From Herpetosiphonaceae bacterium (GTDB taxonomy: Bacteria > Chloroflexota > Chloroflexia > Chloroflexales > Kallotenuaceae): DNA of 50,590 nt. The translations under genes and the position numbers were made by a program. The stretch is from contig JACDGP010000028.1 of assembly GCA_013821605.1 (NCBI GenBank), positions 1-50,590 of the forward strand, given 5' to 3'. Shown piece by piece: positions 1-50,590 of this stretch. Positions within the stretch are counted from its first letter, which is position 1, and each line of letters starts with the position of its first letter. The notes beneath the pieces are model-generated. The model ran no database searches. It was not told the origin of the DNA and saw only the letters and a list, made by a program, of their open reading frames with translations.

Positions 1-1
1 G

Positions 2-856
2 GAGACGGTCTCGGCTGACTTTCCGAAGATCACATACATCCATCTCACCGGCTATAAGACCAACAACACCAATTTCGGCAACCTGTTCGGGGCCATGGAG
101 GATATAAAGTATCTGGGTGGCATGCTGGCCGGCGCGCGTGCCAAGAAGGATGGACAGACCAAGCTGGGCTACATGGACACCTTCCCCATCCCTGAAGAAC
201 TGCGGCTCGGCAATGCTTTTGCACTTGGGATGCGCAAGACCTGCGCCGATTGTACTCTTGACGTCCGCGGTATTAACACCTGGCATGATCCGGTTAAAGA
301 AAAGGAAGGCGCAGCCTCGCTCTTCGACGCCGGTGCCGATGTCGTTTTTACCGGTGCCGACACGCCAGCGCCAGCCGATGTGGCCCAGTCCAAGGGCAAC
401 AAGTGGGGTATTACCTACGATTGGGTAGGCGGCTGCAAAGTGGCACAATGCTTGACCACCTTCTACTGGAACTGGGGTCCCGTGTATACGAAGCTGGCTA
501 AGGGCATCATTGATGGCAGCTACAAGGTCGGCTCTGATTACTTCGACGCCGATAGTGGTGCGCTCGGCTTATACGGCTTCATGGAAGGCCAGCAGCTAAC
601 GAAGGGTGAGGCCGACTTGTCGCCAGAAACGATCCAAATGGTCCGTGACACCCTGACTAAAATGCTGGCCGGTAAGCTCAACCGCTTTGACGTCTTCTCC
701 GGCCCGATCACGGATAACACGGGCAAAGAAATTGTGCCGGCCGGTTCTAAATTGACCCAGGCTGACCTAGATCAATTTGACCCGAAAACCGGCTGCAAGT
801 ACTGTATGCACTGGTGGGCTGCCGGTGTCAACGCTCAAGTACCGCCGCTCCAATAA
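2..856 (+). CDS. BMP-family ABC transporter substrate-binding protein (5' end missing)
   Basis: The C-terminal part of a basic-membrane-protein (BMP/PnrA-like) solute-binding protein. The frame is open from base 2, before the first visible ATG at 95, so the gene starts outside the window; signal peptide and lipobox are not visible. Family signs are the stretch NTNFGNLFGAMEDIKYLGGM, then GADVVFTGADTPAPADV and a late VPAGSKL segment. Known BMP proteins bind nucleosides outside the membrane. The ATPase and two permeases follow directly and adenine deaminase ends the operon, so a purine nucleoside is the likely ligand (inference). The stop at 854-856 is 43 bases before the ATPase gene. Confidence 0.9.
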   Translation, partial: ETVSADFPKITYIHLTGYKTNNTNFGNLFGAMEDIKYLGGMLAGARAKKDGQTKLGYMDTFPIPEELRLGNAFALGMRKTCADCTLDVRGINTWHDPVKEKEGAASLFDAGADVVFTGADTPAPADVAQSKGNKWGITYDWVGGCKVAQCLTTFYWNWGPVYTKLAKGIIDGSYKVGSDYFDADSGALGLYGFMEGQQLTKGEADLSPETIQMVRDTLTKMLAGKLNRFDVFSGPITDNTGKEIVPAGSKLTQADLDQFDPKTGCKYCMHWWAAGVNAQVPPLQ

Positions 857-899
857 GTTGGTGATGGCAGCGTTCCCTATCAGCGGCTAGGAGGGTACG

Positions 900-2414
900 A
901 TGAGCGAGGTCGTTAACGTGGTCGCTATGCATGGGATCGTTAAGCGTTTCCCTGGCGTCCTGGCGAATGACAACGTGGATTTTGATCTCCGCCGTGGCGA
1001 GCTTCATGCGCTCCTGGGTGAGAATGGTGCTGGCAAGAGTACCTTGATGAACATGCTGGCCGGCCTGTATCGCCCAGATCGTGGGACCATTGTAGTTAAC
1101 GGCCAGCCCCTCTCGCTCGCTTCGCCACGTCAGGCGATCGCGGCCGGGATCGGCATGATCCATCAGCACTTCATGCTCGTTCCTTCCCAGACCGTGACGG
1201 AGAATATCCTGATCGGTCTGGATCAGCCTCGTTTCCGCCTGCAGTTGGCCCAGTACGAGCGCAAGGTTGCCGAGCTAAGTACGCGTTTTGGCTTGCAGGT
1301 TGATCCGCACGCGCCGGTCTGGCAGCTTTCGGTTGGCGAGCAGCAACGTGTCGAGATTCTCAAGATGCTGTACCGTGGTGCCGACGTGTTGATCATGGAT
1401 GAGCCGACGGCAGTGCTGGCACCCCATGAGATCGAGAGCCTGTTCGGGACGCTGCGTTCGATGGCGGCTGAAGGCAAATCAATCATCTTTATCAGCCACA
1501 AGTTGCAGGAGGTCATGGCGATCTCCAACCGTGTGACGGTACTCCGGCGTGGACGGGTCACAGCTGGTGATGTGCAAACGGCCCAAACCAATCCGGCTGA
1601 GTTAGCCCGCCTGATGGTCGGCCGTGAGGTGCTGTTCCACCGCGATAAACCGTCCGTCCAGGTCGGTGCGGTCAGCCTGTCGGTCGAGAATGTCGCGGCC
1701 GAGAATGATCGTGGCCTGCCCGCACTTCGTGGGATCTCCCTGCAGGTCCGCGCGGGTGAGATCGTTGGATTGGCGGGTGTCGCAGGTAATGGTCAGCGCG
1801 AGTTAGCTGAGGTCATCACCGGTCTGCGGCGCTGTACGCGCGGCCAGGTACGGCTGGGTGATAGGATCATCAGTAATCAGCCCGCCGACATCGCGATCCG
1901 TCGCGGCCTCTCCTATGTTCCTGAAGACCGGACGCATGTCGGCAGTGCGCCCGGTCTAAGCATCACCGATAATCTGATTATGAAGCAGTACCGCCGTCCA
2001 CCGATTGGGCGAGGCTGGCGTATCGATGCCGGTGCTGCGGCTGATTGGGCCGGCGCACTCAAAGACAGCTATGCGATTAGCACGCCGTCGCTTGAAACAC
2101 ACGCTCGACTACTCTCAGGTGGCAACCTCCAGCGCCTCATTCTGGCCCGCGAGATCTCGGCACAACCGGTCGCTATGGTCGCTATGCAGCCCACGCAGGG
2201 GCTTGATGTCGGTGCGATAGAGACCGTACATCGCCTGCTGCTCGAGCAGCGTGCGGCTGGCGTTGCCATCCTCTTGATCTCCGAGGAGTTGGAAGAGCTT
2301 CTGGCGTTGAGTGACCGCATCTGTGTCATCTACGAAGGCTCCATCTCGGGGGAAGTGGACGACGTGGATATCGAGCGGATCGGGTTACTGATGACAGGGA
2401 CGGTAACGGCATGA
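900..2414 (+). CDS. Nucleoside/sugar-type ABC transporter ATP-binding protein (duplicated ATPase)
   Basis: 504 residues with two fused ATPase halves, as in the BMP-linked nucleoside importers. The N-terminal half has Walker A GENGAGKST near residue 40, signature LSVGEQQ near 143 and Walker B VLIMDEPT near 163. The C-terminal half has a degenerate P-loop (GVAGNGQRE, near 293) but a good signature LSGGNLQR near 415. An inactive second P-loop is usual for this class. The start is backed by AGGAGGG seven bases upstream. The stop overlaps the next gene (ATGA), showing translational coupling with the permease. Confidence 0.95.
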   Translation: MSEVVNVVAMHGIVKRFPGVLANDNVDFDLRRGELHALLGENGAGKSTLMNMLAGLYRPDRGTIVVNGQPLSLASPRQAIAAGIGMIHQHFMLVPSQTVTENILIGLDQPRFRLQLAQYERKVAELSTRFGLQVDPHAPVWQLSVGEQQRVEILKMLYRGADVLIMDEPTAVLAPHEIESLFGTLRSMAAEGKSIIFISHKLQEVMAISNRVTVLRRGRVTAGDVQTAQTNPAELARLMVGREVLFHRDKPSVQVGAVSLSVENVAAENDRGLPALRGISLQVRAGEIVGLAGVAGNGQRELAEVITGLRRCTRGQVRLGDRIISNQPADIAIRRGLSYVPEDRTHVGSAPGLSITDNLIMKQYRRPPIGRGWRIDAGAAADWAGALKDSYAISTPSLETHARLLSGGNLQRLILAREISAQPVAMVAMQPTQGLDVGAIETVHRLLLEQRAAGVAILLISEELEELLALSDRICVIYEGSISGEVDDVDIERIGLLMTGTVTA

Positions 2415-3541
2415 TAACGAAAACGGATCGTGTGTCTCGGCGACAAGCTCTCCTTGCTTGGAGCTTCGAGCCGCGTGACCATACCTCGGCCTGGTTACAG
2501 GCGGCTACATCGGCCGGGGCCGTTGTTGTCGCGCTGGTCATTGGCGCGCTTATCCTGGCTGTGGCCGGTGGCGATCCACTTGCGGCTTATGCTCAGATTG
2601 CCCGCTCGTCGTTCGGTGATCTCGGCGTCTTCTCGGACACCATGGTCAAGGCTATTCCACTCATGCTTGTCGGTCTAGCATGCGCGCTAGCCTTCCGCAT
2701 GCGGCTGTGGAATATTGGTGCGGAAGGCCAGTTTTTCCTCGGTGCCTGGGGCGCGAGCGCGGTTGTTCTAACGCCGCTCCTGCCAGCTACTACCTCTGGC
2801 TGGATTGTGATTCCGGCGATGATGCTTGCTGGTATGCTTGCGGGAGGGTTGTGGGGCTTCATTCCCGGCGTCCTGAAGGCCTACTTCAACGTCAACGAGA
2901 TTATCTCGACCCTGATGCTTAACTATATTGCCATCGCTTGGAACGACTTCTTTATCTTCGGCGTATGGAGCGAAGGCGGTTTTCAGATGAGCCGCGTCTT
3001 TTCGCGCCATGCCTGGCTCCCCCGTCTCACCGACGCCTCTGGCCTCGTCCCCGCTTGGGCCGGTTTGACCACGCACCTTGGGCTTTTGTTCGCCTTGGTC
3101 GCCGCAGTCATCGTCTGGCTGATCCTGCAGCGCAGTCGCTGGGGCTACGAGATCCGGTTGCTTGGCGATAATCCGCGCGCTGCAGAGTATGCTGGCGTAC
3201 CGATCCGGCGTTATACGGTGCTGGTATTGATGTTTTCGGGCGCGCTGGCTGGCCTCGCCGGGATGTCGGAGATCAGCGGCGTCGTCCATCGTCTACAGGG
3301 TGAAATCTCACCTGGCTATGGCTTCACAGGCATCATCGTGGCGTGGTTGGCCAAGCTCAATCCTTTTGCGATCATCCTAGTCTCGATCTTATTCGGGGCG
3401 CTCATCCTGGCGGGACGCGAGATCCAGCCGGGTGGCATTCCCCGTCTGATCCAGGGGATCGTGCTGGTCTGCCTCATCGCCAGCGATTTCCTGCTGCGCT
3501 ATCGCCTGCGCATTCGCCGGCCAGTGAGCCCGAGCGCGTAA
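2411..3541 (+). CDS. ABC transporter permease, nucleoside type (first subunit)
   Basis: 376-residue polytopic membrane protein of the BPD_transp_2 (simple sugar/nucleoside) permease family. Many hydrophobic helices alternate with short loops, for example residues about 37-55, 75-90 and 105-160. The family-typical cytoplasmic region reading RLLGDNPRAAEYAGVPIRRY is present, and the C-terminus is basic. It should form the membrane channel with the next gene. Its ATG overlaps the ATPase stop codon by four bases, and the second permease starts 10 bases after its stop. Confidence 0.93.
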   Translation: MITKTDRVSRRQALLAWSFEPRDHTSAWLQAATSAGAVVVALVIGALILAVAGGDPLAAYAQIARSSFGDLGVFSDTMVKAIPLMLVGLACALAFRMRLWNIGAEGQFFLGAWGASAVVLTPLLPATTSGWIVIPAMMLAGMLAGGLWGFIPGVLKAYFNVNEIISTLMLNYIAIAWNDFFIFGVWSEGGFQMSRVFSRHAWLPRLTDASGLVPAWAGLTTHLGLLFALVAAVIVWLILQRSRWGYEIRLLGDNPRAAEYAGVPIRRYTVLVLMFSGALAGLAGMSEISGVVHRLQGEISPGYGFTGIIVAWLAKLNPFAIILVSILFGALILAGREIQPGGIPRLIQGIVLVCLIASDFLLRYRLRIRRPVSPSA

Positions 3542-3551
3542 AGGAAGCCAT

Positions 3552-4520
3552 ATGCATCCCTTGCTTATCTTGCAAGCCGGTGTTGCGACCGGTACGGTGC
3601 TCTTGTTCGCGACCCTCGGCGAGATCTTTGCCGAGCGCGCAGGTGTGCTTAATCTAGGTGTCGAAGGCATGATGTTGATGGGTGCCATGAGCGCGTTTAG
3701 CATCGCCGCCCGTACCGGCAACCCCTGGCTTGGCATTTTGATCGGTATGCTGGTAGCGGGGCTGCTCAGCCAACTCCATGCGGTGCTCGTAATCCACCTC
3801 CAATCTGATCAAGTCGTTAGCGGGCTGGCCCTTACCTTTGTCGGCACCGGCTTGAGCCTGGTCCTGGGTGAGGGACTGAGTAAAGCCGGTGGTGTTGCCC
3901 AGCTGCCGGTCTTCTCGATCCCGTTGCTGTCGTCAATCCCGATCCTTGGCCCGATCTTCTTCGACACTCAGAGCGTACTGGTTTACCTGGGCTATCTCCT
4001 CATCCCGCTCACTTGGTATCTGATCTACCATACTCGCGCTGGCCTCCATCTGCGCGCTGCTGGCGAGTATCCAGCCGCTGCCGATGCGCTAGGCGTCAAT
4101 ATCTATGGCCTGCGCTACTTCTACGTCTTCGTCGGTGGGCTACTGGCCGGCTTGGCCGGAGCGACGATTAGTTTGGCCGTCTCGCCCGGCTGGTTCAGTG
4201 AGTTAACGACCGGTGGACAGGGCTGGATTGCGGTGGCTCTGGTAATCTTCGCGCAGTGGAACCCCTTGCGGGCCGCCTTTGGTGCCTATGCCTTCGGGAC
4301 CCTGCGCCGCTTTGTTCTTGATATCCAGGGGCCAACGACGTTGTTTGGCTTGTCTAATCCCTTCCACTTCCATACGAATTTGAGCTTTTTCCTCCAGATG
4401 CTGCCCTACGCCTTTACCGTGCTGATCCTGGTCCTCAGTTCACGCGAGAGCGTCCGTAAGCGGCTGGGCGCACCGGCGGCCCTGGGTCTACCCTATGTGC
4501 GTGGCGCGCGAGGATTGTGA
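3552..4520 (+). CDS. ABC transporter permease, nucleoside type (second subunit)
   Basis: 322-residue membrane protein, partner of the preceding permease. The N-terminal motif GEIFAERAGVLNLGVEGMML is a hallmark of the second permease of BMP/nucleoside importers, and LRAAGEYPAAADALGVNIYGL is the family's cytoplasmic loop. About eight to nine hydrophobic segments can be seen. A GGAAG-type ribosome site lies before the ATG. The stop codon overlaps the start of adenine deaminase, so the five genes look like one transcript. Confidence 0.93.
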   Translation: MHPLLILQAGVATGTVLLFATLGEIFAERAGVLNLGVEGMMLMGAMSAFSIAARTGNPWLGILIGMLVAGLLSQLHAVLVIHLQSDQVVSGLALTFVGTGLSLVLGEGLSKAGGVAQLPVFSIPLLSSIPILGPIFFDTQSVLVYLGYLLIPLTWYLIYHTRAGLHLRAAGEYPAAADALGVNIYGLRYFYVFVGGLLAGLAGATISLAVSPGWFSELTTGGQGWIAVALVIFAQWNPLRAAFGAYAFGTLRRFVLDIQGPTTLFGLSNPFHFHTNLSFFLQMLPYAFTVLILVLSSRESVRKRLGAPAALGLPYVRGARGL

Positions 4521-6274
4521 TGACGACGGTTACCGAGTTGCAGGACCAAATCCGCGCCGCCCTGGGCGAGCGTCCACTCGATCTGTTGGTAAGTAATGTC
4601 CGGCTGATCGATGTGTACCGTGAATGCGTTGTCGAGACCGATCTAGGTATCTCCGGTGATCGGATTGTCGCAGTGCTACCTGGTGCGGCCCGCGCGGCTA
4701 AACAGGTCATTGATGCCGGCGGCCGCTTTGCCATCCCCAGCTTTATTGATGCTCACATCCACATCGAATCGGCATTGCTCACGCCTGATCGCCTGGCCGA
4801 AGTCATTGTGCCTACCGGGACGACGACACTGCTGGTGGACCCGATGGAGGTGGCGAATGTAGCAGGCTACGAGGGTTTGGCTGAGTTTTTCCGCTCGGTG
4901 CCCCAGCTCCCCTACCGCATCTTTGTCGAGGTCTCCTCGCGTGTGCCGACCGCTCCCGGTCTGGAAACGACCGGGGGCGAGCTTGGCCCCGCCGAGGTAC
5001 GGCGCGCCCTTGACTGGCCGAACACGATTAGCCTAGGTGAACTCGATCCTTCTAAGGTGCTGGAATACCAGGCCCCCTATCTCGAGAAAGTGCTTGACGC
5101 GCATGCGCGCGGCAAAATCGCGAATGGTCACGCTGCTGGCTTAGCCGGACGCGATCTGGAAGCCTATGCGACCGGACGGTTGGCGGACGATCATGAATGC
5201 GTCACGCTAGACGACGTGCGGGAACGACTGGCGCTGGGCATGACCGTGATCATCCGCGAAGGCTCCTCCGAGCGCAATCTCCACGACTTAATCAGCGGCA
5301 TCGTTCGCGAAAAACTGCCGACTCGCCATATGCTTTTTTGTGTTGACGATAAGTTCTCGGGTGACCTCGCCGCCGAAGGCCATATCGACTATAACGTCAA
5401 TCAAGCGATTCGGCTCGGCCTCGATCCCATTGCGGCGATCCAGATGGCTACGCTCAACGCCGCCGAGCATTTCCGGCTCGATGACCGCCTGGGGGCGCTA
5501 GTGCCCGGTCGTTTGGCGGATTTTATCTTGAGCGACTCACTGGACCCGATCATTCCGGCCCAGGTTTATGTCGGTGGCCAACTGGTGGCAGAGAATGGCC
5601 ACTTGGTGGTCGACGTCGCACCGCTGGACTATGCTCCCTGGCTCAAGGACACTGTCCACCTCCTACGCGGTGATCAGGCCGCCGACTATACTTGCCTGGC
5701 GACGGGCGGCCATGCCCGTGTCCGTGTCATCGAAATCGTGCCAGACCAGATCATCAACTATTTCCGTGAGGCCGAACTCGCTGTTCAGGATGGCGAGCTA
5801 TGGCCCGATCTGACGCAGGATGTGTTGAAGATCGCGGTGGTCGAGCGCCACGGCAAGAATGGGAATATCAAGGTAGCGTTTGCCAAAGGCTTTGGTCTGC
5901 AACGCGGTGCCATTGGTAGCACCGTTGCACACGATCATCATAACATCGTCGTGGTAGGTACCAACGACGCCGATCTTGCTGCCTGCGCTCGTACCCTAGC
6001 CAAGATGCATGGCGGCTTTGTGGCGGTGGCGGGTGGACAGGTGCTGGCACAACTCCCCCTCCCGGTCGCTGGCCTCATGAGCGACCACCCTGCGGTGGAC
6101 GTCAACGCCGATCTCGACAAGCTCAACGCTGCCGCTCGTGCCCTTGGCTCATCACTTAACTCGCCGTTTATGACCCTCTCCTTTGTCTCGCTCCCCTCTA
6201 TTCCCGAAGCCGGCCTGACGGACATGGGACTGGTGGACGTGCGGACTCACCAATTTGTGTCGGTCCTTCTTTGA
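4520..6274 (+). CDS. ade: Adenine deaminase
   Basis: Hydrolyses adenine to hypoxanthine and ammonia (purine salvage). Amidohydrolase-family metal motifs are visible: FIDAHIHIESALLTP near residue 75, VDPMEVANVAG, NGHAAGL and DDHECV, followed by CVDDKFSGDL, and LGALVPGRLADFIL typical of amidohydrolase cores. The length of about 584 residues fits bacterial Ade. A GTG at 4517 could also start it, but the ATG at 4520 overlapping the permease TGA (TGATG) is preferred. Its place at the end of a nucleoside importer operon suggests that imported purines feed straight into salvage. Confidence 0.95.
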   Translation: MTTVTELQDQIRAALGERPLDLLVSNVRLIDVYRECVVETDLGISGDRIVAVLPGAARAAKQVIDAGGRFAIPSFIDAHIHIESALLTPDRLAEVIVPTGTTTLLVDPMEVANVAGYEGLAEFFRSVPQLPYRIFVEVSSRVPTAPGLETTGGELGPAEVRRALDWPNTISLGELDPSKVLEYQAPYLEKVLDAHARGKIANGHAAGLAGRDLEAYATGRLADDHECVTLDDVRERLALGMTVIIREGSSERNLHDLISGIVREKLPTRHMLFCVDDKFSGDLAAEGHIDYNVNQAIRLGLDPIAAIQMATLNAAEHFRLDDRLGALVPGRLADFILSDSLDPIIPAQVYVGGQLVAENGHLVVDVAPLDYAPWLKDTVHLLRGDQAADYTCLATGGHARVRVIEIVPDQIINYFREAELAVQDGELWPDLTQDVLKIAVVERHGKNGNIKVAFAKGFGLQRGAIGSTVAHDHHNIVVVGTNDADLAACARTLAKMHGGFVAVAGGQVLAQLPLPVAGLMSDHPAVDVNADLDKLNAAARALGSSLNSPFMTLSFVSLPSIPEAGLTDMGLVDVRTHQFVSVLL

Positions 6275-6341
6275 CCTGAGGACACGCTTAACGGTATCAT
6301 TTTATCTGTAAAATTGCCTATGCAGTTGGGTGTACGCGCCT

Positions 6342-6624
6342 ATGGACCTCAATGACGTGTTACGTGACAAGCGCGACGATATATTGCAACTCCGGGACAT
6401 TCACGAGGCCATCGAACAAATCCAGAAGTATGCCGTGCAAGGATACGAAGCCTTCACGCAGGATGAGCTGGTGCAAACACTGGTCGCAGCCCATTGGTAT
6501 GCGCAACATCCTGATTCATCATTACTTTGGCCTCGATCCAGAGATTGTTTGGGCAGTGGTCGAACACGACCTCCCGCGTCTTAAAGATCAGATTGAACTG
6601 ATCCTTCAAACACCAGAAGAATAG
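6342..6624 (+). pseudogene. Broken HepT-like (DUF86) toxin gene remnant
   Basis: Two frames together spell a HepT/DUF86 protein. Frame one (ATG 6342 to about 6485) gives the N-terminal helices up to DELVQTLV. Another frame (about 6488 to the stop at 6624) gives GMRNILIHHYFGLDPEIVW and a normal C-terminus, including the family RNase-type R-x4-H motif (RNILIH). The segment that normally lies between, roughly 25-30 residues around IIGEA...IPW, is missing and the frame changes at the join. This looks like a deletion rather than one miscalled base. No MntA/HepA nucleotidyltransferase partner is next to it, so the toxin-antitoxin pair appears dead. Confidence 0.75.
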
Positions 6625-6687
6625 ATTCTCGTTTGTTGGGGAATAGTACGACACTCACGAGTTACGTACTTCTAGATGGAGTCGAAC

Positions 6688-7749
6688 ATGCGCAACTATG
6701 CTGCCTCTGCGCCCGGCAAAATCATTATCATGGGCGAGCATGCCGTAGTCTACGGCAAGCCGGCGTGGCTGGCTGCCATCAATTTGCGCTGTCGAACGAC
6801 ACTGGTTCCGCGCTCCGATCAGGTGGTAGAGATTACTTCCAAGCAGTTGCAGTTTCATGAAGCAACGTCGTTAGACGACATCCTCCGTTTCACCCAGCAA
6901 TCACGAGCTGTGTGGGAGCAATTCCAGCAGACCAATGACCCAAAAATCCTGAGGGCCGCCGCTCCGCGAGAGGCTGATCTCATTCCGATTGCGATAGGTG
7001 AGGCGCTTCTACATCTGGATGAGGTACCGCGGCAAGGCTTTTCGTTGGTTGTCGACTCGGAGGTGCCACTTGGTCTCGGTTTAGGATCTTCGGCTGCGGT
7101 AGCGACCTCCGTGGTCATGTGCGTCAGCAAGTTTTTGGGAACCACGCCTGATAAAGCACGGCTCACCACCATTATTCACGAGGTTGAAAAAAAGAAGCAT
7201 GGCTTTCCGAGTGGCGGCGATGTTGCTGCCGCTGTCTATGGGCGCATGATTTGGTATCGGAGGGAAACCGAATTCTTAAAATGCATCAGCCCTTTGGAAG
7301 ATATTGATATGGGTATGTTGCGGAACTGTGTGTTAATTCCGACTGGCCGTCCCACAGGCTCTACCGGCGATGCTGTTTCATTCGTTCGTGAACAGTATCA
7401 GGAACGACCGGCGGAAACACAGTTGCTGTTCGATCAGATCGAGACGCTAACGAAGGATGGCTTGATTGCCTTGAAGCGTCATGATATGGCTGGACTTATT
7501 CATGCCATAAACGGCTGTGGGGATCATCTAGTGCAATTGGGCATAGTACCGCAGTTTGCGCAAGCTATTATTGCGGACATCAGACAAGCCGGTGGTGGCG
7601 CGAAAATTTCTGGCAAAGGCGGGATTTCTGGCAAGGCGGCGGGCATTATCCTTGCCGTCCACCCTGAGCCACAGCGGATTGTCGCCGTCGCTAAGAAGTA
7701 CGACCTTCCTTATTGGGAAATCAAAGTTGGTGTGGAGGGTGTAGCTTAA
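6688..7749 (+). CDS. mvk: Mevalonate kinase
   Basis: GHMP-family kinase phosphorylating mevalonate in the mevalonate route to isoprenoids, which is known in several Chloroflexia. Visible motifs: SAPGKIIIMGEHAVVYGKPA at the N-terminus, the ATP-binding loop PLGLGLGSSAAVATS near residue 125, and the C-terminal GGGAKISGKGG. The start at 6688 is chosen because GGAG lies six bases before it; an in-frame ATG at 6676 overlaps that site and has no Shine-Dalgarno of its own. The length (353 residues) is normal. No other mevalonate-pathway gene is adjacent. Confidence 0.9.
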   Translation: MRNYAASAPGKIIIMGEHAVVYGKPAWLAAINLRCRTTLVPRSDQVVEITSKQLQFHEATSLDDILRFTQQSRAVWEQFQQTNDPKILRAAAPREADLIPIAIGEALLHLDEVPRQGFSLVVDSEVPLGLGLGSSAAVATSVVMCVSKFLGTTPDKARLTTIIHEVEKKKHGFPSGGDVAAAVYGRMIWYRRETEFLKCISPLEDIDMGMLRNCVLIPTGRPTGSTGDAVSFVREQYQERPAETQLLFDQIETLTKDGLIALKRHDMAGLIHAINGCGDHLVQLGIVPQFAQAIIADIRQAGGGAKISGKGGISGKAAGIILAVHPEPQRIVAVAKKYDLPYWEIKVGVEGVA

Positions 7750-7793
7750 AGGGCGCCGTTATACAGCTGGGCCACCTCATCCCAATCTGCCTC

Positions 7794-7829
7794 TTGACTT
7801 AGTGTAAATACCACACTATAATAAGTGTG
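7794..7829 (+). promoter_or_regulatory. Strong sigma-70 promoter with overlapping inverted repeats, upstream of the vWA/PurA-like pair
   Basis: TTGACT (7794-7799), a 17-base spacer and a perfect TATAAT (7817-7822). Two palindromic pairs share half-sites: TAGTGT (7800-7805) with ACACTA (7813-7818), and CACACT (7812-7817) with AGTGTG (7824-7829) around the -10 box. A repressor bound here would block RNA polymerase (inference). The predicted start is near 7829. Confidence 0.75.
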
Positions 7830-7854
7830 AAACATACACGAAAGGAGTAGGGCT

Positions 7855-8829
7855 ATGGGACATTCGTATTGGAGTGATGCAGCCTACCAGTCGCGGCAGA
7901 ACCATCGGCGCGCTACACACCAGACCGCCTTCACCTATGACCAACAAGTCCGGACCACTGGTGTCATCGAAGTTCATCCGGCCATGGACCCTTATAGTGT
8001 GACGCGCGAGAGCCGCGACAGCCTTGAGCATCCCGCCTCGGTCGCTATCGCCGTGATCTTTGATATCACGGGCTCGATGGGACCCGTGCCGCGCGTGTTG
8101 CAGACCAAGCTTGGGGCACTGCTCCGGCTTCTGACCGAGCAGGGCTACGTGGCCGATCCGCAGTTGTTGTTTGGTGCCGTGGGGGATGCCTACTGTGACG
8201 CTGTGCCCCTTCAGATCGGCCAATGGGAGTCTGGTCTGGAGATGGATGATGATCTTGGCAAGCTGTACCTGGAGGGTGGTGGCGGCGGGCAAGTCTATGA
8301 GACCTATGAGCTAGCGCTGTATTTCATGGCCCGTCATACCGCTACCGACTGCTATGAGCGCCGTGGTCATAAAGGGTACCTCTTCACCATCGGCGATGAG
8401 AAGCCCTATGACGTTGTGCGCCGTCAGCATATTCGGGAGCATATCGGCGCTGCTGCCGAAGGTGACATTTCCATCAGGCGAATCGTGGCCGAGGTCCAGG
8501 CGCGCTACGAGTACTTCCATATCATCCCAACCAACACCGCCCATGGCCGGAGCGCGGATGTCCAGGCACGGTGGAAACAACTCCTCGGTGAGCGCGTCTT
8601 GTTGTTGAATGACGAGGCAGCCGTCTGCGAAACGATCGCACTCGCGATCGGCCTCTGCGAAGGAGCCGTCGCCGATCTCGGCAGTGCTACCGGCGATCTT
8701 GTCCATGCCGGCTACACCACGTCGGCTGCCATGACCGCTGCCAACGCTCTTACCCATTATATCGGTGGTCGCCGAGCACTCGGACGCATGATCGCGGGTT
8801 TGCTGCCGGGAAGTAGCGATCGAATATAG
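7855..8829 (+). CDS. vWA-like domain protein of unknown function
   Basis: 324 residues. A beta strand followed by DITGSM near residue 69 (VAIAVIFDITGSMG) matches the D-x-S/T-x-S metal-ion-dependent adhesion site of von Willebrand A domains. A Gly run (LEGGGGGQVYETYELA) and LFTIGDEKPYDV follow in places where vWA proteins keep the other metal ligands. No signal peptide or membrane segment, so it should be cytoplasmic. The start has a GAAAGGAG ribosome site. The gene ends 11 bases before the PurA-like gene and shares its strong promoter, so the two are probably co-expressed. Function unknown. Confidence 0.8.
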   Translation: MGHSYWSDAAYQSRQNHRRATHQTAFTYDQQVRTTGVIEVHPAMDPYSVTRESRDSLEHPASVAIAVIFDITGSMGPVPRVLQTKLGALLRLLTEQGYVADPQLLFGAVGDAYCDAVPLQIGQWESGLEMDDDLGKLYLEGGGGGQVYETYELALYFMARHTATDCYERRGHKGYLFTIGDEKPYDVVRRQHIREHIGAAAEGDISIRRIVAEVQARYEYFHIIPTNTAHGRSADVQARWKQLLGERVLLLNDEAAVCETIALAIGLCEGAVADLGSATGDLVHAGYTTSAAMTAANALTHYIGGRRALGRMIAGLLPGSSDRI

Positions 8830-8840
8830 GAGCATTCACC

Positions 8841-10172
8841 ATGCGACAGGCCTTCTTGACCGTCGATCTCGGCTTTGGCGATGCCGGCAAAGGTGCAATC
8901 GTCGACTTTCTCGCCTGTACCTACGCTAGCCACACCGTGGTGCGCTACAACGGCGGCCCTCAGGCGGCCCATCGCGTGGTGACTGCAGGTCCGTGCCCGC
9001 AGGAGCATGTCTTCTCCCAGTTCGGCAGCGGCACGCTGGCCGGGTCCGCAACTCATCTCTCCCGTTTCATGCTGCTGGACCCCTTAGCCATGGTTGCTGA
9101 GGAAGAGCATCTCCAAATATTAGGTATAGCGGATGCCTTCGCGCGTACCACCATTGATGCGCGCGCCCTGGTCATCACCCCCTTCCAGCGGGCTGCAAAC
9201 CGCTTGCAGGAGCTGGCGCGGGGCGATGGGCGACACGGAAGCTGTGGCATGGGCATTGGTGAGACGATGGCAGATCACCTACAGTATGGCACTCAGGTGC
9301 TGTTCGCCCGCGACTTGTCCAATCCCGCCGTTCTCACCACCAAGCTACGCTTTCTCCAGGCCATCAACCTGACGAAAGTACAGTCTCTGCTGCCCCACCT
9401 CCCCAACACTGAGCAGGTCGCACTTGAACTCGATATGCTGCGCGCTGGCGACGGCTTAGCATGGCTTGGCGATGCCTATCGCGACTTTGCGACACGAGCC
9501 CACATCGTCGCGCCTGAGCATCTCCGTACCATTCTACAATGGCCGGGTACGGTCATCTTCGAGGGTGCCCAAGGAGTGCTCCTCGACGAGTGGTATGGCT
9601 TCCACCCGCACACCACCTGGAGCACCACCACCCTTGCTCATGCTGACTGCCTGCTTGAAGAGTGCGGTTATCGCGGCGAAATAACCCGCCTCGGCTTGAC
9701 CCGGTGCTATGCCACGCGTCATGGGCCGGGACCACTCGTGACCGAAGATGCCATGCTCACCGCCGCATTGCCCGACGCTTGCAACAGCTTCGGCCCCTGG
9801 CAACGCGACTTCCGGGTCGGCTGGCTTGACCTGGTGATGCTGCGCTATGCCCTGGCTGTCGTCGGCCCCCTTGATGCGTTGGTAGTAACGTGCCTTGATC
9901 GTCTGCGTGAGCTCCCCATGCTCCAGATCTGTCGCCGCTACGACTACGACACCTTCACCATCGATCACCTTGTTCGCTCCCCACTGCCGCGCTCGTTATC
10001 CTACCAGGAGCAACTCACCCACAACCTTGCGCGCTGCCGTCCTCTGCTCGAAACGGTCCCCGACGTCACCACCTTACTGGATCTCCTGACCACCGAACTG
10101 GGCTTGCCGATCCAGATCATCTCCGAAGGGCCGACGGCGGAGGACAAACAGCTCTCGCTCGTGACCGACTAA
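8841..10172 (+). CDS. Divergent adenylosuccinate synthetase (PurA) paralogue
   Basis: 443 residues, clearly of the PurA fold but altered. The P-loop reads GFGDAGKGAIVDFLA where PurA has GDEGKGKIVD, so the aspartate is kept while Glu and the second Lys become Ala. RYNGGPQAAHRVV keeps the catalytic His region. GMGIGETMAD and TRHGPGPLVTE match IMP-site segments. The aspartate-binding loop (TTGRPRRCGW in PurA) is replaced by FGPWQRDFRVGW. A canonical aspartate plus IMP reaction is therefore doubtful; a related ligation on another nucleotide is possible. It follows the vWA-like gene in an operon, with AGGAG before the ATG. Confidence 0.8.
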   Translation: MRQAFLTVDLGFGDAGKGAIVDFLACTYASHTVVRYNGGPQAAHRVVTAGPCPQEHVFSQFGSGTLAGSATHLSRFMLLDPLAMVAEEEHLQILGIADAFARTTIDARALVITPFQRAANRLQELARGDGRHGSCGMGIGETMADHLQYGTQVLFARDLSNPAVLTTKLRFLQAINLTKVQSLLPHLPNTEQVALELDMLRAGDGLAWLGDAYRDFATRAHIVAPEHLRTILQWPGTVIFEGAQGVLLDEWYGFHPHTTWSTTTLAHADCLLEECGYRGEITRLGLTRCYATRHGPGPLVTEDAMLTAALPDACNSFGPWQRDFRVGWLDLVMLRYALAVVGPLDALVVTCLDRLRELPMLQICRRYDYDTFTIDHLVRSPLPRSLSYQEQLTHNLARCRPLLETVPDVTTLLDLLTTELGLPIQIISEGPTAEDKQLSLVTD

Positions 10173-10257
10173 CTTTTATCTTTGGTAGTGGACGTTTTAA
10201 GCAACGTCATTTTCGACAAGCTCTGCTATTTGTGAAGTAGTACAATAATTCGGTAAA

Positions 10258-10313
10258 AGTCAGTATTGACTATCGTATACATCAATGGTATGATTTAGTT
10301 AGAACTGACTATC
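10258..10313 (+). promoter_or_regulatory. Promoter and likely operator upstream of the PadR regulator
   Basis: TTGACT (10266-10271), a 17-base spacer and TATGAT (10289-10294). The -35 box is one arm of an inverted repeat, AGTCA (10258-10262) with TGACT (10267-10271). The octamer TGACTATC recurs at 10267-10274 and 10306-10313, on either side of the core promoter. Self-control by PadR is inferred from position. The rest of the 205-base gap after the PurA-like gene is AT-rich with no further clear signal. Confidence 0.6.
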
Positions 10314-10377
10314 AGACTTGCGATGCAAACTGAGAGCATTGTCTTACCGGAGATCAGCTGCGTTGTCCTAAGACCTT

Positions 10378-10989
10378 ATGAACCAAGATACTATCCTTTC
10401 GCAATTACGAGAGTATGCCATGCACAAAGAATTACTGTTACTTGGACTTCTCCAAAGCGGTCCAAAGACTGGCTATGATTTGTACCGAATCATTGCGGCG
10501 CATGGGGAGTTGTATACCGATCTCAAAAAGGGCAATGTCTATTATCTTATCGAGCGATTGACCGAGTCAGGTTATCTCCAGGTCAAGCTAGAAGCTGGTG
10601 CGCGTGGTCCACGGCGCGAGCGTCTCATCTATACTCTAACTGACCAAGGACTGCAGCACTTCACCGACCTGCTGCGCGATGTCGTGCGTACCTATGAACT
10701 GGCCCACACGGGCGTCGAAGTTGGCATGGTCTTCTTATCCTATCTCCCTGTGGACGAGGCAATACAGCTCCTGGAAGAGCGACGTCAGGCTATCATCATG
10801 CGGCGAGCGCTCGTGGTCCAGGAGATCCGCGCCGATGCTCCTGTGGCCATGCAATTGGCCCAAGATCATCTCTTGAGTCTCATGGATGCGGAGTTGATCT
10901 GGAGCACGCGCGCACTCGAACGCCTAAGCCGAGAAAGTGAAGTCTCCGCTACGGTCAGCTATGCAGTAGGCCATTCCTCAGGAAGTTAG
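10378..10989 (+). CDS. PadR-family transcriptional regulator
   Basis: The N-terminal winged helix reads LLLLGLLQSGPKTGYDLYRI, then LKKGNVYYLIERLTESGYL and a wing rich in Arg/Glu before LIYTLTDQG, the usual PadR order. A C-terminal helical dimerisation arm follows (VDEAIQLLEERRQAIIMRRA). PadR proteins repress nearby genes and release on binding a ligand. ATG 10378 has no clear Shine-Dalgarno; ATG 10420 (MHKELLLL) is an alternative start with GAGAG upstream. The small membrane protein gene 51 bases downstream is the likely target or partner. Confidence 0.9.
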   Translation: MNQDTILSQLREYAMHKELLLLGLLQSGPKTGYDLYRIIAAHGELYTDLKKGNVYYLIERLTESGYLQVKLEAGARGPRRERLIYTLTDQGLQHFTDLLRDVVRTYELAHTGVEVGMVFLSYLPVDEAIQLLEERRQAIIMRRALVVQEIRADAPVAMQLAQDHLLSLMDAELIWSTRALERLSRESEVSATVSYAVGHSSGS

Positions 10990-11040
10990 GCCTGACGATG
11001 GAGTTCTGCTAGCTACCTCTACCCATATTTGGAGGATCAT

Positions 11041-11484
11041 ATGTCACGCTCAACGCATGCAACATCGGTTCGACGAACTGGAATTTACCCACCACTTTGG
11101 AGTGTTGTCATTTTGGTAAGCGCAGGCACAACGATCATCAATCTGGTTATTGCTAGGATTGCTACCCCGCTGGTCCATGCGCCCGCCGATTACCCCTCCT
11201 TCACTTGGCTGCCGCTACTGGCTGGTTCTCTGGGGGGAACCGTTGGCGGCTATCTATGCTTTTACCTGCTCTCGAAGTTTGTATCACGGCCTAGAGCCAT
11301 CTTCCTTATCGTTGCTACTGCGACGCTTATCTTCTCCTACGGCCTCCCCGTTCTCCCCATTATCAATCCCTTGCCGCGCTTCGCAGGGGTCAATTGGGGT
11401 ATTGCATACACCTTGATAGGAATGCATACAGTAACGGCCGTGCTGATTGTCAGCAGCATTCTCTGGCGGAAGCCCGTGCCCTAG
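11041..11484 (+). CDS. DUF6069-like small membrane protein
   Basis: 147 residues with four hydrophobic helices (about 20-42, 58-80, 88-108 and 118-140) and a short basic N-terminus and C-terminus. The pattern resembles the DUF6069 family (recognition by eye, moderate certainty). The start is fixed by GGAGGAT four bases before ATG 11041; an in-frame TTG at 11029 overlaps that site. It sits just behind the PadR regulator and may be under its control. No catalytic motif was seen. Confidence 0.75.
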   Translation: MSRSTHATSVRRTGIYPPLWSVVILVSAGTTIINLVIARIATPLVHAPADYPSFTWLPLLAGSLGGTVGGYLCFYLLSKFVSRPRAIFLIVATATLIFSYGLPVLPIINPLPRFAGVNWGIAYTLIGMHTVTAVLIVSSILWRKPVP

Positions 11485-11529
11485 ATTGCGGTAGAAGTTA
11501 GATAGTTGAAGGATGCAGGTGCTCGGGAA

Positions 11530-11988
11530 CTATCTTACCTCCCGTACCATAACCATCAACCGCAGTCGCTGGCGTACCACAAGCCCGAAAATACGAAGGA
11601 TGCGGCTACCAAGCCGATATTCTTTTGCCAGGGAACGAGGGAGATCAGTAGGCGCCATTACATGGAAGCCGAATTGCATATAAAAGGTGGCCAGATTGTC
11701 GATACACATCAGATAGATGGGTCCCGTTTCCTTTGCCAAGAGAGCTCGAATGATCATGCTAGCGATGCCTTGATGCTGGCGTTGTGGAATCACCGCAATC
11801 GACGCGAGCTCACGTACCCCATCGGCATGTGGTTTGACTTGCCCCACCCCGATAATGCTGCCACCGTCCTCAGCGAGGAGAAAGTTCTGCCATTGGAGAC
11901 CTCTGGGGTTGATGCGTGCTCGGCGCACGAGAGCAGTGATCACGGCTTGATCATCTGCACGTGCTGAACGAAGCGTAAATGCCATCAC
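11530..11988 (-). CDS. GNAT-family N-acetyltransferase
   Basis: 152 residues. The GNAT core is visible: ELASIAVIPQRQHQGIASMI, the strand plus acetyl-CoA pyrophosphate loop (Q-R-x-x-G-I-A), with an N-terminal LRSARADDQAVITALV start typical of the fold and FYMQFGFHVM as the C-terminal motif. The substrate cannot be told. Starts at GTG 11988 or ATG 11985. It faces the preceding membrane protein gene tail to tail. Confidence 0.85.
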   Translation of the reverse strand: MMAFTLRSARADDQAVITALVRRARINPRGLQWQNFLLAEDGGSIIGVGQVKPHADGVRELASIAVIPQRQHQGIASMIIRALLAKETGPIYLMCIDNLATFYMQFGFHVMAPTDLPRSLAKEYRLGSRILRIFGLVVRQRLRLMVMVREVR

Positions 11989-12340
11989 GCTCGTGCCTGA
12001 TTCAAGCTCAACAACCGCTCCAAAGTCTCCTCGTTACTCAATTCACTTAATCCATCTCTATGCCAAAGACCTGTTGTATCGACTTGCTATAGACTGTTTC
12101 CGATCAATTATACATAGACTTGAGTTTACCGGTTGTGGCTGCATCGGACTTTCGTCTGTTCGTATTAGCTGAACCGGCATCTCGCTGCGGGCAACTGACA
12201 TAAGATAGCAGGCATGCTTTTTTGGGCACAGTGCATAAGATCTGCTGCCTTATCTTTAGGCAGCTTGAGTCTTGCATGCGCGGTTGCAGGTGATACACTG
12301 CTGGCTAGGCACGCCGCCTCTGTGCCTATTTCTCATCCTG
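11989..12340. other. Gene-poor spacer with one hairpin and a weak promoter
   Basis: No convincing gene on either strand. A small stem GCTGCCT/AGGCAGC with a seven-base loop lies at 12244-12264, without a long T run. Just after it, TTGCAT (12272-12277), 16 bases and TACACT (12294-12299) could serve as a promoter for the small gene that follows. Nothing else stands out. Confidence 0.4.
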
Positions 12341-12646
12341 ATGATGAATCACGGAGGGATGATGTATCCCTATATTGTATATAGCCCAATCCATATAACG
12401 CACCAGCAGCGAGTAGCTGCCGCACTCGCGATACATAGAGATGCTGGAGTTGATCTGCCCCGCTTGAGACCTATGGCTCGCGCCTGGAACCAGTTCACGG
12501 CTTGGTTCGTTGCCAGTTCTGTGCGACGAGTGCGCCTACAGCCTCCGAAAGCAGCTCCACCGCGATTGCTCATAATGACACTCGATGGGCGGATGCAGCT
12601 GACTTATCATGACGCTGATGACGGACAGTTTGTCGATGAGGTGTAG
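12341..12646 (+). CDS. Small hypothetical protein
   Basis: About 101 residues from ATG 12341, or 94 from ATG 12362, which has GGAGGG just before it though closer than ideal. The middle is amphipathic and basic (QQRVAAALAIHRDAG, ARAWNQFTAWFVASSVRR) and the C-terminus is acidic. No family was recognised. Support comes from the reading frame, a possible promoter and the lack of a better gene here. It ends 29 bases before the opposing DUF4395-type gene. Confidence 0.4.
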   Translation: MMNHGGMMYPYIVYSPIHITHQQRVAAALAIHRDAGVDLPRLRPMARAWNQFTAWFVASSVRRVRLQPPKAAPPRLLIMTLDGRMQLTYHDADDGQFVDEV

Positions 12647-12674
12647 GGTGGTATCCCTACTCTCGGGGTAAGGC

Positions 12675-13187
12675 CTAATCACCTACCGGTCCATGCGGCT
12701 GACTGCTGGACCGTGCCCAAATATTGCTGCACTCCACACACACTGATTGTGGGATGATGCCAAGCGCCATCAGTGCGCCGAAGATCTTACAGCCTACGCA
12801 GAAGGCAAAGACCGACTCCAGCGTGGCGAGTACTGCGAGGATGCCCATCAGGATGTAGGCAATGCTAGAAAGTCCAAAGCCAAAGGCCAGCAGGAGTGCA
12901 AGGAGCGAAAGAACGGCTCCACAGCTTTGAGCAAAACGTTTTGGTGGTCCTGGCACATACTTCGCTGCAACACCTAATCGTGGTGTAATCACTCGGGTAG
13001 CCAATTGTCCAAGTGGACTCAAGGTTGGTCCAGTTAAGGTGCGGGCCACAAAGCCATACGCGATCAGCCCAATCAACCAGGGTTGGTGCAACGTCAATAC
13101 GAGCAAGGCCATAACGACGACACCACCTGCGACGATACGTGCCGAGACCTCGTTAACCGGATTGGGGAAACTGAAAAAGCTTTTCAT
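12675..13187 (-). CDS. DUF4395-type membrane protein
   Basis: 170 residues from the ATG at 13187, which gives the family-like start MKSFFSFPNPVNEVSARIVA; the frame remains open upstream to 13247 but those residues look unlike the family. Hydrophobic helices lie at about 25-45, 95-115 and 120-140. The motifs FVARTLTGPTLSPLGQLATR and FCVGCKIF (a C-x2-C pair in a membrane helix) are typical of DUF4395 proteins, whose role is not established. It is divergent from the helicase-associated gene. Confidence 0.8.
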   Translation of the reverse strand: MKSFFSFPNPVNEVSARIVAGGVVVMALLVLTLHQPWLIGLIAYGFVARTLTGPTLSPLGQLATRVITPRLGVAAKYVPGPPKRFAQSCGAVLSLLALLLAFGFGLSSIAYILMGILAVLATLESVFAFCVGCKIFGALMALGIIPQSVCVECSNIWARSSSQPHGPVGD

Positions 13188-13313
13188 ACGATAAACGCCT
13201 CGCCTTGTATTGTTGATAATTCTGACATAGAAACTCAACAAACGCAACTATCAGTATTCAAAGGCCATTCGGTAAGTAGGCAACACCTGCGGACTTCCTA
13301 CAACGCCTTGCTA

Positions 13314-13342
13314 TTGACCGTTACGGAGCCAAACGCTATCAT
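13314..13342 (+). promoter_or_regulatory. Promoter placing the transcript start at the helicase-associated gene's start codon
   Basis: TTGACC (13314-13319), a 17-base spacer and TATCAT (13337-13342). A start six to nine bases downstream falls at about 13349-13352, and the GTG start codon is at 13352, so the mRNA would have almost no leader. Confidence 0.65.
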
Positions 13343-13351
13343 AAAGGGACA

Positions 13352-15259
13352 GTGAAGCATCCAAAAATACAAGGTGAATGGGCGCGCTGGTTGGCGCTCC
13401 AATCGCCTGCCGATCTCCGCGTCCTGGCACGCGGCTGGAAGTTTTCTCCCAACACCTCTGCCGCTGATTTGACAGCAGCGATCCTCGATCCGGTCGTTGT
13501 TCAGGCTCAATGGGAGCGGTTAAGTGGCCCTGAACAAGCGGCCCTGCGTGACATTCTGGCGGCGGGTGGCACCTTGCCGGTCGCGATCATGGAGCGTACG
13601 CATGGCCGTGTGCGTGACATGGCCAATTTCCCGAATGCCCGTAGCTATCTTGAAGCCCTGTCAGCTCCCCCTTCGCCCGCCGAGCGCTTATATCTGCTGG
13701 GCTTGATCATCCGCCATCATGATGAGCGCGGTCAAATCTACAAAGTACCGGTCGAACTTCAGGCGCTCTTGCCGATAGTTCCGCCGCCTGATCGACGGTT
13801 GCACCTCGTCGCGCAGCCTGAGCCGCCGGAGATCGACCATGGCGATGCTGCCCTTATTGAGCAGATGATCGAGCGGCTCTTGATCCTGACCGATCAAGCA
13901 CCGCTCCAAACGCTCGATGATGGTAGCCTGAACAAAAAAAGTATGCTGCAGATCGCGGCGCAGATGAGTCCACCTCCTAACCTGCGGGGCGTGCGCCGTG
14001 AGACTGACTGGCCCTGGCTCGCTTTTGTGCGGGCGACCGCCGTGGCCGCCGGTCTACTACGCCGCACCGCTGATGGTCAACTCCATGTCGCGTCCTCGGG
14101 CGACGTGTGGCTGCGTGCCGCCTCGGTTGAGCGTAGCCGTCTGCTGCTGGAAGGCTGGATTGCAAGTTCGGTGGATGAGCTAACATTGCTGGCTGGCCTA
14201 CGTTGGCGCTCAACGCCCTTTGGCCTCCAACTGCCTGCCGCCCGCCGGACATTATTGCGCCTGTTGGCAACCCTCCCCGGGGGTGCATGGATTGCGCTGC
14301 CGGACGTAGTTGCTGCTGTCTACACGGTTGACCCCTACTTCTTGCGGCGTGATGGACGCTTTGATACCTGGCTGCTGTATGATTCCGGCGGGCAACTGCT
14401 TGCCGGCGAAGGGCACTGGTCGTCAGTCGAGGGTTTGCTGATCGAATATGTAGCCTATGTTTTGCATTGGCTAGCACTAGTGGATGTGGGCGTCGCTGCC
14501 GAGACGCAAACGCGGCTGCTCCGCCTGACCCCGCTCGGGGCACATCTGTTAGCGGCTGCCCCACCACCACCACCCCTGCCAACCGAACCGCTCATCGTGC
14601 AAAGCACCTTTGAGGTGCTCTGTCCACCCCACAGCAGTCCTTATGCCCGCTTCCAGCTTGGACGCATCGGCGAGCGGGTCCGTGACGGCGAGGTCGCGAT
14701 CTATAAATTGACCCGCAAGTCACTGCTCCGTGCTGCTGAGCATGGCATCACGGCTGAACAAGCCCTCACGTTTCTCCGTGATGCCAGCCTCTCCAAACTA
14801 CCGCCTGCCGTTGAATACAGCATCCGCGAGTGGAGCAGCCAAGCCGGGCAGGTCATGCTTGAAAGCGCGGCTCTGTTGCGCGCCGATCCAGTCTTGCTGG
14901 CCGAACTACGACGCTCCAAAGCCATAAAGTTGCCTGTCGTCGAAGAGCTACGACCCGATCTCTGGCGTATCCCAGATGGTGATGCGCCGGGCGTGGCGGA
15001 ACGTTTAAAAGCAGCCGGCTTCGGCCTCGCTGCGACGCTAACGCACAGCACTACCCCACTAAGTGAGCACGATCTCAAGGCGCTAGTGAGCGCGGCCTAT
15101 GCCTATGCGGCTGTGTGTGACGAGCTTGATTTGCCCTGTGAAGTCTCAGCGGCGATGCTACTCCGCTTACGCAAGCTCGTTCCGTCGCGGCATGCGGAGG
15201 CAGCCTACTGGGCGGGCGAGGAGTTGCGCAAGCGCATCAAAGGTGCGGACCAGCCATAA
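13352..15259 (+). CDS. Helicase-associated (XPB/Ssl2-N-like) domain protein
   Basis: 635 residues starting at GTG. The C-terminal third reads LIVQSTFEVLCPP, then YKLTRKSLLRAAEHGITAEQ, ALTFLRDAS and LPPAVEYSIREW. This is the pattern of the helicase-associated (Helicase_C_3) domain found alone in many Actinobacteria and Chloroflexota. No Walker motifs are present, so it is not a helicase by itself. The N-terminal part is alpha-helical. It may act with a DNA repair helicase; recO lies downstream, but a 127-base gap with its own possible promoter separates them. Confidence 0.75.
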   Translation: MKHPKIQGEWARWLALQSPADLRVLARGWKFSPNTSAADLTAAILDPVVVQAQWERLSGPEQAALRDILAAGGTLPVAIMERTHGRVRDMANFPNARSYLEALSAPPSPAERLYLLGLIIRHHDERGQIYKVPVELQALLPIVPPPDRRLHLVAQPEPPEIDHGDAALIEQMIERLLILTDQAPLQTLDDGSLNKKSMLQIAAQMSPPPNLRGVRRETDWPWLAFVRATAVAAGLLRRTADGQLHVASSGDVWLRAASVERSRLLLEGWIASSVDELTLLAGLRWRSTPFGLQLPAARRTLLRLLATLPGGAWIALPDVVAAVYTVDPYFLRRDGRFDTWLLYDSGGQLLAGEGHWSSVEGLLIEYVAYVLHWLALVDVGVAAETQTRLLRLTPLGAHLLAAAPPPPPLPTEPLIVQSTFEVLCPPHSSPYARFQLGRIGERVRDGEVAIYKLTRKSLLRAAEHGITAEQALTFLRDASLSKLPPAVEYSIREWSSQAGQVMLESAALLRADPVLLAELRRSKAIKLPVVEELRPDLWRIPDGDAPGVAERLKAAGFGLAATLTHSTTPLSEHDLKALVSAAYAYAAVCDELDLPCEVSAAMLLRLRKLVPSRHAEAAYWAGEELRKRIKGADQP

Positions 15260-15386
15260 GCTATCCAGGAGCATCACTATGGCCCTTACGGATTGGCATG
15301 TCGTCGCGCTGGCTAAGGTACAATACAGGTTGCATGCGTAGAGTCGGCGTAGCTTGTTCGCCTGACTGTGCTGCCTCGGATACACA

Positions 15387-16136
15387 ATGAACGAACGAAT
15401 CTATCGAACCGAAGCGATTGTCCTGCGTCGCAGAGATTTCGGCGAGGCTGACCGGCTTATTACGCTTTATACACCGGGACGTGGTAAACAGCGCGTCGTG
15501 GCGAAGGGTGCTCGGAAAACGACCAGTCGCATGGGGGGTCATCTTGAACTCTTTACGCGTTCGCAGCTCTTACTCGCGACCGGCCGCAACCTCGATATCA
15601 TCACCCAGGCTCAAACCATCATGCCCTACCGCGCGTTGCGCGAGGATCTGAGCCGTATTAGCTATGCCTATTATGTCTCTGATCTGCTTGATAAGGTGAC
15701 CGGCGATGAGGAGGAAAATCGGCCGCTTTACAACCTCCTGGTGCAAACGCTGGCGGGGCTGGATACCGCAGCTAGCCCCAGCCTGGTCGTCCGCTTTTAT
15801 GAACTGCGGCTGCTTGGCCTGGTTGGCTATCAGCCTGCGTTCTTTCACTGTACCCGCTGCCAAAACGAGCTCACCGAGCAGGCCGAGCAATGGCTCCCCC
15901 CGGCTGGTGTCTTGTGCCCGGAGTGCGCTCTGCAATCGCCCGGCGCCCTGCCGATTTCGCTGGCCGCCTTTAAAGCCCTCCGCTTCCTGCAACGCCAACC
16001 CTTCGCCGATATGACGACTTTACGCTTATCCGAGGCACTTCAAGGGGAGATCGAAGACATACTGCGGCGCATGATTCGCCCAATTTTGGAACGTGATCTC
16101 AAATCTATTACCTTTCTTCAGGCGGTACGACGCTGA
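15387..16136 (+). CDS. recO: DNA repair protein RecO
   Basis: 249 residues. RecO helps RecF/RecR load RecA on gapped single-stranded DNA. The N-terminal OB-fold start is typical: YRTEAIVLRRRDFGEADRLI, then TLYTPGRGKQRVVAKGARK. A zinc site is visible as FHCTRCQNEL and VLCPECAL. Length is normal. A TACAAT box at 15319-15324 may be its promoter. It is followed after 19 bases by the PH-domain gene. Confidence 0.95.
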   Translation: MNERIYRTEAIVLRRRDFGEADRLITLYTPGRGKQRVVAKGARKTTSRMGGHLELFTRSQLLLATGRNLDIITQAQTIMPYRALREDLSRISYAYYVSDLLDKVTGDEEENRPLYNLLVQTLAGLDTAASPSLVVRFYELRLLGLVGYQPAFFHCTRCQNELTEQAEQWLPPAGVLCPECALQSPGALPISLAAFKALRFLQRQPFADMTTLRLSEALQGEIEDILRRMIRPILERDLKSITFLQAVRR

Positions 16137-16155
16137 ATCATACGAGGAGTTGACC

Positions 16156-16794
16156 GTGTCCTATATTGATGGACTATTGGGCCAGGGTGAAGAGATCGTT
16201 TTTGAAACTCGCCATCACTGGTTTATGTTGTTTACGCGCGTGCTGACCAAGCTCATCTTGCTCTTGCTCCTCATTGCTGTGGCCGTCATCGGACCGCAGG
16301 CCTTTCCCTCCGCTGGCTCGCTCATTCCGTTAGGTGCGTTGCTGCTCGGCACTTTTTTGGTACTGAGTGCACTTATGGACTACCTGCGTTGGTCTTACGA
16401 GCAGTATATTGTCACCGACCGACGTGTTATTCAGCTGCATGGTGTGCTTAACAAAAGCGTGCTCGACTCATCACTCGAGAAAATCAACGATGTTGAGCTT
16501 GACCAGACGCTGTTAGGGCGGATCTTCGGCTTCGGCAATATTGAAATTCTGACCGCGAGCCAAGAAGGGATCAACCGCTTCGATCATATTGCTCATCCGC
16601 TCCAGTTCAAAAAAGCCATGCTTGACGCGCGGGCGCGCTATGATCATTACCTTGATCGAGCGCCGGTCCAAGCCTATGCTGGGCCGCCCAACCTCCAATC
16701 CATGCTCAGCCAGCTTGCCGCGCTCCACCAAAGCGGCATTTTGAACGATGCCGAGTTTGAAGCCAAGAAGCGCGCCATTCTAAGCAGGATTTAG
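16156..16794 (+). CDS. Membrane protein with bacterial PH domain and SHOCT motif
   Basis: 212 residues from GTG 16156, which has GAGGAG six bases upstream; a further-upstream GTG at 16093 would overlap recO by 44 bases and lacks such a site. Two hydrophobic helices near residues 28-48 and 54-74 are followed by a bPH_2-like domain (YEQYIVTDRRVIQLHGVL, LEKINDVELDQTLLGRIFGF). The C-terminus LAALHQSGILNDAEFEAKKR is a SHOCT oligomerisation motif. Function unknown. The purine nucleoside phosphorylase gene starts three bases after its stop. Confidence 0.85.
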   Translation: MSYIDGLLGQGEEIVFETRHHWFMLFTRVLTKLILLLLLIAVAVIGPQAFPSAGSLIPLGALLLGTFLVLSALMDYLRWSYEQYIVTDRRVIQLHGVLNKSVLDSSLEKINDVELDQTLLGRIFGFGNIEILTASQEGINRFDHIAHPLQFKKAMLDARARYDHYLDRAPVQAYAGPPNLQSMLSQLAALHQSGILNDAEFEAKKRAILSRI

Positions 16795-16797
16795 CTG

Positions 16798-17640
16798 ATG
16801 ACGCACCTCTTTGAAGAGATCGAAGCTGCCCGTCAGGCTATCACTGCCCGCTCCACACTGCAGCCCGCCACCGGCTTAATCCTTGGCTCGGGTCTGGGCG
16901 AGCTGGCCGATGCTATCGAAAACGCGACCGTCATTCCGTATAGTGCGATCCCGTACTTCCCGACCTCAACCGTACATGGGCACCGTGGCGAGTTGGTATT
17001 GGGTCTGCTCGCCGGTCATCCGGTCGTTGTCATGCGCGGGCGCTTTCACTTTTACGAGGGCTATACTCCGGCCCAAACCACCTTTCCAGTCCGCGTGATG
17101 CGCGCGCTGGGAGCCGGTACGTTAATCGTTACCAACGCCGCTGGCGGTCTACGAGCCGATTGGCAGGTCGGTGATCTGATGCTGATTACTGATCATATCA
17201 ATATACCTGGTATGGCTGGTTACCACCCCCTGCGTGGTGCCAACGATGAGCGGCTGGGCCCGCGCTTTCCGGCGATGACCAATGCCTATGATGTCGCTCT
17301 AGGTGAACGGCTGCGAGCAATCGCACCAAGTGTCGGAATCACGCTTCGCGAAGGGGTCTATACTCAGTTAGCCGGGCCATCATTTGAAACGCGAGCGGAG
17401 TTGCGTCTGCTACAACGCTGGGGTTCCGATGCCGTGGGCATGTCGACGGCCTCCGAGGTTACCGTTGCGGCGCATGCCGGGATGCGCGTGCTGGGCATCT
17501 CGATGATCTCTAATATTGCTACTCCCGACGCCCCACCTGCTAACCATGCCGAAGTATTGGCCGCAGGTGAAGCCGTTAAGGAGCGCTTCGGCCAGCTCCT
17601 CCTCAAACTCCTCGCGGACATGGACAGTTCAACCCATTGA
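16798..17640 (+). CDS. Purine nucleoside phosphorylase
   Basis: 280 residues, trimeric (family 2) PNP type: it splits inosine or guanosine with phosphate into base and ribose-1-phosphate. Motifs visible: LILGSGLGELADAIE (phosphate loop), TVHGHRGELVLG, RFHFYEGY, TNAAGGL, LAGPSFETRAELR and GMSTASEVTVAAHAGM. It complements the adenine deaminase and nucleoside importer at the left of the window. The ATG lies three bases after the upstream stop, so it is translated from the recO transcript. Confidence 0.93.
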   Translation: MTHLFEEIEAARQAITARSTLQPATGLILGSGLGELADAIENATVIPYSAIPYFPTSTVHGHRGELVLGLLAGHPVVVMRGRFHFYEGYTPAQTTFPVRVMRALGAGTLIVTNAAGGLRADWQVGDLMLITDHINIPGMAGYHPLRGANDERLGPRFPAMTNAYDVALGERLRAIAPSVGITLREGVYTQLAGPSFETRAELRLLQRWGSDAVGMSTASEVTVAAHAGMRVLGISMISNIATPDAPPANHAEVLAAGEAVKERFGQLLLKLLADMDSSTH

Positions 17641-17671
17641 TACGGTTGTGGTCCAAACCACCGTTACGACT

Positions 17672-17680
17672 TGGTACAAT
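17672..17680 (+). promoter_or_regulatory. Extended -10 promoter candidate for mnmG
   Basis: TGG directly before TACAAT (17675-17680) gives an extended -10 element; no good -35 box lies at the right distance. The same TGGTACAAT string occurs before pdxS on the other strand. A small imperfect hairpin (GTGGT/ACCAC at about 17648-17661) sits between the PNP stop and this box. Confidence 0.4.
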
Positions 17681-17735
17681 ACCTTCCAGCAGCGCAGCCG
17701 CGTCGTTGCATATACGAACCTGGAGTGGATAAACA

Positions 17736-19718
17736 ATGCTCGAAGAGAATCCTACCATCTATGATGTGATCGTCGTTGGCGCTGGGCATGCCGGTTGCGA
17801 GGCAGCGCACGCTGCGGCACACATGGGCTGCCGCACCTTGCTGGTGACGATCGATCTGGACAAGGTTGCGCATATGTCTTGTAATCCGTCGATCGGTGGT
17901 CCCGCTAAGGGCCATATCGTTCGCGAGATCGACGCCTTGGGCGGCGTGATGGCACAGGTCACCGATGCAACGCTGATTCAGATCCGCATGCTCAACGACT
18001 CGAAGGGTCCGGCCGTTCAGGCGCTGCGTGCGCAGTCGGATAAGCGCTTATATGCTCAGGTTATGAAAGAGCTCCTGGAAGGGACACCGAACCTTGATCT
18101 CAAGCAGGCCATGATCGAACGCATCACGGTGCTTGATCAACAACGGCCGGATGGAGTGGCAGCTCGTTTCCAGCTTACAACTCATACTGGCTGGCATTTT
18201 TATGGCCAGACGCTTGTGCTAACGACCGGCACCTTTTTGCGTGGTCGTGCGATTACCGGTGATGCACAATGGTCGGCCGGACGTGCGGGTGAGAGCGCCT
18301 CGATTGCCTTGGGTGAGGACTTAACGACGCTCGGTTTCCCCCTGCATCGGCTGAAGACCGGTACGCCACCACGTATTAATGCTGCCTCGATTGACTTCAC
18401 GGAGACACAGCTCCAGCCGGGTAGCACGCGGCCGCTCTATTTTAGCTATAGCTATGATGAGGGGAGCCGCGTGCGCCCTGTGTCGTGGTTCGAGCAAGCG
18501 CCCAATCGCGCGTACCCCCATGCCCAACTGGATGGCTGGCGGCGCCAGTTGCCCTGCTATCTGGTCCATTCTACGCCTGCTACTCATCAAATCATCCGCG
18601 ACAACCTGCATCGCGCTCCGCTGTTTTCGGGCGTGATCGAGGGTGTTGGGCCGCGCTATTGTCCCTCGATCGAAGACAAAATCGTGCGCTTTGCTGATAA
18701 GTCGAGCCATGGCTTTTTTCTTGAGCCCGAAGGTTGGACGACGAGTGAGGTTTATGTTCAGGGCTGTAATACTTCGCTGCCCGAGGATGTACAGTGGGCG
18801 ATGTTACGCACCATTCCGGCCCTACGCAAGGCCGAAATCATGCGTGTGGGCTATGCCATCGAGTACGACGCGGTGGCCACGGGCGAGATTACGGCGACCT
18901 TGGAAACGAAGCGTGTGCCGGGACTCTTTCTAGCAGGCCAGATTAACGGCACGACTGGCTATGAAGAAGCTGCTGCGCAAGGTCTGATGGCCGGCATCAA
19001 TGCTGCTCGGCAGGTACGGCAGCACTCCCCGGTGATGCTGCGTCGTGACCAAGCCTATATCGGCGTGCTGATCGATGACCTCGTTTGCAAGGAGATTCAC
19101 GAGCCTTATCGTATGTTTACGTCGCGGGCCGAGCATCGTCTCCTGCTGCGCTCAGACAATGCCGACTTGCGCTTGTCGCCGCTGGCCTATGATCTGGGCC
19201 TCATCAATGCCGAGCGCCTTGCACATGTCGAGCGCAAGCAGCTGGCTACGGCTGCAACCCTGGCTCAGCTTGCGCGTCTGCGCCTAACGCCCTCGGATGA
19301 GACCAACCACCGCTTGCAAGCGCAAGGGATCGGCCCAATCATGCAGCCGATCCCGGCTGCCACGCTGCTGGCCCGTCCCGAGGTTGACTACTCGATGCTC
19401 CAGGCGGCGCTCGACTTGCCAGCCCTCGCGCCCGACATTGCCGAACAGGTCGAAATCGGTGTCACCTATAGCGGCTATATTGAAAAAGAGCAAAAGGCTG
19501 CTGACCGCGTCCGCAAAATGGAGACCCGTTCCATTCCGGCCAGCTTCGACATCAGCGCCATCCCTGGTCTGCGCACGGAAGCCCGCCAGGTGTTGCAACG
19601 TGTGAAACCTGCGACCCTTGGTCAAGCCGCACGTCTCGCCGGCATCAACCCCGCCGACATTGCCGTCCTGCTGGTGCACCTTGAACGCCACGCTGGGTGC
19701 GAACGTGTGGAAGGATAA
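17736..19718 (+). CDS. mnmG: tRNA uridine-5-carboxymethylaminomethyl modification enzyme MnmG
   Basis: 660 residues, slightly longer than the usual 620-630. With MnmE it modifies U34 of certain tRNAs. The FAD-binding motif [19 protein letters not shown] is at residue 10-28; [20 protein letters not shown] and [19 protein letters not shown] are family signatures, and [12 protein letters not shown] and CPSIEDKI are in place. The C-terminal helical region for tRNA binding ends in [21 protein letters not shown] lies ten bases before the ATG. Confidence 0.96.
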
Positions 19719-19739
19719 GGATCGGAACGGGCCGGTACC

Positions 19740-20759
19740 TTATTTCTGCTGCAGCCATGCCCACCCGCCTAGAAGCAGACCCAGGCTGACGATCAGCGCA
19801 AGGATGAGCGAGCGGTACCCTTGCATGCCCAGCACCAGCAATGTTGACCAGAGGCCTGCACCGATCGCCGTCCACCCAAGCACCTGATGGATTTTCGCGC
19901 GGCCCGCTAAATCCGCCACCCAGCTCCGTCGCCGATTGATCTCAAGCAGACCGGCGACACCGGCGATAAAGCAGAGTGGGCCAAGGACGTGCGGGAGCAG
20001 GCTACCGGTCTCCCCCGTCATCCCTACGAGGCCAACCAGCATCAGGATTGCAGCTATCAACACACCGAAGATAGTGAGAACCACAGTTGCGACGACGCTA
20101 GTGGCACCCGTAGCCCCCTCCTTTGATGGTGTAGCTGGCTGGCCTGATCGTGCATGACTGAAGATGCTACCGGTAACTAATGGAGGTATCGCCAAGAATA
20201 CTAAGCCAAAGAATACTGGCAGTGGACCGGCGCGATCCATCATGTGAGGATCGGCAATTGAACCAACCACGAGCAGCAAACCCCCGAGCGCTGTGAAAAC
20301 GAGCATGATCTTGCCGGTGATCCCGTTGCCCTGCTTGGTTGCCATCATACCGCCAAATCCCAGCGTAAAAAGCAATAAGCCGAGTAGGGTCGGCGCTTGC
20401 TGCCCACTCGCAAAGCCACCGCAGGTCAAAACCAGACCCAGGAGCCATAACAACGTAGTCACGCTCAGCCACAGCACGCGCCCCAAGCTATTGTGGACGG
20501 GCTGTTGCAACTGCGCAATCGTTGGTCCACTAGCCCGAGTGGCATTGAGCACCTGCTGTTCGCGCAGCATTTGCGTTCGGACGGAGCGTGCGCCCGCCAG
20601 ATAACCACTGCAACGCTCACAGCGTAGGAGATGCTCGGCGATCAGCACATGGCTTTCGTGAGTCACCTCGTCGTCGAGATATAGGGGCAGCAGATCCTGA
20701 ACCAAGGCACAGCCGGGTATTTCGGCACGGGGAATACGTTGGGTCGTGTAATCAGTCAT
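19740..20759 (-). CDS. Anti-sigma factor with zinc-finger domain and large membrane part
   Basis: 339 residues. The N-terminal domain has ALVQDLLPLYLDDEV and the H-x3-C-x2-C motif HLLRCERC near residue 44, the zinc anti-sigma signature. About eight hydrophobic helices follow, an unusually large membrane part. Its first eight bases overlap the end of the ECF sigma gene upstream, a classic sigma/anti-sigma pair; membrane holding of the sigma factor is inferred. The signal sensed is not visible. Confidence 0.88.
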   Translation of the reverse strand: MTDYTTQRIPRAEIPGCALVQDLLPLYLDDEVTHESHVLIAEHLLRCERCSGYLAGARSVRTQMLREQQVLNATRASGPTIAQLQQPVHNSLGRVLWLSVTTLLWLLGLVLTCGGFASGQQAPTLLGLLLFTLGFGGMMATKQGNGITGKIMLVFTALGGLLLVVGSIADPHMMDRAGPLPVFFGLVFLAIPPLVTGSIFSHARSGQPATPSKEGATGATSVVATVVLTIFGVLIAAILMLVGLVGMTGETGSLLPHVLGPLCFIAGVAGLLEINRRRSWVADLAGRAKIHQVLGWTAIGAGLWSTLLVLGMQGYRSLILALIVSLGLLLGGWAWLQQK

Positions 20760-21312
20760 CGTCGGTTCCTTCGATCATAGCGTAAACGTCGCGAAAGCGG
20801 AGGCGAGCACGATGGAGATTAACTTTGACAGCTGCCAAACTCATGTCTAACACGAGCGCGATTTCGGCGTACGACAGAGCTTGCAAGTCGCGTAGCAACA
20901 ACATCGTGCGCTGGCGTTCCGGCAGCATTGCAATGGCTTGGTGGACCCTAGCACGTTGCTCGTTGAGCAGCACTTGCGCTTCGGGATTACCGTCACGGCG
21001 CTCGTCGGGGAAAGCCAAAAACTGGCTGGTAGTGACCTGAACGTCGTGCTGCCGCTCTACCCATGAGAGATAGGTGTTGCGGGCGATACGAAATAGCCAG
21101 GTGCTCAACGAACTCTCACCACGAAACAGCAAAGCATGCGTAGCAGCCCGCACGAATACTTCCTGAGTCAACTCATCGGCAAGCGCCGGCTCACAACACA
21201 TCCCTAGCAAATAACGCATTATGCCGGGCTGGTAGGCGTTATAGAGCTGTTCCCAGCTATCAAGAGCGGCCACCTGCTCGGCTCGAACACCTGTTGCTAT
21301 ACCTCGCTCCAT
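20752..21312 (-). CDS. ECF-family RNA polymerase sigma factor
   Basis: 186 residues. Region 2 is seen as ADELTQEVFVRAATHALLFR and STWLFRIARNTYL; region 4 as LPERQRTMLLLRDLQALSYA with ALVLDMSLAAVKVNLHRARL. ATG 21312 is chosen because GGAG lies six bases upstream; a GTG at 21324 overlaps that site. The gene overlaps the anti-sigma gene downstream, giving coupled synthesis of activator and inhibitor. The terminator at 21401-21430 insulates it from the gene upstream. Confidence 0.92.
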   Translation of the reverse strand: MERGIATGVRAEQVAALDSWEQLYNAYQPGIMRYLLGMCCEPALADELTQEVFVRAATHALLFRGESSLSTWLFRIARNTYLSWVERQHDVQVTTSQFLAFPDERRDGNPEAQVLLNEQRARVHQAIAMLPERQRTMLLLRDLQALSYAEIALVLDMSLAAVKVNLHRARLRFRDVYAMIEGTDDD

Positions 21313-21400
21313 CGTTTGCTCCACGTCCGTTACTGTATAGACTGTTAACGCCAGTAAAAGTTACACGTGGAAGGTGGGCAATTAACTCGGTAAAACAAGG

Positions 21401-21430
21401 AGGCCCCGCCTTTGTACAAGGCGGGGCCTT
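21401..21430 (-). terminator. Intrinsic terminator after the zinc-ribbon gene
   Basis: Arms AGGCCCCGCCTT (21401-21412) and AAGGCGGGGCCT (21418-21429), a 12-bp GC-rich stem with a five-base loop. On the minus strand it is followed by CCTTGTTTTACC. It lies 18 bases after the zinc-ribbon gene. Confidence 0.85.
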
Positions 21431-21447
21431 AGTGCTTTGAAGGGCAA

Positions 21448-21942
21448 TCAGGCGTCGTTGAGCGCGAGTTCGCGGGTCTTATCAGTGGCGGGGAGGGGTA
21501 TACGTGGCACACCACCCGGAACCGTCGCGCAATACGGACAAACACCCCACGTTAGGTCGATCGTACGGTCGCAGTTGACGCACCGGCGGCGCAGTTCAAC
21601 CATGCAATAGGGGCATACGACGAAGTCGCCCTCAATGCCACGCTGGCAGTTCGGGCAAACATGCTCGTCTTCGATGTCGCGGCGCAGGTATTCTTCTTCC
21701 AGGGCACGTTCGTATTTGTCCGCCAGTGTTTGTTTCGGGCGCATCAAAAGGTAGAGAGGCAAGCCGAACGGTAGTTGGAGCACCAGCACTAATGTAACCG
21801 ATAGTACTTGGGCGATCACGTCCTGGGTGCGGGCACGAATATCGCGGTACGTCCAAATCGCGGCAGCGACTAGCAGTAACAGATAATACCCGCCCAGCAC
21901 AATCCCAATTGGTTTGAGAAGATCCGTAATCGTCGAGCTCAA
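21448..21942 (-). CDS. Membrane-anchored double zinc-ribbon protein
   Basis: 164 residues starting at TTG with AAGGAG upstream; no in-frame ATG is available. Two hydrophobic helices (about 12-30 and 44-66) precede two treble-type zinc ribbons: CPNCQRG...CPYC and CVNCDRT...CPYC. Such proteins are common and mostly uncharacterised. It stands alone between a 125-base gap and its own terminator. Confidence 0.8.
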   Translation of the reverse strand: MSSTITDLLKPIGIVLGGYYLLLLVAAAIWTYRDIRARTQDVIAQVLSVTLVLVLQLPFGLPLYLLMRPKQTLADKYERALEEEYLRRDIEDEHVCPNCQRGIEGDFVVCPYCMVELRRRCVNCDRTIDLTWGVCPYCATVPGGVPRIPLPATDKTRELALNDA

Positions 21943-22067
21943 CCGCCGTACTCCTTTAGGCTATAAGAACCGAACGCCGACGACTGAGGCGCAACATTCG
22001 TTCCTCACGTTCGCGATAATACCACGCCCCGTGGCGTCCCGCAACGATGCTGCTGGAGCAAGCGCAA

Positions 22068-22394
22068 CTAAAGCCGCATCTGTGAGCCGTCGAGGACGAA
22101 GACGGTTGCACCACCGACCTGGACTTCAATCGGTGTCACGGGATAAAACTCGCCCGATTCGGCAACCGGGGGCAACGGTGCCAGGAACTTGGTGCGGGTG
22201 TGGCAGTGTCGCCGTGTCACGTTAACAACTTCATCCACCTGGTGATCTTCCACGGCTAACAGCAGAGTGGTATTGCCCTCGCGTAGAAAGCCGCCTTGGC
22301 TACTAATGCGCGTCAAGCCAAAGCGCTGTTCGGTTAGCGCGCGCACGAGCGCCTGCTCATCCTGGCGTTGGATGACGAGAATGATCAGCTTCAT
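22068..22394 (-). CDS. darA: Cyclic-di-AMP receptor, PII-like (DarA/YaaQ type)
   Basis: 108 residues. [20 protein letters not shown] and RISSQGGFLREGNTTLLLAV match the DarA fold, with the nucleotide-binding loop GGFL and the T-loop region after it; the C-terminus GGATVFVLDG closes the sheet. The gene overlaps tmk by four bases, an order known in Firmicutes (yaaQ beside tmk). It implies c-di-AMP signalling in this organism; the cyclase is not in the window. Confidence 0.85.
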   Translation of the reverse strand: MKLIILVIQRQDEQALVRALTEQRFGLTRISSQGGFLREGNTTLLLAVEDHQVDEVVNVTRRHCHTRTKFLAPLPPVAESGEFYPVTPIEVQVGGATVFVLDGSQMRL

Positions 22395-23086
22395 GAGCGA
22401 CTTAGGGGGGTGATAGCCAGCACGCGGCGCTGGATCTGTTGCCAGATCGAGGTTGCGATGGCATCCATGGACTCACGACCGTCAAGCACCAACCAACGAC
22501 CGGGCTCGGCAGCGGCCAGAGCTTGGTAGCCGCCCCGCACACGCTCATGAAATACCGCTTCCCGTGCATCCAAACGATTCCACTCCGGCGAGCCACTGGT
22601 GGGGGTACGCGGGCCGAGCGGGGAAACGGCTGTACGTTCGGCTACGGCTCGCTTGCGGCTCAGACCGATCTCCACCGGAATATCGATCAAAATGGTGATG
22701 TCAGGCATTAATCCCCCGGTTGCGATTTGTGTGACGGCGCGTAGCTCATCCAAATCCCGGCCTAAGCCAAAGCCCTGGTAGGCGTATGTAGCGTCGGCAA
22801 AACGATCACAGATGACGATACCTCCCAATTTGAGATAAGGACGAATGCGCTCAGCTACCAGCTGGGCCCGTGCAGCCGAGAAGAGTAAGACTTCGGTGGT
22901 GCTATCCATTTCGCCATTGCCAAGATCGAGGACGATGCGGCGAATATTTTCACTGATGGGTGTGCCACCCGGCTCACGCGTCAGAATCACAGGATAGCCA
23001 GCCCCGGCAATCCGCTCGTAGAGCCGGCGTGCCTGGGTTGACTTCCCACTCCCTTCGGGTCCCTCGAATGTAATAAACAAACTCAT
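22391..23086 (-). CDS. tmk: Thymidylate kinase
   Basis: 231 residues. It phosphorylates dTMP to dTDP. The P-loop [12 protein letters not shown] is at residues 7-18, [11 protein letters not shown] is the DR-type motif region, and [13 protein letters not shown] follows. An insert of about 25 residues rich in Pro and Ser (around [17 protein letters not shown]) enlarges the LID side, making it longer than the usual 205-215. It overlaps both neighbours by four bases. Confidence 0.94.
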
Positions 23087-24774
23087 CGATAGATTTTCAC
23101 ACGCCGGTTGGGCTCTTTGCCTCGACTTTCTGAGGTGAGATTGTAGCGCTCTGCGAGCTGATGTTGCAAGCGCCGAATATAGGAGCTTTGTGGTTGTAAC
23201 TCGATGGCATCGGCAGCACCATTCACCACGCGCTCGATGGCTTGCTCGGTTTCCAATAATGCCAGCGTCGTTGGATCGTTAATATCTTCGGTACCAGGCG
23301 TTAGATTGAATACATTGCCGAGCATCTGCTCCATCTGCATCTGGGTATTTGAGCGCAGCACGTAGACGGGCACACCATCTTCTTCGGCCCGTTGTAAGCG
23401 CGCAGAGTTGGTACGATAATTATTCTTGAGCGTCATGACCATGTTGGCATCTTCGATATCGCGCACCAAGGTGGCCGGTATATGCAGCCGCTCGATCGCT
23501 TTTTCTAGCCGATTGCGACTCACTCCAAATGGAAAGATTTTGCCCTGCTTTTGTGTTGTGGCGACCGCAAACTGTTCAGGTCGCTCAACGACCGTCTGCG
23601 CTTTGTCGGCCAGCCGCACGCCACCGGACGGTCGTTCCTCACGATTACCGGGACGCCCGTCGCGACCATTACGACCATCCCGAGTGTCGCGTCCATTACG
23701 GTCTCGGCTCATGGCCGGCGCACGTCGGTTCCGCAGCAGCATTTCTGCGGAAGATCGCAGCATGCCGGTGCCTTGCTCGGCCTGCACGCTACCATCGGTA
23801 TCTTTCCAACGATGCTCGGATTGCGGCTCGTCGCCTCGGAGCAGCGCATCAACGGCGGCGGCAACATCCCGATACACGGTCATGTCGTCGATATTATTGA
23901 TTTCGACGAGTACATCAAAGGTCGGTGGTGCCTTGCGCTCCAGCACAGTTTTTTGGGTTCCGCGGCGACGTGCCTCTTCGTCACCTAGCGTCACGGCCTG
24001 AATGCCGCCAATCAAGTCCGACAAGGTGGGATTGATCAGCAAATTTTCGAGCGAGTTCCCATGCGCGGTCCCGACCAACTGTACACCCCGCTCGGCAATG
24101 GTGCGGGCGGCCATAGCTTCGAGCTCGGTGCCAATCTCATCGATCACGATGACCTGCGGCATATGATTTTCGACCGCCTCGATCATCACCCCATGCTGCT
24201 CTGTTGGACGAACAACTTGCATGCGCCGTGCCCGCCCAATGGCAGGATGGGGAATATCGCCGTCGCCAGCAATCTCATTTGACGTATCAACGATCACTAC
24301 GCGCTTACGCAGATTGTCGGCTACGACGCGGGCAATTTCACGCAGCAACGTTGTTTTACCGACACCGGGCTTGCCCAAGAGCAGCAAGCTTTGACCTTCT
24401 TCTACCAGGTCGTTAATGATTTCAATCGTTCCAAAGACTGCCCGTCCAACACGGCAGGTGACACCGATCACCAGACCGGCCCGATTGCGCATGGCCGAGA
24501 TACGATGCAGGGTGCGCTGAATGCCCGCACGGTTGTCCTCGCCAAATTCACCGATCCGCGACACAACATAGTCGAGGTCTTCACGGGTGATCTCCATTGA
24601 CGACAGCAAGGTTTCTTCGAATCGAAAGCGAGCCTCCGGCAGGCGGCCTAAATCCATGACAATCTCGACAAGGTCATCACGCCGCGCATCGGTTTCAAGG
24701 GGTTGGCGAATATGGGGCGGTAGTGCGTCCAGCAACAGTTCAATATTGCTGGTGACAACCTGTTCAGTAGTCAA
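23083..24774 (-). CDS. SpoIIIAA/Ycf45-type AAA ATPase with C-terminal R3H domain
   Basis: 563 residues, TTG start overlapping the upstream stop (TTGA). The ATPase core has [20 protein letters not shown] near residue 135, [18 protein letters not shown] and [13 protein letters not shown] (Walker B). A low-complexity Arg/Asn/Gly stretch lies near residue 355-380. The C-terminus reads [17 protein letters not shown] then RRVKIYR, an R3H (R-x3-H) single-stranded nucleic-acid-binding domain. The family is widespread in cyanobacteria and Chloroflexota with no settled role. Confidence 0.85.
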
Positions 24775-25769
24775 CGTAGTGTTATCCTTCCAGTAGAGGG
24801 CAGATTGGGCAGTGGGCCGGTCAGTTCTAATGGCTCCGTTCGGCGGAAGCTGGGCAGCAAAGAGGGCTGTTTAACGCGCAGTGCCAGATGCTTAACAAAC
24901 AACGTTTGTTCACCCCGCAGGCTAAAGCCGGTATCTTCCAGCGCCGCTTCGAGTTCGCTCTGATAGGAATGGACCAGGACAAAGACCGGACGTGACTCGG
25001 GCAGTTGCGAAAGCACATAGCGCAGTAGGGCGGATGCCTCGTCCCGCAGATGCGGCGCAATCAACAGCCGTACAACATGGGCCCGCACACCAGTCTGCAC
25101 CTGGATGCAAACCGTGAGGGTTTGATCATCGCCCAGAACCCAGCCCCGTTCGCGGTAATGAAGTTGGCGGCGATCCAACTGCCAGGAAGCAGGTCGCCGG
25201 AGTTCGGCCTGCTGGACATGGCGCGGGGTCAACGAGCTATAAAGTTGATGAACAGCATGTGCGTCACGGCTCTGCTGGCGGCGTAAGGCACGTAGGGTTG
25301 TCCCTGTCTCAACAGCAGGTTCAGCCAGCATCCATAGACGCTGCTGGCCATAGGCCTGGAAAGCTAGCTGGTGCAGAATCTCGGCTACGTCTTCGAAACG
25401 CGTGCCAACGGCGGCAAAGACCCGCTCAATGCGACCTTCCCCGGCCCGCCGCAACACGTCTTCAATCAGTCGAAACCAAATATCACCTTCGCCGATCATT
25501 TGCTGCCGCTGCTTCTTATACGCGGTGAGGTACAGCAGGTCAGCCTCGGGTGTGTGCGGGCGACGACGAGCCTGGACGATGCCACGCAGTCCACCATCAC
25601 GCAATACCAGAGTCATAAAATGCTGGCCCAGCGGACCCATAAGGCTACGCAAGAAATGCGTATACACCCGATAGCTGGTGGCCAGCATGAAAGGGGTATA
25701 AAGAAAGACGCGGCGTTGCGGCTTCCGTCGCAAAGCCCAGATATCGGCGGCCATGGCCGGTCGAACCAA
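24771..25769 (-). CDS. Hypothetical protein, possibly acetyltransferase-like
   Basis: 332 residues, Arg-rich. TTG 25769 has GGAGAG upstream; ATG 25754 is an alternative. The second half ([20 protein letters not shown], then [20 protein letters not shown] and [18 protein letters not shown]) has the strand-helix layout of a GNAT C-terminal half, but no acetyl-CoA loop is clear. The gene overlaps the AAA/R3H gene and follows pdxT by 11 bases. Function unknown. Confidence 0.65.
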
Positions 25770-25780
25770 GCCAATCTCTC

Positions 25781-26353
25781 CTACATGTCGAGAAAATACC
25801 GGTGCAAACGGTCATCCCCAGACAGCTCAGGATGAAAGGCCGTCGCCAGCAATCGGCCCTGCCGTGCCGCGACGATCCTGCCATCGGTTAACGTGCCGAG
25901 TACGCGCGTATCGCCCCGCACCTTTTCGATCAACGGTGCCCGAATAAACACCGCCGGAAAAGGCTCCACGCCGACCTCCGCCACGGGCACGTCTGCCTCA
26001 AAGCTATCGAGTTGCCGGCCAAAGGCATTACGCCGCGCCGTAATATCCATGAGTGCAAGAGCCGGCTGGCCCGCCGGTCGCCCTTCTGTGATTTCCTTGG
26101 CCAGCAAAATCATGCCTGCACACGTGCCCCAGATCGGCATCTCCTGGCGCGCTCGCTCCCGAATCGGCTCAAGCAGGTTATAGGCTACCATCAGTTTCCC
26201 AATAGTTGTCGACTCGCCACCTGGAATAATTAGACGATCAATCCCTGACAATTGTTGCGGCAAGCGCACCTGCACAACATCCTGACCGAGCCGCCGCAAC
26301 AACTGCTCATGTTCAATAAACGCGCCTTGCAGCGCTAATACGCCTACTGTCAT
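25781..26353 (-). CDS. pdxT: Pyridoxal 5'-phosphate synthase glutaminase subunit
   Basis: 190 residues. It supplies ammonia from glutamine to PdxS for vitamin B6 synthesis. Class I glutaminase motifs: IPGGESTTIGKL, GTCAGMILLAKE (nucleophile Cys) and AFHPELSGD (catalytic His and Glu). The N-terminal VLALQGAFIEHEQLL is the family start. It follows pdxS after 14 bases. Confidence 0.95.
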   Translation of the reverse strand: MTVGVLALQGAFIEHEQLLRRLGQDVVQVRLPQQLSGIDRLIIPGGESTTIGKLMVAYNLLEPIRERARQEMPIWGTCAGMILLAKEITEGRPAGQPALALMDITARRNAFGRQLDSFEADVPVAEVGVEPFPAVFIRAPLIEKVRGDTRVLGTLTDGRIVAARQGRLLATAFHPELSGDDRLHRYFLDM

Positions 26354-26367
26354 TCCTCGGTCCTAGC

Positions 26368-27249
26368 TTACCAGCCCCGCGACGCTAGTAGCTCGCCTTC
26401 GGGAATGTCACTGATATTGATCCCGACCATCGCCTCACCCAGACCCTGACTAACCTCAGCAATGATCTTGGGGTCTTGATAGTGCGTTGTCGCCTCAACG
26501 ATGGCCTTGGCCCGCTGTGCAGGATTACCAGATTTAAAGATGCCGGAGCCAACAAATACACCTTCGACACCCAACTGCATCATTAAAGCGGCATCGGCGG
26601 GTGTAGCAATACCGCCGGCGGCAAAGTTGACGACCGGAAGTTTGCCCAGCTCACGCACTTGCAGAACGAGCTCATACGGGGCTTGCAACTGCTTGGCGAC
26701 CACGAACAGCTCGTCCTCATCCAGCGATTGAATACGGCGAATATCGGCATGGAGTTGGCGGGCATGGCGCACGGCCTCAACAACGTTCCCGGTACCCGCT
26801 TCACCTTTGGTGCGAATCATGGCTGCGCCTTCGCTGATCCGGCGTAGGGCTTCGCCGAGATTCCGGCAGCCACACACAAAGGGCACCTTAAATTTATGCT
26901 TGTTGATATGATTATCTTCGTCAGCTGGCGTCAGCACTTCGGACTCATCGATGTAATCGACGCCCAGCGCCTCAAGCACCTGGGCCTCCACAAAGTGACC
27001 AATGCGGGCTTTCGCCATGACCGGAATGGTAACGGCCTCAATAATGCCGAGGATCATCTCAGGGTCGCTCATGCGCGCTACGCCACCATGCTTACGAATA
27101 TCGGCGGGCACGCGCTCCAGCGCCATAACAGCCACGGCTCCGGCCTCTTCGGCAATCCGGGCTTGCTCAGGCGTCACGACATCCATAATCACGCCGCCCT
27201 TGAGCATTTGCGCTAGGCCTGCTTTTGTTTTCCAGGTTGAGGTTTCCAT
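26368..27249 (-). CDS. pdxS: Pyridoxal 5'-phosphate synthase subunit
   Basis: 293 residues. It joins ribose 5-phosphate (or ribulose 5-phosphate), glyceraldehyde 3-phosphate and ammonia into PLP. Motifs: [20 protein letters not shown] with the substrate Lys/Asp region, [61 protein letters not shown] and [20 protein letters not shown]. First gene of a minus-strand run pdxS-pdxT-GNAT-like-AAA/R3H-tmk-darA. Confidence 0.97.
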
Positions 27250-27287
27250 AATAGCACCCTATACCAACAGATTGCAGATGTATAGGC

Positions 27288-27296
27288 ATTGTACCA
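27288..27296 (-). promoter_or_regulatory. Extended -10 promoter candidate for pdxS
   Basis: Read on the minus strand, TGGTACAAT (27296 to 27288) lies 38 bases before the pdxS ATG. It is identical to the nine-base element before mnmG. No good -35 box was found. Confidence 0.4.
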
Positions 27297-27395
27297 CATG
27301 CCATTTAGGGTATCGGACGGCATCCAGTCATGGTGTACACTAGTGCCAATGACCACTACAATCACTAACGTTGAGGCCGCAAAGGTACGAGTAGC

Positions 27396-29207
27396 ATGAG
27401 TGCCGAAACCCTCCTACAATATTTGAATTGGCTCGTCTTTCTGGTCATCTTTGCCTCGACGTTGCTCCAGGCAATTCGCCGACCTCTGCCTGCCAATATT
27501 GATATTGCGCTGTTGTTTGGTGTGCCCGCCCTCGTCATTCTCATCGGGTTGCTCTCGCTCATCGGTAGCTCACCAATGCCAGCATGGCTTAACGCTGTCA
27601 GCGGCAGCCTGATTTTGTCGATCTCGTACCTGTTGCTACGCCTCGTTGATGATTTCGCGACTGTTCCGGTCGCACTGCTGGCCAGTGCTCCGGTCTTGCT
27701 CGTTGCACTCTGTGTACCCTTATTTGTGGTGGCACCACCGCTCCCGGGTTGGTTGACGGCACTCCAAATCGCCTATTTCGTGCTGCTCCAACTGTATGCG
27801 GGCATCGCCTTTGTGCGAGCGGCGCGCCAAGTGACGGGCGTTACACGGCGACGCTTACGCGCAGCTGCTACCGGATCCGTGTTGTTGGGAGTGGATATTA
27901 TTGTTTTGGGTCTGACGAGGCTTGGGAGCGGCTGGATGATTGTATCGGGCCTAGCAGGCTTAGGCACCGGCATCAGCTATTTTGTGGGGTTCGCGCCACC
28001 CGCGCTCTTACGACGTGCCTGGCAAGAGCCCGAGCTCCGCGCCTTCTTGGGACGAGCAGCGCTGCTACCGCGCCTGCCAACCACGCAGGCGATTATTGAG
28101 GAAGTAGAACTGGGAGCAGCGACTGCGTTAGGAGCACATCATGCGAGTGTGGGGCTCTTGGATGCAGGAACACAGCAACTTCACTTCGTGATTGAGGGCG
28201 ACCTTCGGCAGTATCCAGTCAAAGATGACTATCCCGCCGGCCAAGCTTTTGTGCGTCAGAAGCCAGTTTTTTCGCCCGATACACCCCGTGACTACCCTCA
28301 ATACGCTGCGGTGAGCCGCGCCAGCCAATCAACGGCCCTGCTCATCGCGCCCATCACAGCGGGTAAGAAACGGCTGGGAGTGCTTACCGTAAGCTCCCCA
28401 CGTATGGTGATCTTCGCCGAGGACGATCTCGCCTTGGTGCAACTGCTGGCCGATCAGGCAGCAGTCGTCCTCGAAAGCCGGGCTTTAATCGATGAGGCCG
28501 CCCGCGTGCATGCCCGCGAGGAGGCGACACGACTCAAAGATGATTTCCTATCGGCGGCGGCTCACGATCTCAAGACCCCCCTGACTACACTGGTCGCCCA
28601 AGCACAGTTAATGGAACGACGGGCACTGCGACGACCCGACGCACCGGCGGATATTAATGGCCTCCAGCGGCTGGTTAAAGAAGCCTTGCGCTTGCGCAGC
28701 TTGGTGCTTGATTTGCTGGATGCCTCGCGGGTCGAACAGGGTCAACTGGTAGGGCGACGCGAAGAGGCCGACCTCACAGCCGTGGTGCGGGAAGCTTGCA
28801 GTCGGCACGACTCAGCTCGGCATACGTGCACCGTGGAAGCTGTGGGGCCGGTGATTGGGATGTATGATCCACAACGCATCGGCCAATTGATCGAAAATTT
28901 GATCGAGAATGCGGTAAAGTATAGTCCTGATGGTGGCAACATCTGTATTCATGTATGGGAGGAAGCAACTGATGCACGGCTTACCGTCTCCGATCAGGGG
29001 ATTGGCATTCCCCCAGCCGATTTGCCGACACTGTTTGAACGTTTTCACCGCGGATCGAATGTCGATGACCGCCGCTTTGCGGGTATGGGGCTCGGGCTCT
29101 TTATCTGCCGGGGCATCGTGGAGCAGCACGGTGGTCGCATCTGGACCACCAGCGAGCTCGGGCAAGGTACGACCTTCCATATCGCCCTCCCCCGCACGAC
29201 CGGCTGA
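27396..29207 (+). CDS. Membrane sensor histidine kinase with GAF domain
   Basis: 603 residues. Six to seven hydrophobic helices fill residues 1-205. A GAF-like domain follows (about 225-370: ASVGLLDAGTQQLHFVIEGD and PITAGKKRLGVLTVSS). HisKA has SAAAHDLKTPLTTL with the phospho-acceptor His near residue 390. The ATPase domain has QLIENLIENAVKYSPDGG (N box), SDQGIGIPPADL (G1), FERFHRG (F) and GMGLGLFIC (G2). A receiver gene follows in another frame. The ligand is unknown. Confidence 0.92.
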   Translation: MSAETLLQYLNWLVFLVIFASTLLQAIRRPLPANIDIALLFGVPALVILIGLLSLIGSSPMPAWLNAVSGSLILSISYLLLRLVDDFATVPVALLASAPVLLVALCVPLFVVAPPLPGWLTALQIAYFVLLQLYAGIAFVRAARQVTGVTRRRLRAAATGSVLLGVDIIVLGLTRLGSGWMIVSGLAGLGTGISYFVGFAPPALLRRAWQEPELRAFLGRAALLPRLPTTQAIIEEVELGAATALGAHHASVGLLDAGTQQLHFVIEGDLRQYPVKDDYPAGQAFVRQKPVFSPDTPRDYPQYAAVSRASQSTALLIAPITAGKKRLGVLTVSSPRMVIFAEDDLALVQLLADQAAVVLESRALIDEAARVHAREEATRLKDDFLSAAAHDLKTPLTTLVAQAQLMERRALRRPDAPADINGLQRLVKEALRLRSLVLDLLDASRVEQGQLVGRREEADLTAVVREACSRHDSARHTCTVEAVGPVIGMYDPQRIGQLIENLIENAVKYSPDGGNICIHVWEEATDARLTVSDQGIGIPPADLPTLFERFHRGSNVDDRRFAGMGLGLFICRGIVEQHGGRIWTTSELGQGTTFHIALPRTTG

Positions 29208-29235
29208 AACACTTCAACGACGCAGTGGGCCAATT

Positions 29236-29589
29236 TTGGTCATTGATGACGATCCGTCGATCCTTATCACCGTGGCCGAGATTTTGCGCTTTGAAGGTTA
29301 TGAGGTTGCGACTGCGACGAACGGTGCAGATGGACTGCGTATACTGGAGCAGATCCAGCCGACACTGCTTTTGCTAGATATGCGCATGCCAGTGCTTGAT
29401 GGCTGGGGCTTTACACAAACACTGCGCGAACGGGGCATTACACTGCCAGTTTTGATCATGACGGCGGCGCAGGATGCGCGCCGCTGGGCCGAAGAGGTCA
29501 ATGCTGCTGGCTATGTGGCGAAGCCGTTCCAGTTGCTAGACTTGATCGAGGCGGTTGAGCAATTCCAGGAGCCGCCGCAGTCTGAGTAG
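29236..29589 (+). CDS. Single-domain response regulator (start uncertain)
   Basis: Receiver domain: LVIDDDPSILITVAEIL, phospho-acceptor in LLLLDMRMPVLDG, the Thr/Ser region LIMTAAQD and VAKPFQ with the conserved Lys. No output domain. There is no ATG near the start. TTG 29236 gives a 117-residue protein beginning MVIDDD; GTG 29131 has GGAG seven bases upstream and adds 35 residues but overlaps the kinase by 77 bases. The kinase stop is at 29205-29207, so the two could also be remnants of, or a frameshifted form of, a hybrid kinase. Confidence 0.8.
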   Translation: MVIDDDPSILITVAEILRFEGYEVATATNGADGLRILEQIQPTLLLLDMRMPVLDGWGFTQTLRERGITLPVLIMTAAQDARRWAEEVNAAGYVAKPFQLLDLIEAVEQFQEPPQSE

Positions 29590-29616
29590 CGCGGCAGGCT
29601 CCCACTAAGGTATCAC

Positions 29617-31056
29617 TTATTCGGCTAGCACCTCAGCTAGGGCTTGCTCGGCGAGCTTGGGATTGGCTTGGCCCTTGGAAGCCTTCATAACTTGGCCGAC
29701 CAGGAACTTGATCGCCTGGCTTTTGCCCGCTTTGTACTCTGCAACGGCTTTGGGGTTGACGGCCACTGCGCTGCGTGCCAGCTCGCTAATCGCGCTTGTG
29801 TCGCTGATCTGGCGTAAGCCCTTGGTCGCCACAATCACTGCCGGGGGCTGCCCCGTGCGGAAGGTTTCTTCAAAGACCTGCTTGGCGACCGGACCGGTTA
29901 AGGTACCATCTTTTAGTAGGTTGAGCAGTTCGGCGATCATCGTCGGTGGTACTCGCTCAGACGCAGCATCTAGCGGCTCGCCGGTATCGTTTAGCAGGCG
30001 GAACAGCTCCCCAGTCATCCAATTGGCGATGGCTTTCGGTGTCTGCTCCGGAGCAGCGGCGACGGCTTGTTCGTAATAATCGGCAACGACACGCTCATCG
30101 GTCAGCAAGCTGGCGTCCTGGGCCGAGAGGCCATAGTCGGTTACGAAGCGCTGGCGGCGCTCGTCCGGTAAGACTGGCAGTGCTGCCTGCCGCGTCTCGA
30201 TCCACTCGGGCGAGAGTTGGATCGGGGGAATATCAGGTTCGGGAAAATAGCGGTAGTCATGGGCCTGCTCTTTCGACCGCTGGCCAACCGTCGTCCCACG
30301 TGCTTCATCCCAGCCGCGGGTTTCCTGGACCACTGTTCCACCGGCTGCGAGCAGCTTGGATTGGCGTTCGATCTCGGCATGTAAGGCTCGTTCGACGTTG
30401 CGGAACGAGTTCATATTCTTGACCTCAACCTTGGTGCCGAAGGTTGTACTGCCTCGGGGCCGCACCGAGACGTTGGCATCGCAGCGGAATGCTCCGTCTT
30501 CCAAATTACCGGAATTCACAGCGATCCAGACCAAAATCTGTCGCATCTTTTGTAGATATAAGCGCGCTTCTTCGGGTGTGCGAATGTCTGGTTCGCTCAC
30601 AATCTCCATCAAGGGGACACCGGCACGATTGTAGTCGATCAAGGAACCGTCAGCGGCATGCTGCAGCTTGCCAGTGTCTTCTTCCATATGGGCGCGGGTA
30701 ATACCGATGCGGCGCTGCTCACCGCCGACCTCGATCATGACCCAGCCAGCGCTACAGATCGGCTCCTCGTACTGCGTCCGCTGGTAGTTGGAGGGTAGGT
30801 CAACATAGAAGTATTGTTTGCGCGAGATAATATTCGTTGGATTAATGCGGCAGTTGAGCGCAAGCCCGGTGAGCGCGATTAGCTCGGTGGCGCGCTGATT
30901 GACGACGGGCAATGATCCCGGCAAGCCCAGGCAAACCGGGCAGAGGTGGGTGTTGGGAGTAGCATTGGCATAATCCGCACTACAGCCACAGAACATTTTC
31001 GAGTTCGTCAGTACCTGCGCGTGGACTTCCAGGCCGATGACGGCTTCATATTCCAT
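29617..31056 (-). CDS. gatB: Asp-tRNA(Asn)/Glu-tRNA(Gln) amidotransferase subunit B
   Basis: 479 residues. It activates and transamidates mischarged Glu-tRNA(Gln) or Asp-tRNA(Asn) within GatCAB. Signatures: YEAVIGLEVHAQVLTNSKMF at the N-terminus, CPVCLGLPGSLPV, KQYFYVDLPSNYQ, DYNRAGVPLMEIVSEPD and DYRYFPEPDIPP. The C-terminal YqeY-like tail reads GQVMKASKGQANPKLAEQAL. Its start is 13 bases after the upstream coiled-coil gene. Confidence 0.97.
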   Translation of the reverse strand: MEYEAVIGLEVHAQVLTNSKMFCGCSADYANATPNTHLCPVCLGLPGSLPVVNQRATELIALTGLALNCRINPTNIISRKQYFYVDLPSNYQRTQYEEPICSAGWVMIEVGGEQRRIGITRAHMEEDTGKLQHAADGSLIDYNRAGVPLMEIVSEPDIRTPEEARLYLQKMRQILVWIAVNSGNLEDGAFRCDANVSVRPRGSTTFGTKVEVKNMNSFRNVERALHAEIERQSKLLAAGGTVVQETRGWDEARGTTVGQRSKEQAHDYRYFPEPDIPPIQLSPEWIETRQAALPVLPDERRQRFVTDYGLSAQDASLLTDERVVADYYEQAVAAAPEQTPKAIANWMTGELFRLLNDTGEPLDAASERVPPTMIAELLNLLKDGTLTGPVAKQVFEETFRTGQPPAVIVATKGLRQISDTSAISELARSAVAVNPKAVAEYKAGKSQAIKFLVGQVMKASKGQANPKLAEQALAEVLAE

Positions 31057-31069
31057 ATGTTGTTCTCAT

Positions 31070-31609
31070 TTATTCGTGAGCATCAAGAGTTTCAAGGCCC
31101 TTCTGAACACTGGTTTGGGCTTTGATCAAACGTTCGTTTAGCGTCTCTAGCACGTTGCGCACGTATTTATCGGCGTCCGCACGAATACGATCAGCCTCGA
31201 CGGTTGCACGCGCGATCACATGGTCACGCTCAACGTCGAGTTGAGCCTGGAGCCCGCGGTCGGTCAACATCTGGCGTGCACGGTCACGCGCCTCGTTTAG
31301 TATGCGCTCTTGTTCGTCCAGCACGCGATGCGCTTGCTTAACTTCATTTGGTACGGCGGTACGCAAACGGTCGATCAGTGCCAGCATGCGATCTTCGTCA
31401 ATCATCAGCTTTTTGCCGAAAGGCACGCGCTTGGCCTCTGAGACCAAGTGTTCAAGATCATCGATCAGCGTGTCCACATCTTCGTCATCATCATCGCCGT
31501 TAATATGCGGGGGAACAATCACAGCCTTTGCCGTAGCCGGCTGGGGACGTGTTTCATCCGTCAGTAATGTTTTGAGCAATTCTTCGGACTTCGGGGGTTG
31601 CTCGGTCAT
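31070..31609 (-). CDS. Coiled-coil protein of unknown function
   Basis: 179 residues. An acidic stretch (GDDDDEDVDTLIDDLEHLVS, near 38-57) is followed by long charged helices: a coiled coil from about residue 80 to the end, rich in Arg, Glu and Ala (LDEQERILNEARDRARQML, ATVEADRIRADADKYVRNVL). The layout resembles DivIVA-like or ATP-synthase-b-like stalk proteins, which often follow coaD in Gram-positive-type genomes; no firm assignment. It overlaps coaD by four bases. Confidence 0.8.
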   Translation of the reverse strand: MTEQPPKSEELLKTLLTDETRPQPATAKAVIVPPHINGDDDDEDVDTLIDDLEHLVSEAKRVPFGKKLMIDEDRMLALIDRLRTAVPNEVKQAHRVLDEQERILNEARDRARQMLTDRGLQAQLDVERDHVIARATVEADRIRADADKYVRNVLETLNERLIKAQTSVQKGLETLDAHE

Positions 31610-32097
31610 TGCCCTTTCCTTTCCAGATAGACAGCACGCAGGGCGCGTTCGACAACTGGTGGTACCATATCACTGATCGGGCCACCAAGCGCAGCGATCT
31701 CCTTAACCGCACTAGAAGACAAAAAGGTATGCTCCTGGTTGGCCATCAGGCAGACGACCTGTACACTCGGCAGCAAACGGTGGTTGATATGGGCCATCTG
31801 AAACTCGTTTTCGAAGTCAGTAGCAGCCCGCAGTCCACGTACGATCACTTTAGCACCAACACGTCGGGCATAGCTCGTCGTCAACTCGGAATAGGTATCG
31901 ACGCGCACATTAGGCAGGTCAGCGACTGCCTCGCGAACGAGTGCGGCACGCTGCTGGGCCGAAAACAAGAGATTTTTCAGTGGTCGGTCATAGATTGCGA
32001 CTACAACTTGATCAAAGATCGATGCTGCCCGGCGTGCTACGTCGAGATGACCTAATGTAATGGGGTCAAAGCTACCAGGGTATACAGCTACTACCAT
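31606..32097 (-). CDS. coaD: Pantetheine-phosphate adenylyltransferase
   Basis: 163 residues, normal length. It adds AMP to 4'-phosphopantetheine in coenzyme A synthesis. Motifs: AVYPGSFDPITLGHLDVARR (with the T/H-x-G-H nucleotidyltransferase site), VIVRGLRAATDFENEFQMA and TFLSSSAVKEIAALGG. It sits between rsmD (27 bases upstream) and the coiled-coil gene, an order common in bacteria. Confidence 0.97.
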   Translation of the reverse strand: MVVAVYPGSFDPITLGHLDVARRAASIFDQVVVAIYDRPLKNLLFSAQQRAALVREAVADLPNVRVDTYSELTTSYARRVGAKVIVRGLRAATDFENEFQMAHINHRLLPSVQVVCLMANQEHTFLSSSAVKEIAALGGPISDMVPPVVERALRAVYLERKGQ

Positions 32098-32124
32098 AAA
32101 CAGTGCCGCGTCCTACTTAATGAG

Positions 32125-32679
32125 TCACCCTTGGATACATTCATAGATCGAAAACGAGCTATCACCGATCCGCCGCGAGGTGAGTTGGTCAAGCTGACCA
32201 TACTGGATTTGCAATTGGAGGCGTGGCCAGTGGCCGACCACCACAATTGTGCCATCGCGTACCAGCCGTGAGTCCGCGATGCTTTGGATCGTCGGCTCGA
32301 TCGTTGGGCTCGCGTAGGGCGGATCGAGCATGATTATAGCATAGGGCTCCACGGGCGGATGTTCGACGTAGCGTTCGACCGGCAGCTGGTGAACACGCGC
32401 AAGGTGATCAAGCTTGGTATGCTTGATATTCTCGCGGATGACCTGACAGACATCCCGGCGCTGCTCAACAAAATCGCACCACGTTGCGCCGCGTGATAGT
32501 AATTCGATGCCGAGTGATCCGGTACCGGCGAAGAGATCGAGAGCTCGTCCCGTGATGACCTCATAGCCCTCTAGAATGGCAAACAATGATTCCTTAACCC
32601 GGTCCAGCATGGGGCGGGTCCCCATATCGGGCGGCCCTTTTAGGTGGTGACCCTTGGCAGTGCCGGTGATAACGCGCAT
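32125..32679 (-). CDS. rsmD: 16S rRNA (guanine(966)-N(2))-methyltransferase RsmD
   Basis: 184 residues. Motifs: MRVITGTAKGHHLKGP, RPMLDRVKESLFAIL, LDLFAGTGSLGIELLSRGA (SAM binding) and IIMLDPPYASP (the N-methyltransferase DPPY motif). No Shine-Dalgarno is present. The -10 box ends only six bases before the ATG, so the transcript is probably leaderless. It heads the run rsmD-coaD-coiled coil-gatB. Confidence 0.95.
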   Translation of the reverse strand: MRVITGTAKGHHLKGPPDMGTRPMLDRVKESLFAILEGYEVITGRALDLFAGTGSLGIELLSRGATWCDFVEQRRDVCQVIRENIKHTKLDHLARVHQLPVERYVEHPPVEPYAIIMLDPPYASPTIEPTIQSIADSRLVRDGTIVVVGHWPRLQLQIQYGQLDQLTSRRIGDSSFSIYECIQG

Positions 32680-32685
32680 AGCTAT

Positions 32686-32714
32686 AGTATACGGGGAAGT
32701 TGAGGAGATGCCAA
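32686..32714 (-). promoter_or_regulatory. Promoter for rsmD giving a leaderless transcript
   Basis: On the minus strand TTGGCA (32714-32709), a 17-base spacer and TATACT (32691-32686). Six bases separate the -10 box from the ATG at 32679, so transcription should begin at or within a base or two of the start codon. Confidence 0.75.
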
Positions 32715-32773
32715 TGATTTAACACGGGATCAATGGGAACAATGGCGAACCCTTGGTACAAGCGGGACTGCCA

Positions 32774-32926
32774 TTTGTTACATGTAACAAACGTCACTTG
32801 TTACAGTTGAACCTGTTTTTGTTACATGCTGTTCATACCATTTGTTACAGTTGAACGGGATTTTGTTACACATACTGCGCACTTTGTTACAGTTGAACGG
32901 GATTTTGTTACATGGTACTGTTACAT
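32774..32926. repeat. Helically phased array of TTGTTACA octamers
   Basis: Seven exact TTGTTACA copies start at 32775, 32798, 32819, 32842, 32863, 32884 and 32905. The steps are 23, 21, 23, 21, 21 and 21 bp, about two helical turns. A near copy CTGTTACA is at 32918. The first copy is half of a perfect 18-bp palindrome, TTTGTTACATGTAACAAA (32774-32791). A 21-base sub-unit TTGTTACAGTTGAACGGGAT occurs intact twice (32842, 32884) and in variant form at 32798. The array lies in a 437-base gap (32680-33116), starting 60 bp upstream of the rsmD -35 box. The remaining part of the gap, 32927-33083, is AT-rich with no clear gene. Confidence 0.9.
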
Positions 32927-33083
32927 AGTTTTTGCTTCTGCTTGTGGTACAACAGGCAATCATTTCAAAATCATGTATAGTGTAGCACATAGGTTCTGAA
33001 AGTCAAGGGGGAGATTAATTATAAAGAGCTAGCGATGCCGCAACAACAAGTCCAGCGTAGGCTGACACCTCGCCGCAGCGTGT

Positions 33084-33109
33084 GCCGCCGTGCTATGCAG
33101 CACGGCGGC
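33084..33109 (-). terminator. GC-rich hairpin after the CC-motif protein gene
   Basis: Perfect 10-bp arms GCCGCCGTGC (33084-33093) and GCACGGCGGC (33100-33109) with a six-base loop, seven bases beyond the stop codon of the minus-strand gene. No T run follows, so termination may be weak or factor-dependent. Confidence 0.55.
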
Positions 33110-33116
33110 CCGTTCC

Positions 33117-33488
33117 TTATCCCTCGTCGCGCACGTCCCGGAGGATGTCTTTCACACCATCAGGCCCGGTGATACTGAGCCAGAGGGGTCCGCGCTCTGC
33201 GGCGACTTCCAGGACAAACGTAAAAAAAGGGCAACAGCGCCGTTCATCGGCAATGAATGCGGTGACGGTGGGGTAGTCATCGGCGGCAAAGCGGAAGGCA
33301 TAGCCATTTGGCAGTTCCCGGGTCTCACGGGCGGTCGTCGTTAGTAGTTGGGTTGCACCGGCAAGATGGGACTGGCGCTGATCAACTGGCAGCGCCATAA
33401 GGTCACAGGCGATCGGCACTGCCTCAGCAGCTCGAGTTGCTTCACAACAGTCCTGCTCGGTTATCGCGTGGGTCGTTGTCGTACTCAT
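33117..33488 (-). CDS. Hypothetical protein with paired cysteines
   Basis: 123 residues from ATG 33488 (GGA six bases upstream); the frame stays open to 33539. Two vicinal Cys pairs are visible, QDCC near residue 13 and DERRCCPFFTFVLEV near residue 85, followed by GPLWLSITGPDGVKDIL. Proteins with the RRCCPF block occur near metal-resistance genes in other bacteria (recollection, not verified here). It may bind a soft metal or metalloid. First gene on the left side of the arsenic region. Confidence 0.7.
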   Translation of the reverse strand: MSTTTTHAITEQDCCEATRAAEAVPIACDLMALPVDQRQSHLAGATQLLTTTARETRELPNGYAFRFAADDYPTVTAFIADERRCCPFFTFVLEVAAERGPLWLSITGPDGVKDILRDVRDEG

Positions 33489-33605
33489 GATTTTTCCATG
33501 TTCTCCGGCAGGGTACGCGGACTTGACAGTTATGGGCACTGCTCAGTGCTTAGCTCAGGTCAGTGCCCACGCAACGTCTTTCAGTTACGAGAAACGTATT
33601 GCGGA

Positions 33606-34379
33606 TTAGTCCGTCGGAGCCTGGACAACTTTGAAGGTTGCGCCACTTGGATCCATTAGAGTGACCATGCGACCAAATGGTGAATCATCGATGGGGCCCA
33701 TGACTTTGCCACCGAGCTTGGTGACAACCGCCACGGTTTCGTCCGTGTTGGCTACCGCGAAATAGGTGATCCACTGTGGGTGAAAGTCACCCCACGAAGC
33801 TTCAATCTGCGTGATGCCACCGAGCTCTTGCTCTCCATGTTTGAGCACGTAATATTCCATTCCTCCTGGCATTGGGTCTGTGGTGGCTCCAAGCAATGCC
33901 ATGTAGAAATCACGTGCCTGTTTTGCATTAGATGAAAACAGTTCGTACCAAGCTGCCGACCCTGGCTCTTCAGTAACCTGTGAGCCCACATGTTGTCCGG
34001 CCTGCCAAAAGCTGAACGCTGCGCCAGTGGGATCTTCACATGTTGCCATGCTGCCAAATTCGCCCACAGCCATAGCTGGGGACAACACCTTGGCTCCTAG
34101 CTTCACAGCATGCGCCACATCGGCCTCTATGTTATCGGTGGCGAAATACAAAGTCCATGCTGCCGACATTGGTGGGGCACCGGGCTGATTATCTACCATG
34201 CCGGCCGTCGTTCGTTTTCCCAATCGAGCGGTTGTATAGCCGCCAAATTCCGGCCCGCCAATGTCGTACTCCCAACCGAACACGGCCTGGTAGAATGTGC
34301 GTGCCGCGTCGGTGTCTGGTGTCATCAGGTCGATCCATGTGGGCGTCCCCGCCGGTTTTGCGTGTGAATGTGTGGTCAT
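33606..34379 (-). CDS. VOC (glyoxalase/dioxygenase fold) family protein
   Basis: 257 residues with two tandem VOC domains: PTWIDLMTPDTDAARTFYQ and AAWYELFSSNAKQARDFYMA start each half, with DPTGAAFSFWQ and DPSGATFKVVQ ending them. The start at 34379 has AAGGAG seven bases upstream; further upstream codons look non-coding. Metal-binding residues of glyoxalase I are not clearly complete, so the substrate is open. The gene sits beside the arsenic genes but similar proteins are widespread. Confidence 0.88.
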   Translation of the reverse strand: MTTHSHAKPAGTPTWIDLMTPDTDAARTFYQAVFGWEYDIGGPEFGGYTTARLGKRTTAGMVDNQPGAPPMSAAWTLYFATDNIEADVAHAVKLGAKVLSPAMAVGEFGSMATCEDPTGAAFSFWQAGQHVGSQVTEEPGSAAWYELFSSNAKQARDFYMALLGATTDPMPGGMEYYVLKHGEQELGGITQIEASWGDFHPQWITYFAVANTDETVAVVTKLGGKVMGPIDDSPFGRMVTLMDPSGATFKVVQAPTD

Positions 34380-34531
34380 GATTACTCCTTCTTGGCTCTT
34401 GGATCGCACGTCCGTTCGACTAGATAATCTTACCATGCGAGTCAAGATGGGTAAATCAGGGCAAAGGAAGGATGAGCCTTGACGTATAGCGTATTTTATG
34501 TAGGAAACAACTGATAGGAGCCTGATGAAGT

Positions 34532-34897
34532 ATGGACGCTACGATTGAACATGCCCTCAAAAGTGATAATCTGATCGATATCACAACGGTCGGTAAGAAA
34601 ACCGGAATACCCAAAAGGATTGAGATCGTCTTCCACAACTTCGATGGCGTGCTTTATATTAGCGGCAGGCCGGGCAAACGTGATTGGTACGCCAATCTGG
34701 TGGCGAATCCCCGGTTCACCTTTCATCTGAAGGAGAGCACGCAGGCTGACATTCCCGCTAAGGCCATTCCCATCACTGATGATGGCGTGCGAAGGCGGAT
34801 CCTATCAAAAGTTGTAGCAAAGTGGAACCAGCAAGATAATCTGGAAACCTTTGTGCAATCCAGTCCATTGGTGGAGGTCCAGCTTGAAAGCATGTAG
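34532..34897 (+). CDS. Deazaflavin-dependent nitroreductase-type protein (DUF385-like)
   Basis: 121 residues. LIDITTVGKKTGIPKRIEIV, LYISGRPGKRDWYANLVANP and FTFHLKE are hallmarks of the F420/FMN split-barrel family annotated as nitroreductase/quinone reductase. The cofactor cannot be told from sequence alone. AGGAG lies 11 bases before ATG 34532 but only four before an out-of-frame ATG at 34525, whose seven-codon frame overlaps this start; it may tune translation. Confidence 0.8.
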   Translation: MDATIEHALKSDNLIDITTVGKKTGIPKRIEIVFHNFDGVLYISGRPGKRDWYANLVANPRFTFHLKESTQADIPAKAIPITDDGVRRRILSKVVAKWNQQDNLETFVQSSPLVEVQLESM

Positions 34898-34928
34898 GAA
34901 GGCAGCCTAAGATGTGGCTGCACCCCGT

Positions 34929-34962
34929 AAAAAAAGGTGGGAAGAGGGGCATCTCTCCCACC
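34929..34962 (-). terminator. Strong intrinsic terminator of the arsR-arsM-microprotein transcript
   Basis: Arms GGTGGGA (34936-34942) and TCCCACC (34956-34962), extended by GAG/CTC with a one-base bulge. Read on the minus strand it is followed by seven T (34935-34929). It lies 32 bases beyond the stop of the convergent plus-strand DUF385-like gene. Confidence 0.85.
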
Positions 34963-35117
34963 TTCCCAGACGTCTCGTATGCACTGATGAGGTGCTCGGG
35001 ACGGGGCATCGCTTATTGCGTGCTGGTGGTCCATGTGGGGCACGGGAGCTTGGTTAGACTTCCTGACCCATTGGCCGGACTCGTTATCATGTGTTCGCAT
35101 CGCAGCCGATTGACGTG

Positions 35118-35148
35118 CACAAGGAGCAACCCTGCGTTGCTCCTTGTG
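35118..35148 (-). terminator. Hairpin directly after the Cys-rich microprotein gene
   Basis: Perfect 12-bp stem CACAAGGAGCAA (35118-35129) with TTGCTCCTTGTG (35137-35148) and a seven-base loop, 19 bases beyond the microprotein stop. No T run follows; it may protect the mRNA 3' end, as the better terminator is further downstream. Confidence 0.6.
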
Positions 35149-35167
35149 GGCTTACCGATGGAGTGTC

Positions 35168-35236
35168 TTACTTGCCGGTGCAGCAGTCACCGCCGCAGCA
35201 CTGCTCGTCGCCCTGACAGCAATCGTTTGTATGCAT
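35168..35236 (-). CDS. 22-residue cysteine-rich microprotein, putative arsenite-binding peptide
   Basis: An ATG at 35236 with an ideal ribosome site (AAGGAGGTG, six bases away) opens a 22-codon frame ending in TAA. The peptide has six Cys in three adjacent pairs at positions 6-7, 13-14 and 18-19; the second half reads CCGGDCCTGK. It has no hydrophobic segment. The gene is 44 bases downstream of arsM, on the same strand and before the operon terminator. ArsM's N-terminus contains CCGGDSSCC, nearly the same module. A metallothionein-like or metallochaperone role for As(III) is inferred. No known family was recognised. Confidence 0.75.
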   Translation of the reverse strand: MHTNDCCQGDEQCCGGDCCTGK

Positions 35237-35280
35237 GTTCTTCACCTCCTTTCGTTATCAACAGGGAATGTGTCTAGAGC

Positions 35281-36288
35281 CTAGCTGCAACAGTCCGCCC
35301 CGCTGGCCGTTGAGCAACAACTACTCGCGTGGGGTGCGCAACAATCGGGTTGCCCCTGCGTCTCGGGCGTGCAGCAACTCGATTGCTCGGCCTGCACCAA
35401 AGTGAGGGCGTCGGAGTGAGGTTTGGTCGCCCGGACAAAGGTGCTGGCAAAGCGGCTCACGAGTTCGGTGGCCTGCTTCGTACCAAGTCGCTCGACCAGG
35501 ACAGGAAACGATGCACCAACCTGCTCAATGCTGTAGCGACGCGTGACTTCGAGGTCGATCGCGGTAAAGCCGGCCGCGCTGAGCAAGCGGTGGTATTCGT
35601 CGTCGGTGAGTGCTCCGGCAATGCAGCCAGACCAGGACGAGAGGTCGCGCCGAAATTCGACCGTATCCACCAGATCAGCCGGCAGGCCGCCGTGAATGAC
35701 GATGTCCGAGATCGCGAACCGGCCACCGGGCTTGAGCACACGGAAGGCTTCTTCGAGCACTGGGGCTTTATCGACGGCTAGATTGATCACGCAGTTGGAG
35801 ATCAAGACATCAATTGTGTTGCTTGGCAGTGGAATCGACGCAATATCGCCTTTGAGAAACTCGACGTTGGTCGCACCGGCCTGGGCCGCGTTCTGCCTGG
35901 CCAGTTGCAGCATGTCGTCGGTCATGTCGAGGCCGTAGGCAAAGCCTGTGGGTCCAACGCGGCGGGCGGAGAGCAGCACATCAATCCCGCCGCCACTGCC
36001 AAGATCTAGGACGGTTTGACCCGGCTCGAGTTGGGCGAGTGCGGTTGGGTTACCGCAGCCAAGCGAGGCGAGCGCCGCCTTGAGTGGGAGCCCGGCAAGT
36101 TCATCTACCTGGTACAGGTTGTCAGTGATGCCATCGGCGGCACAACACGAACTGTCGCCGCCGCAACAGGCAGCAGCCGGTTCGCTGGTACAACAACCTG
36201 ACTGGTTTTCCGTGAGGACGGTCCGGGCGGCGGCACCGTAGTGCTCGCGCACGGCTTCGACAATCTGCCGGTCGTTTTGGGTGGTCAT
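35281..36288 (-). CDS. arsM: Arsenite S-adenosylmethyltransferase with Cys-pair extensions
   Basis: 335 residues from ATG 36288, with AAAGGAGGAG upstream. It methylates As(III) using SAM. Motifs: TVLDLGSGGGIDVLLSARRV (SAM), GLDMTDDML, and the family cysteines in ASLGCGN, ISNCVINL and WSGCIAGAL. Cys pairs lie at 32-33, 41-42 and 48-49 in the N-terminus and at 305-306, 316-317, 324-325 and 333-334 in a 31-residue tail. Such tails occur in some ArsM proteins and are thought to bind trivalent arsenic. Downstream of arsR by 54 bases. Confidence 0.95.
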   Translation of the reverse strand: MTTQNDRQIVEAVREHYGAAARTVLTENQSGCCTSEPAAACCGGDSSCCAADGITDNLYQVDELAGLPLKAALASLGCGNPTALAQLEPGQTVLDLGSGGGIDVLLSARRVGPTGFAYGLDMTDDMLQLARQNAAQAGATNVEFLKGDIASIPLPSNTIDVLISNCVINLAVDKAPVLEEAFRVLKPGGRFAISDIVIHGGLPADLVDTVEFRRDLSSWSGCIAGALTDDEYHRLLSAAGFTAIDLEVTRRYSIEQVGASFPVLVERLGTKQATELVSRFASTFVRATKPHSDALTLVQAEQSSCCTPETQGQPDCCAPHASSCCSTASGADCCS

Positions 36289-36301
36289 CGACTCCTCCTT
36301 T

Positions 36302-36323
36302 TGTATCGAAGAACATCGATACA
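36302..36323. promoter_or_regulatory. Inverted repeat in the arsR-arsM gap
   Basis: Eight-base arms TGTATCGA (36302-36309) and TCGATACA (36316-36323) with a six-base centre, 14 bases before the arsM start codon. The half-site contains ATCGAT-like sequence also seen in the arsR promoter spacer, so it may be a second ArsR operator or an mRNA hairpin near the arsM ribosome site. Confidence 0.5.
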
Positions 36324-36342
36324 TGCCATAAAAAAAAGCGTC

Positions 36343-36708
36343 CTACACCAGAGGCTGTAGGTACGCGCTGATTGCGGCCCACCGCTGGGCAACGGCCGTC
36401 CGGTTGATGAAATAGTAGGCCCACAAGCCCTGCCGCTCGCAGTCGATTAGGCCAGCTTCGCGCAACAGCCGGAGATGGTGCGATACGGTCGGTTGCTTGA
36501 CCGGTAGGGCGGCTTCGAGATCGCAGACGCAGACCTGACCCGCGTTCCGCCCAAGCATATGGAGGATCTGGAGGCGGATGGGATGGCCGAAGATCAGAAA
36601 GTCGTCACTGAGTTCCTGGGCAGTTGTAGCGGTAAGGTCGGTCAGCGGTTCGTCGCCACAGCAACGGGTGCCTAGGATACGCTCTTGGATGTCGATAGTG
36701 CCTGTCAT
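36343..36708 (-). CDS. arsR: ArsR-family arsenic-responsive repressor
   Basis: 121 residues from ATG 36708 (GAGG upstream). Winged helix: HPIRLQILHMLGRNAGQVCV, then CDLEAALPVKQPTVSHHLRL and LLREAGLIDCERQGLWAYYF. The CVCDL motif in the recognition-domain helix is the classic As(III)-binding C-x-C of ArsR, and an extra pair CCGDE sits near residue 16. It should repress its own operon (arsR-arsM-microprotein) until arsenite binds. Confidence 0.93.
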   Translation of the reverse strand: MTGTIDIQERILGTRCCGDEPLTDLTATTAQELSDDFLIFGHPIRLQILHMLGRNAGQVCVCDLEAALPVKQPTVSHHLRLLREAGLIDCERQGLWAYYFINRTAVAQRWAAISAYLQPLV

Positions 36709-36728
36709 GCTTTGCCTCAATGAACGTC

Positions 36729-36757
36729 AGTATACAGGATATATCGATCGTTGTCAA
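36729..36757 (-). promoter_or_regulatory. Promoter and likely ArsR operator for arsR
   Basis: On the minus strand TTGACA (36757-36752), a 17-base spacer and TATACT (36734-36729). The spacer contains ATCGATATAT, and the whole element is flanked by GTATA and TATAC. A repressor in the spacer would block polymerase. The start site is about 15 bases before the arsR start codon. Confidence 0.75.
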
Positions 36758-36843
36758 TATACTCGGCAAAGGTTATGCGCCTGAAGCTGGGGAGTGTCAA
36801 CATCAAGACTGGTAGCCGAACGCAGCGGGCCTCGCGCCACTAC

Positions 36844-37095
36844 TTATTCTTGCGCATCTAGATGTAGAACACCAGTACCTTGCTGCAGTTCGTACTGCTT
36901 CCGCTGCCCGTAGCGGGTCATGCCCTGCGGCTTGTACACCGACAGCGCGGTGAGCACGAGCAACACCAGCAAGGCGGCGCCGGAGGCGACTACCATGAGG
37001 CGTTGCTCGTTTTGAAAATCGGCACCCAGCATGGTTGTCTTTGCCGCAACTGCTGTGACCCATTGGCAGAACATGCCATTCCCGAAGCGCTGCAC
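36844..37095 (-). CDS. Small single-pass membrane protein
   Basis: Up to 83 residues from ATG 37095; shorter starts at 37074 or 37032 are possible and none has a strong ribosome site. One hydrophobic helix (VVASGAALLVLLVLTALSVY) is followed by a basic, short cytoplasmic tail KPQGMTRYGQRKQYELQQ. The tail pattern recurs in small Chloroflexota membrane proteins (impression, unverified). It is divergent from the PHP-domain gene. Confidence 0.5.
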   Translation of the reverse strand: MQRFGNGMFCQWVTAVAAKTTMLGADFQNEQRLMVVASGAALLVLLVLTALSVYKPQGMTRYGQRKQYELQQGTGVLHLDAQE

Positions 37096-37101
37096 GAATT
37101 G

Positions 37102-37161
37102 TTAACGAACACTCACTACAAAGTATACGCGCCTTTAAGACGCTCTTAAGCCCCAGTTGTT
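37102..37161 (+). promoter_or_regulatory. Pho-box-like repeats upstream of the PHP-domain gene
   Basis: GTTAAC at 37101-37106, then TTAAG at 37135 and TTAAG at 37146, and TTGTT at 37157. The last three are 11 bp apart and the first is 33 bp (three steps) upstream. Direct repeats of TTAAC-type at 11-bp spacing are the pattern bound by PhoB/PhoP-type regulators. The minus-strand region before pstS has a similar layout. Confidence 0.45.
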
Positions 37162-37244
37162 ACTCTCGAACTTAGCTGTGCCAGCTCACGGCCGTCTCGT
37201 CTGCCTACGGGGCAATTGGGAACTGATGGAGGAGAGGAACTAAG

Positions 37245-38978
37245 ATGTGCGATACGTCGGACAGCGATCACGATCACAGTCACGAGCATTCAGCCGGTCA
37301 GCACTGCTGTAGTCTTGGCGAAGATTATGAGCGCAACTTAGCTGAACAACGAAAGCACCAAGTCACGCGCCGGGATGTACTGCGGGCCGTCGGAGCTTCC
37401 GGCCTATTAATCGCCAGTGGGACGATCAATGCCGGATCGGTCTTTGCGGCCGATACGCCGGCTGGCGCTGCTGAGCAGCCGACGCGCCTCTACAGCCCAC
37501 TCGGTGCCGGCGAGTTCGATGGCTTCTACTATCTCTCGGGTGACCACCACATCCACACGCGCTACAGCTCGGATGCGAAGTATGCTGTGCAGCGACAGGT
37601 TGCTGAGGCAAACCACCATGGTCTCGGCTGGATGGTCATCACTGATCACGGTAGTGGAGCACACAATAAGATCAGCGTCGACTTGACCTACCCGGACATT
37701 CAGCAGGCACGTGATGTGTTCAAGAACATGCTGGTTTTCGTAGGGCTTGAGATGAACATTCCGGGTGCTGAGCATGGCACGGTTATGCTTGAGCCAAATG
37801 CCCAGGAGAAGGATCAGATCAAGCAGTTTGAGGCTGCGTATGATGGCCGCATCGCCCCAAATACGGAGGAGCAGGCGATCGCCGGGCTCAAATTCCTCGA
37901 CGGCTATTCACCCAAGCCCCTCTTCTTCGCGAACCATCCCGCGCGTAATGGCCTTGACTCGCCACATGAGATCCGCAACTGGAAAGCCGCAGCGCCAGAG
38001 ATCGCGGTTGGCTTCGAGGGCGCACCGGGCCATCAAGCAGCTGGTTTGATCCGTGACCAAGATGGCAAGTTCGTGGCCTACCGTGGCTTCTACGGGAACA
38101 AACCTGAGGCTACTTCCTGGCCCGGCTATCCACTCGAAAGCTATTTCACCTATGGAGGCTTTGATTGGATGACCGCCAAATTGGGCGGTCTGTGGGACTC
38201 CTTGTTGGGCGATGGGATGCGCTGGTGGATCACCGCCAACAGCGACTCGCATAAATACTTCAATGATCTGCAGGACGTTGATAACACACAGTTCGACGCG
38301 CAGGGCTATGTTAGCGAGGTTGACAAGTATTTCCAGCGTCCGACCTATGGTGACTTCCGACCGGGCGAGTATAGCCGCACGTATGTGATCGCGGATCAGG
38401 CCACCCATGCCGGGGTGATGGAGGCTTTGCGAGCTGGACACAGCTTCGTCGTACTAGGTGACCTGATTGACCGGCTCAAGTTCGTTATCGCCACCACGGA
38501 CGGTCACGGCCAGCATGCCGGTGATACGACGACGGCCGGCATGGGGGACACGCTCACGGTGAAGCCGGGCGGTACTGTGCACGTTACGATGAGTGTCCGT
38601 GTGCCAGCAACGCCCAATTGGTTCAACCAGCGGCCGATGGTCGACCATATCGACCTGATCGGTGGAGATGTCACTCATCCAAGTCAGACGGCCGGAGCAG
38701 ACACATTTACCAATCCTAGCACGCGCGTCTTGGCGACCTACTCGCGTGGGCGCTGGAAGACGAAAGAAAGTGCCGAGGGTCTCGTCCTGACGATGACGTA
38801 CACCCTCCACAACATCCAGCAGGATGGCTACCTACGACTGCGCGGGACCAATACGCATGACCGCAGTGCAACACCGCCAATGGATCCCGACATGCGGGGG
38901 CAGACCGGCACTGCCCAGTCGCCTTGGGATGATCTATGGTTCTACTCGAACCCAGTCTTTATTCGCGTCGTACCCTAA
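37245..38978 (+). CDS. Tat-exported PHP-domain (CehA/McbA-like) metallohydrolase
   Basis: 577 residues. The PHP motifs are clear: GDHHIHTRYSSDA near residue 99, VITDHGSGAHN, LEMNIPGAEH, FFANHPAR and ANSDSH, ligands of a multinuclear metal site. A twin-arginine signal lies at residues 41-70 (TRRDVLRAVGASGLLIASG, then VFAAD), so it is folded with its metal before export. A 40-residue stretch with several His and a Cys pair (SDHDHSHEHSAGQHCC) precedes the signal. Phosphoester hydrolysis is likely, substrate unknown. GGAGGAGAGG lies before the ATG. A perfect terminator follows. Confidence 0.88.
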   Translation: MCDTSDSDHDHSHEHSAGQHCCSLGEDYERNLAEQRKHQVTRRDVLRAVGASGLLIASGTINAGSVFAADTPAGAAEQPTRLYSPLGAGEFDGFYYLSGDHHIHTRYSSDAKYAVQRQVAEANHHGLGWMVITDHGSGAHNKISVDLTYPDIQQARDVFKNMLVFVGLEMNIPGAEHGTVMLEPNAQEKDQIKQFEAAYDGRIAPNTEEQAIAGLKFLDGYSPKPLFFANHPARNGLDSPHEIRNWKAAAPEIAVGFEGAPGHQAAGLIRDQDGKFVAYRGFYGNKPEATSWPGYPLESYFTYGGFDWMTAKLGGLWDSLLGDGMRWWITANSDSHKYFNDLQDVDNTQFDAQGYVSEVDKYFQRPTYGDFRPGEYSRTYVIADQATHAGVMEALRAGHSFVVLGDLIDRLKFVIATTDGHGQHAGDTTTAGMGDTLTVKPGGTVHVTMSVRVPATPNWFNQRPMVDHIDLIGGDVTHPSQTAGADTFTNPSTRVLATYSRGRWKTKESAEGLVLTMTYTLHNIQQDGYLRLRGTNTHDRSATPPMDPDMRGQTGTAQSPWDDLWFYSNPVFIRVVP

Positions 38979-38995
38979 CACGAGGTGACGATCGT

Positions 38996-39030
38996 GTAGG
39001 AGACCTGCCCGTGCCGGGCAGGTCTCCTAC
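38996..39030 (+). terminator. Long perfect hairpin terminator after the PHP-domain gene
   Basis: Sixteen-base arms GTAGGAGACCTGCCCG (38996-39011) and CGGGCAGGTCTCCTAC (39015-39030) with a three-base loop, 17 bases after the stop. The T-rich run GGCTTTCTTTTCTG lies about ten bases later. Between here and the arsRC promoter only a weak, long-loop stem (CCTGACA/TGTCAGG near 39127-39166) is visible. Confidence 0.8.
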
Positions 39031-39204
39031 GTCTATGGCAGGCTTTCTTTTCTGCCGTTTCAGAGCGACCTTTTCAGTCAACCCATGTTAGCAAGCACGT
39101 TGTGTGGGTCTCTTCCTGATGCTGGCCCCTGACACCTTACCCGACTCGCCCATACCGGGATGTCAGGAGAGCCGAGATATGCCTGGATCTCAGAGATTGC
39201 TCCT

Positions 39205-39248
39205 TGACATTTAGCATACAACGATCAATTATATCAATACTAATTGAA
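39205..39248 (+). promoter_or_regulatory. Promoter and operator of the arsR/arsC fusion operon
   Basis: TTGACA at 39205-39210 with an AT-rich -10 region at about 39228-39235 (AATTAT to TTATAT). An inverted repeat TCAATTA (39226-39232) and TAATTGA (39242-39248) overlaps the -10 region, as expected for autorepression by the ArsR part of the protein. Confidence 0.65.
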
Positions 39249-39273
39249 TCAAATAATATTGACGGGATTGCAT

Positions 39274-40098
39274 ATGCTTGCTGATGTAGGAGCCATACCA
39301 GGACCAGATGTGCTCGCCTTCTTCAAAGTCCTTGCCGACGAAACACGCCTGGCTATCGTCCGACTGCTCACATTATCTGATCTGCGCGTGGGCGAGTTGG
39401 TCAACGCGGTGCAGCAGCCGCAAAATGCCGTCTCATACCACCTCAAGCAGTTGCGCCGCCTTGGACTTTTGCGGGATCGTCGGAGCAATCGTGACGGGCG
39501 CGATGTGTACTACAGTGTTGATTTGGAGCGGCTGCATGCCTTGTATATGGAGGCCGGGGCGGCGATCCATCCGGGCCTGACGGTGCCTGCGACAGAACCC
39601 GCGAGCCTTGCTGCACTTGAGCGTCCACTCCGGATCTTATTTCTGTGTACGCATAACCGGGCGCGTTCGCAGTTAGCGGAAGGGATTGCTCGCTCGCTGG
39701 CCGGTGATCAGGTGGCCGTGGTTAGTGCCGGCAGTGAACCAAGCGCGGTTCACCCCCTCACCATTGAGCTGTTGCGGGACTTGGGAATTGATGGCAGCGA
39801 CTTGGCCTCCAAGTCGCTCCAGCTGTTTGCTGAGGAGGAGTTTGATTACATCATCACCACCTGTGACCGCGTCCGCGAAGAGTGCCCAACCTTTCCCGGC
39901 GATCCCCGCCAGATCCATTGGAGTTTTGCGGACCCGTTGGAGGTGACCGGTGGCCTCGACCGACAACGGCTCGCTTTTCGCACGACGGCGCGGGAACTCG
40001 TGACCCGTCTTGAATATCTGTTGAGCTTGCCGCACCCAGTGACTGGGCAGCGGCTGATGTTGCGCATCTTCCCACCTCAGTTGCCGGGTCCGAGATGA
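39274..40098 (+). CDS. ArsR-ArsC fusion: repressor plus arsenate reductase
   Basis: 274 residues from ATG 39274; upstream TTG codons have poorer context. The N-terminal ArsR domain (FFKVLADETRLAIVRLLTLS, QPQNAVSYHLKQLRRLGLLR) is fused to a low-molecular-weight phosphatase-fold arsenate reductase (ILFLCTHNRARSQLAEGIAR, with C-x5-R). Two further Cys in TTCDRVREECPTFPGDP match the thioredoxin-coupled redox relay. The repressor domain lacks the C-V-C motif, so its metal site differs. It would sense arsenic and reduce As(V) to As(III). The stop overlaps the aquaporin start. Confidence 0.93.
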   Translation: MLADVGAIPGPDVLAFFKVLADETRLAIVRLLTLSDLRVGELVNAVQQPQNAVSYHLKQLRRLGLLRDRRSNRDGRDVYYSVDLERLHALYMEAGAAIHPGLTVPATEPASLAALERPLRILFLCTHNRARSQLAEGIARSLAGDQVAVVSAGSEPSAVHPLTIELLRDLGIDGSDLASKSLQLFAEEEFDYIITTCDRVREECPTFPGDPRQIHWSFADPLEVTGGLDRQRLAFRTTARELVTRLEYLLSLPHPVTGQRLMLRIFPPQLPGPR

Positions 40099-40787
40099 AT
40101 GCGTCCCTGGTACGGCGAGCCGGCGCGGAATTGGTCGGAACCTATGCCTTGGTGACGGCCGGTTGCGGGGCGATCATGGTCAATGCGCAGACGGGCGCGC
40201 TGACGCATCTTGGCGTTGCCCTGACGTTTGGGCTGGTCATCATGGTGATGATAGCGGCGACCGGCCATATCTCGGGAGCGCACTTCAATCCCGCCGTCAC
40301 CCTCGCGTTTGCCCTGACGCGCCATTTCCGTTGGCGTGATGTCCCGTGGTATATCAGCGGCCAGGTGGTCGGCGCGGTCGCGGGTGCCCTGACCCTGCGC
40401 CTGTTGTTTGGTTTGGTTGCTGATCTCGGTGCCACCCTCCCACAGCATGGTGCCGGCCAAGCCCTGGGCCTCGAAGTCTTGCTGAGTGCGGTTTTGATGT
40501 TCGTGATCATCTCCGTGGCCACCGATACTCGCGCGGTAGGAGAGCTCGCAGCGCTAGCGATTGGGGGAACTGTGGCGCTTGATGCGCTGTGGGGTGGGCC
40601 AGTCAGCGGTGCCTCAATGAACCCGGCACGGTCGTTTGGACCCGCGCTCATTGGTGGTGTTTGGCGTGACCAGTGGGTCTACTGGCTTGGCCCGATCATT
40701 GGAGCGAGTCTCGGTGCATTCCTCTACCAATGGCTGCGCGCGCCGCTGGTGCGTGCGACGGTGGAAACCGAGCCAGTGACAACATAA
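40095..40787 (+). CDS. aqpS: Aquaporin-family channel, likely arsenite-conducting
   Basis: 230 residues with six hydrophobic helices and both NPA half-helices (HFNPAVTLA and SMNPARSFGPA); the N-terminus AELVGTYALVTAGCGAIMV is typical for MIP channels. Its ATG overlaps the arsR/arsC stop (ATGA). Rhizobial AqpS, next to arsC, is known to let arsenite flow out after arsenate is reduced. The same job is inferred here, and no ArsB or Acr3 pump is visible in the window. Confidence 0.88.
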   Translation: MNASLVRRAGAELVGTYALVTAGCGAIMVNAQTGALTHLGVALTFGLVIMVMIAATGHISGAHFNPAVTLAFALTRHFRWRDVPWYISGQVVGAVAGALTLRLLFGLVADLGATLPQHGAGQALGLEVLLSAVLMFVIISVATDTRAVGELAALAIGGTVALDALWGGPVSGASMNPARSFGPALIGGVWRDQWVYWLGPIIGASLGAFLYQWLRAPLVRATVETEPVTT

Positions 40788-40801
40788 CCTGGGAGTTAAT
40801 G

Positions 40802-41527
40802 ATGGACCAACTCACGATCTTTGGTGATATTCATGCCAATCTACCGGCACTTAATGCGGTCTTCGCGGACATGGATAGCCGGCAGGTGCAGCCCGACTAC
40901 TGTCTTGGTGATCTGGTCGGCTACGCGCCATGGCCAAACGAGGTCGTGGCGACGATGCGTGCCCGCCAGATTCCGACAATCATGGGAAACTATGACCAAG
41001 GGGTGGGCAACAGCAGCCCGGACTGCGGCTGTGCGTATACGAATCCGGTGGAGGAAGTGCTGGGCAAACGCTCGATTGCTTGGACAAATGTTGTGACACT
41101 AGACGAGCACAAAGCCTACCTCCGCGAGCTGCCGCTCCAGATCCCGCTACAGCTGGGGAACTTGCGGGTGATGCTGGTGCATGGCAGCCCGCGCCGCATC
41201 AACGAGTATCTTTTCGCTGATCGTCCAGATAAGAGCTTGGAGCGGCTGCTTGATCTGGTGGAGGCGGATGTGTTGGTCTGCGGCCATACCCATGTGCCCT
41301 ACCATCGCATGCTGCCGAGCGGACGCCAGGTCATCAATGCAGGGAGCGTCGGCAAGCCCAAAGACGATGATCCCCGGGCTTGCTACGTGGTGATGCATGC
41401 GACGGATCGCGAGCTTACGGTGGAGTTTGCGCGTGTTGCCTACAATGTCGAGCAGGCTGCACAGGCAATTGAGGCGAGTGCGTTGCCTCACGAGTATGCT
41501 CGCATGCTGCGTGATGGACACAGCTAG
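40802..41527 (+). CDS. Metallophosphoesterase in the arsenic operon
   Basis: 241 residues from ATG 40802 (GGGAG six bases upstream; ATG 40799 is too close). Calcineurin-like motifs in order: FGDIHANLPAL, YCLGDLVGYAPWPNE, IMGNYD, VMLVHGSPRR and CGHTHVPYHRM, then INAGSVGKP. It resembles the YfcE-type phosphodiesterases. A C-x-C lies in SPDCGCAYTNP. It starts 14 bases after the aquaporin stop and is the last gene of this operon. A role on an arsenylated or phosphorylated metabolite is only a guess. Confidence 0.88.
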   Translation: MDQLTIFGDIHANLPALNAVFADMDSRQVQPDYCLGDLVGYAPWPNEVVATMRARQIPTIMGNYDQGVGNSSPDCGCAYTNPVEEVLGKRSIAWTNVVTLDEHKAYLRELPLQIPLQLGNLRVMLVHGSPRRINEYLFADRPDKSLERLLDLVEADVLVCGHTHVPYHRMLPSGRQVINAGSVGKPKDDDPRACYVVMHATDRELTVEFARVAYNVEQAAQAIEASALPHEYARMLRDGHS

Positions 41528-41553
41528 ATGCTGCGAAGGCCTGACGCTCCGAC

Positions 41554-41856
41554 TTACATCGGTCGAGGTGGCTCACCCGAGGGCGCAGCTCCGCCGCCAA
41601 GCGCATCACCTCCTCCTCGTTGCGAGGTCCAGTGGAGTTTCATGTGCAGCCCTTCCTGCCCATTATCGTCGACGACGGCATCAACTGAGAAGTTGATACG
41701 GCCGGCCGGGTCCAGATGTAACTCACGCTGACCTTTCCACACGTTAATGTCACCCTGCCGCAGCTCTTGGGCAAACTGCATCAGGATATCCGCAATCTCG
41801 CCGGCATTGCCTTCCATGTGCCACTTAAGTTCGTCTGATCCTGGCTGCTGTGTCAT
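41554..41856 (-). CDS. Amphi-Trp-domain-like small protein
   Basis: 100 residues from ATG 41856 (AGGAG eight bases upstream; ATG 41862 is too close). The body reads GEIADILMQFAQELRQGDIN, VWKGQRELHLDPAGRINFSV and GLHMKLHWTS, the helix-then-strands pattern with a late Trp of the amphi-Trp domain. The tail is Gly/Pro-rich and disordered. No function known. It is 26 bases beyond the convergent metallophosphoesterase gene. Confidence 0.65.
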   Translation of the reverse strand: MTQQPGSDELKWHMEGNAGEIADILMQFAQELRQGDINVWKGQRELHLDPAGRINFSVDAVVDDNGQEGLHMKLHWTSQRGGGDALGGGAAPSGEPPRPM

Positions 41857-41933
41857 GCACATTGCTCCTGCTATGTAAGGAGTGCTTCAGCAAGCAGGGG
41901 ACCAAGGGGTAGAAGAAATGAGGGCGGCGGGAG

Positions 41934-42575
41934 TTATTTGCGACGGAGGCCAGTCGCGACCCAAGCTGCTCGTTCGGCGATGTTAACCGCGCGGTCGGCA
42001 ATCCGTTCCAGATTGTGGGCCACGAACAAGCCATACATGTAGTGGCGTAGGCTTGCCTGATCCGCAAAGCGAGGCGCAAGACTGTTCTGCAGGAGTTGCG
42101 CATAGCGCGCATCAACATCATTGTCGGCGACAGCCAGACGGTGTTCGACCGTGGCATCGCGTTCGACGACGGCAGTGATGCTTTGCGACAGCAGGCTGCG
42201 TACTTGGCGAGATAAGTCGTGTAACTCGGGGATGGGGGCAGGCGTAAGGGTATCGCGGAGGACCAGGGCAGCTACTCCAGCAGCGTAGTCACCGATACGT
42301 TCAAGGTCAGCAGCAATGGCAATGGCTGCGATACAGACGCGTAAATCACGGGCGATGGGCTGCTGGCGGGCGATCAGCCGCAGCACGGCCTCTTCGACCC
42401 CTGCACGGCGTGCGTTGATTTCACCGTCAGCAGCAATCAATGCCCGCGCTGAGCCATGTTGAGCGTATTCATAGGCACGCAGCGCACGACCGAGGGCTTG
42501 ATCGACGTCCTGGTGCATTTGCACCAAGGCGCGCTCAACCTCGGACAGCTCATGATCAAAGATCGTACGAATCAT
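41934..42575 (-). CDS. phoU: Phosphate uptake regulator PhoU
   Basis: 213 residues, all alpha-helical, with the two PhoU repeats. The E/D-x3-D metal-binding patterns appear in LIARQQPIARDLRVCIAAIA, LERIGDYAAGVA and LERIADRAVNIAERA. It dampens Pho signalling through PstB and the PhoR kinase. It is the last gene of the pst operon, 34 bases after pstB. Confidence 0.93.
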   Translation of the reverse strand: MIRTIFDHELSEVERALVQMHQDVDQALGRALRAYEYAQHGSARALIAADGEINARRAGVEEAVLRLIARQQPIARDLRVCIAAIAIAADLERIGDYAAGVAALVLRDTLTPAPIPELHDLSRQVRSLLSQSITAVVERDATVEHRLAVADNDVDARYAQLLQNSLAPRFADQASLRHYMYGLFVAHNLERIADRAVNIAERAAWVATGLRRK

Positions 42576-42609
42576 GGCCCGCCAATCAGACGGTCTTTAA
42601 GGCGTACCG

Positions 42610-43470
42610 CTAGCCAAAGCGGCCCGTAATGTAGTCTTGTGTACGTTGATCCTTTGGCCGGCGGAACAGATCGCCTGTTGGTCCGGCTTCAACCACAAAG
42701 CCCGCCCGAGTTTCAGGATTCATGGTCAAAAAGACGGTCTGATCGGCGACCCGCGCCGCTTGCTGAAGGTTGTGAGTCACAATCACAATCGTGAACTCAC
42801 GCTCGAGCGCAAACATTAACTCTTCGATCTTATAGGTCGAGATCGGATCGAGGGCCGATGCCGGCTCGTCCATCAAAATAACTTCGGGTCGCACGGCAAT
42901 TGCCCGCGCAATACATAAACGCTGCTGTTGACCGCCCGATAGGGCTAGGCCCGATTGACGGATTTTGTCCTTCACCTCGTCCCACAAAGCGGCACCATGC
43001 AGGGCCTGTTCGACGCGATCTGGAATCTCACGCTGGGGCACACGCTGCGAGCCTAATTGCATGCCATAGGCAACATTGTCGAAGATTGACATGGGAAAGG
43101 GATTCGGTCGCTGGAAGATCATGCCGACTCGTTTGCGCAACTCAACCAGATCCTCGACGGCGTTAATATCCTGGCCGTTAAGGAGCAACTGGCCTTCACT
43201 ATGAGCGCCGGGCGTTCGATCATGCATGCGATTCATGGCGCGCAACAACGTTGACTTACCACAGCCAGAAGGGCCAATGAGCGCCGTAATCTGATGCTCG
43301 CCCGCGACCATGTTGATGTCGTCGAGCGCTTTGAAAGCACCATAGAAGAAGTTGAAATGGCGTGCTTCGACCTGCGGCTGGGCTGCACCAACCGCTGCAT
43401 TTTGGCTCGGATCGGTCCGTACTTGTAGTGCTGGACCCTGGTTACTCGCTGCTTGTGCTGGTTGTGCCAT
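42610..43470 (-). CDS. pstB: Phosphate ABC transporter ATP-binding protein PstB (copy next to phoU)
   Basis: 286 residues. Walker [21 protein letters not shown] near residue 65, signature [19 protein letters not shown], Walker [15 protein letters not shown], and PstB-typical [20 protein letters not shown]. An N-terminal extension of about 35 residues rich in Gln and Ala is not part of the fold. A second complete pstB precedes it by 60 bases; the two proteins are similar but not identical. Confidence 0.95.
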
Positions 43471-43530
43471 ATGCTAAGGCCTACCCTTTGAAGTGCAGGC
43501 AGATAAGCTTGCCTGCCTAGGCTGCCGCTT

Positions 43531-44367
43531 CTAGCCGAAGCGGCCGGTAATATATTCTTCGGTTTGGCGATCACGCGGGTTAGTAAAGATTTGATTGGTA
43601 TCCCCAACCTCAACGACATTTCCGGCGCGGTCGGCGGTATCCATCGTCATCATCACCGTTACATCACTGGCTCGCGCCGCCTGCTGCATGTTGTGAGTCA
43701 CAATCACAATCGTATACTGGCGCTTCAAGTCGTTGATTAATTCTTCGATCCGCAGCGTTGAAATCGGATCAAGTGCCGAGGCAGGCTCGTCCATCAGCAA
43801 CACTTCGGGCCGTGTGGCCAGCGCACGGGCGATACACAGGCGCTGTTGTTGACCTCCCGATAAGCCAAGCGCCGATTGATCGAGCTTGTCTTTGACATCA
43901 TCCCATAGCGCCGCGCCGCGCAGAGACTGTTCAACGACCTCTGTCAGCTGTTGGCGCGGCATGCGACCATTGAGCTTCAGGCCAAAGGCGACGTTGTCGA
44001 AAATACTTTGCGGGAAAGGATTGGGCCGTTGAAAGACCATCCCAATCCGCCGTCGAATCTCAACGAGATCGGTTGTCGGTGCACAGATGTCAATGTCGCC
44101 AAGCTTGAGGGTACCTTCGGCTCGGAAGATCGGCGTGCGGTCGTTGATACGATTAAGACTGCGCAGCAGGGTCGATTTGCCACAACCGGAGGGGCCGATG
44201 ATCGCGGTGATCGCCCGCGCCTTGATGTCTAGGGTAACGTCCTTGACAGCACGGAAGCTGCCGTAGTACAGGTTGACGTTAGCCAGGCGCAACGCCAACT
44301 CCGGAGCGGCGACTTGGGTCGCGCTACCGACTTGACTCGCCACTGTTGCTCGTGAGGCCGTGCTCAT
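43531..44367 (-). CDS. pstB: Phosphate ABC transporter ATP-binding protein PstB (copy next to pstA)
   Basis: 278 residues from ATG 44367 (AGGA upstream). Walker [21 protein letters not shown], signature [20 protein letters not shown], Walker [14 protein letters not shown], and [20 protein letters not shown]. The start lies four bases after pstA's stop. Tandem pstB genes are also known in Bacillus. Both copies keep all catalytic motifs, so both could be active, perhaps under different conditions. Confidence 0.95.
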
Positions 44368-44371
44368 TGCG

Positions 44372-45343
44372 CTAGTCCTTTTTTCGACCGCCGGCACGCG
44401 GCGCGCCAACAGTCCCACTCAAACGTTTTTGGAGGCGTCCGGTAAAGTAGGCCGCCCCGATATTGACCAGGAGCACAATCAGTAACAAGACTGCTGCGGC
44501 ACCATTCGCCACCTTTTGGGCATCCTGGAGACCGGGCACGCCCACGATCTTCAACACCCACACATGCACCGCTAGGGTTTCACCCGTTTGAAGCGGGTTG
44601 AGGCTATAGGTAGCGTTCGGGGAAATTGTTGTGCCGGTCGTCAGAATCAAAGGAGCCGTTTCGCCGATAATGCGACCGCCGGTCAAAACCATGGCGGTCA
44701 CAATGCCAGGTATAGCACTCGGCACGACCGCTTTGCGGATTGTTTCCCAGCGCGTACCTCCTAATGCCAGGCTCGCTTCGCGATACGACTCGGGCACCGT
44801 ACGCATCGAGTCTTCCGCCAAGCGGACCATCAATGGTAGATTCAACAGGGTCAGGGTCAGCGCACCACTTAAGACACTAAAGCCAAGGTGAAAGGTTGTC
44901 AGAAAGACGATCGCCCCAAACACGCCAAAGACGACCGACGGTACCGACGCCAACGCCTCGGTGCTGAAGCGGATCAGTGTCGTTAGGCGCCCGGGCTTGG
45001 CATATTCCGCCATATAGATCGCGGCACCCACACCCAGCGGGGTCGTGAACAGCAACGACAACACCAGGATATACATTGAAACAAAGATTTGTGGTCCAAT
45101 ACCACCACCCGTGTTAACGAACGAGCCCGCAGTGGTCAGGAAGCTCCACGAGAGGGCCGGTAGGCCCGCACGCAGTAGCAAGAAAATCACGCCGAAGAGG
45201 ACGACGACGAGCAACAGCGAGGCCGCCGACATCACGACCGTCGCCACAGTATCGTTAAACTTGGCTCTCCTGCGCGCCCCCATGTTCATGACGGCCCCGG
45301 CCTCTTCGCGACTTGCTACGAGATCGCGAACATCTGCGCTCAT
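44372..45343 (-). CDS. pstA: Phosphate ABC transporter permease PstA
   Basis: 323 residues with six hydrophobic helices. Family features: [60 protein letters not shown] and the EAA-like loop [20 protein letters not shown]. The start overlaps the pstC stop by four bases. Confidence 0.94.
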
Positions 45344-46281
45344 ACTTTATCTCCCTGAAGCTTGGCAACTGCTGCCGGTCGCCCGCCTTGCGCGGCAGGT
45401 ACTGCGCGTCGCGTCGATGCTTTGGTGCTCTTGCCACCCGTAGCCAACCTTACCCCAGCAATCAAGATCAGGGTGATAACGAGGAGCAGGAATGCGACCA
45501 TGATTAAGGCCGCGCGATGCGCGGGGCTCGTCGCCTCGGGCAATTGCGTGACAATCGCCGCCGGCATGGTTGTCGCACCTGAGACAAGGTTGCTGGGAAT
45601 ACGTGACGTAATATTGCCGACAACCATTTGCACAGCCATGGTTTCCCCAATGGCACGGCCCATCCCCAGGATCACCGCCGTGAGCAGCCCCGGCCGCGCT
45701 GCCGGTACAAGGACCCGCCAAATCATTTGCCAGCGCGTGGCACCGACCGCCAACGCACCCTCACGCAGTGACTCTGGCAGTGACCGCAGGGCATCTTCGG
45801 CAATGCTGACCATGGTGGGCTGGGTCATAAACACGAGCACGACTGCCGCCGCCAGGATGCCCTTGCCAAGGCCGACATGCAGTGCATCGCGTAGCCACGG
45901 CACGACCAGGGTCAAGCCGAGCAAGCCGTAGATTACCGAGGGTAATGAAGCAAAGAGTTCTACGGCAGTACGCATGATCCGGCGGATGGGGCGCGGTGCA
46001 ATCTCGACCATGAAGATCGAAACTGCGATAGCTAATGGGGCGCTGATGACAAGGGTAACCAGGGTCGTCGCCAGCGACCCAAACAGCAATGGCAGGACGC
46101 CAAAGTCTTGGGTGTTCTGGTCCCAGGAACGTCCAAAAAAGAATGATGCCGGGCTGATGAAGCTGAAGACACGCAGTCCGGTGCTGCCAATGAATAGCAC
46201 CAGCGCACCGGTGCTAAGGACCAAGATCGCCGCCGCACTGAAAAAGATCGACTGGGCCAGGATCGCATTCCGTCGTGCCAT
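45340..46281 (-). CDS. pstC: Phosphate ABC transporter permease PstC
   Basis: 313 residues, six hydrophobic helices. Family signs: SWDQNTQDFGVLPLLFGSLA, ELFASLPSVIYGLLGLTLVV and the loop EGALAVGATRWQMIWRVLVP. GGAG lies before the ATG (GGAGTATAT). The Lys/Arg-rich C-terminal tail after the last helix is about 30 residues long, longer than usual. Confidence 0.94.
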   Translation of the reverse strand: MARRNAILAQSIFFSAAAILVLSTGALVLFIGSTGLRVFSFISPASFFFGRSWDQNTQDFGVLPLLFGSLATTLVTLVISAPLAIAVSIFMVEIAPRPIRRIMRTAVELFASLPSVIYGLLGLTLVVPWLRDALHVGLGKGILAAAVVLVFMTQPTMVSIAEDALRSLPESLREGALAVGATRWQMIWRVLVPAARPGLLTAVILGMGRAIGETMAVQMVVGNITSRIPSNLVSGATTMPAAIVTQLPEATSPAHRAALIMVAFLLLVITLILIAGVRLATGGKSTKASTRRAVPAAQGGRPAAVAKLQGDKV

Positions 46282-46338
46282 ATATACTCCCTAACATGTT
46301 AGAAAGGTAAACATCCGGCCCTAACGCCCAAAGGGGAG

Positions 46339-46366
46339 CGGCAACATCCCCAACGGGATGTTGCCG
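46339..46366 (-). terminator. Hairpin between pstS and pstC
   Basis: Arms CGGCAACATCCC (46339-46350) and GGGATGTTGCCG (46355-46366), a 12-bp perfect stem with a four-base loop. No T run on the minus strand. Such stems between pstS and the permease genes often reduce read-through or stabilise the abundant pstS mRNA (inference). Confidence 0.7.
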
Positions 46367-46398
46367 TTTCAATTATAAAGCCTGTTCAGGTGTCTGCG

Positions 46399-47472
46399 TT
46401 ATTTTTGGACGGGTACGAAGCCGAGCTTACCAAAGGCATCACTATTTTGGAAGTCGGAACTCGTCACAAATTGTATGAAGGCTTGTGCAAGCTCCGAGCC
46501 CTTCCCCTTCGTAATGGCATAACCCGGCCCACCGATCTTCCAGGCACCGGACTGAATGTCAGCTTTGTCGGCTTTAACCCCATCGACCTGTAAGGCAATG
46601 ATATCGGGGTTGGTTAGATAGGCAAAGCCCAGATACGAAATTGCACCCGGCGTCTGGCTGACCGTCTGCCGTACCGTCTCACTATTATCCTCTTCCGACG
46701 CACCGGTCGCGAACTGCTTGTCATCGCCCGCGAACAAGAACTTGGCCATGTTGGACCGGGTACCCGAGCCCTTGGCACGGTTGACCAGCACAATCGCTTG
46801 ATCGTCGCCGCCGACCTCTTTCCAGTTCTTGCTGGTGCCATTGAAGATTTTGACCAGTTGATCTTTGGTCAGGTTGTTGACGCTACCGGGGCCTTTTTTG
46901 TTTGCCACGGGCGCAAAGGCTTGAATGGCGACCGGTGTCTCAACGGCATCCGCGCAGTTAAGCTTGGACCGCTCGTCGCTCGACAGCTTGACATCGCTGT
47001 CGCCGATATCGATCTGGCCACTACATACCTGCGTACGTCCGGCACCTGAACCACCGGCGGTCACGGTAATCTGTGCGCCCGAATTCTTGGCTTGGAACTC
47101 TTTAGCTGCCTCTTGCATCATGGGCAACAGGGCCGACGAGCCGGCGACGGTTAACTTGCCGCTCATAGCTCCGCCGGTCATTGCTGTACTGCCCATCGCC
47201 GTCGCCGACATGGTGGCATCCGTAGCTGTCGCCATCATGGTGGCAGACATGGTGGCAGCCGTAGTTGGTGCCATCATGGTGGCTGACATAGTGGCATCGG
47301 TGGCGGCTGGCATCGCCGTTGCTACCATCGTAGCAGCTGGCATGGTGGCACTCGATCCACTCGTGCTCGACGTTGGGTTGGTACTAGTGGTGGTCGTCCC
47401 TGTAGATCCACATGCTGCCAACGTGGCCATGATGACCAAGCCCGTAAATCCGACCCGAAGCGATTTGAACAT
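46399..47472 (-). CDS. pstS: Phosphate-binding lipoprotein PstS with Met/Ala/Thr-rich linker
   Basis: 357 residues. A lipoprotein signal ends in LAAC near residue 21. Residues about 24-98 form a low-complexity linker with repeats such as ATDATMSATMM and ATMSATMMA, rich in Met, Ala and Thr. The binding domain then starts with LTVAGSSALLPMMQEAAKEF and continues with GSGAGRTQVCSGQIDIGDSD and RAKGSGTRSNMAKFLF, which hold phosphate ligands. It delivers phosphate to PstCAB. Confidence 0.94.
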   Translation of the reverse strand: MFKSLRVGFTGLVIMATLAACGSTGTTTTSTNPTSSTSGSSATMPAATMVATAMPAATDATMSATMMAPTTAATMSATMMATATDATMSATAMGSTAMTGGAMSGKLTVAGSSALLPMMQEAAKEFQAKNSGAQITVTAGGSGAGRTQVCSGQIDIGDSDVKLSSDERSKLNCADAVETPVAIQAFAPVANKKGPGSVNNLTKDQLVKIFNGTSKNWKEVGGDDQAIVLVNRAKGSGTRSNMAKFLFAGDDKQFATGASEEDNSETVRQTVSQTPGAISYLGFAYLTNPDIIALQVDGVKADKADIQSGAWKIGGPGYAITKGKGSELAQAFIQFVTSSDFQNSDAFGKLGFVPVQK

Positions 47473-47498
47473 TCTGCATCCATCCTTATGAGTGCATA

Positions 47499-47594
47499 GT
47501 ACGCATTAAAGTACTAAGCCGTACTACGCCAATGTACTAAAGGATACCAGCCCCAAATTATCACCCCTTTATCGATGTATTAACGACACGTTAA
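47499..47594 (-). promoter_or_regulatory. Pho-box-like direct repeats and GTAC array upstream of pstS
   Basis: On the minus strand TTAAC (47594-47590) and TTAAT (47583-47579) are 11 bp apart, with GTTAAC 30 bp further upstream. Nearer the gene, four GTAC tetramers start at 47499, 47511, 47521 and 47534 (steps 12, 10, 13). The 11-bp TTAA spacing fits a PhoB/PhoP-type site. The GTAC set is unexplained. Confidence 0.5.
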
Positions 47595-47672
47595 GGGATG
47601 GAACGGGTTCCAGCAGTTTGTTAACTAAAAATGACGCCATTTTTGACACCTTCGCTCCTGAGCGCCATCATC

Positions 47673-47780
47673 TTAGGCGCGGGACGTTCGGCGAAAGGGG
47701 CGGAGCCATCGCCACCAGTGCCACCAGCGGCGAGCGCCACGTCGCCGGTGCAGGCGTCCTTGGGGGTCAAGTTCAATCAT
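47673..47780 (-). CDS. 35-residue Arg/Trp-rich small peptide
   Basis: ATG 47780 has an ideal ribosome site (GAGAAGGAG, six bases away). The 35-residue product begins MIELDPQGRLHRRRGAR and continues RWWHWWRWLRPFRR before TSRA. It has twelve Arg and five Trp with no membrane-length hydrophobic run. Trp/Arg clusters like this occur in membrane-active peptides (comparison only). It lies between the PAP2-like gene and the pstS promoter. No family was recognised, and the reverse frames here are not convincing. Confidence 0.5.
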   Translation of the reverse strand: MIELDPQGRLHRRRGARRWWHWWRWLRPFRRTSRA

Positions 47781-47798
47781 TCGTATCTCCTTCTCAAG

Positions 47799-47838
47799 AA
47801 GAATGCGCAGGTGGTCGCATGACCACCTGCGCATTCTT
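47799..47838. terminator. 18-bp perfect hairpin upstream of the Arg/Trp-rich peptide
   Basis: Arms starting at 47799 (to 47816) and ending at 47838 (from 47821), fully complementary over 18 bp, core GCGCAGGTGGTC, with a GCAT loop. It lies 79 bases after the PAP2-like gene and ends just before the peptide's ribosome site. It could be that gene's terminator or a protective 5' structure for the peptide mRNA. Confidence 0.7.
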
Positions 47839-47917
47839 GCCCCCGTTTGCCCATTCGTATGGTAGCAGGGACGTATGAAATCCTGATGGTCCTTGTATTA
47901 AGACTTCGTAAATGTTT

Positions 47918-48505
47918 TCATAGCAAGGCCGCTGTTAGCAAGCCAAGGATGGCACCAGCAATAACTTGCCGAGGCGTATGCCGGTGCAAGGTCAGGCGGG
48001 CCCAGCCAACGAGCGGGACCAATCCTAGCAATGGAGCCAACGTGGTACCACCGAGCGCTAATGCGACGCCAACAAAGAAGCCGACAGCCGCAGCATGAAA
48101 ACTAATCTTCCACCACAATGTGATTACGCCGAGTATCAGCGCCTGTGCTGCGTACACGCTTAGCAACCGCTGGATCAACAGTGGCGCTGCCAGCTTATAC
48201 CCGAGCAGCATCGCTCCAAGCGCGGCGAGAAGTGAAGCAATGATTGGGCCAACGCGCTCGCGTCGCAGCGGCAGGTGAATGTCGGTCACTACGCCACATC
48301 GGACCAGCCAGAGCACGTACGCCAACGGTAACCCGGCCACAATTAACGACAACGCACTCGCCCAAGCAATTGCGCCACTGAGGGTGTGACTTGCCGCACC
48401 GGCGATCAAGGCAATCGTCAAGACCGTAAACACCGGTGGACTGCCTACATCTGAACACCAGCGAGCGAATGCGACCCGCCGTCGCAGCTCAACGCCCTGA
48501 AGCAT
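47918..48505 (-). CDS. PAP2-like (phosphatidic acid phosphatase fold) membrane protein
   Basis: 195 residues, six hydrophobic helices. The C-terminal pair KISFHAAAVGFFVGVA and ARLTLHRHTPRQVIAGAILG match PAP2 motifs C2 and C3. The third motif ends in His-x3-Gln rather than His-x3-Asp, a variant also found in dolichyl-diphosphatase-like enzymes. An undecaprenyl or other lipid pyrophosphate substrate is possible. KPLR-type motif 1 is poorly visible (LPLRRERVGP). Lies 11 bases after the 79-residue gene. Confidence 0.7.
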   Translation of the reverse strand: MLQGVELRRRVAFARWCSDVGSPPVFTVLTIALIAGAASHTLSGAIAWASALSLIVAGLPLAYVLWLVRCGVVTDIHLPLRRERVGPIIASLLAALGAMLLGYKLAAPLLIQRLLSVYAAQALILGVITLWWKISFHAAAVGFFVGVALALGGTTLAPLLGLVPLVGWARLTLHRHTPRQVIAGAILGLLTAALL

Positions 48506-48516
48506 TATTCACTCCC

Positions 48517-48756
48517 TCAAATATGCAGAACATGAAAGTTGGCCTGCTCCAACCATAGTTGAACAGCATGATCATCCATGAGTGCAATTACCCGTCGTTC
48601 ATCATCCCGCCGTACCACGACCTCGAAGGCACAGATGCTACCGGTGCGGCAGTGCAGCATGCTCCGCTGTAATATAGGCTCTTCGACCCGCCAACCATCA
48701 GTTATCCAAGTCATGAGTTGACTAAGCCGATCGGGTAGCTCGTTAACCGGTTCCAT
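48517..48756 (-). CDS. Small hypothetical protein
   Basis: 79 residues. LSQLMTWITDGWRVEEPILQ, then FEVVVRRDDERRVIALMDDH and VQLWLEQANFHVLHI. The layout (helix, strand, strand, helix) is compact and soluble; no family recognised. ATG at 48756 lacks a strong ribosome site. It stands 11 bases before the PAP2-like gene on the same strand, probably co-transcribed. Confidence 0.6.
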   Translation of the reverse strand: MEPVNELPDRLSQLMTWITDGWRVEEPILQRSMLHCRTGSICAFEVVVRRDDERRVIALMDDHAVQLWLEQANFHVLHI

Positions 48757-48849
48757 ACGATCCCTTGTTTGTACGTAGTGCGTAGCATACCGGGATGTAG
48801 TTAAAGGCAGATTATGAGATGCTTAACGAGGGGCTAACAGCGGGCAATG

Positions 48850-48876
48850 AAAACCCCCATGCACGGTATGCACGGG
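48850..48876 (-). terminator. Intrinsic terminator after tRNA-Ser
   Basis: On the minus strand CCCGTGCA (48876-48869) pairs with TGCATGGG (48863-48856), an eight-base stem with one G-U pair and a five-base loop, followed by GGTTTTC. It lies ten bases beyond the tRNA 3' end. Confidence 0.7.
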
Positions 48877-48885
48877 AGCTTCAAT

Positions 48886-48973
48886 TGGAGGAGGGAGTGG
48901 GATTCGAACCCACGAGGCTGTTACACCTACTGCATTTCGAGGGCAGCTGATTCAACCACTCTCACATCCCTCC
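48886..48973 (-). tRNA. tRNA-Ser (anticodon CGA)
   Basis: 88 bases with the encoded CCA (48888-48886). Acceptor GGAGGGA (48973-48967) pairs with TCCCTCC (48896-48890). The anticodon loop CTCGAAA gives CGA. A long variable arm (class II) and T arm GTGGG/CCCAC with TTCGAAT are clear. Two oddities: the discriminator base is U rather than the G usual in bacterial tRNA-Ser, and the closing pair of the anticodon stem (CTGCC/TGCAG) is a C-U mismatch. Confidence 0.92.
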
Positions 48974-49088
48974 CGGAGTGGGGATACTGTACCATAGTCA
49001 ACTGGCCTTGACAAGTGCCTTGCAGCCTGGCAGCACTCCATCAGTGCTATGATGGATGAGCTTGAAGCACATGTGTAGGAGGAGAATG

Positions 49089-49937
49089 ATGTTTGCAAAC
49101 CTAAGCCCCGGCGCCATTGGGATTCGGACCGATCTCCTGGGATCTATCGAGCTGGCGCGGCGACATGGGTGGCCTGGCTGCGACCTGCCAATGCGTGAGG
49201 CATCAGAACTCGCGACGGCACAATCTGCCGATGCTGTGGCAGCACACTTCGCGGAGGCCTCGGTACGGCCAGGAGGCTGGGGTTTGCCGCTCAACTGGCG
49301 CGAACCGTATGATCGGGAGGCGCTCGCGACACTCGGCCAGCAGGCTGCCCTAGCAGCGCGCTTGGGCTGTACGCGGGTCTACACCTGGCTGCCGCCCGCC
49401 TCGGATGATCGCCCGTTCCGCGAGAACTTCGCCTACCATGTCGCCCAACTCCAACCGATCGCCGAGAGATTGGCCGAGCATGGTTGCCGGCTGGGGCTGG
49501 AATTCATTGGGCCGCGCACGTCCCGCGAAGGCCAGCGCTACGGTTTCATCCATAGTCCGGAAGCGATGCTTTGCTTGGCCACGGCACTGGGCTCGAATGT
49601 CGGGTTGCTGCTGGACTGCTGGCACTGGTATACAGAGCTTGGTACACTGGCTGACATCCGGGCGCTGCGGGCCGAGGACGTCGTGTATGTCCATGTTAAC
49701 GATGCTCCGGCGGGCATCCGTGTAGAGGATCAGGTTGACCAAATACGGCGGCGACCCGGGGCAACCGGGGTCATCGACATCAGCGGTTTTCTCCAGACGC
49801 TGCGCGAGATTGGCTATGACGGGCCGGTCACTCCCGAACCCTTCGACGGGCAGCTTGCAAAGCTCCCAGCCGATGAGGCCTGCCAAGTCGCCCGTGAAGA
49901 TCTGCAACAGATTTGGAGTCGGGCCGGTCTCTCATAA
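49089..49937 (+). CDS. Sugar phosphate isomerase/epimerase-like TIM barrel protein
   Basis: 282 residues from ATG 49089, second of two adjacent ATGs after AGGAGGAG. The xylose-isomerase-like TIM barrel is seen as RLGLEFIGPRT (metal Glu), NVGLLLDCWHWY (Asp and His ligands), VVYVHVNDAPAG and YDGPVTPEPFD (last metal Glu). Substrate unknown; such proteins often act in inositol or rare sugar catabolism. It stands alone, after the divergent tRNA-Ser. Confidence 0.88.
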   Translation: MFANLSPGAIGIRTDLLGSIELARRHGWPGCDLPMREASELATAQSADAVAAHFAEASVRPGGWGLPLNWREPYDREALATLGQQAALAARLGCTRVYTWLPPASDDRPFRENFAYHVAQLQPIAERLAEHGCRLGLEFIGPRTSREGQRYGFIHSPEAMLCLATALGSNVGLLLDCWHWYTELGTLADIRALRAEDVVYVHVNDAPAGIRVEDQVDQIRRRPGATGVIDISGFLQTLREIGYDGPVTPEPFDGQLAKLPADEACQVAREDLQQIWSRAGLS

Positions 49938-50022
49938 ACTGAGGTAGACGAGTTGCCCGTCGAACGATCAGGTGTATGCGAACCGCCGGCAAAGATGGCG
50001 GTGCTGATGCGATGAAGCGGAT

Positions 50023-50590
50023 TTAGGGTTGCTGCGCCGGTCCCACCTGTTGAAAATCGCTTAGGTGGCTCAGGACTGTTTCGAGGTCGGCGTCCGACAT
50101 GATCGTGTGCATGAAGAAGAGCGTGTCGTGCCATTCGAACACAATTCGCCGGTCATATTCATTGCTGCCTTCACGCGCGCCACGCATCACCCAAACGTCT
50201 TGAGGATGGCCCTGGATCGCAATCGTGCGACGCTCGGCAGAGGTCCAATCCGGAATGGTTTGCTGCAGTAGATGGCGCAGATCGGCGGCCGGTCCTTCTA
50301 AAATACTGAGTGCATGGTCGCCAACGTCGTACGTGAGTTCAATTGCTATGCCAAAACCAACGGCATTGTTGCTGGGTCCTTCCAGGATGGTTGGAGTGTT
50401 GCCGAAGCTCGGTTGTAGAAACGTTGCAGCTCTGAAGCGCGGCGTAGCAGCAGGAGGCAACGACTGAGGAAACCAGGCCCAGATTGGAAACGACATGCTA
50501 CCGGCTGCTGCCGAGAGGCTCTGGACCGATCCCACCTGCTCGATACCAACACTATGCAGCTGCTCCAAAGCATCGCGCGAGGCCTCGCGC
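50023..50590 (-). CDS. Hypothetical protein, N-terminus beyond the window
   Basis: The frame is open to the window edge with no stop, so it starts outside; the TTG at 50568 is internal. About 189 residues visible: an early Pro-rich part (FPIWAWFPQSLPPAATPRF), then beta-rich segments ending RRIVFEWHDTLFFMHTIMSD and ADLETVLSHL. The end resembles the DUF4367-type domains often fused to anti-sigma proteins or lipoproteins (weak similarity by eye). It faces the isomerase-like gene tail to tail across an 85-base gap. Confidence 0.7.
   Translation of the reverse strand, partial: REASRDALEQLHSVGIEQVGSVQSLSAAAGSMSFPIWAWFPQSLPPAATPRFRAATFLQPSFGNTPTILEGPSNNAVGFGIAIELTYDVGDHALSILEGPAADLRHLLQQTIPDWTSAERRTIAIQGHPQDVWVMRGAREGSNEYDRRIVFEWHDTLFFMHTIMSDADLETVLSHLSDFQQVGPAQQP

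Follow-up and report, generated by a model that had tools for sequence, protein, structure and literature searches.

A putative cysteine-rich microprotein gene behind arsM in a Chloroflexota arsenic operon

The window, meaning the whole 50,590-nt stretch of DNA analyzed here, carries on its minus strand an arsenic operon that opens with a metalloregulator gene and continues with arsM (Table 1). Behind arsM lies a micro-ORF encoding a peptide of 22 residues, MHTNDCCQGDEQCCGGDCCTGK. The original prediction had this frame ending before the operon's strong terminator, which held in part. The hairpin that adjoins the frame (inverted-repeat core ACAAGGAGCAAC/GTTGCTCCTTGT, present as a single copy within the window) is probably not the operon terminator because it has no T-run; a T-tailed, terminator-like site does lie further 3', about 210 nt beyond the frame. 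The arsR-arsM-peptide transcript probably ends at this second site, and the micro-ORF would be the last gene before it.

Table 1. Features of the arsR-arsM operon and the micro-ORF behind it.
Feature	Coordinates	Strand	Basis or remark
Sigma-70-like promoter TTGACA-17-TATACT, 5' of arsR	36729..36757	minus	11/12 matches; pattern match only
arsR/smtB-family metalloregulator gene, first in operon	36343..36720	minus	NF033788, PF01022
arsM, arsenite methyltransferase, 335 aa	35281..36288	minus	NF008823, 321.8 bits, above its cut-off
Shine-Dalgarno sequence AAAGGAGGTG	35243..35252	minus	ends 6 nt 5' of micro-ORF ATG
Micro-ORF, 22-aa peptide MHTNDCCQGDEQCCGGDCCTGK	35168..35236	minus	translation, ribosome site, shuffle test
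Perfect 13-bp hairpin without T-run	35118..35148	minus	19 nt 3' of micro-ORF; -23.2 kcal/mol, z -4.2
Intrinsic terminator-like hairpin followed by TTTTTTT	34930..34959 (stem 34959-34940)	minus	probable end of transcript

The opposite strand carries a second arsenic unit (39244-40787, plus strand), in which a fused ArsR-ArsC gene precedes a gene reading as an aquaporin. The aquaporin had been named as a possible partner of the peptide, but its gene (40095-40787) is on the other strand and about 4 kb away, outside the arsR-arsM operon. Among the loci compared below, L104 has its micro-ORF, MDCTCPCCDGCNCDPTCCS, between arsM and a gene reading as an aquaporin, and it would be the one locus in support of an aquaporin link. 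Also beside the ars genes (37245-38978, plus strand) is a gene for a CehA/McbA-like PHP-domain protein whose beginning, HDHSHEHSAGQHCCS, is rich in His and Cys. On the same strand as arsM, a gene at 33117-33488 encodes a 123-residue protein with two CC pairs (EQDCCEAT and ERRCCPFFTF); this protein had no Pfam or NCBIfam match and no relative among the fetched loci.

Translation of the minus strand bore out the prediction of a 22-residue frame with three Cys pairs, which are found at positions 6-7, 13-14, and 18-19 (CC-x5-CC-x3-CC). Cys accounts for 6 of the 22 residues (27%), and F, W, and Y are absent. The ribosome site six bases before the ATG and the position downstream of arsM on the same strand were confirmed as well, with 44 nt between the arsM stop and the start of the micro-ORF. 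When both strands of the window (50.6 kb, or 101 kb of strand) were scanned for frames of 12-45 residues with a ribosome site, at least four Cys, and at least 20% Cys, this frame was the single one recovered. Dinucleotide shuffles of 35001-35286 gave a qualifying micro-ORF in 5 of 20,000 cases. The frame is likely translated.

The peptide sequence itself is an orphan within its order. An order-level search located ArsM at 34 places, in the window's own genome and 33 relatives; no counterpart of the window peptide was present behind arsM in the 29 other order-level loci fetched, and the nearest relatives of the window ArsM had no such frame. A homologue search across 400 phylum genomes returned no credible match (E 0.016 or worse), and the weak matches for which loci were fetched were rejected as out-of-context frames without a comparable start or ribosome site. 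No homologue was found by tblastn against a plasmid collection. The window ArsM has seven CC pairs of its own, three in an N-terminal stretch and four in its C-terminal tail; an origin of the micro-ORF by recent duplication of an arsM CC segment was rejected, the nucleotide score being 20 against a mean of 22.4 for synonymous recodings. CC-x5-CC-x3-CC had been put forward as a pattern to look for downstream of arsM, and relatives keeping arsM without the frame as evidence against the proposal. The motif is not conserved, the window peptide has no recognizable homologue, relatives in the order do keep arsM without the frame, and the class of frames described next is patchy on the ArsM tree.

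We then looked for similar frames around ArsM genes throughout the phylum. An initial set of 136 loci (897 kb, both strands), gathered before any family was followed up, contained six small frames preceded by a ribosome site and with at least 25% Cys, and all six adjoin arsM on its strand. Four are downstream of arsM (MHTNDCCQGDEQCCGGDCCTGK in the window, MDCTCPCCDGCNCDPTCCS in L104, MIGPCCPPQPACPEDCCPPEEPCC in L134, and MSACDCPCGPSCPCGC in L177) and two are upstream (MSAANEPCCPEPCCPDPECCPPGEEPCC in L150 and MPCDCPCGSCPCPCLASRHG in L085). Follow-up of families f37, f27, and f12 added further micro-ORFs. Of the resulting 227 distinct arsM loci, which are not an unbiased sample since later families were picked for having a match (the 136-locus set is closer to unbiased), 18 have a micro-ORF adjoining arsM on its strand, and 14 of these lie at most 150 nt downstream. 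About 0.1 would be expected downstream from the background, which was three such micro-ORFs in 0.99 Mb (both strands) of sampled contigs from the window's own genome and the genomes of the followed families. About 92% of the 227 loci have no such micro-ORF beside arsM, and presence on the ArsM tree requires at least 15 changes. Gain and loss of the micro-ORF is therefore frequent, as judged from this tree.

Members of this class have at most 45 residues, at least 20% Cys, a ribosome site, and a position beside arsM or another ars gene, and the window frame has all of these features. Nothing significant was matched in Pfam, NCBIfam, or PDB by the window peptide or by the other members tested; models for Cys-rich RiPP precursors also gave no significant match (FibroRumin at E 7.2 for one member). 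No description of such peptides was found in the open-access literature searched. Outside this phylum, a small sample of 19 arsM loci (12 from plasmids and 7 from genomes) contained no such micro-ORF; two weaker frames there were rejected, one because it is internal to an annotated GDCCVxC gene and the other because it is antisense and has a minimal ribosome site. A Cys-rich frame at another locus of the window's own genome (L322) was discounted by eye, as it appears inside a longer frame. At L090, ArsM stops at TAG and is followed in frame by a Cys-rich stretch without a start codon, ANACCSTAEQPTHCREASDEAACCETGSASASSGCGCR, which may be a truncated tail or reflect an error in sequencing.

The orphan status of the window peptide invites the explanation that this particular frame is a chance ORF or a decayed, non-functional remnant, and that the real microproteins are elsewhere in the phylum. 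Its absence from the order, from the 400 phylum genomes, and from the nearest ArsM relatives would fit this explanation, as would the background of about three chance Cys-rich frames with ribosome sites per Mb. We nevertheless consider it quite improbable: the frame is the sole one of its kind in 101 kb of strand and is located exactly where the class occurs, its ribosome site is near-perfect, and shuffled sequence rarely produced an equivalent.

Families with several copies suggest that the encoded amino acids matter. In f37, the frame begins within the arsM stop codon (ATGA or GTGA) and is preceded by AAAGGAG or AAAGGAGG, a layout typical of translational coupling. The f37 consensus is MNEPCCPxPCCPxPxCCPPxEEPCC, in which the non-Cys residues Pro and Glu are also kept. 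Counts of substitutions on such short frames mean that single pairs weigh little, and most of the evidence comes from the f37 set: among its five comparable copies, pS was 0.26-0.73 and pN 0-0.19, and the two copies within genome G425 are separated by four synonymous substitutions, their amino-acid sequence being unchanged. In close relatives such as L192 and L180, the segment is cleanly absent. A pair from genus g71 has three synonymous and no amino-acid changes over its common first 14 codons, L309/L264 has seven synonymous and three amino-acid changes, and L177/L199 has three synonymous against five amino-acid changes (pS 0.30, pN 0.14). The divergent pair L203/L275 was uninformative. The mostly synonymous change suggests that the amino-acid sequence is under selection in the f37 and g71 members.

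The position of the peptide is less constant than its sequence. The f37 peptide is mostly behind arsM, but it precedes arsM in genome G206, and in G127 it is on the opposite strand behind a gene reading as arsR; each of the eight matches to the f37 profile with E < 1e-3 is at an arsM locus. Another recurring peptide, of the CDCPCG type, precedes arsM in g71 and follows it in G526 (L264) and in f27. In genome G100, where no ArsM was detected, a relative of this type, MSCDCPCGSCPCPCGC (L309, about 1500-1570), has a good ribosome site and precedes a gene whose product begins like ArsI, near an arsC-like gene, so the class may extend beyond arsM. The arsI, arsC, and arsR readings at these shifted loci were made by eye rather than by profile search. 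In f27, a further type of peptide (MTRCEDCCCDKHCCGCGT in L203 and MTTSCTDCCCDKHCCGCGTR in L275) is encoded on the strand opposite to arsM, behind a MerR-like or arsR-like gene.

Because the peptide is kept while its position shifts among loci, its product rather than a leader function seems to matter, and a diffusible peptide is favored over a cis-acting one. A cis-acting element, in which translation of or stalling on the Cys-codon-rich frame controls the neighboring gene, could account for the members placed immediately ahead of arsM or of an arsI-like gene (L254, L150, and L309). The window frame, however, is the last gene before the terminator-like site; most members are downstream of arsM and one is divergent, Pro and Glu are kept besides Cys in f37, and no Rfam match was found. 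We rate this explanation as extremely improbable.

If a diffusible peptide is made, its Cys residues might serve metals in general. A metallothionein-like buffer would bind soft metals (Zn, Cd, Cu, and Hg) and not arsenic specifically, in an ars operon that answers thiol-reactive metals. The Cys content and the lack of aromatic residues in the window peptide agree with such a buffer, as do the f27 peptides MTRCEDCCCDKHCCGCGT and MTTSCTDCCCDKHCCGCGTR, which lie behind a MerR-like or arsR-like regulator and not behind arsM. Still, we think it unlikely, given that the confident f37 copies are all at arsM loci, that a CDCPCG-type relative precedes an arsI-like gene, and that metallothionein families were not matched. 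Overall, the tiny Cys-rich proteins adjacent to arsM probably form a class of peptides that bind arsenic. The original prediction of a new class of microprotein was upheld as to a class tied to arsM, through its ribosome sites, stop-start overlap, enrichment, and mostly synonymous change in f37 and g71, but not as to a shared motif or a homologue of the window peptide.

Thiols may also reach ArsM by a second route. In 54 of the 227 loci (about a quarter), ArsM has a C-terminal tail with at least three Cys, for example GCCGGGGCC, and the tail of the window ArsM has eight. Mutual exclusion between a tail in cis and a peptide in trans was not established, as three loci have both and about 4.8 would be expected if the two were independent. 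Described ArsM enzymes rely on a catalytic site with two or three Cys, and in the described mechanisms reduction alternates with oxidative methylation at the catalytic cysteines (PMC8649762). The window's own genome (99.6% complete) gave no match to GshB (PF02955) or BshC (PF10079), whereas control genomes were positive. Either kind of peptide, separate or fused as a tail, could supply ArsM with thiols.

This catalytic cycle and the undetected gshB and bshC would also be compatible with a redox helper, whose thiols give electrons to ArsM between rounds of methylation, or to arsenate reductase, without carrying arsenic. The window peptide lacks a thioredoxin-type CxxC, and pairs of neighboring Cys usually perform poorly as redox catalysts; we regard a purely redox role as very unlikely.

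We instead favor, as somewhat probable, the reading that the last gene of the arsR-arsM operon is translated into a thiol peptide able to bind As(III) or methyl-As(III), which it would either buffer or present to ArsM. The microprotein gene would be expressed once ArsR is released. Alone, the peptide would probably be unfolded, and its three adjacent Cys pairs may bind trivalent arsenic, either As(III), the methyl-As(III) product of ArsM, or both. Such a small arsenic thiol carrier would buffer the toxic trivalent species and keep them for, or pass them to, ArsM, as a trans counterpart of what the Cys-rich ArsM tail may achieve in cis. It would perhaps substitute for glutathione in a host where gshB was not found. 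Against this role, the eight-Cys tail of the window ArsM could make a second thiol source redundant, and the Cys residues of the peptide could bind another metal. The orphan sequence, the lack of such a frame in the nearest ArsM relatives, the patchy distribution, and the many arsM loci with no micro-ORF alongside also count against it. More tentatively, and with some doubt, we suggest that ribosomally made thiol peptides, whether in trans or as ArsM tails, might be a general arsenic-presenting cofactor of ArsM in phylum members devoid of glutathione and bacillithiol, and might have originated repeatedly from short Cys-codon-rich frames.

Frames of 16-28 codons are usually passed over by gene callers, which can leave an entire class of peptides that handle metals or arsenic unseen. 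Here the class was detectable by its adjacency to arsM, its strong ribosome sites, and mainly synonymous change where copies were comparable. It raises the questions of how thiol-bound arsenic is supplied to ArsM in organisms without detectable glutathione or bacillithiol genes, and how methyl-As(III), the more toxic species, is held there.

Several known systems resemble the window peptide in part. The GDCCVxC-domain (seleno)protein is likewise a small Cys-containing protein from an ars operon, found with ACR3 and arsM on a Sulfuricella plasmid, but it has about 72 residues, a named domain, and a dissimilar sequence; the GDCCVxC motif is absent from the window peptide, which had no NCBIfam match. 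Metallothioneins share the very small size, the Cys richness, the lack of aromatic residues, and the expected binding of soft metals by thiolates. Bacterial metallothioneins have about 50 residues, whereas the window peptide is shorter, has adjacent CC pairs, and lies in an arsenic operon; metallothionein models matched neither it nor seven other members. ArsD, a folded protein of about 120 residues that serves the ArsA pump, is likewise an ars-operon protein with vicinal Cys pairs, but the window peptide has 22 residues and no match to the ArsD domain in Pfam or NCBIfam. In ArsD of E. coli R773, vicinal Cys pairs are found at 112-113 and 119-120, five residues apart, and the N-terminal Cys12, 13, and 18 are needed for carrying As(III) (PMC4562236). 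The CC-x5-CC spacing is also found in the window peptide. Finally, the C-terminal tails of ArsM, such as GCCGGGGCC, are similarly short and carry CC or CGC groups; the tail is fused to the enzyme, whereas the micro-ORF stands as a gene apart and has a start codon of its own.
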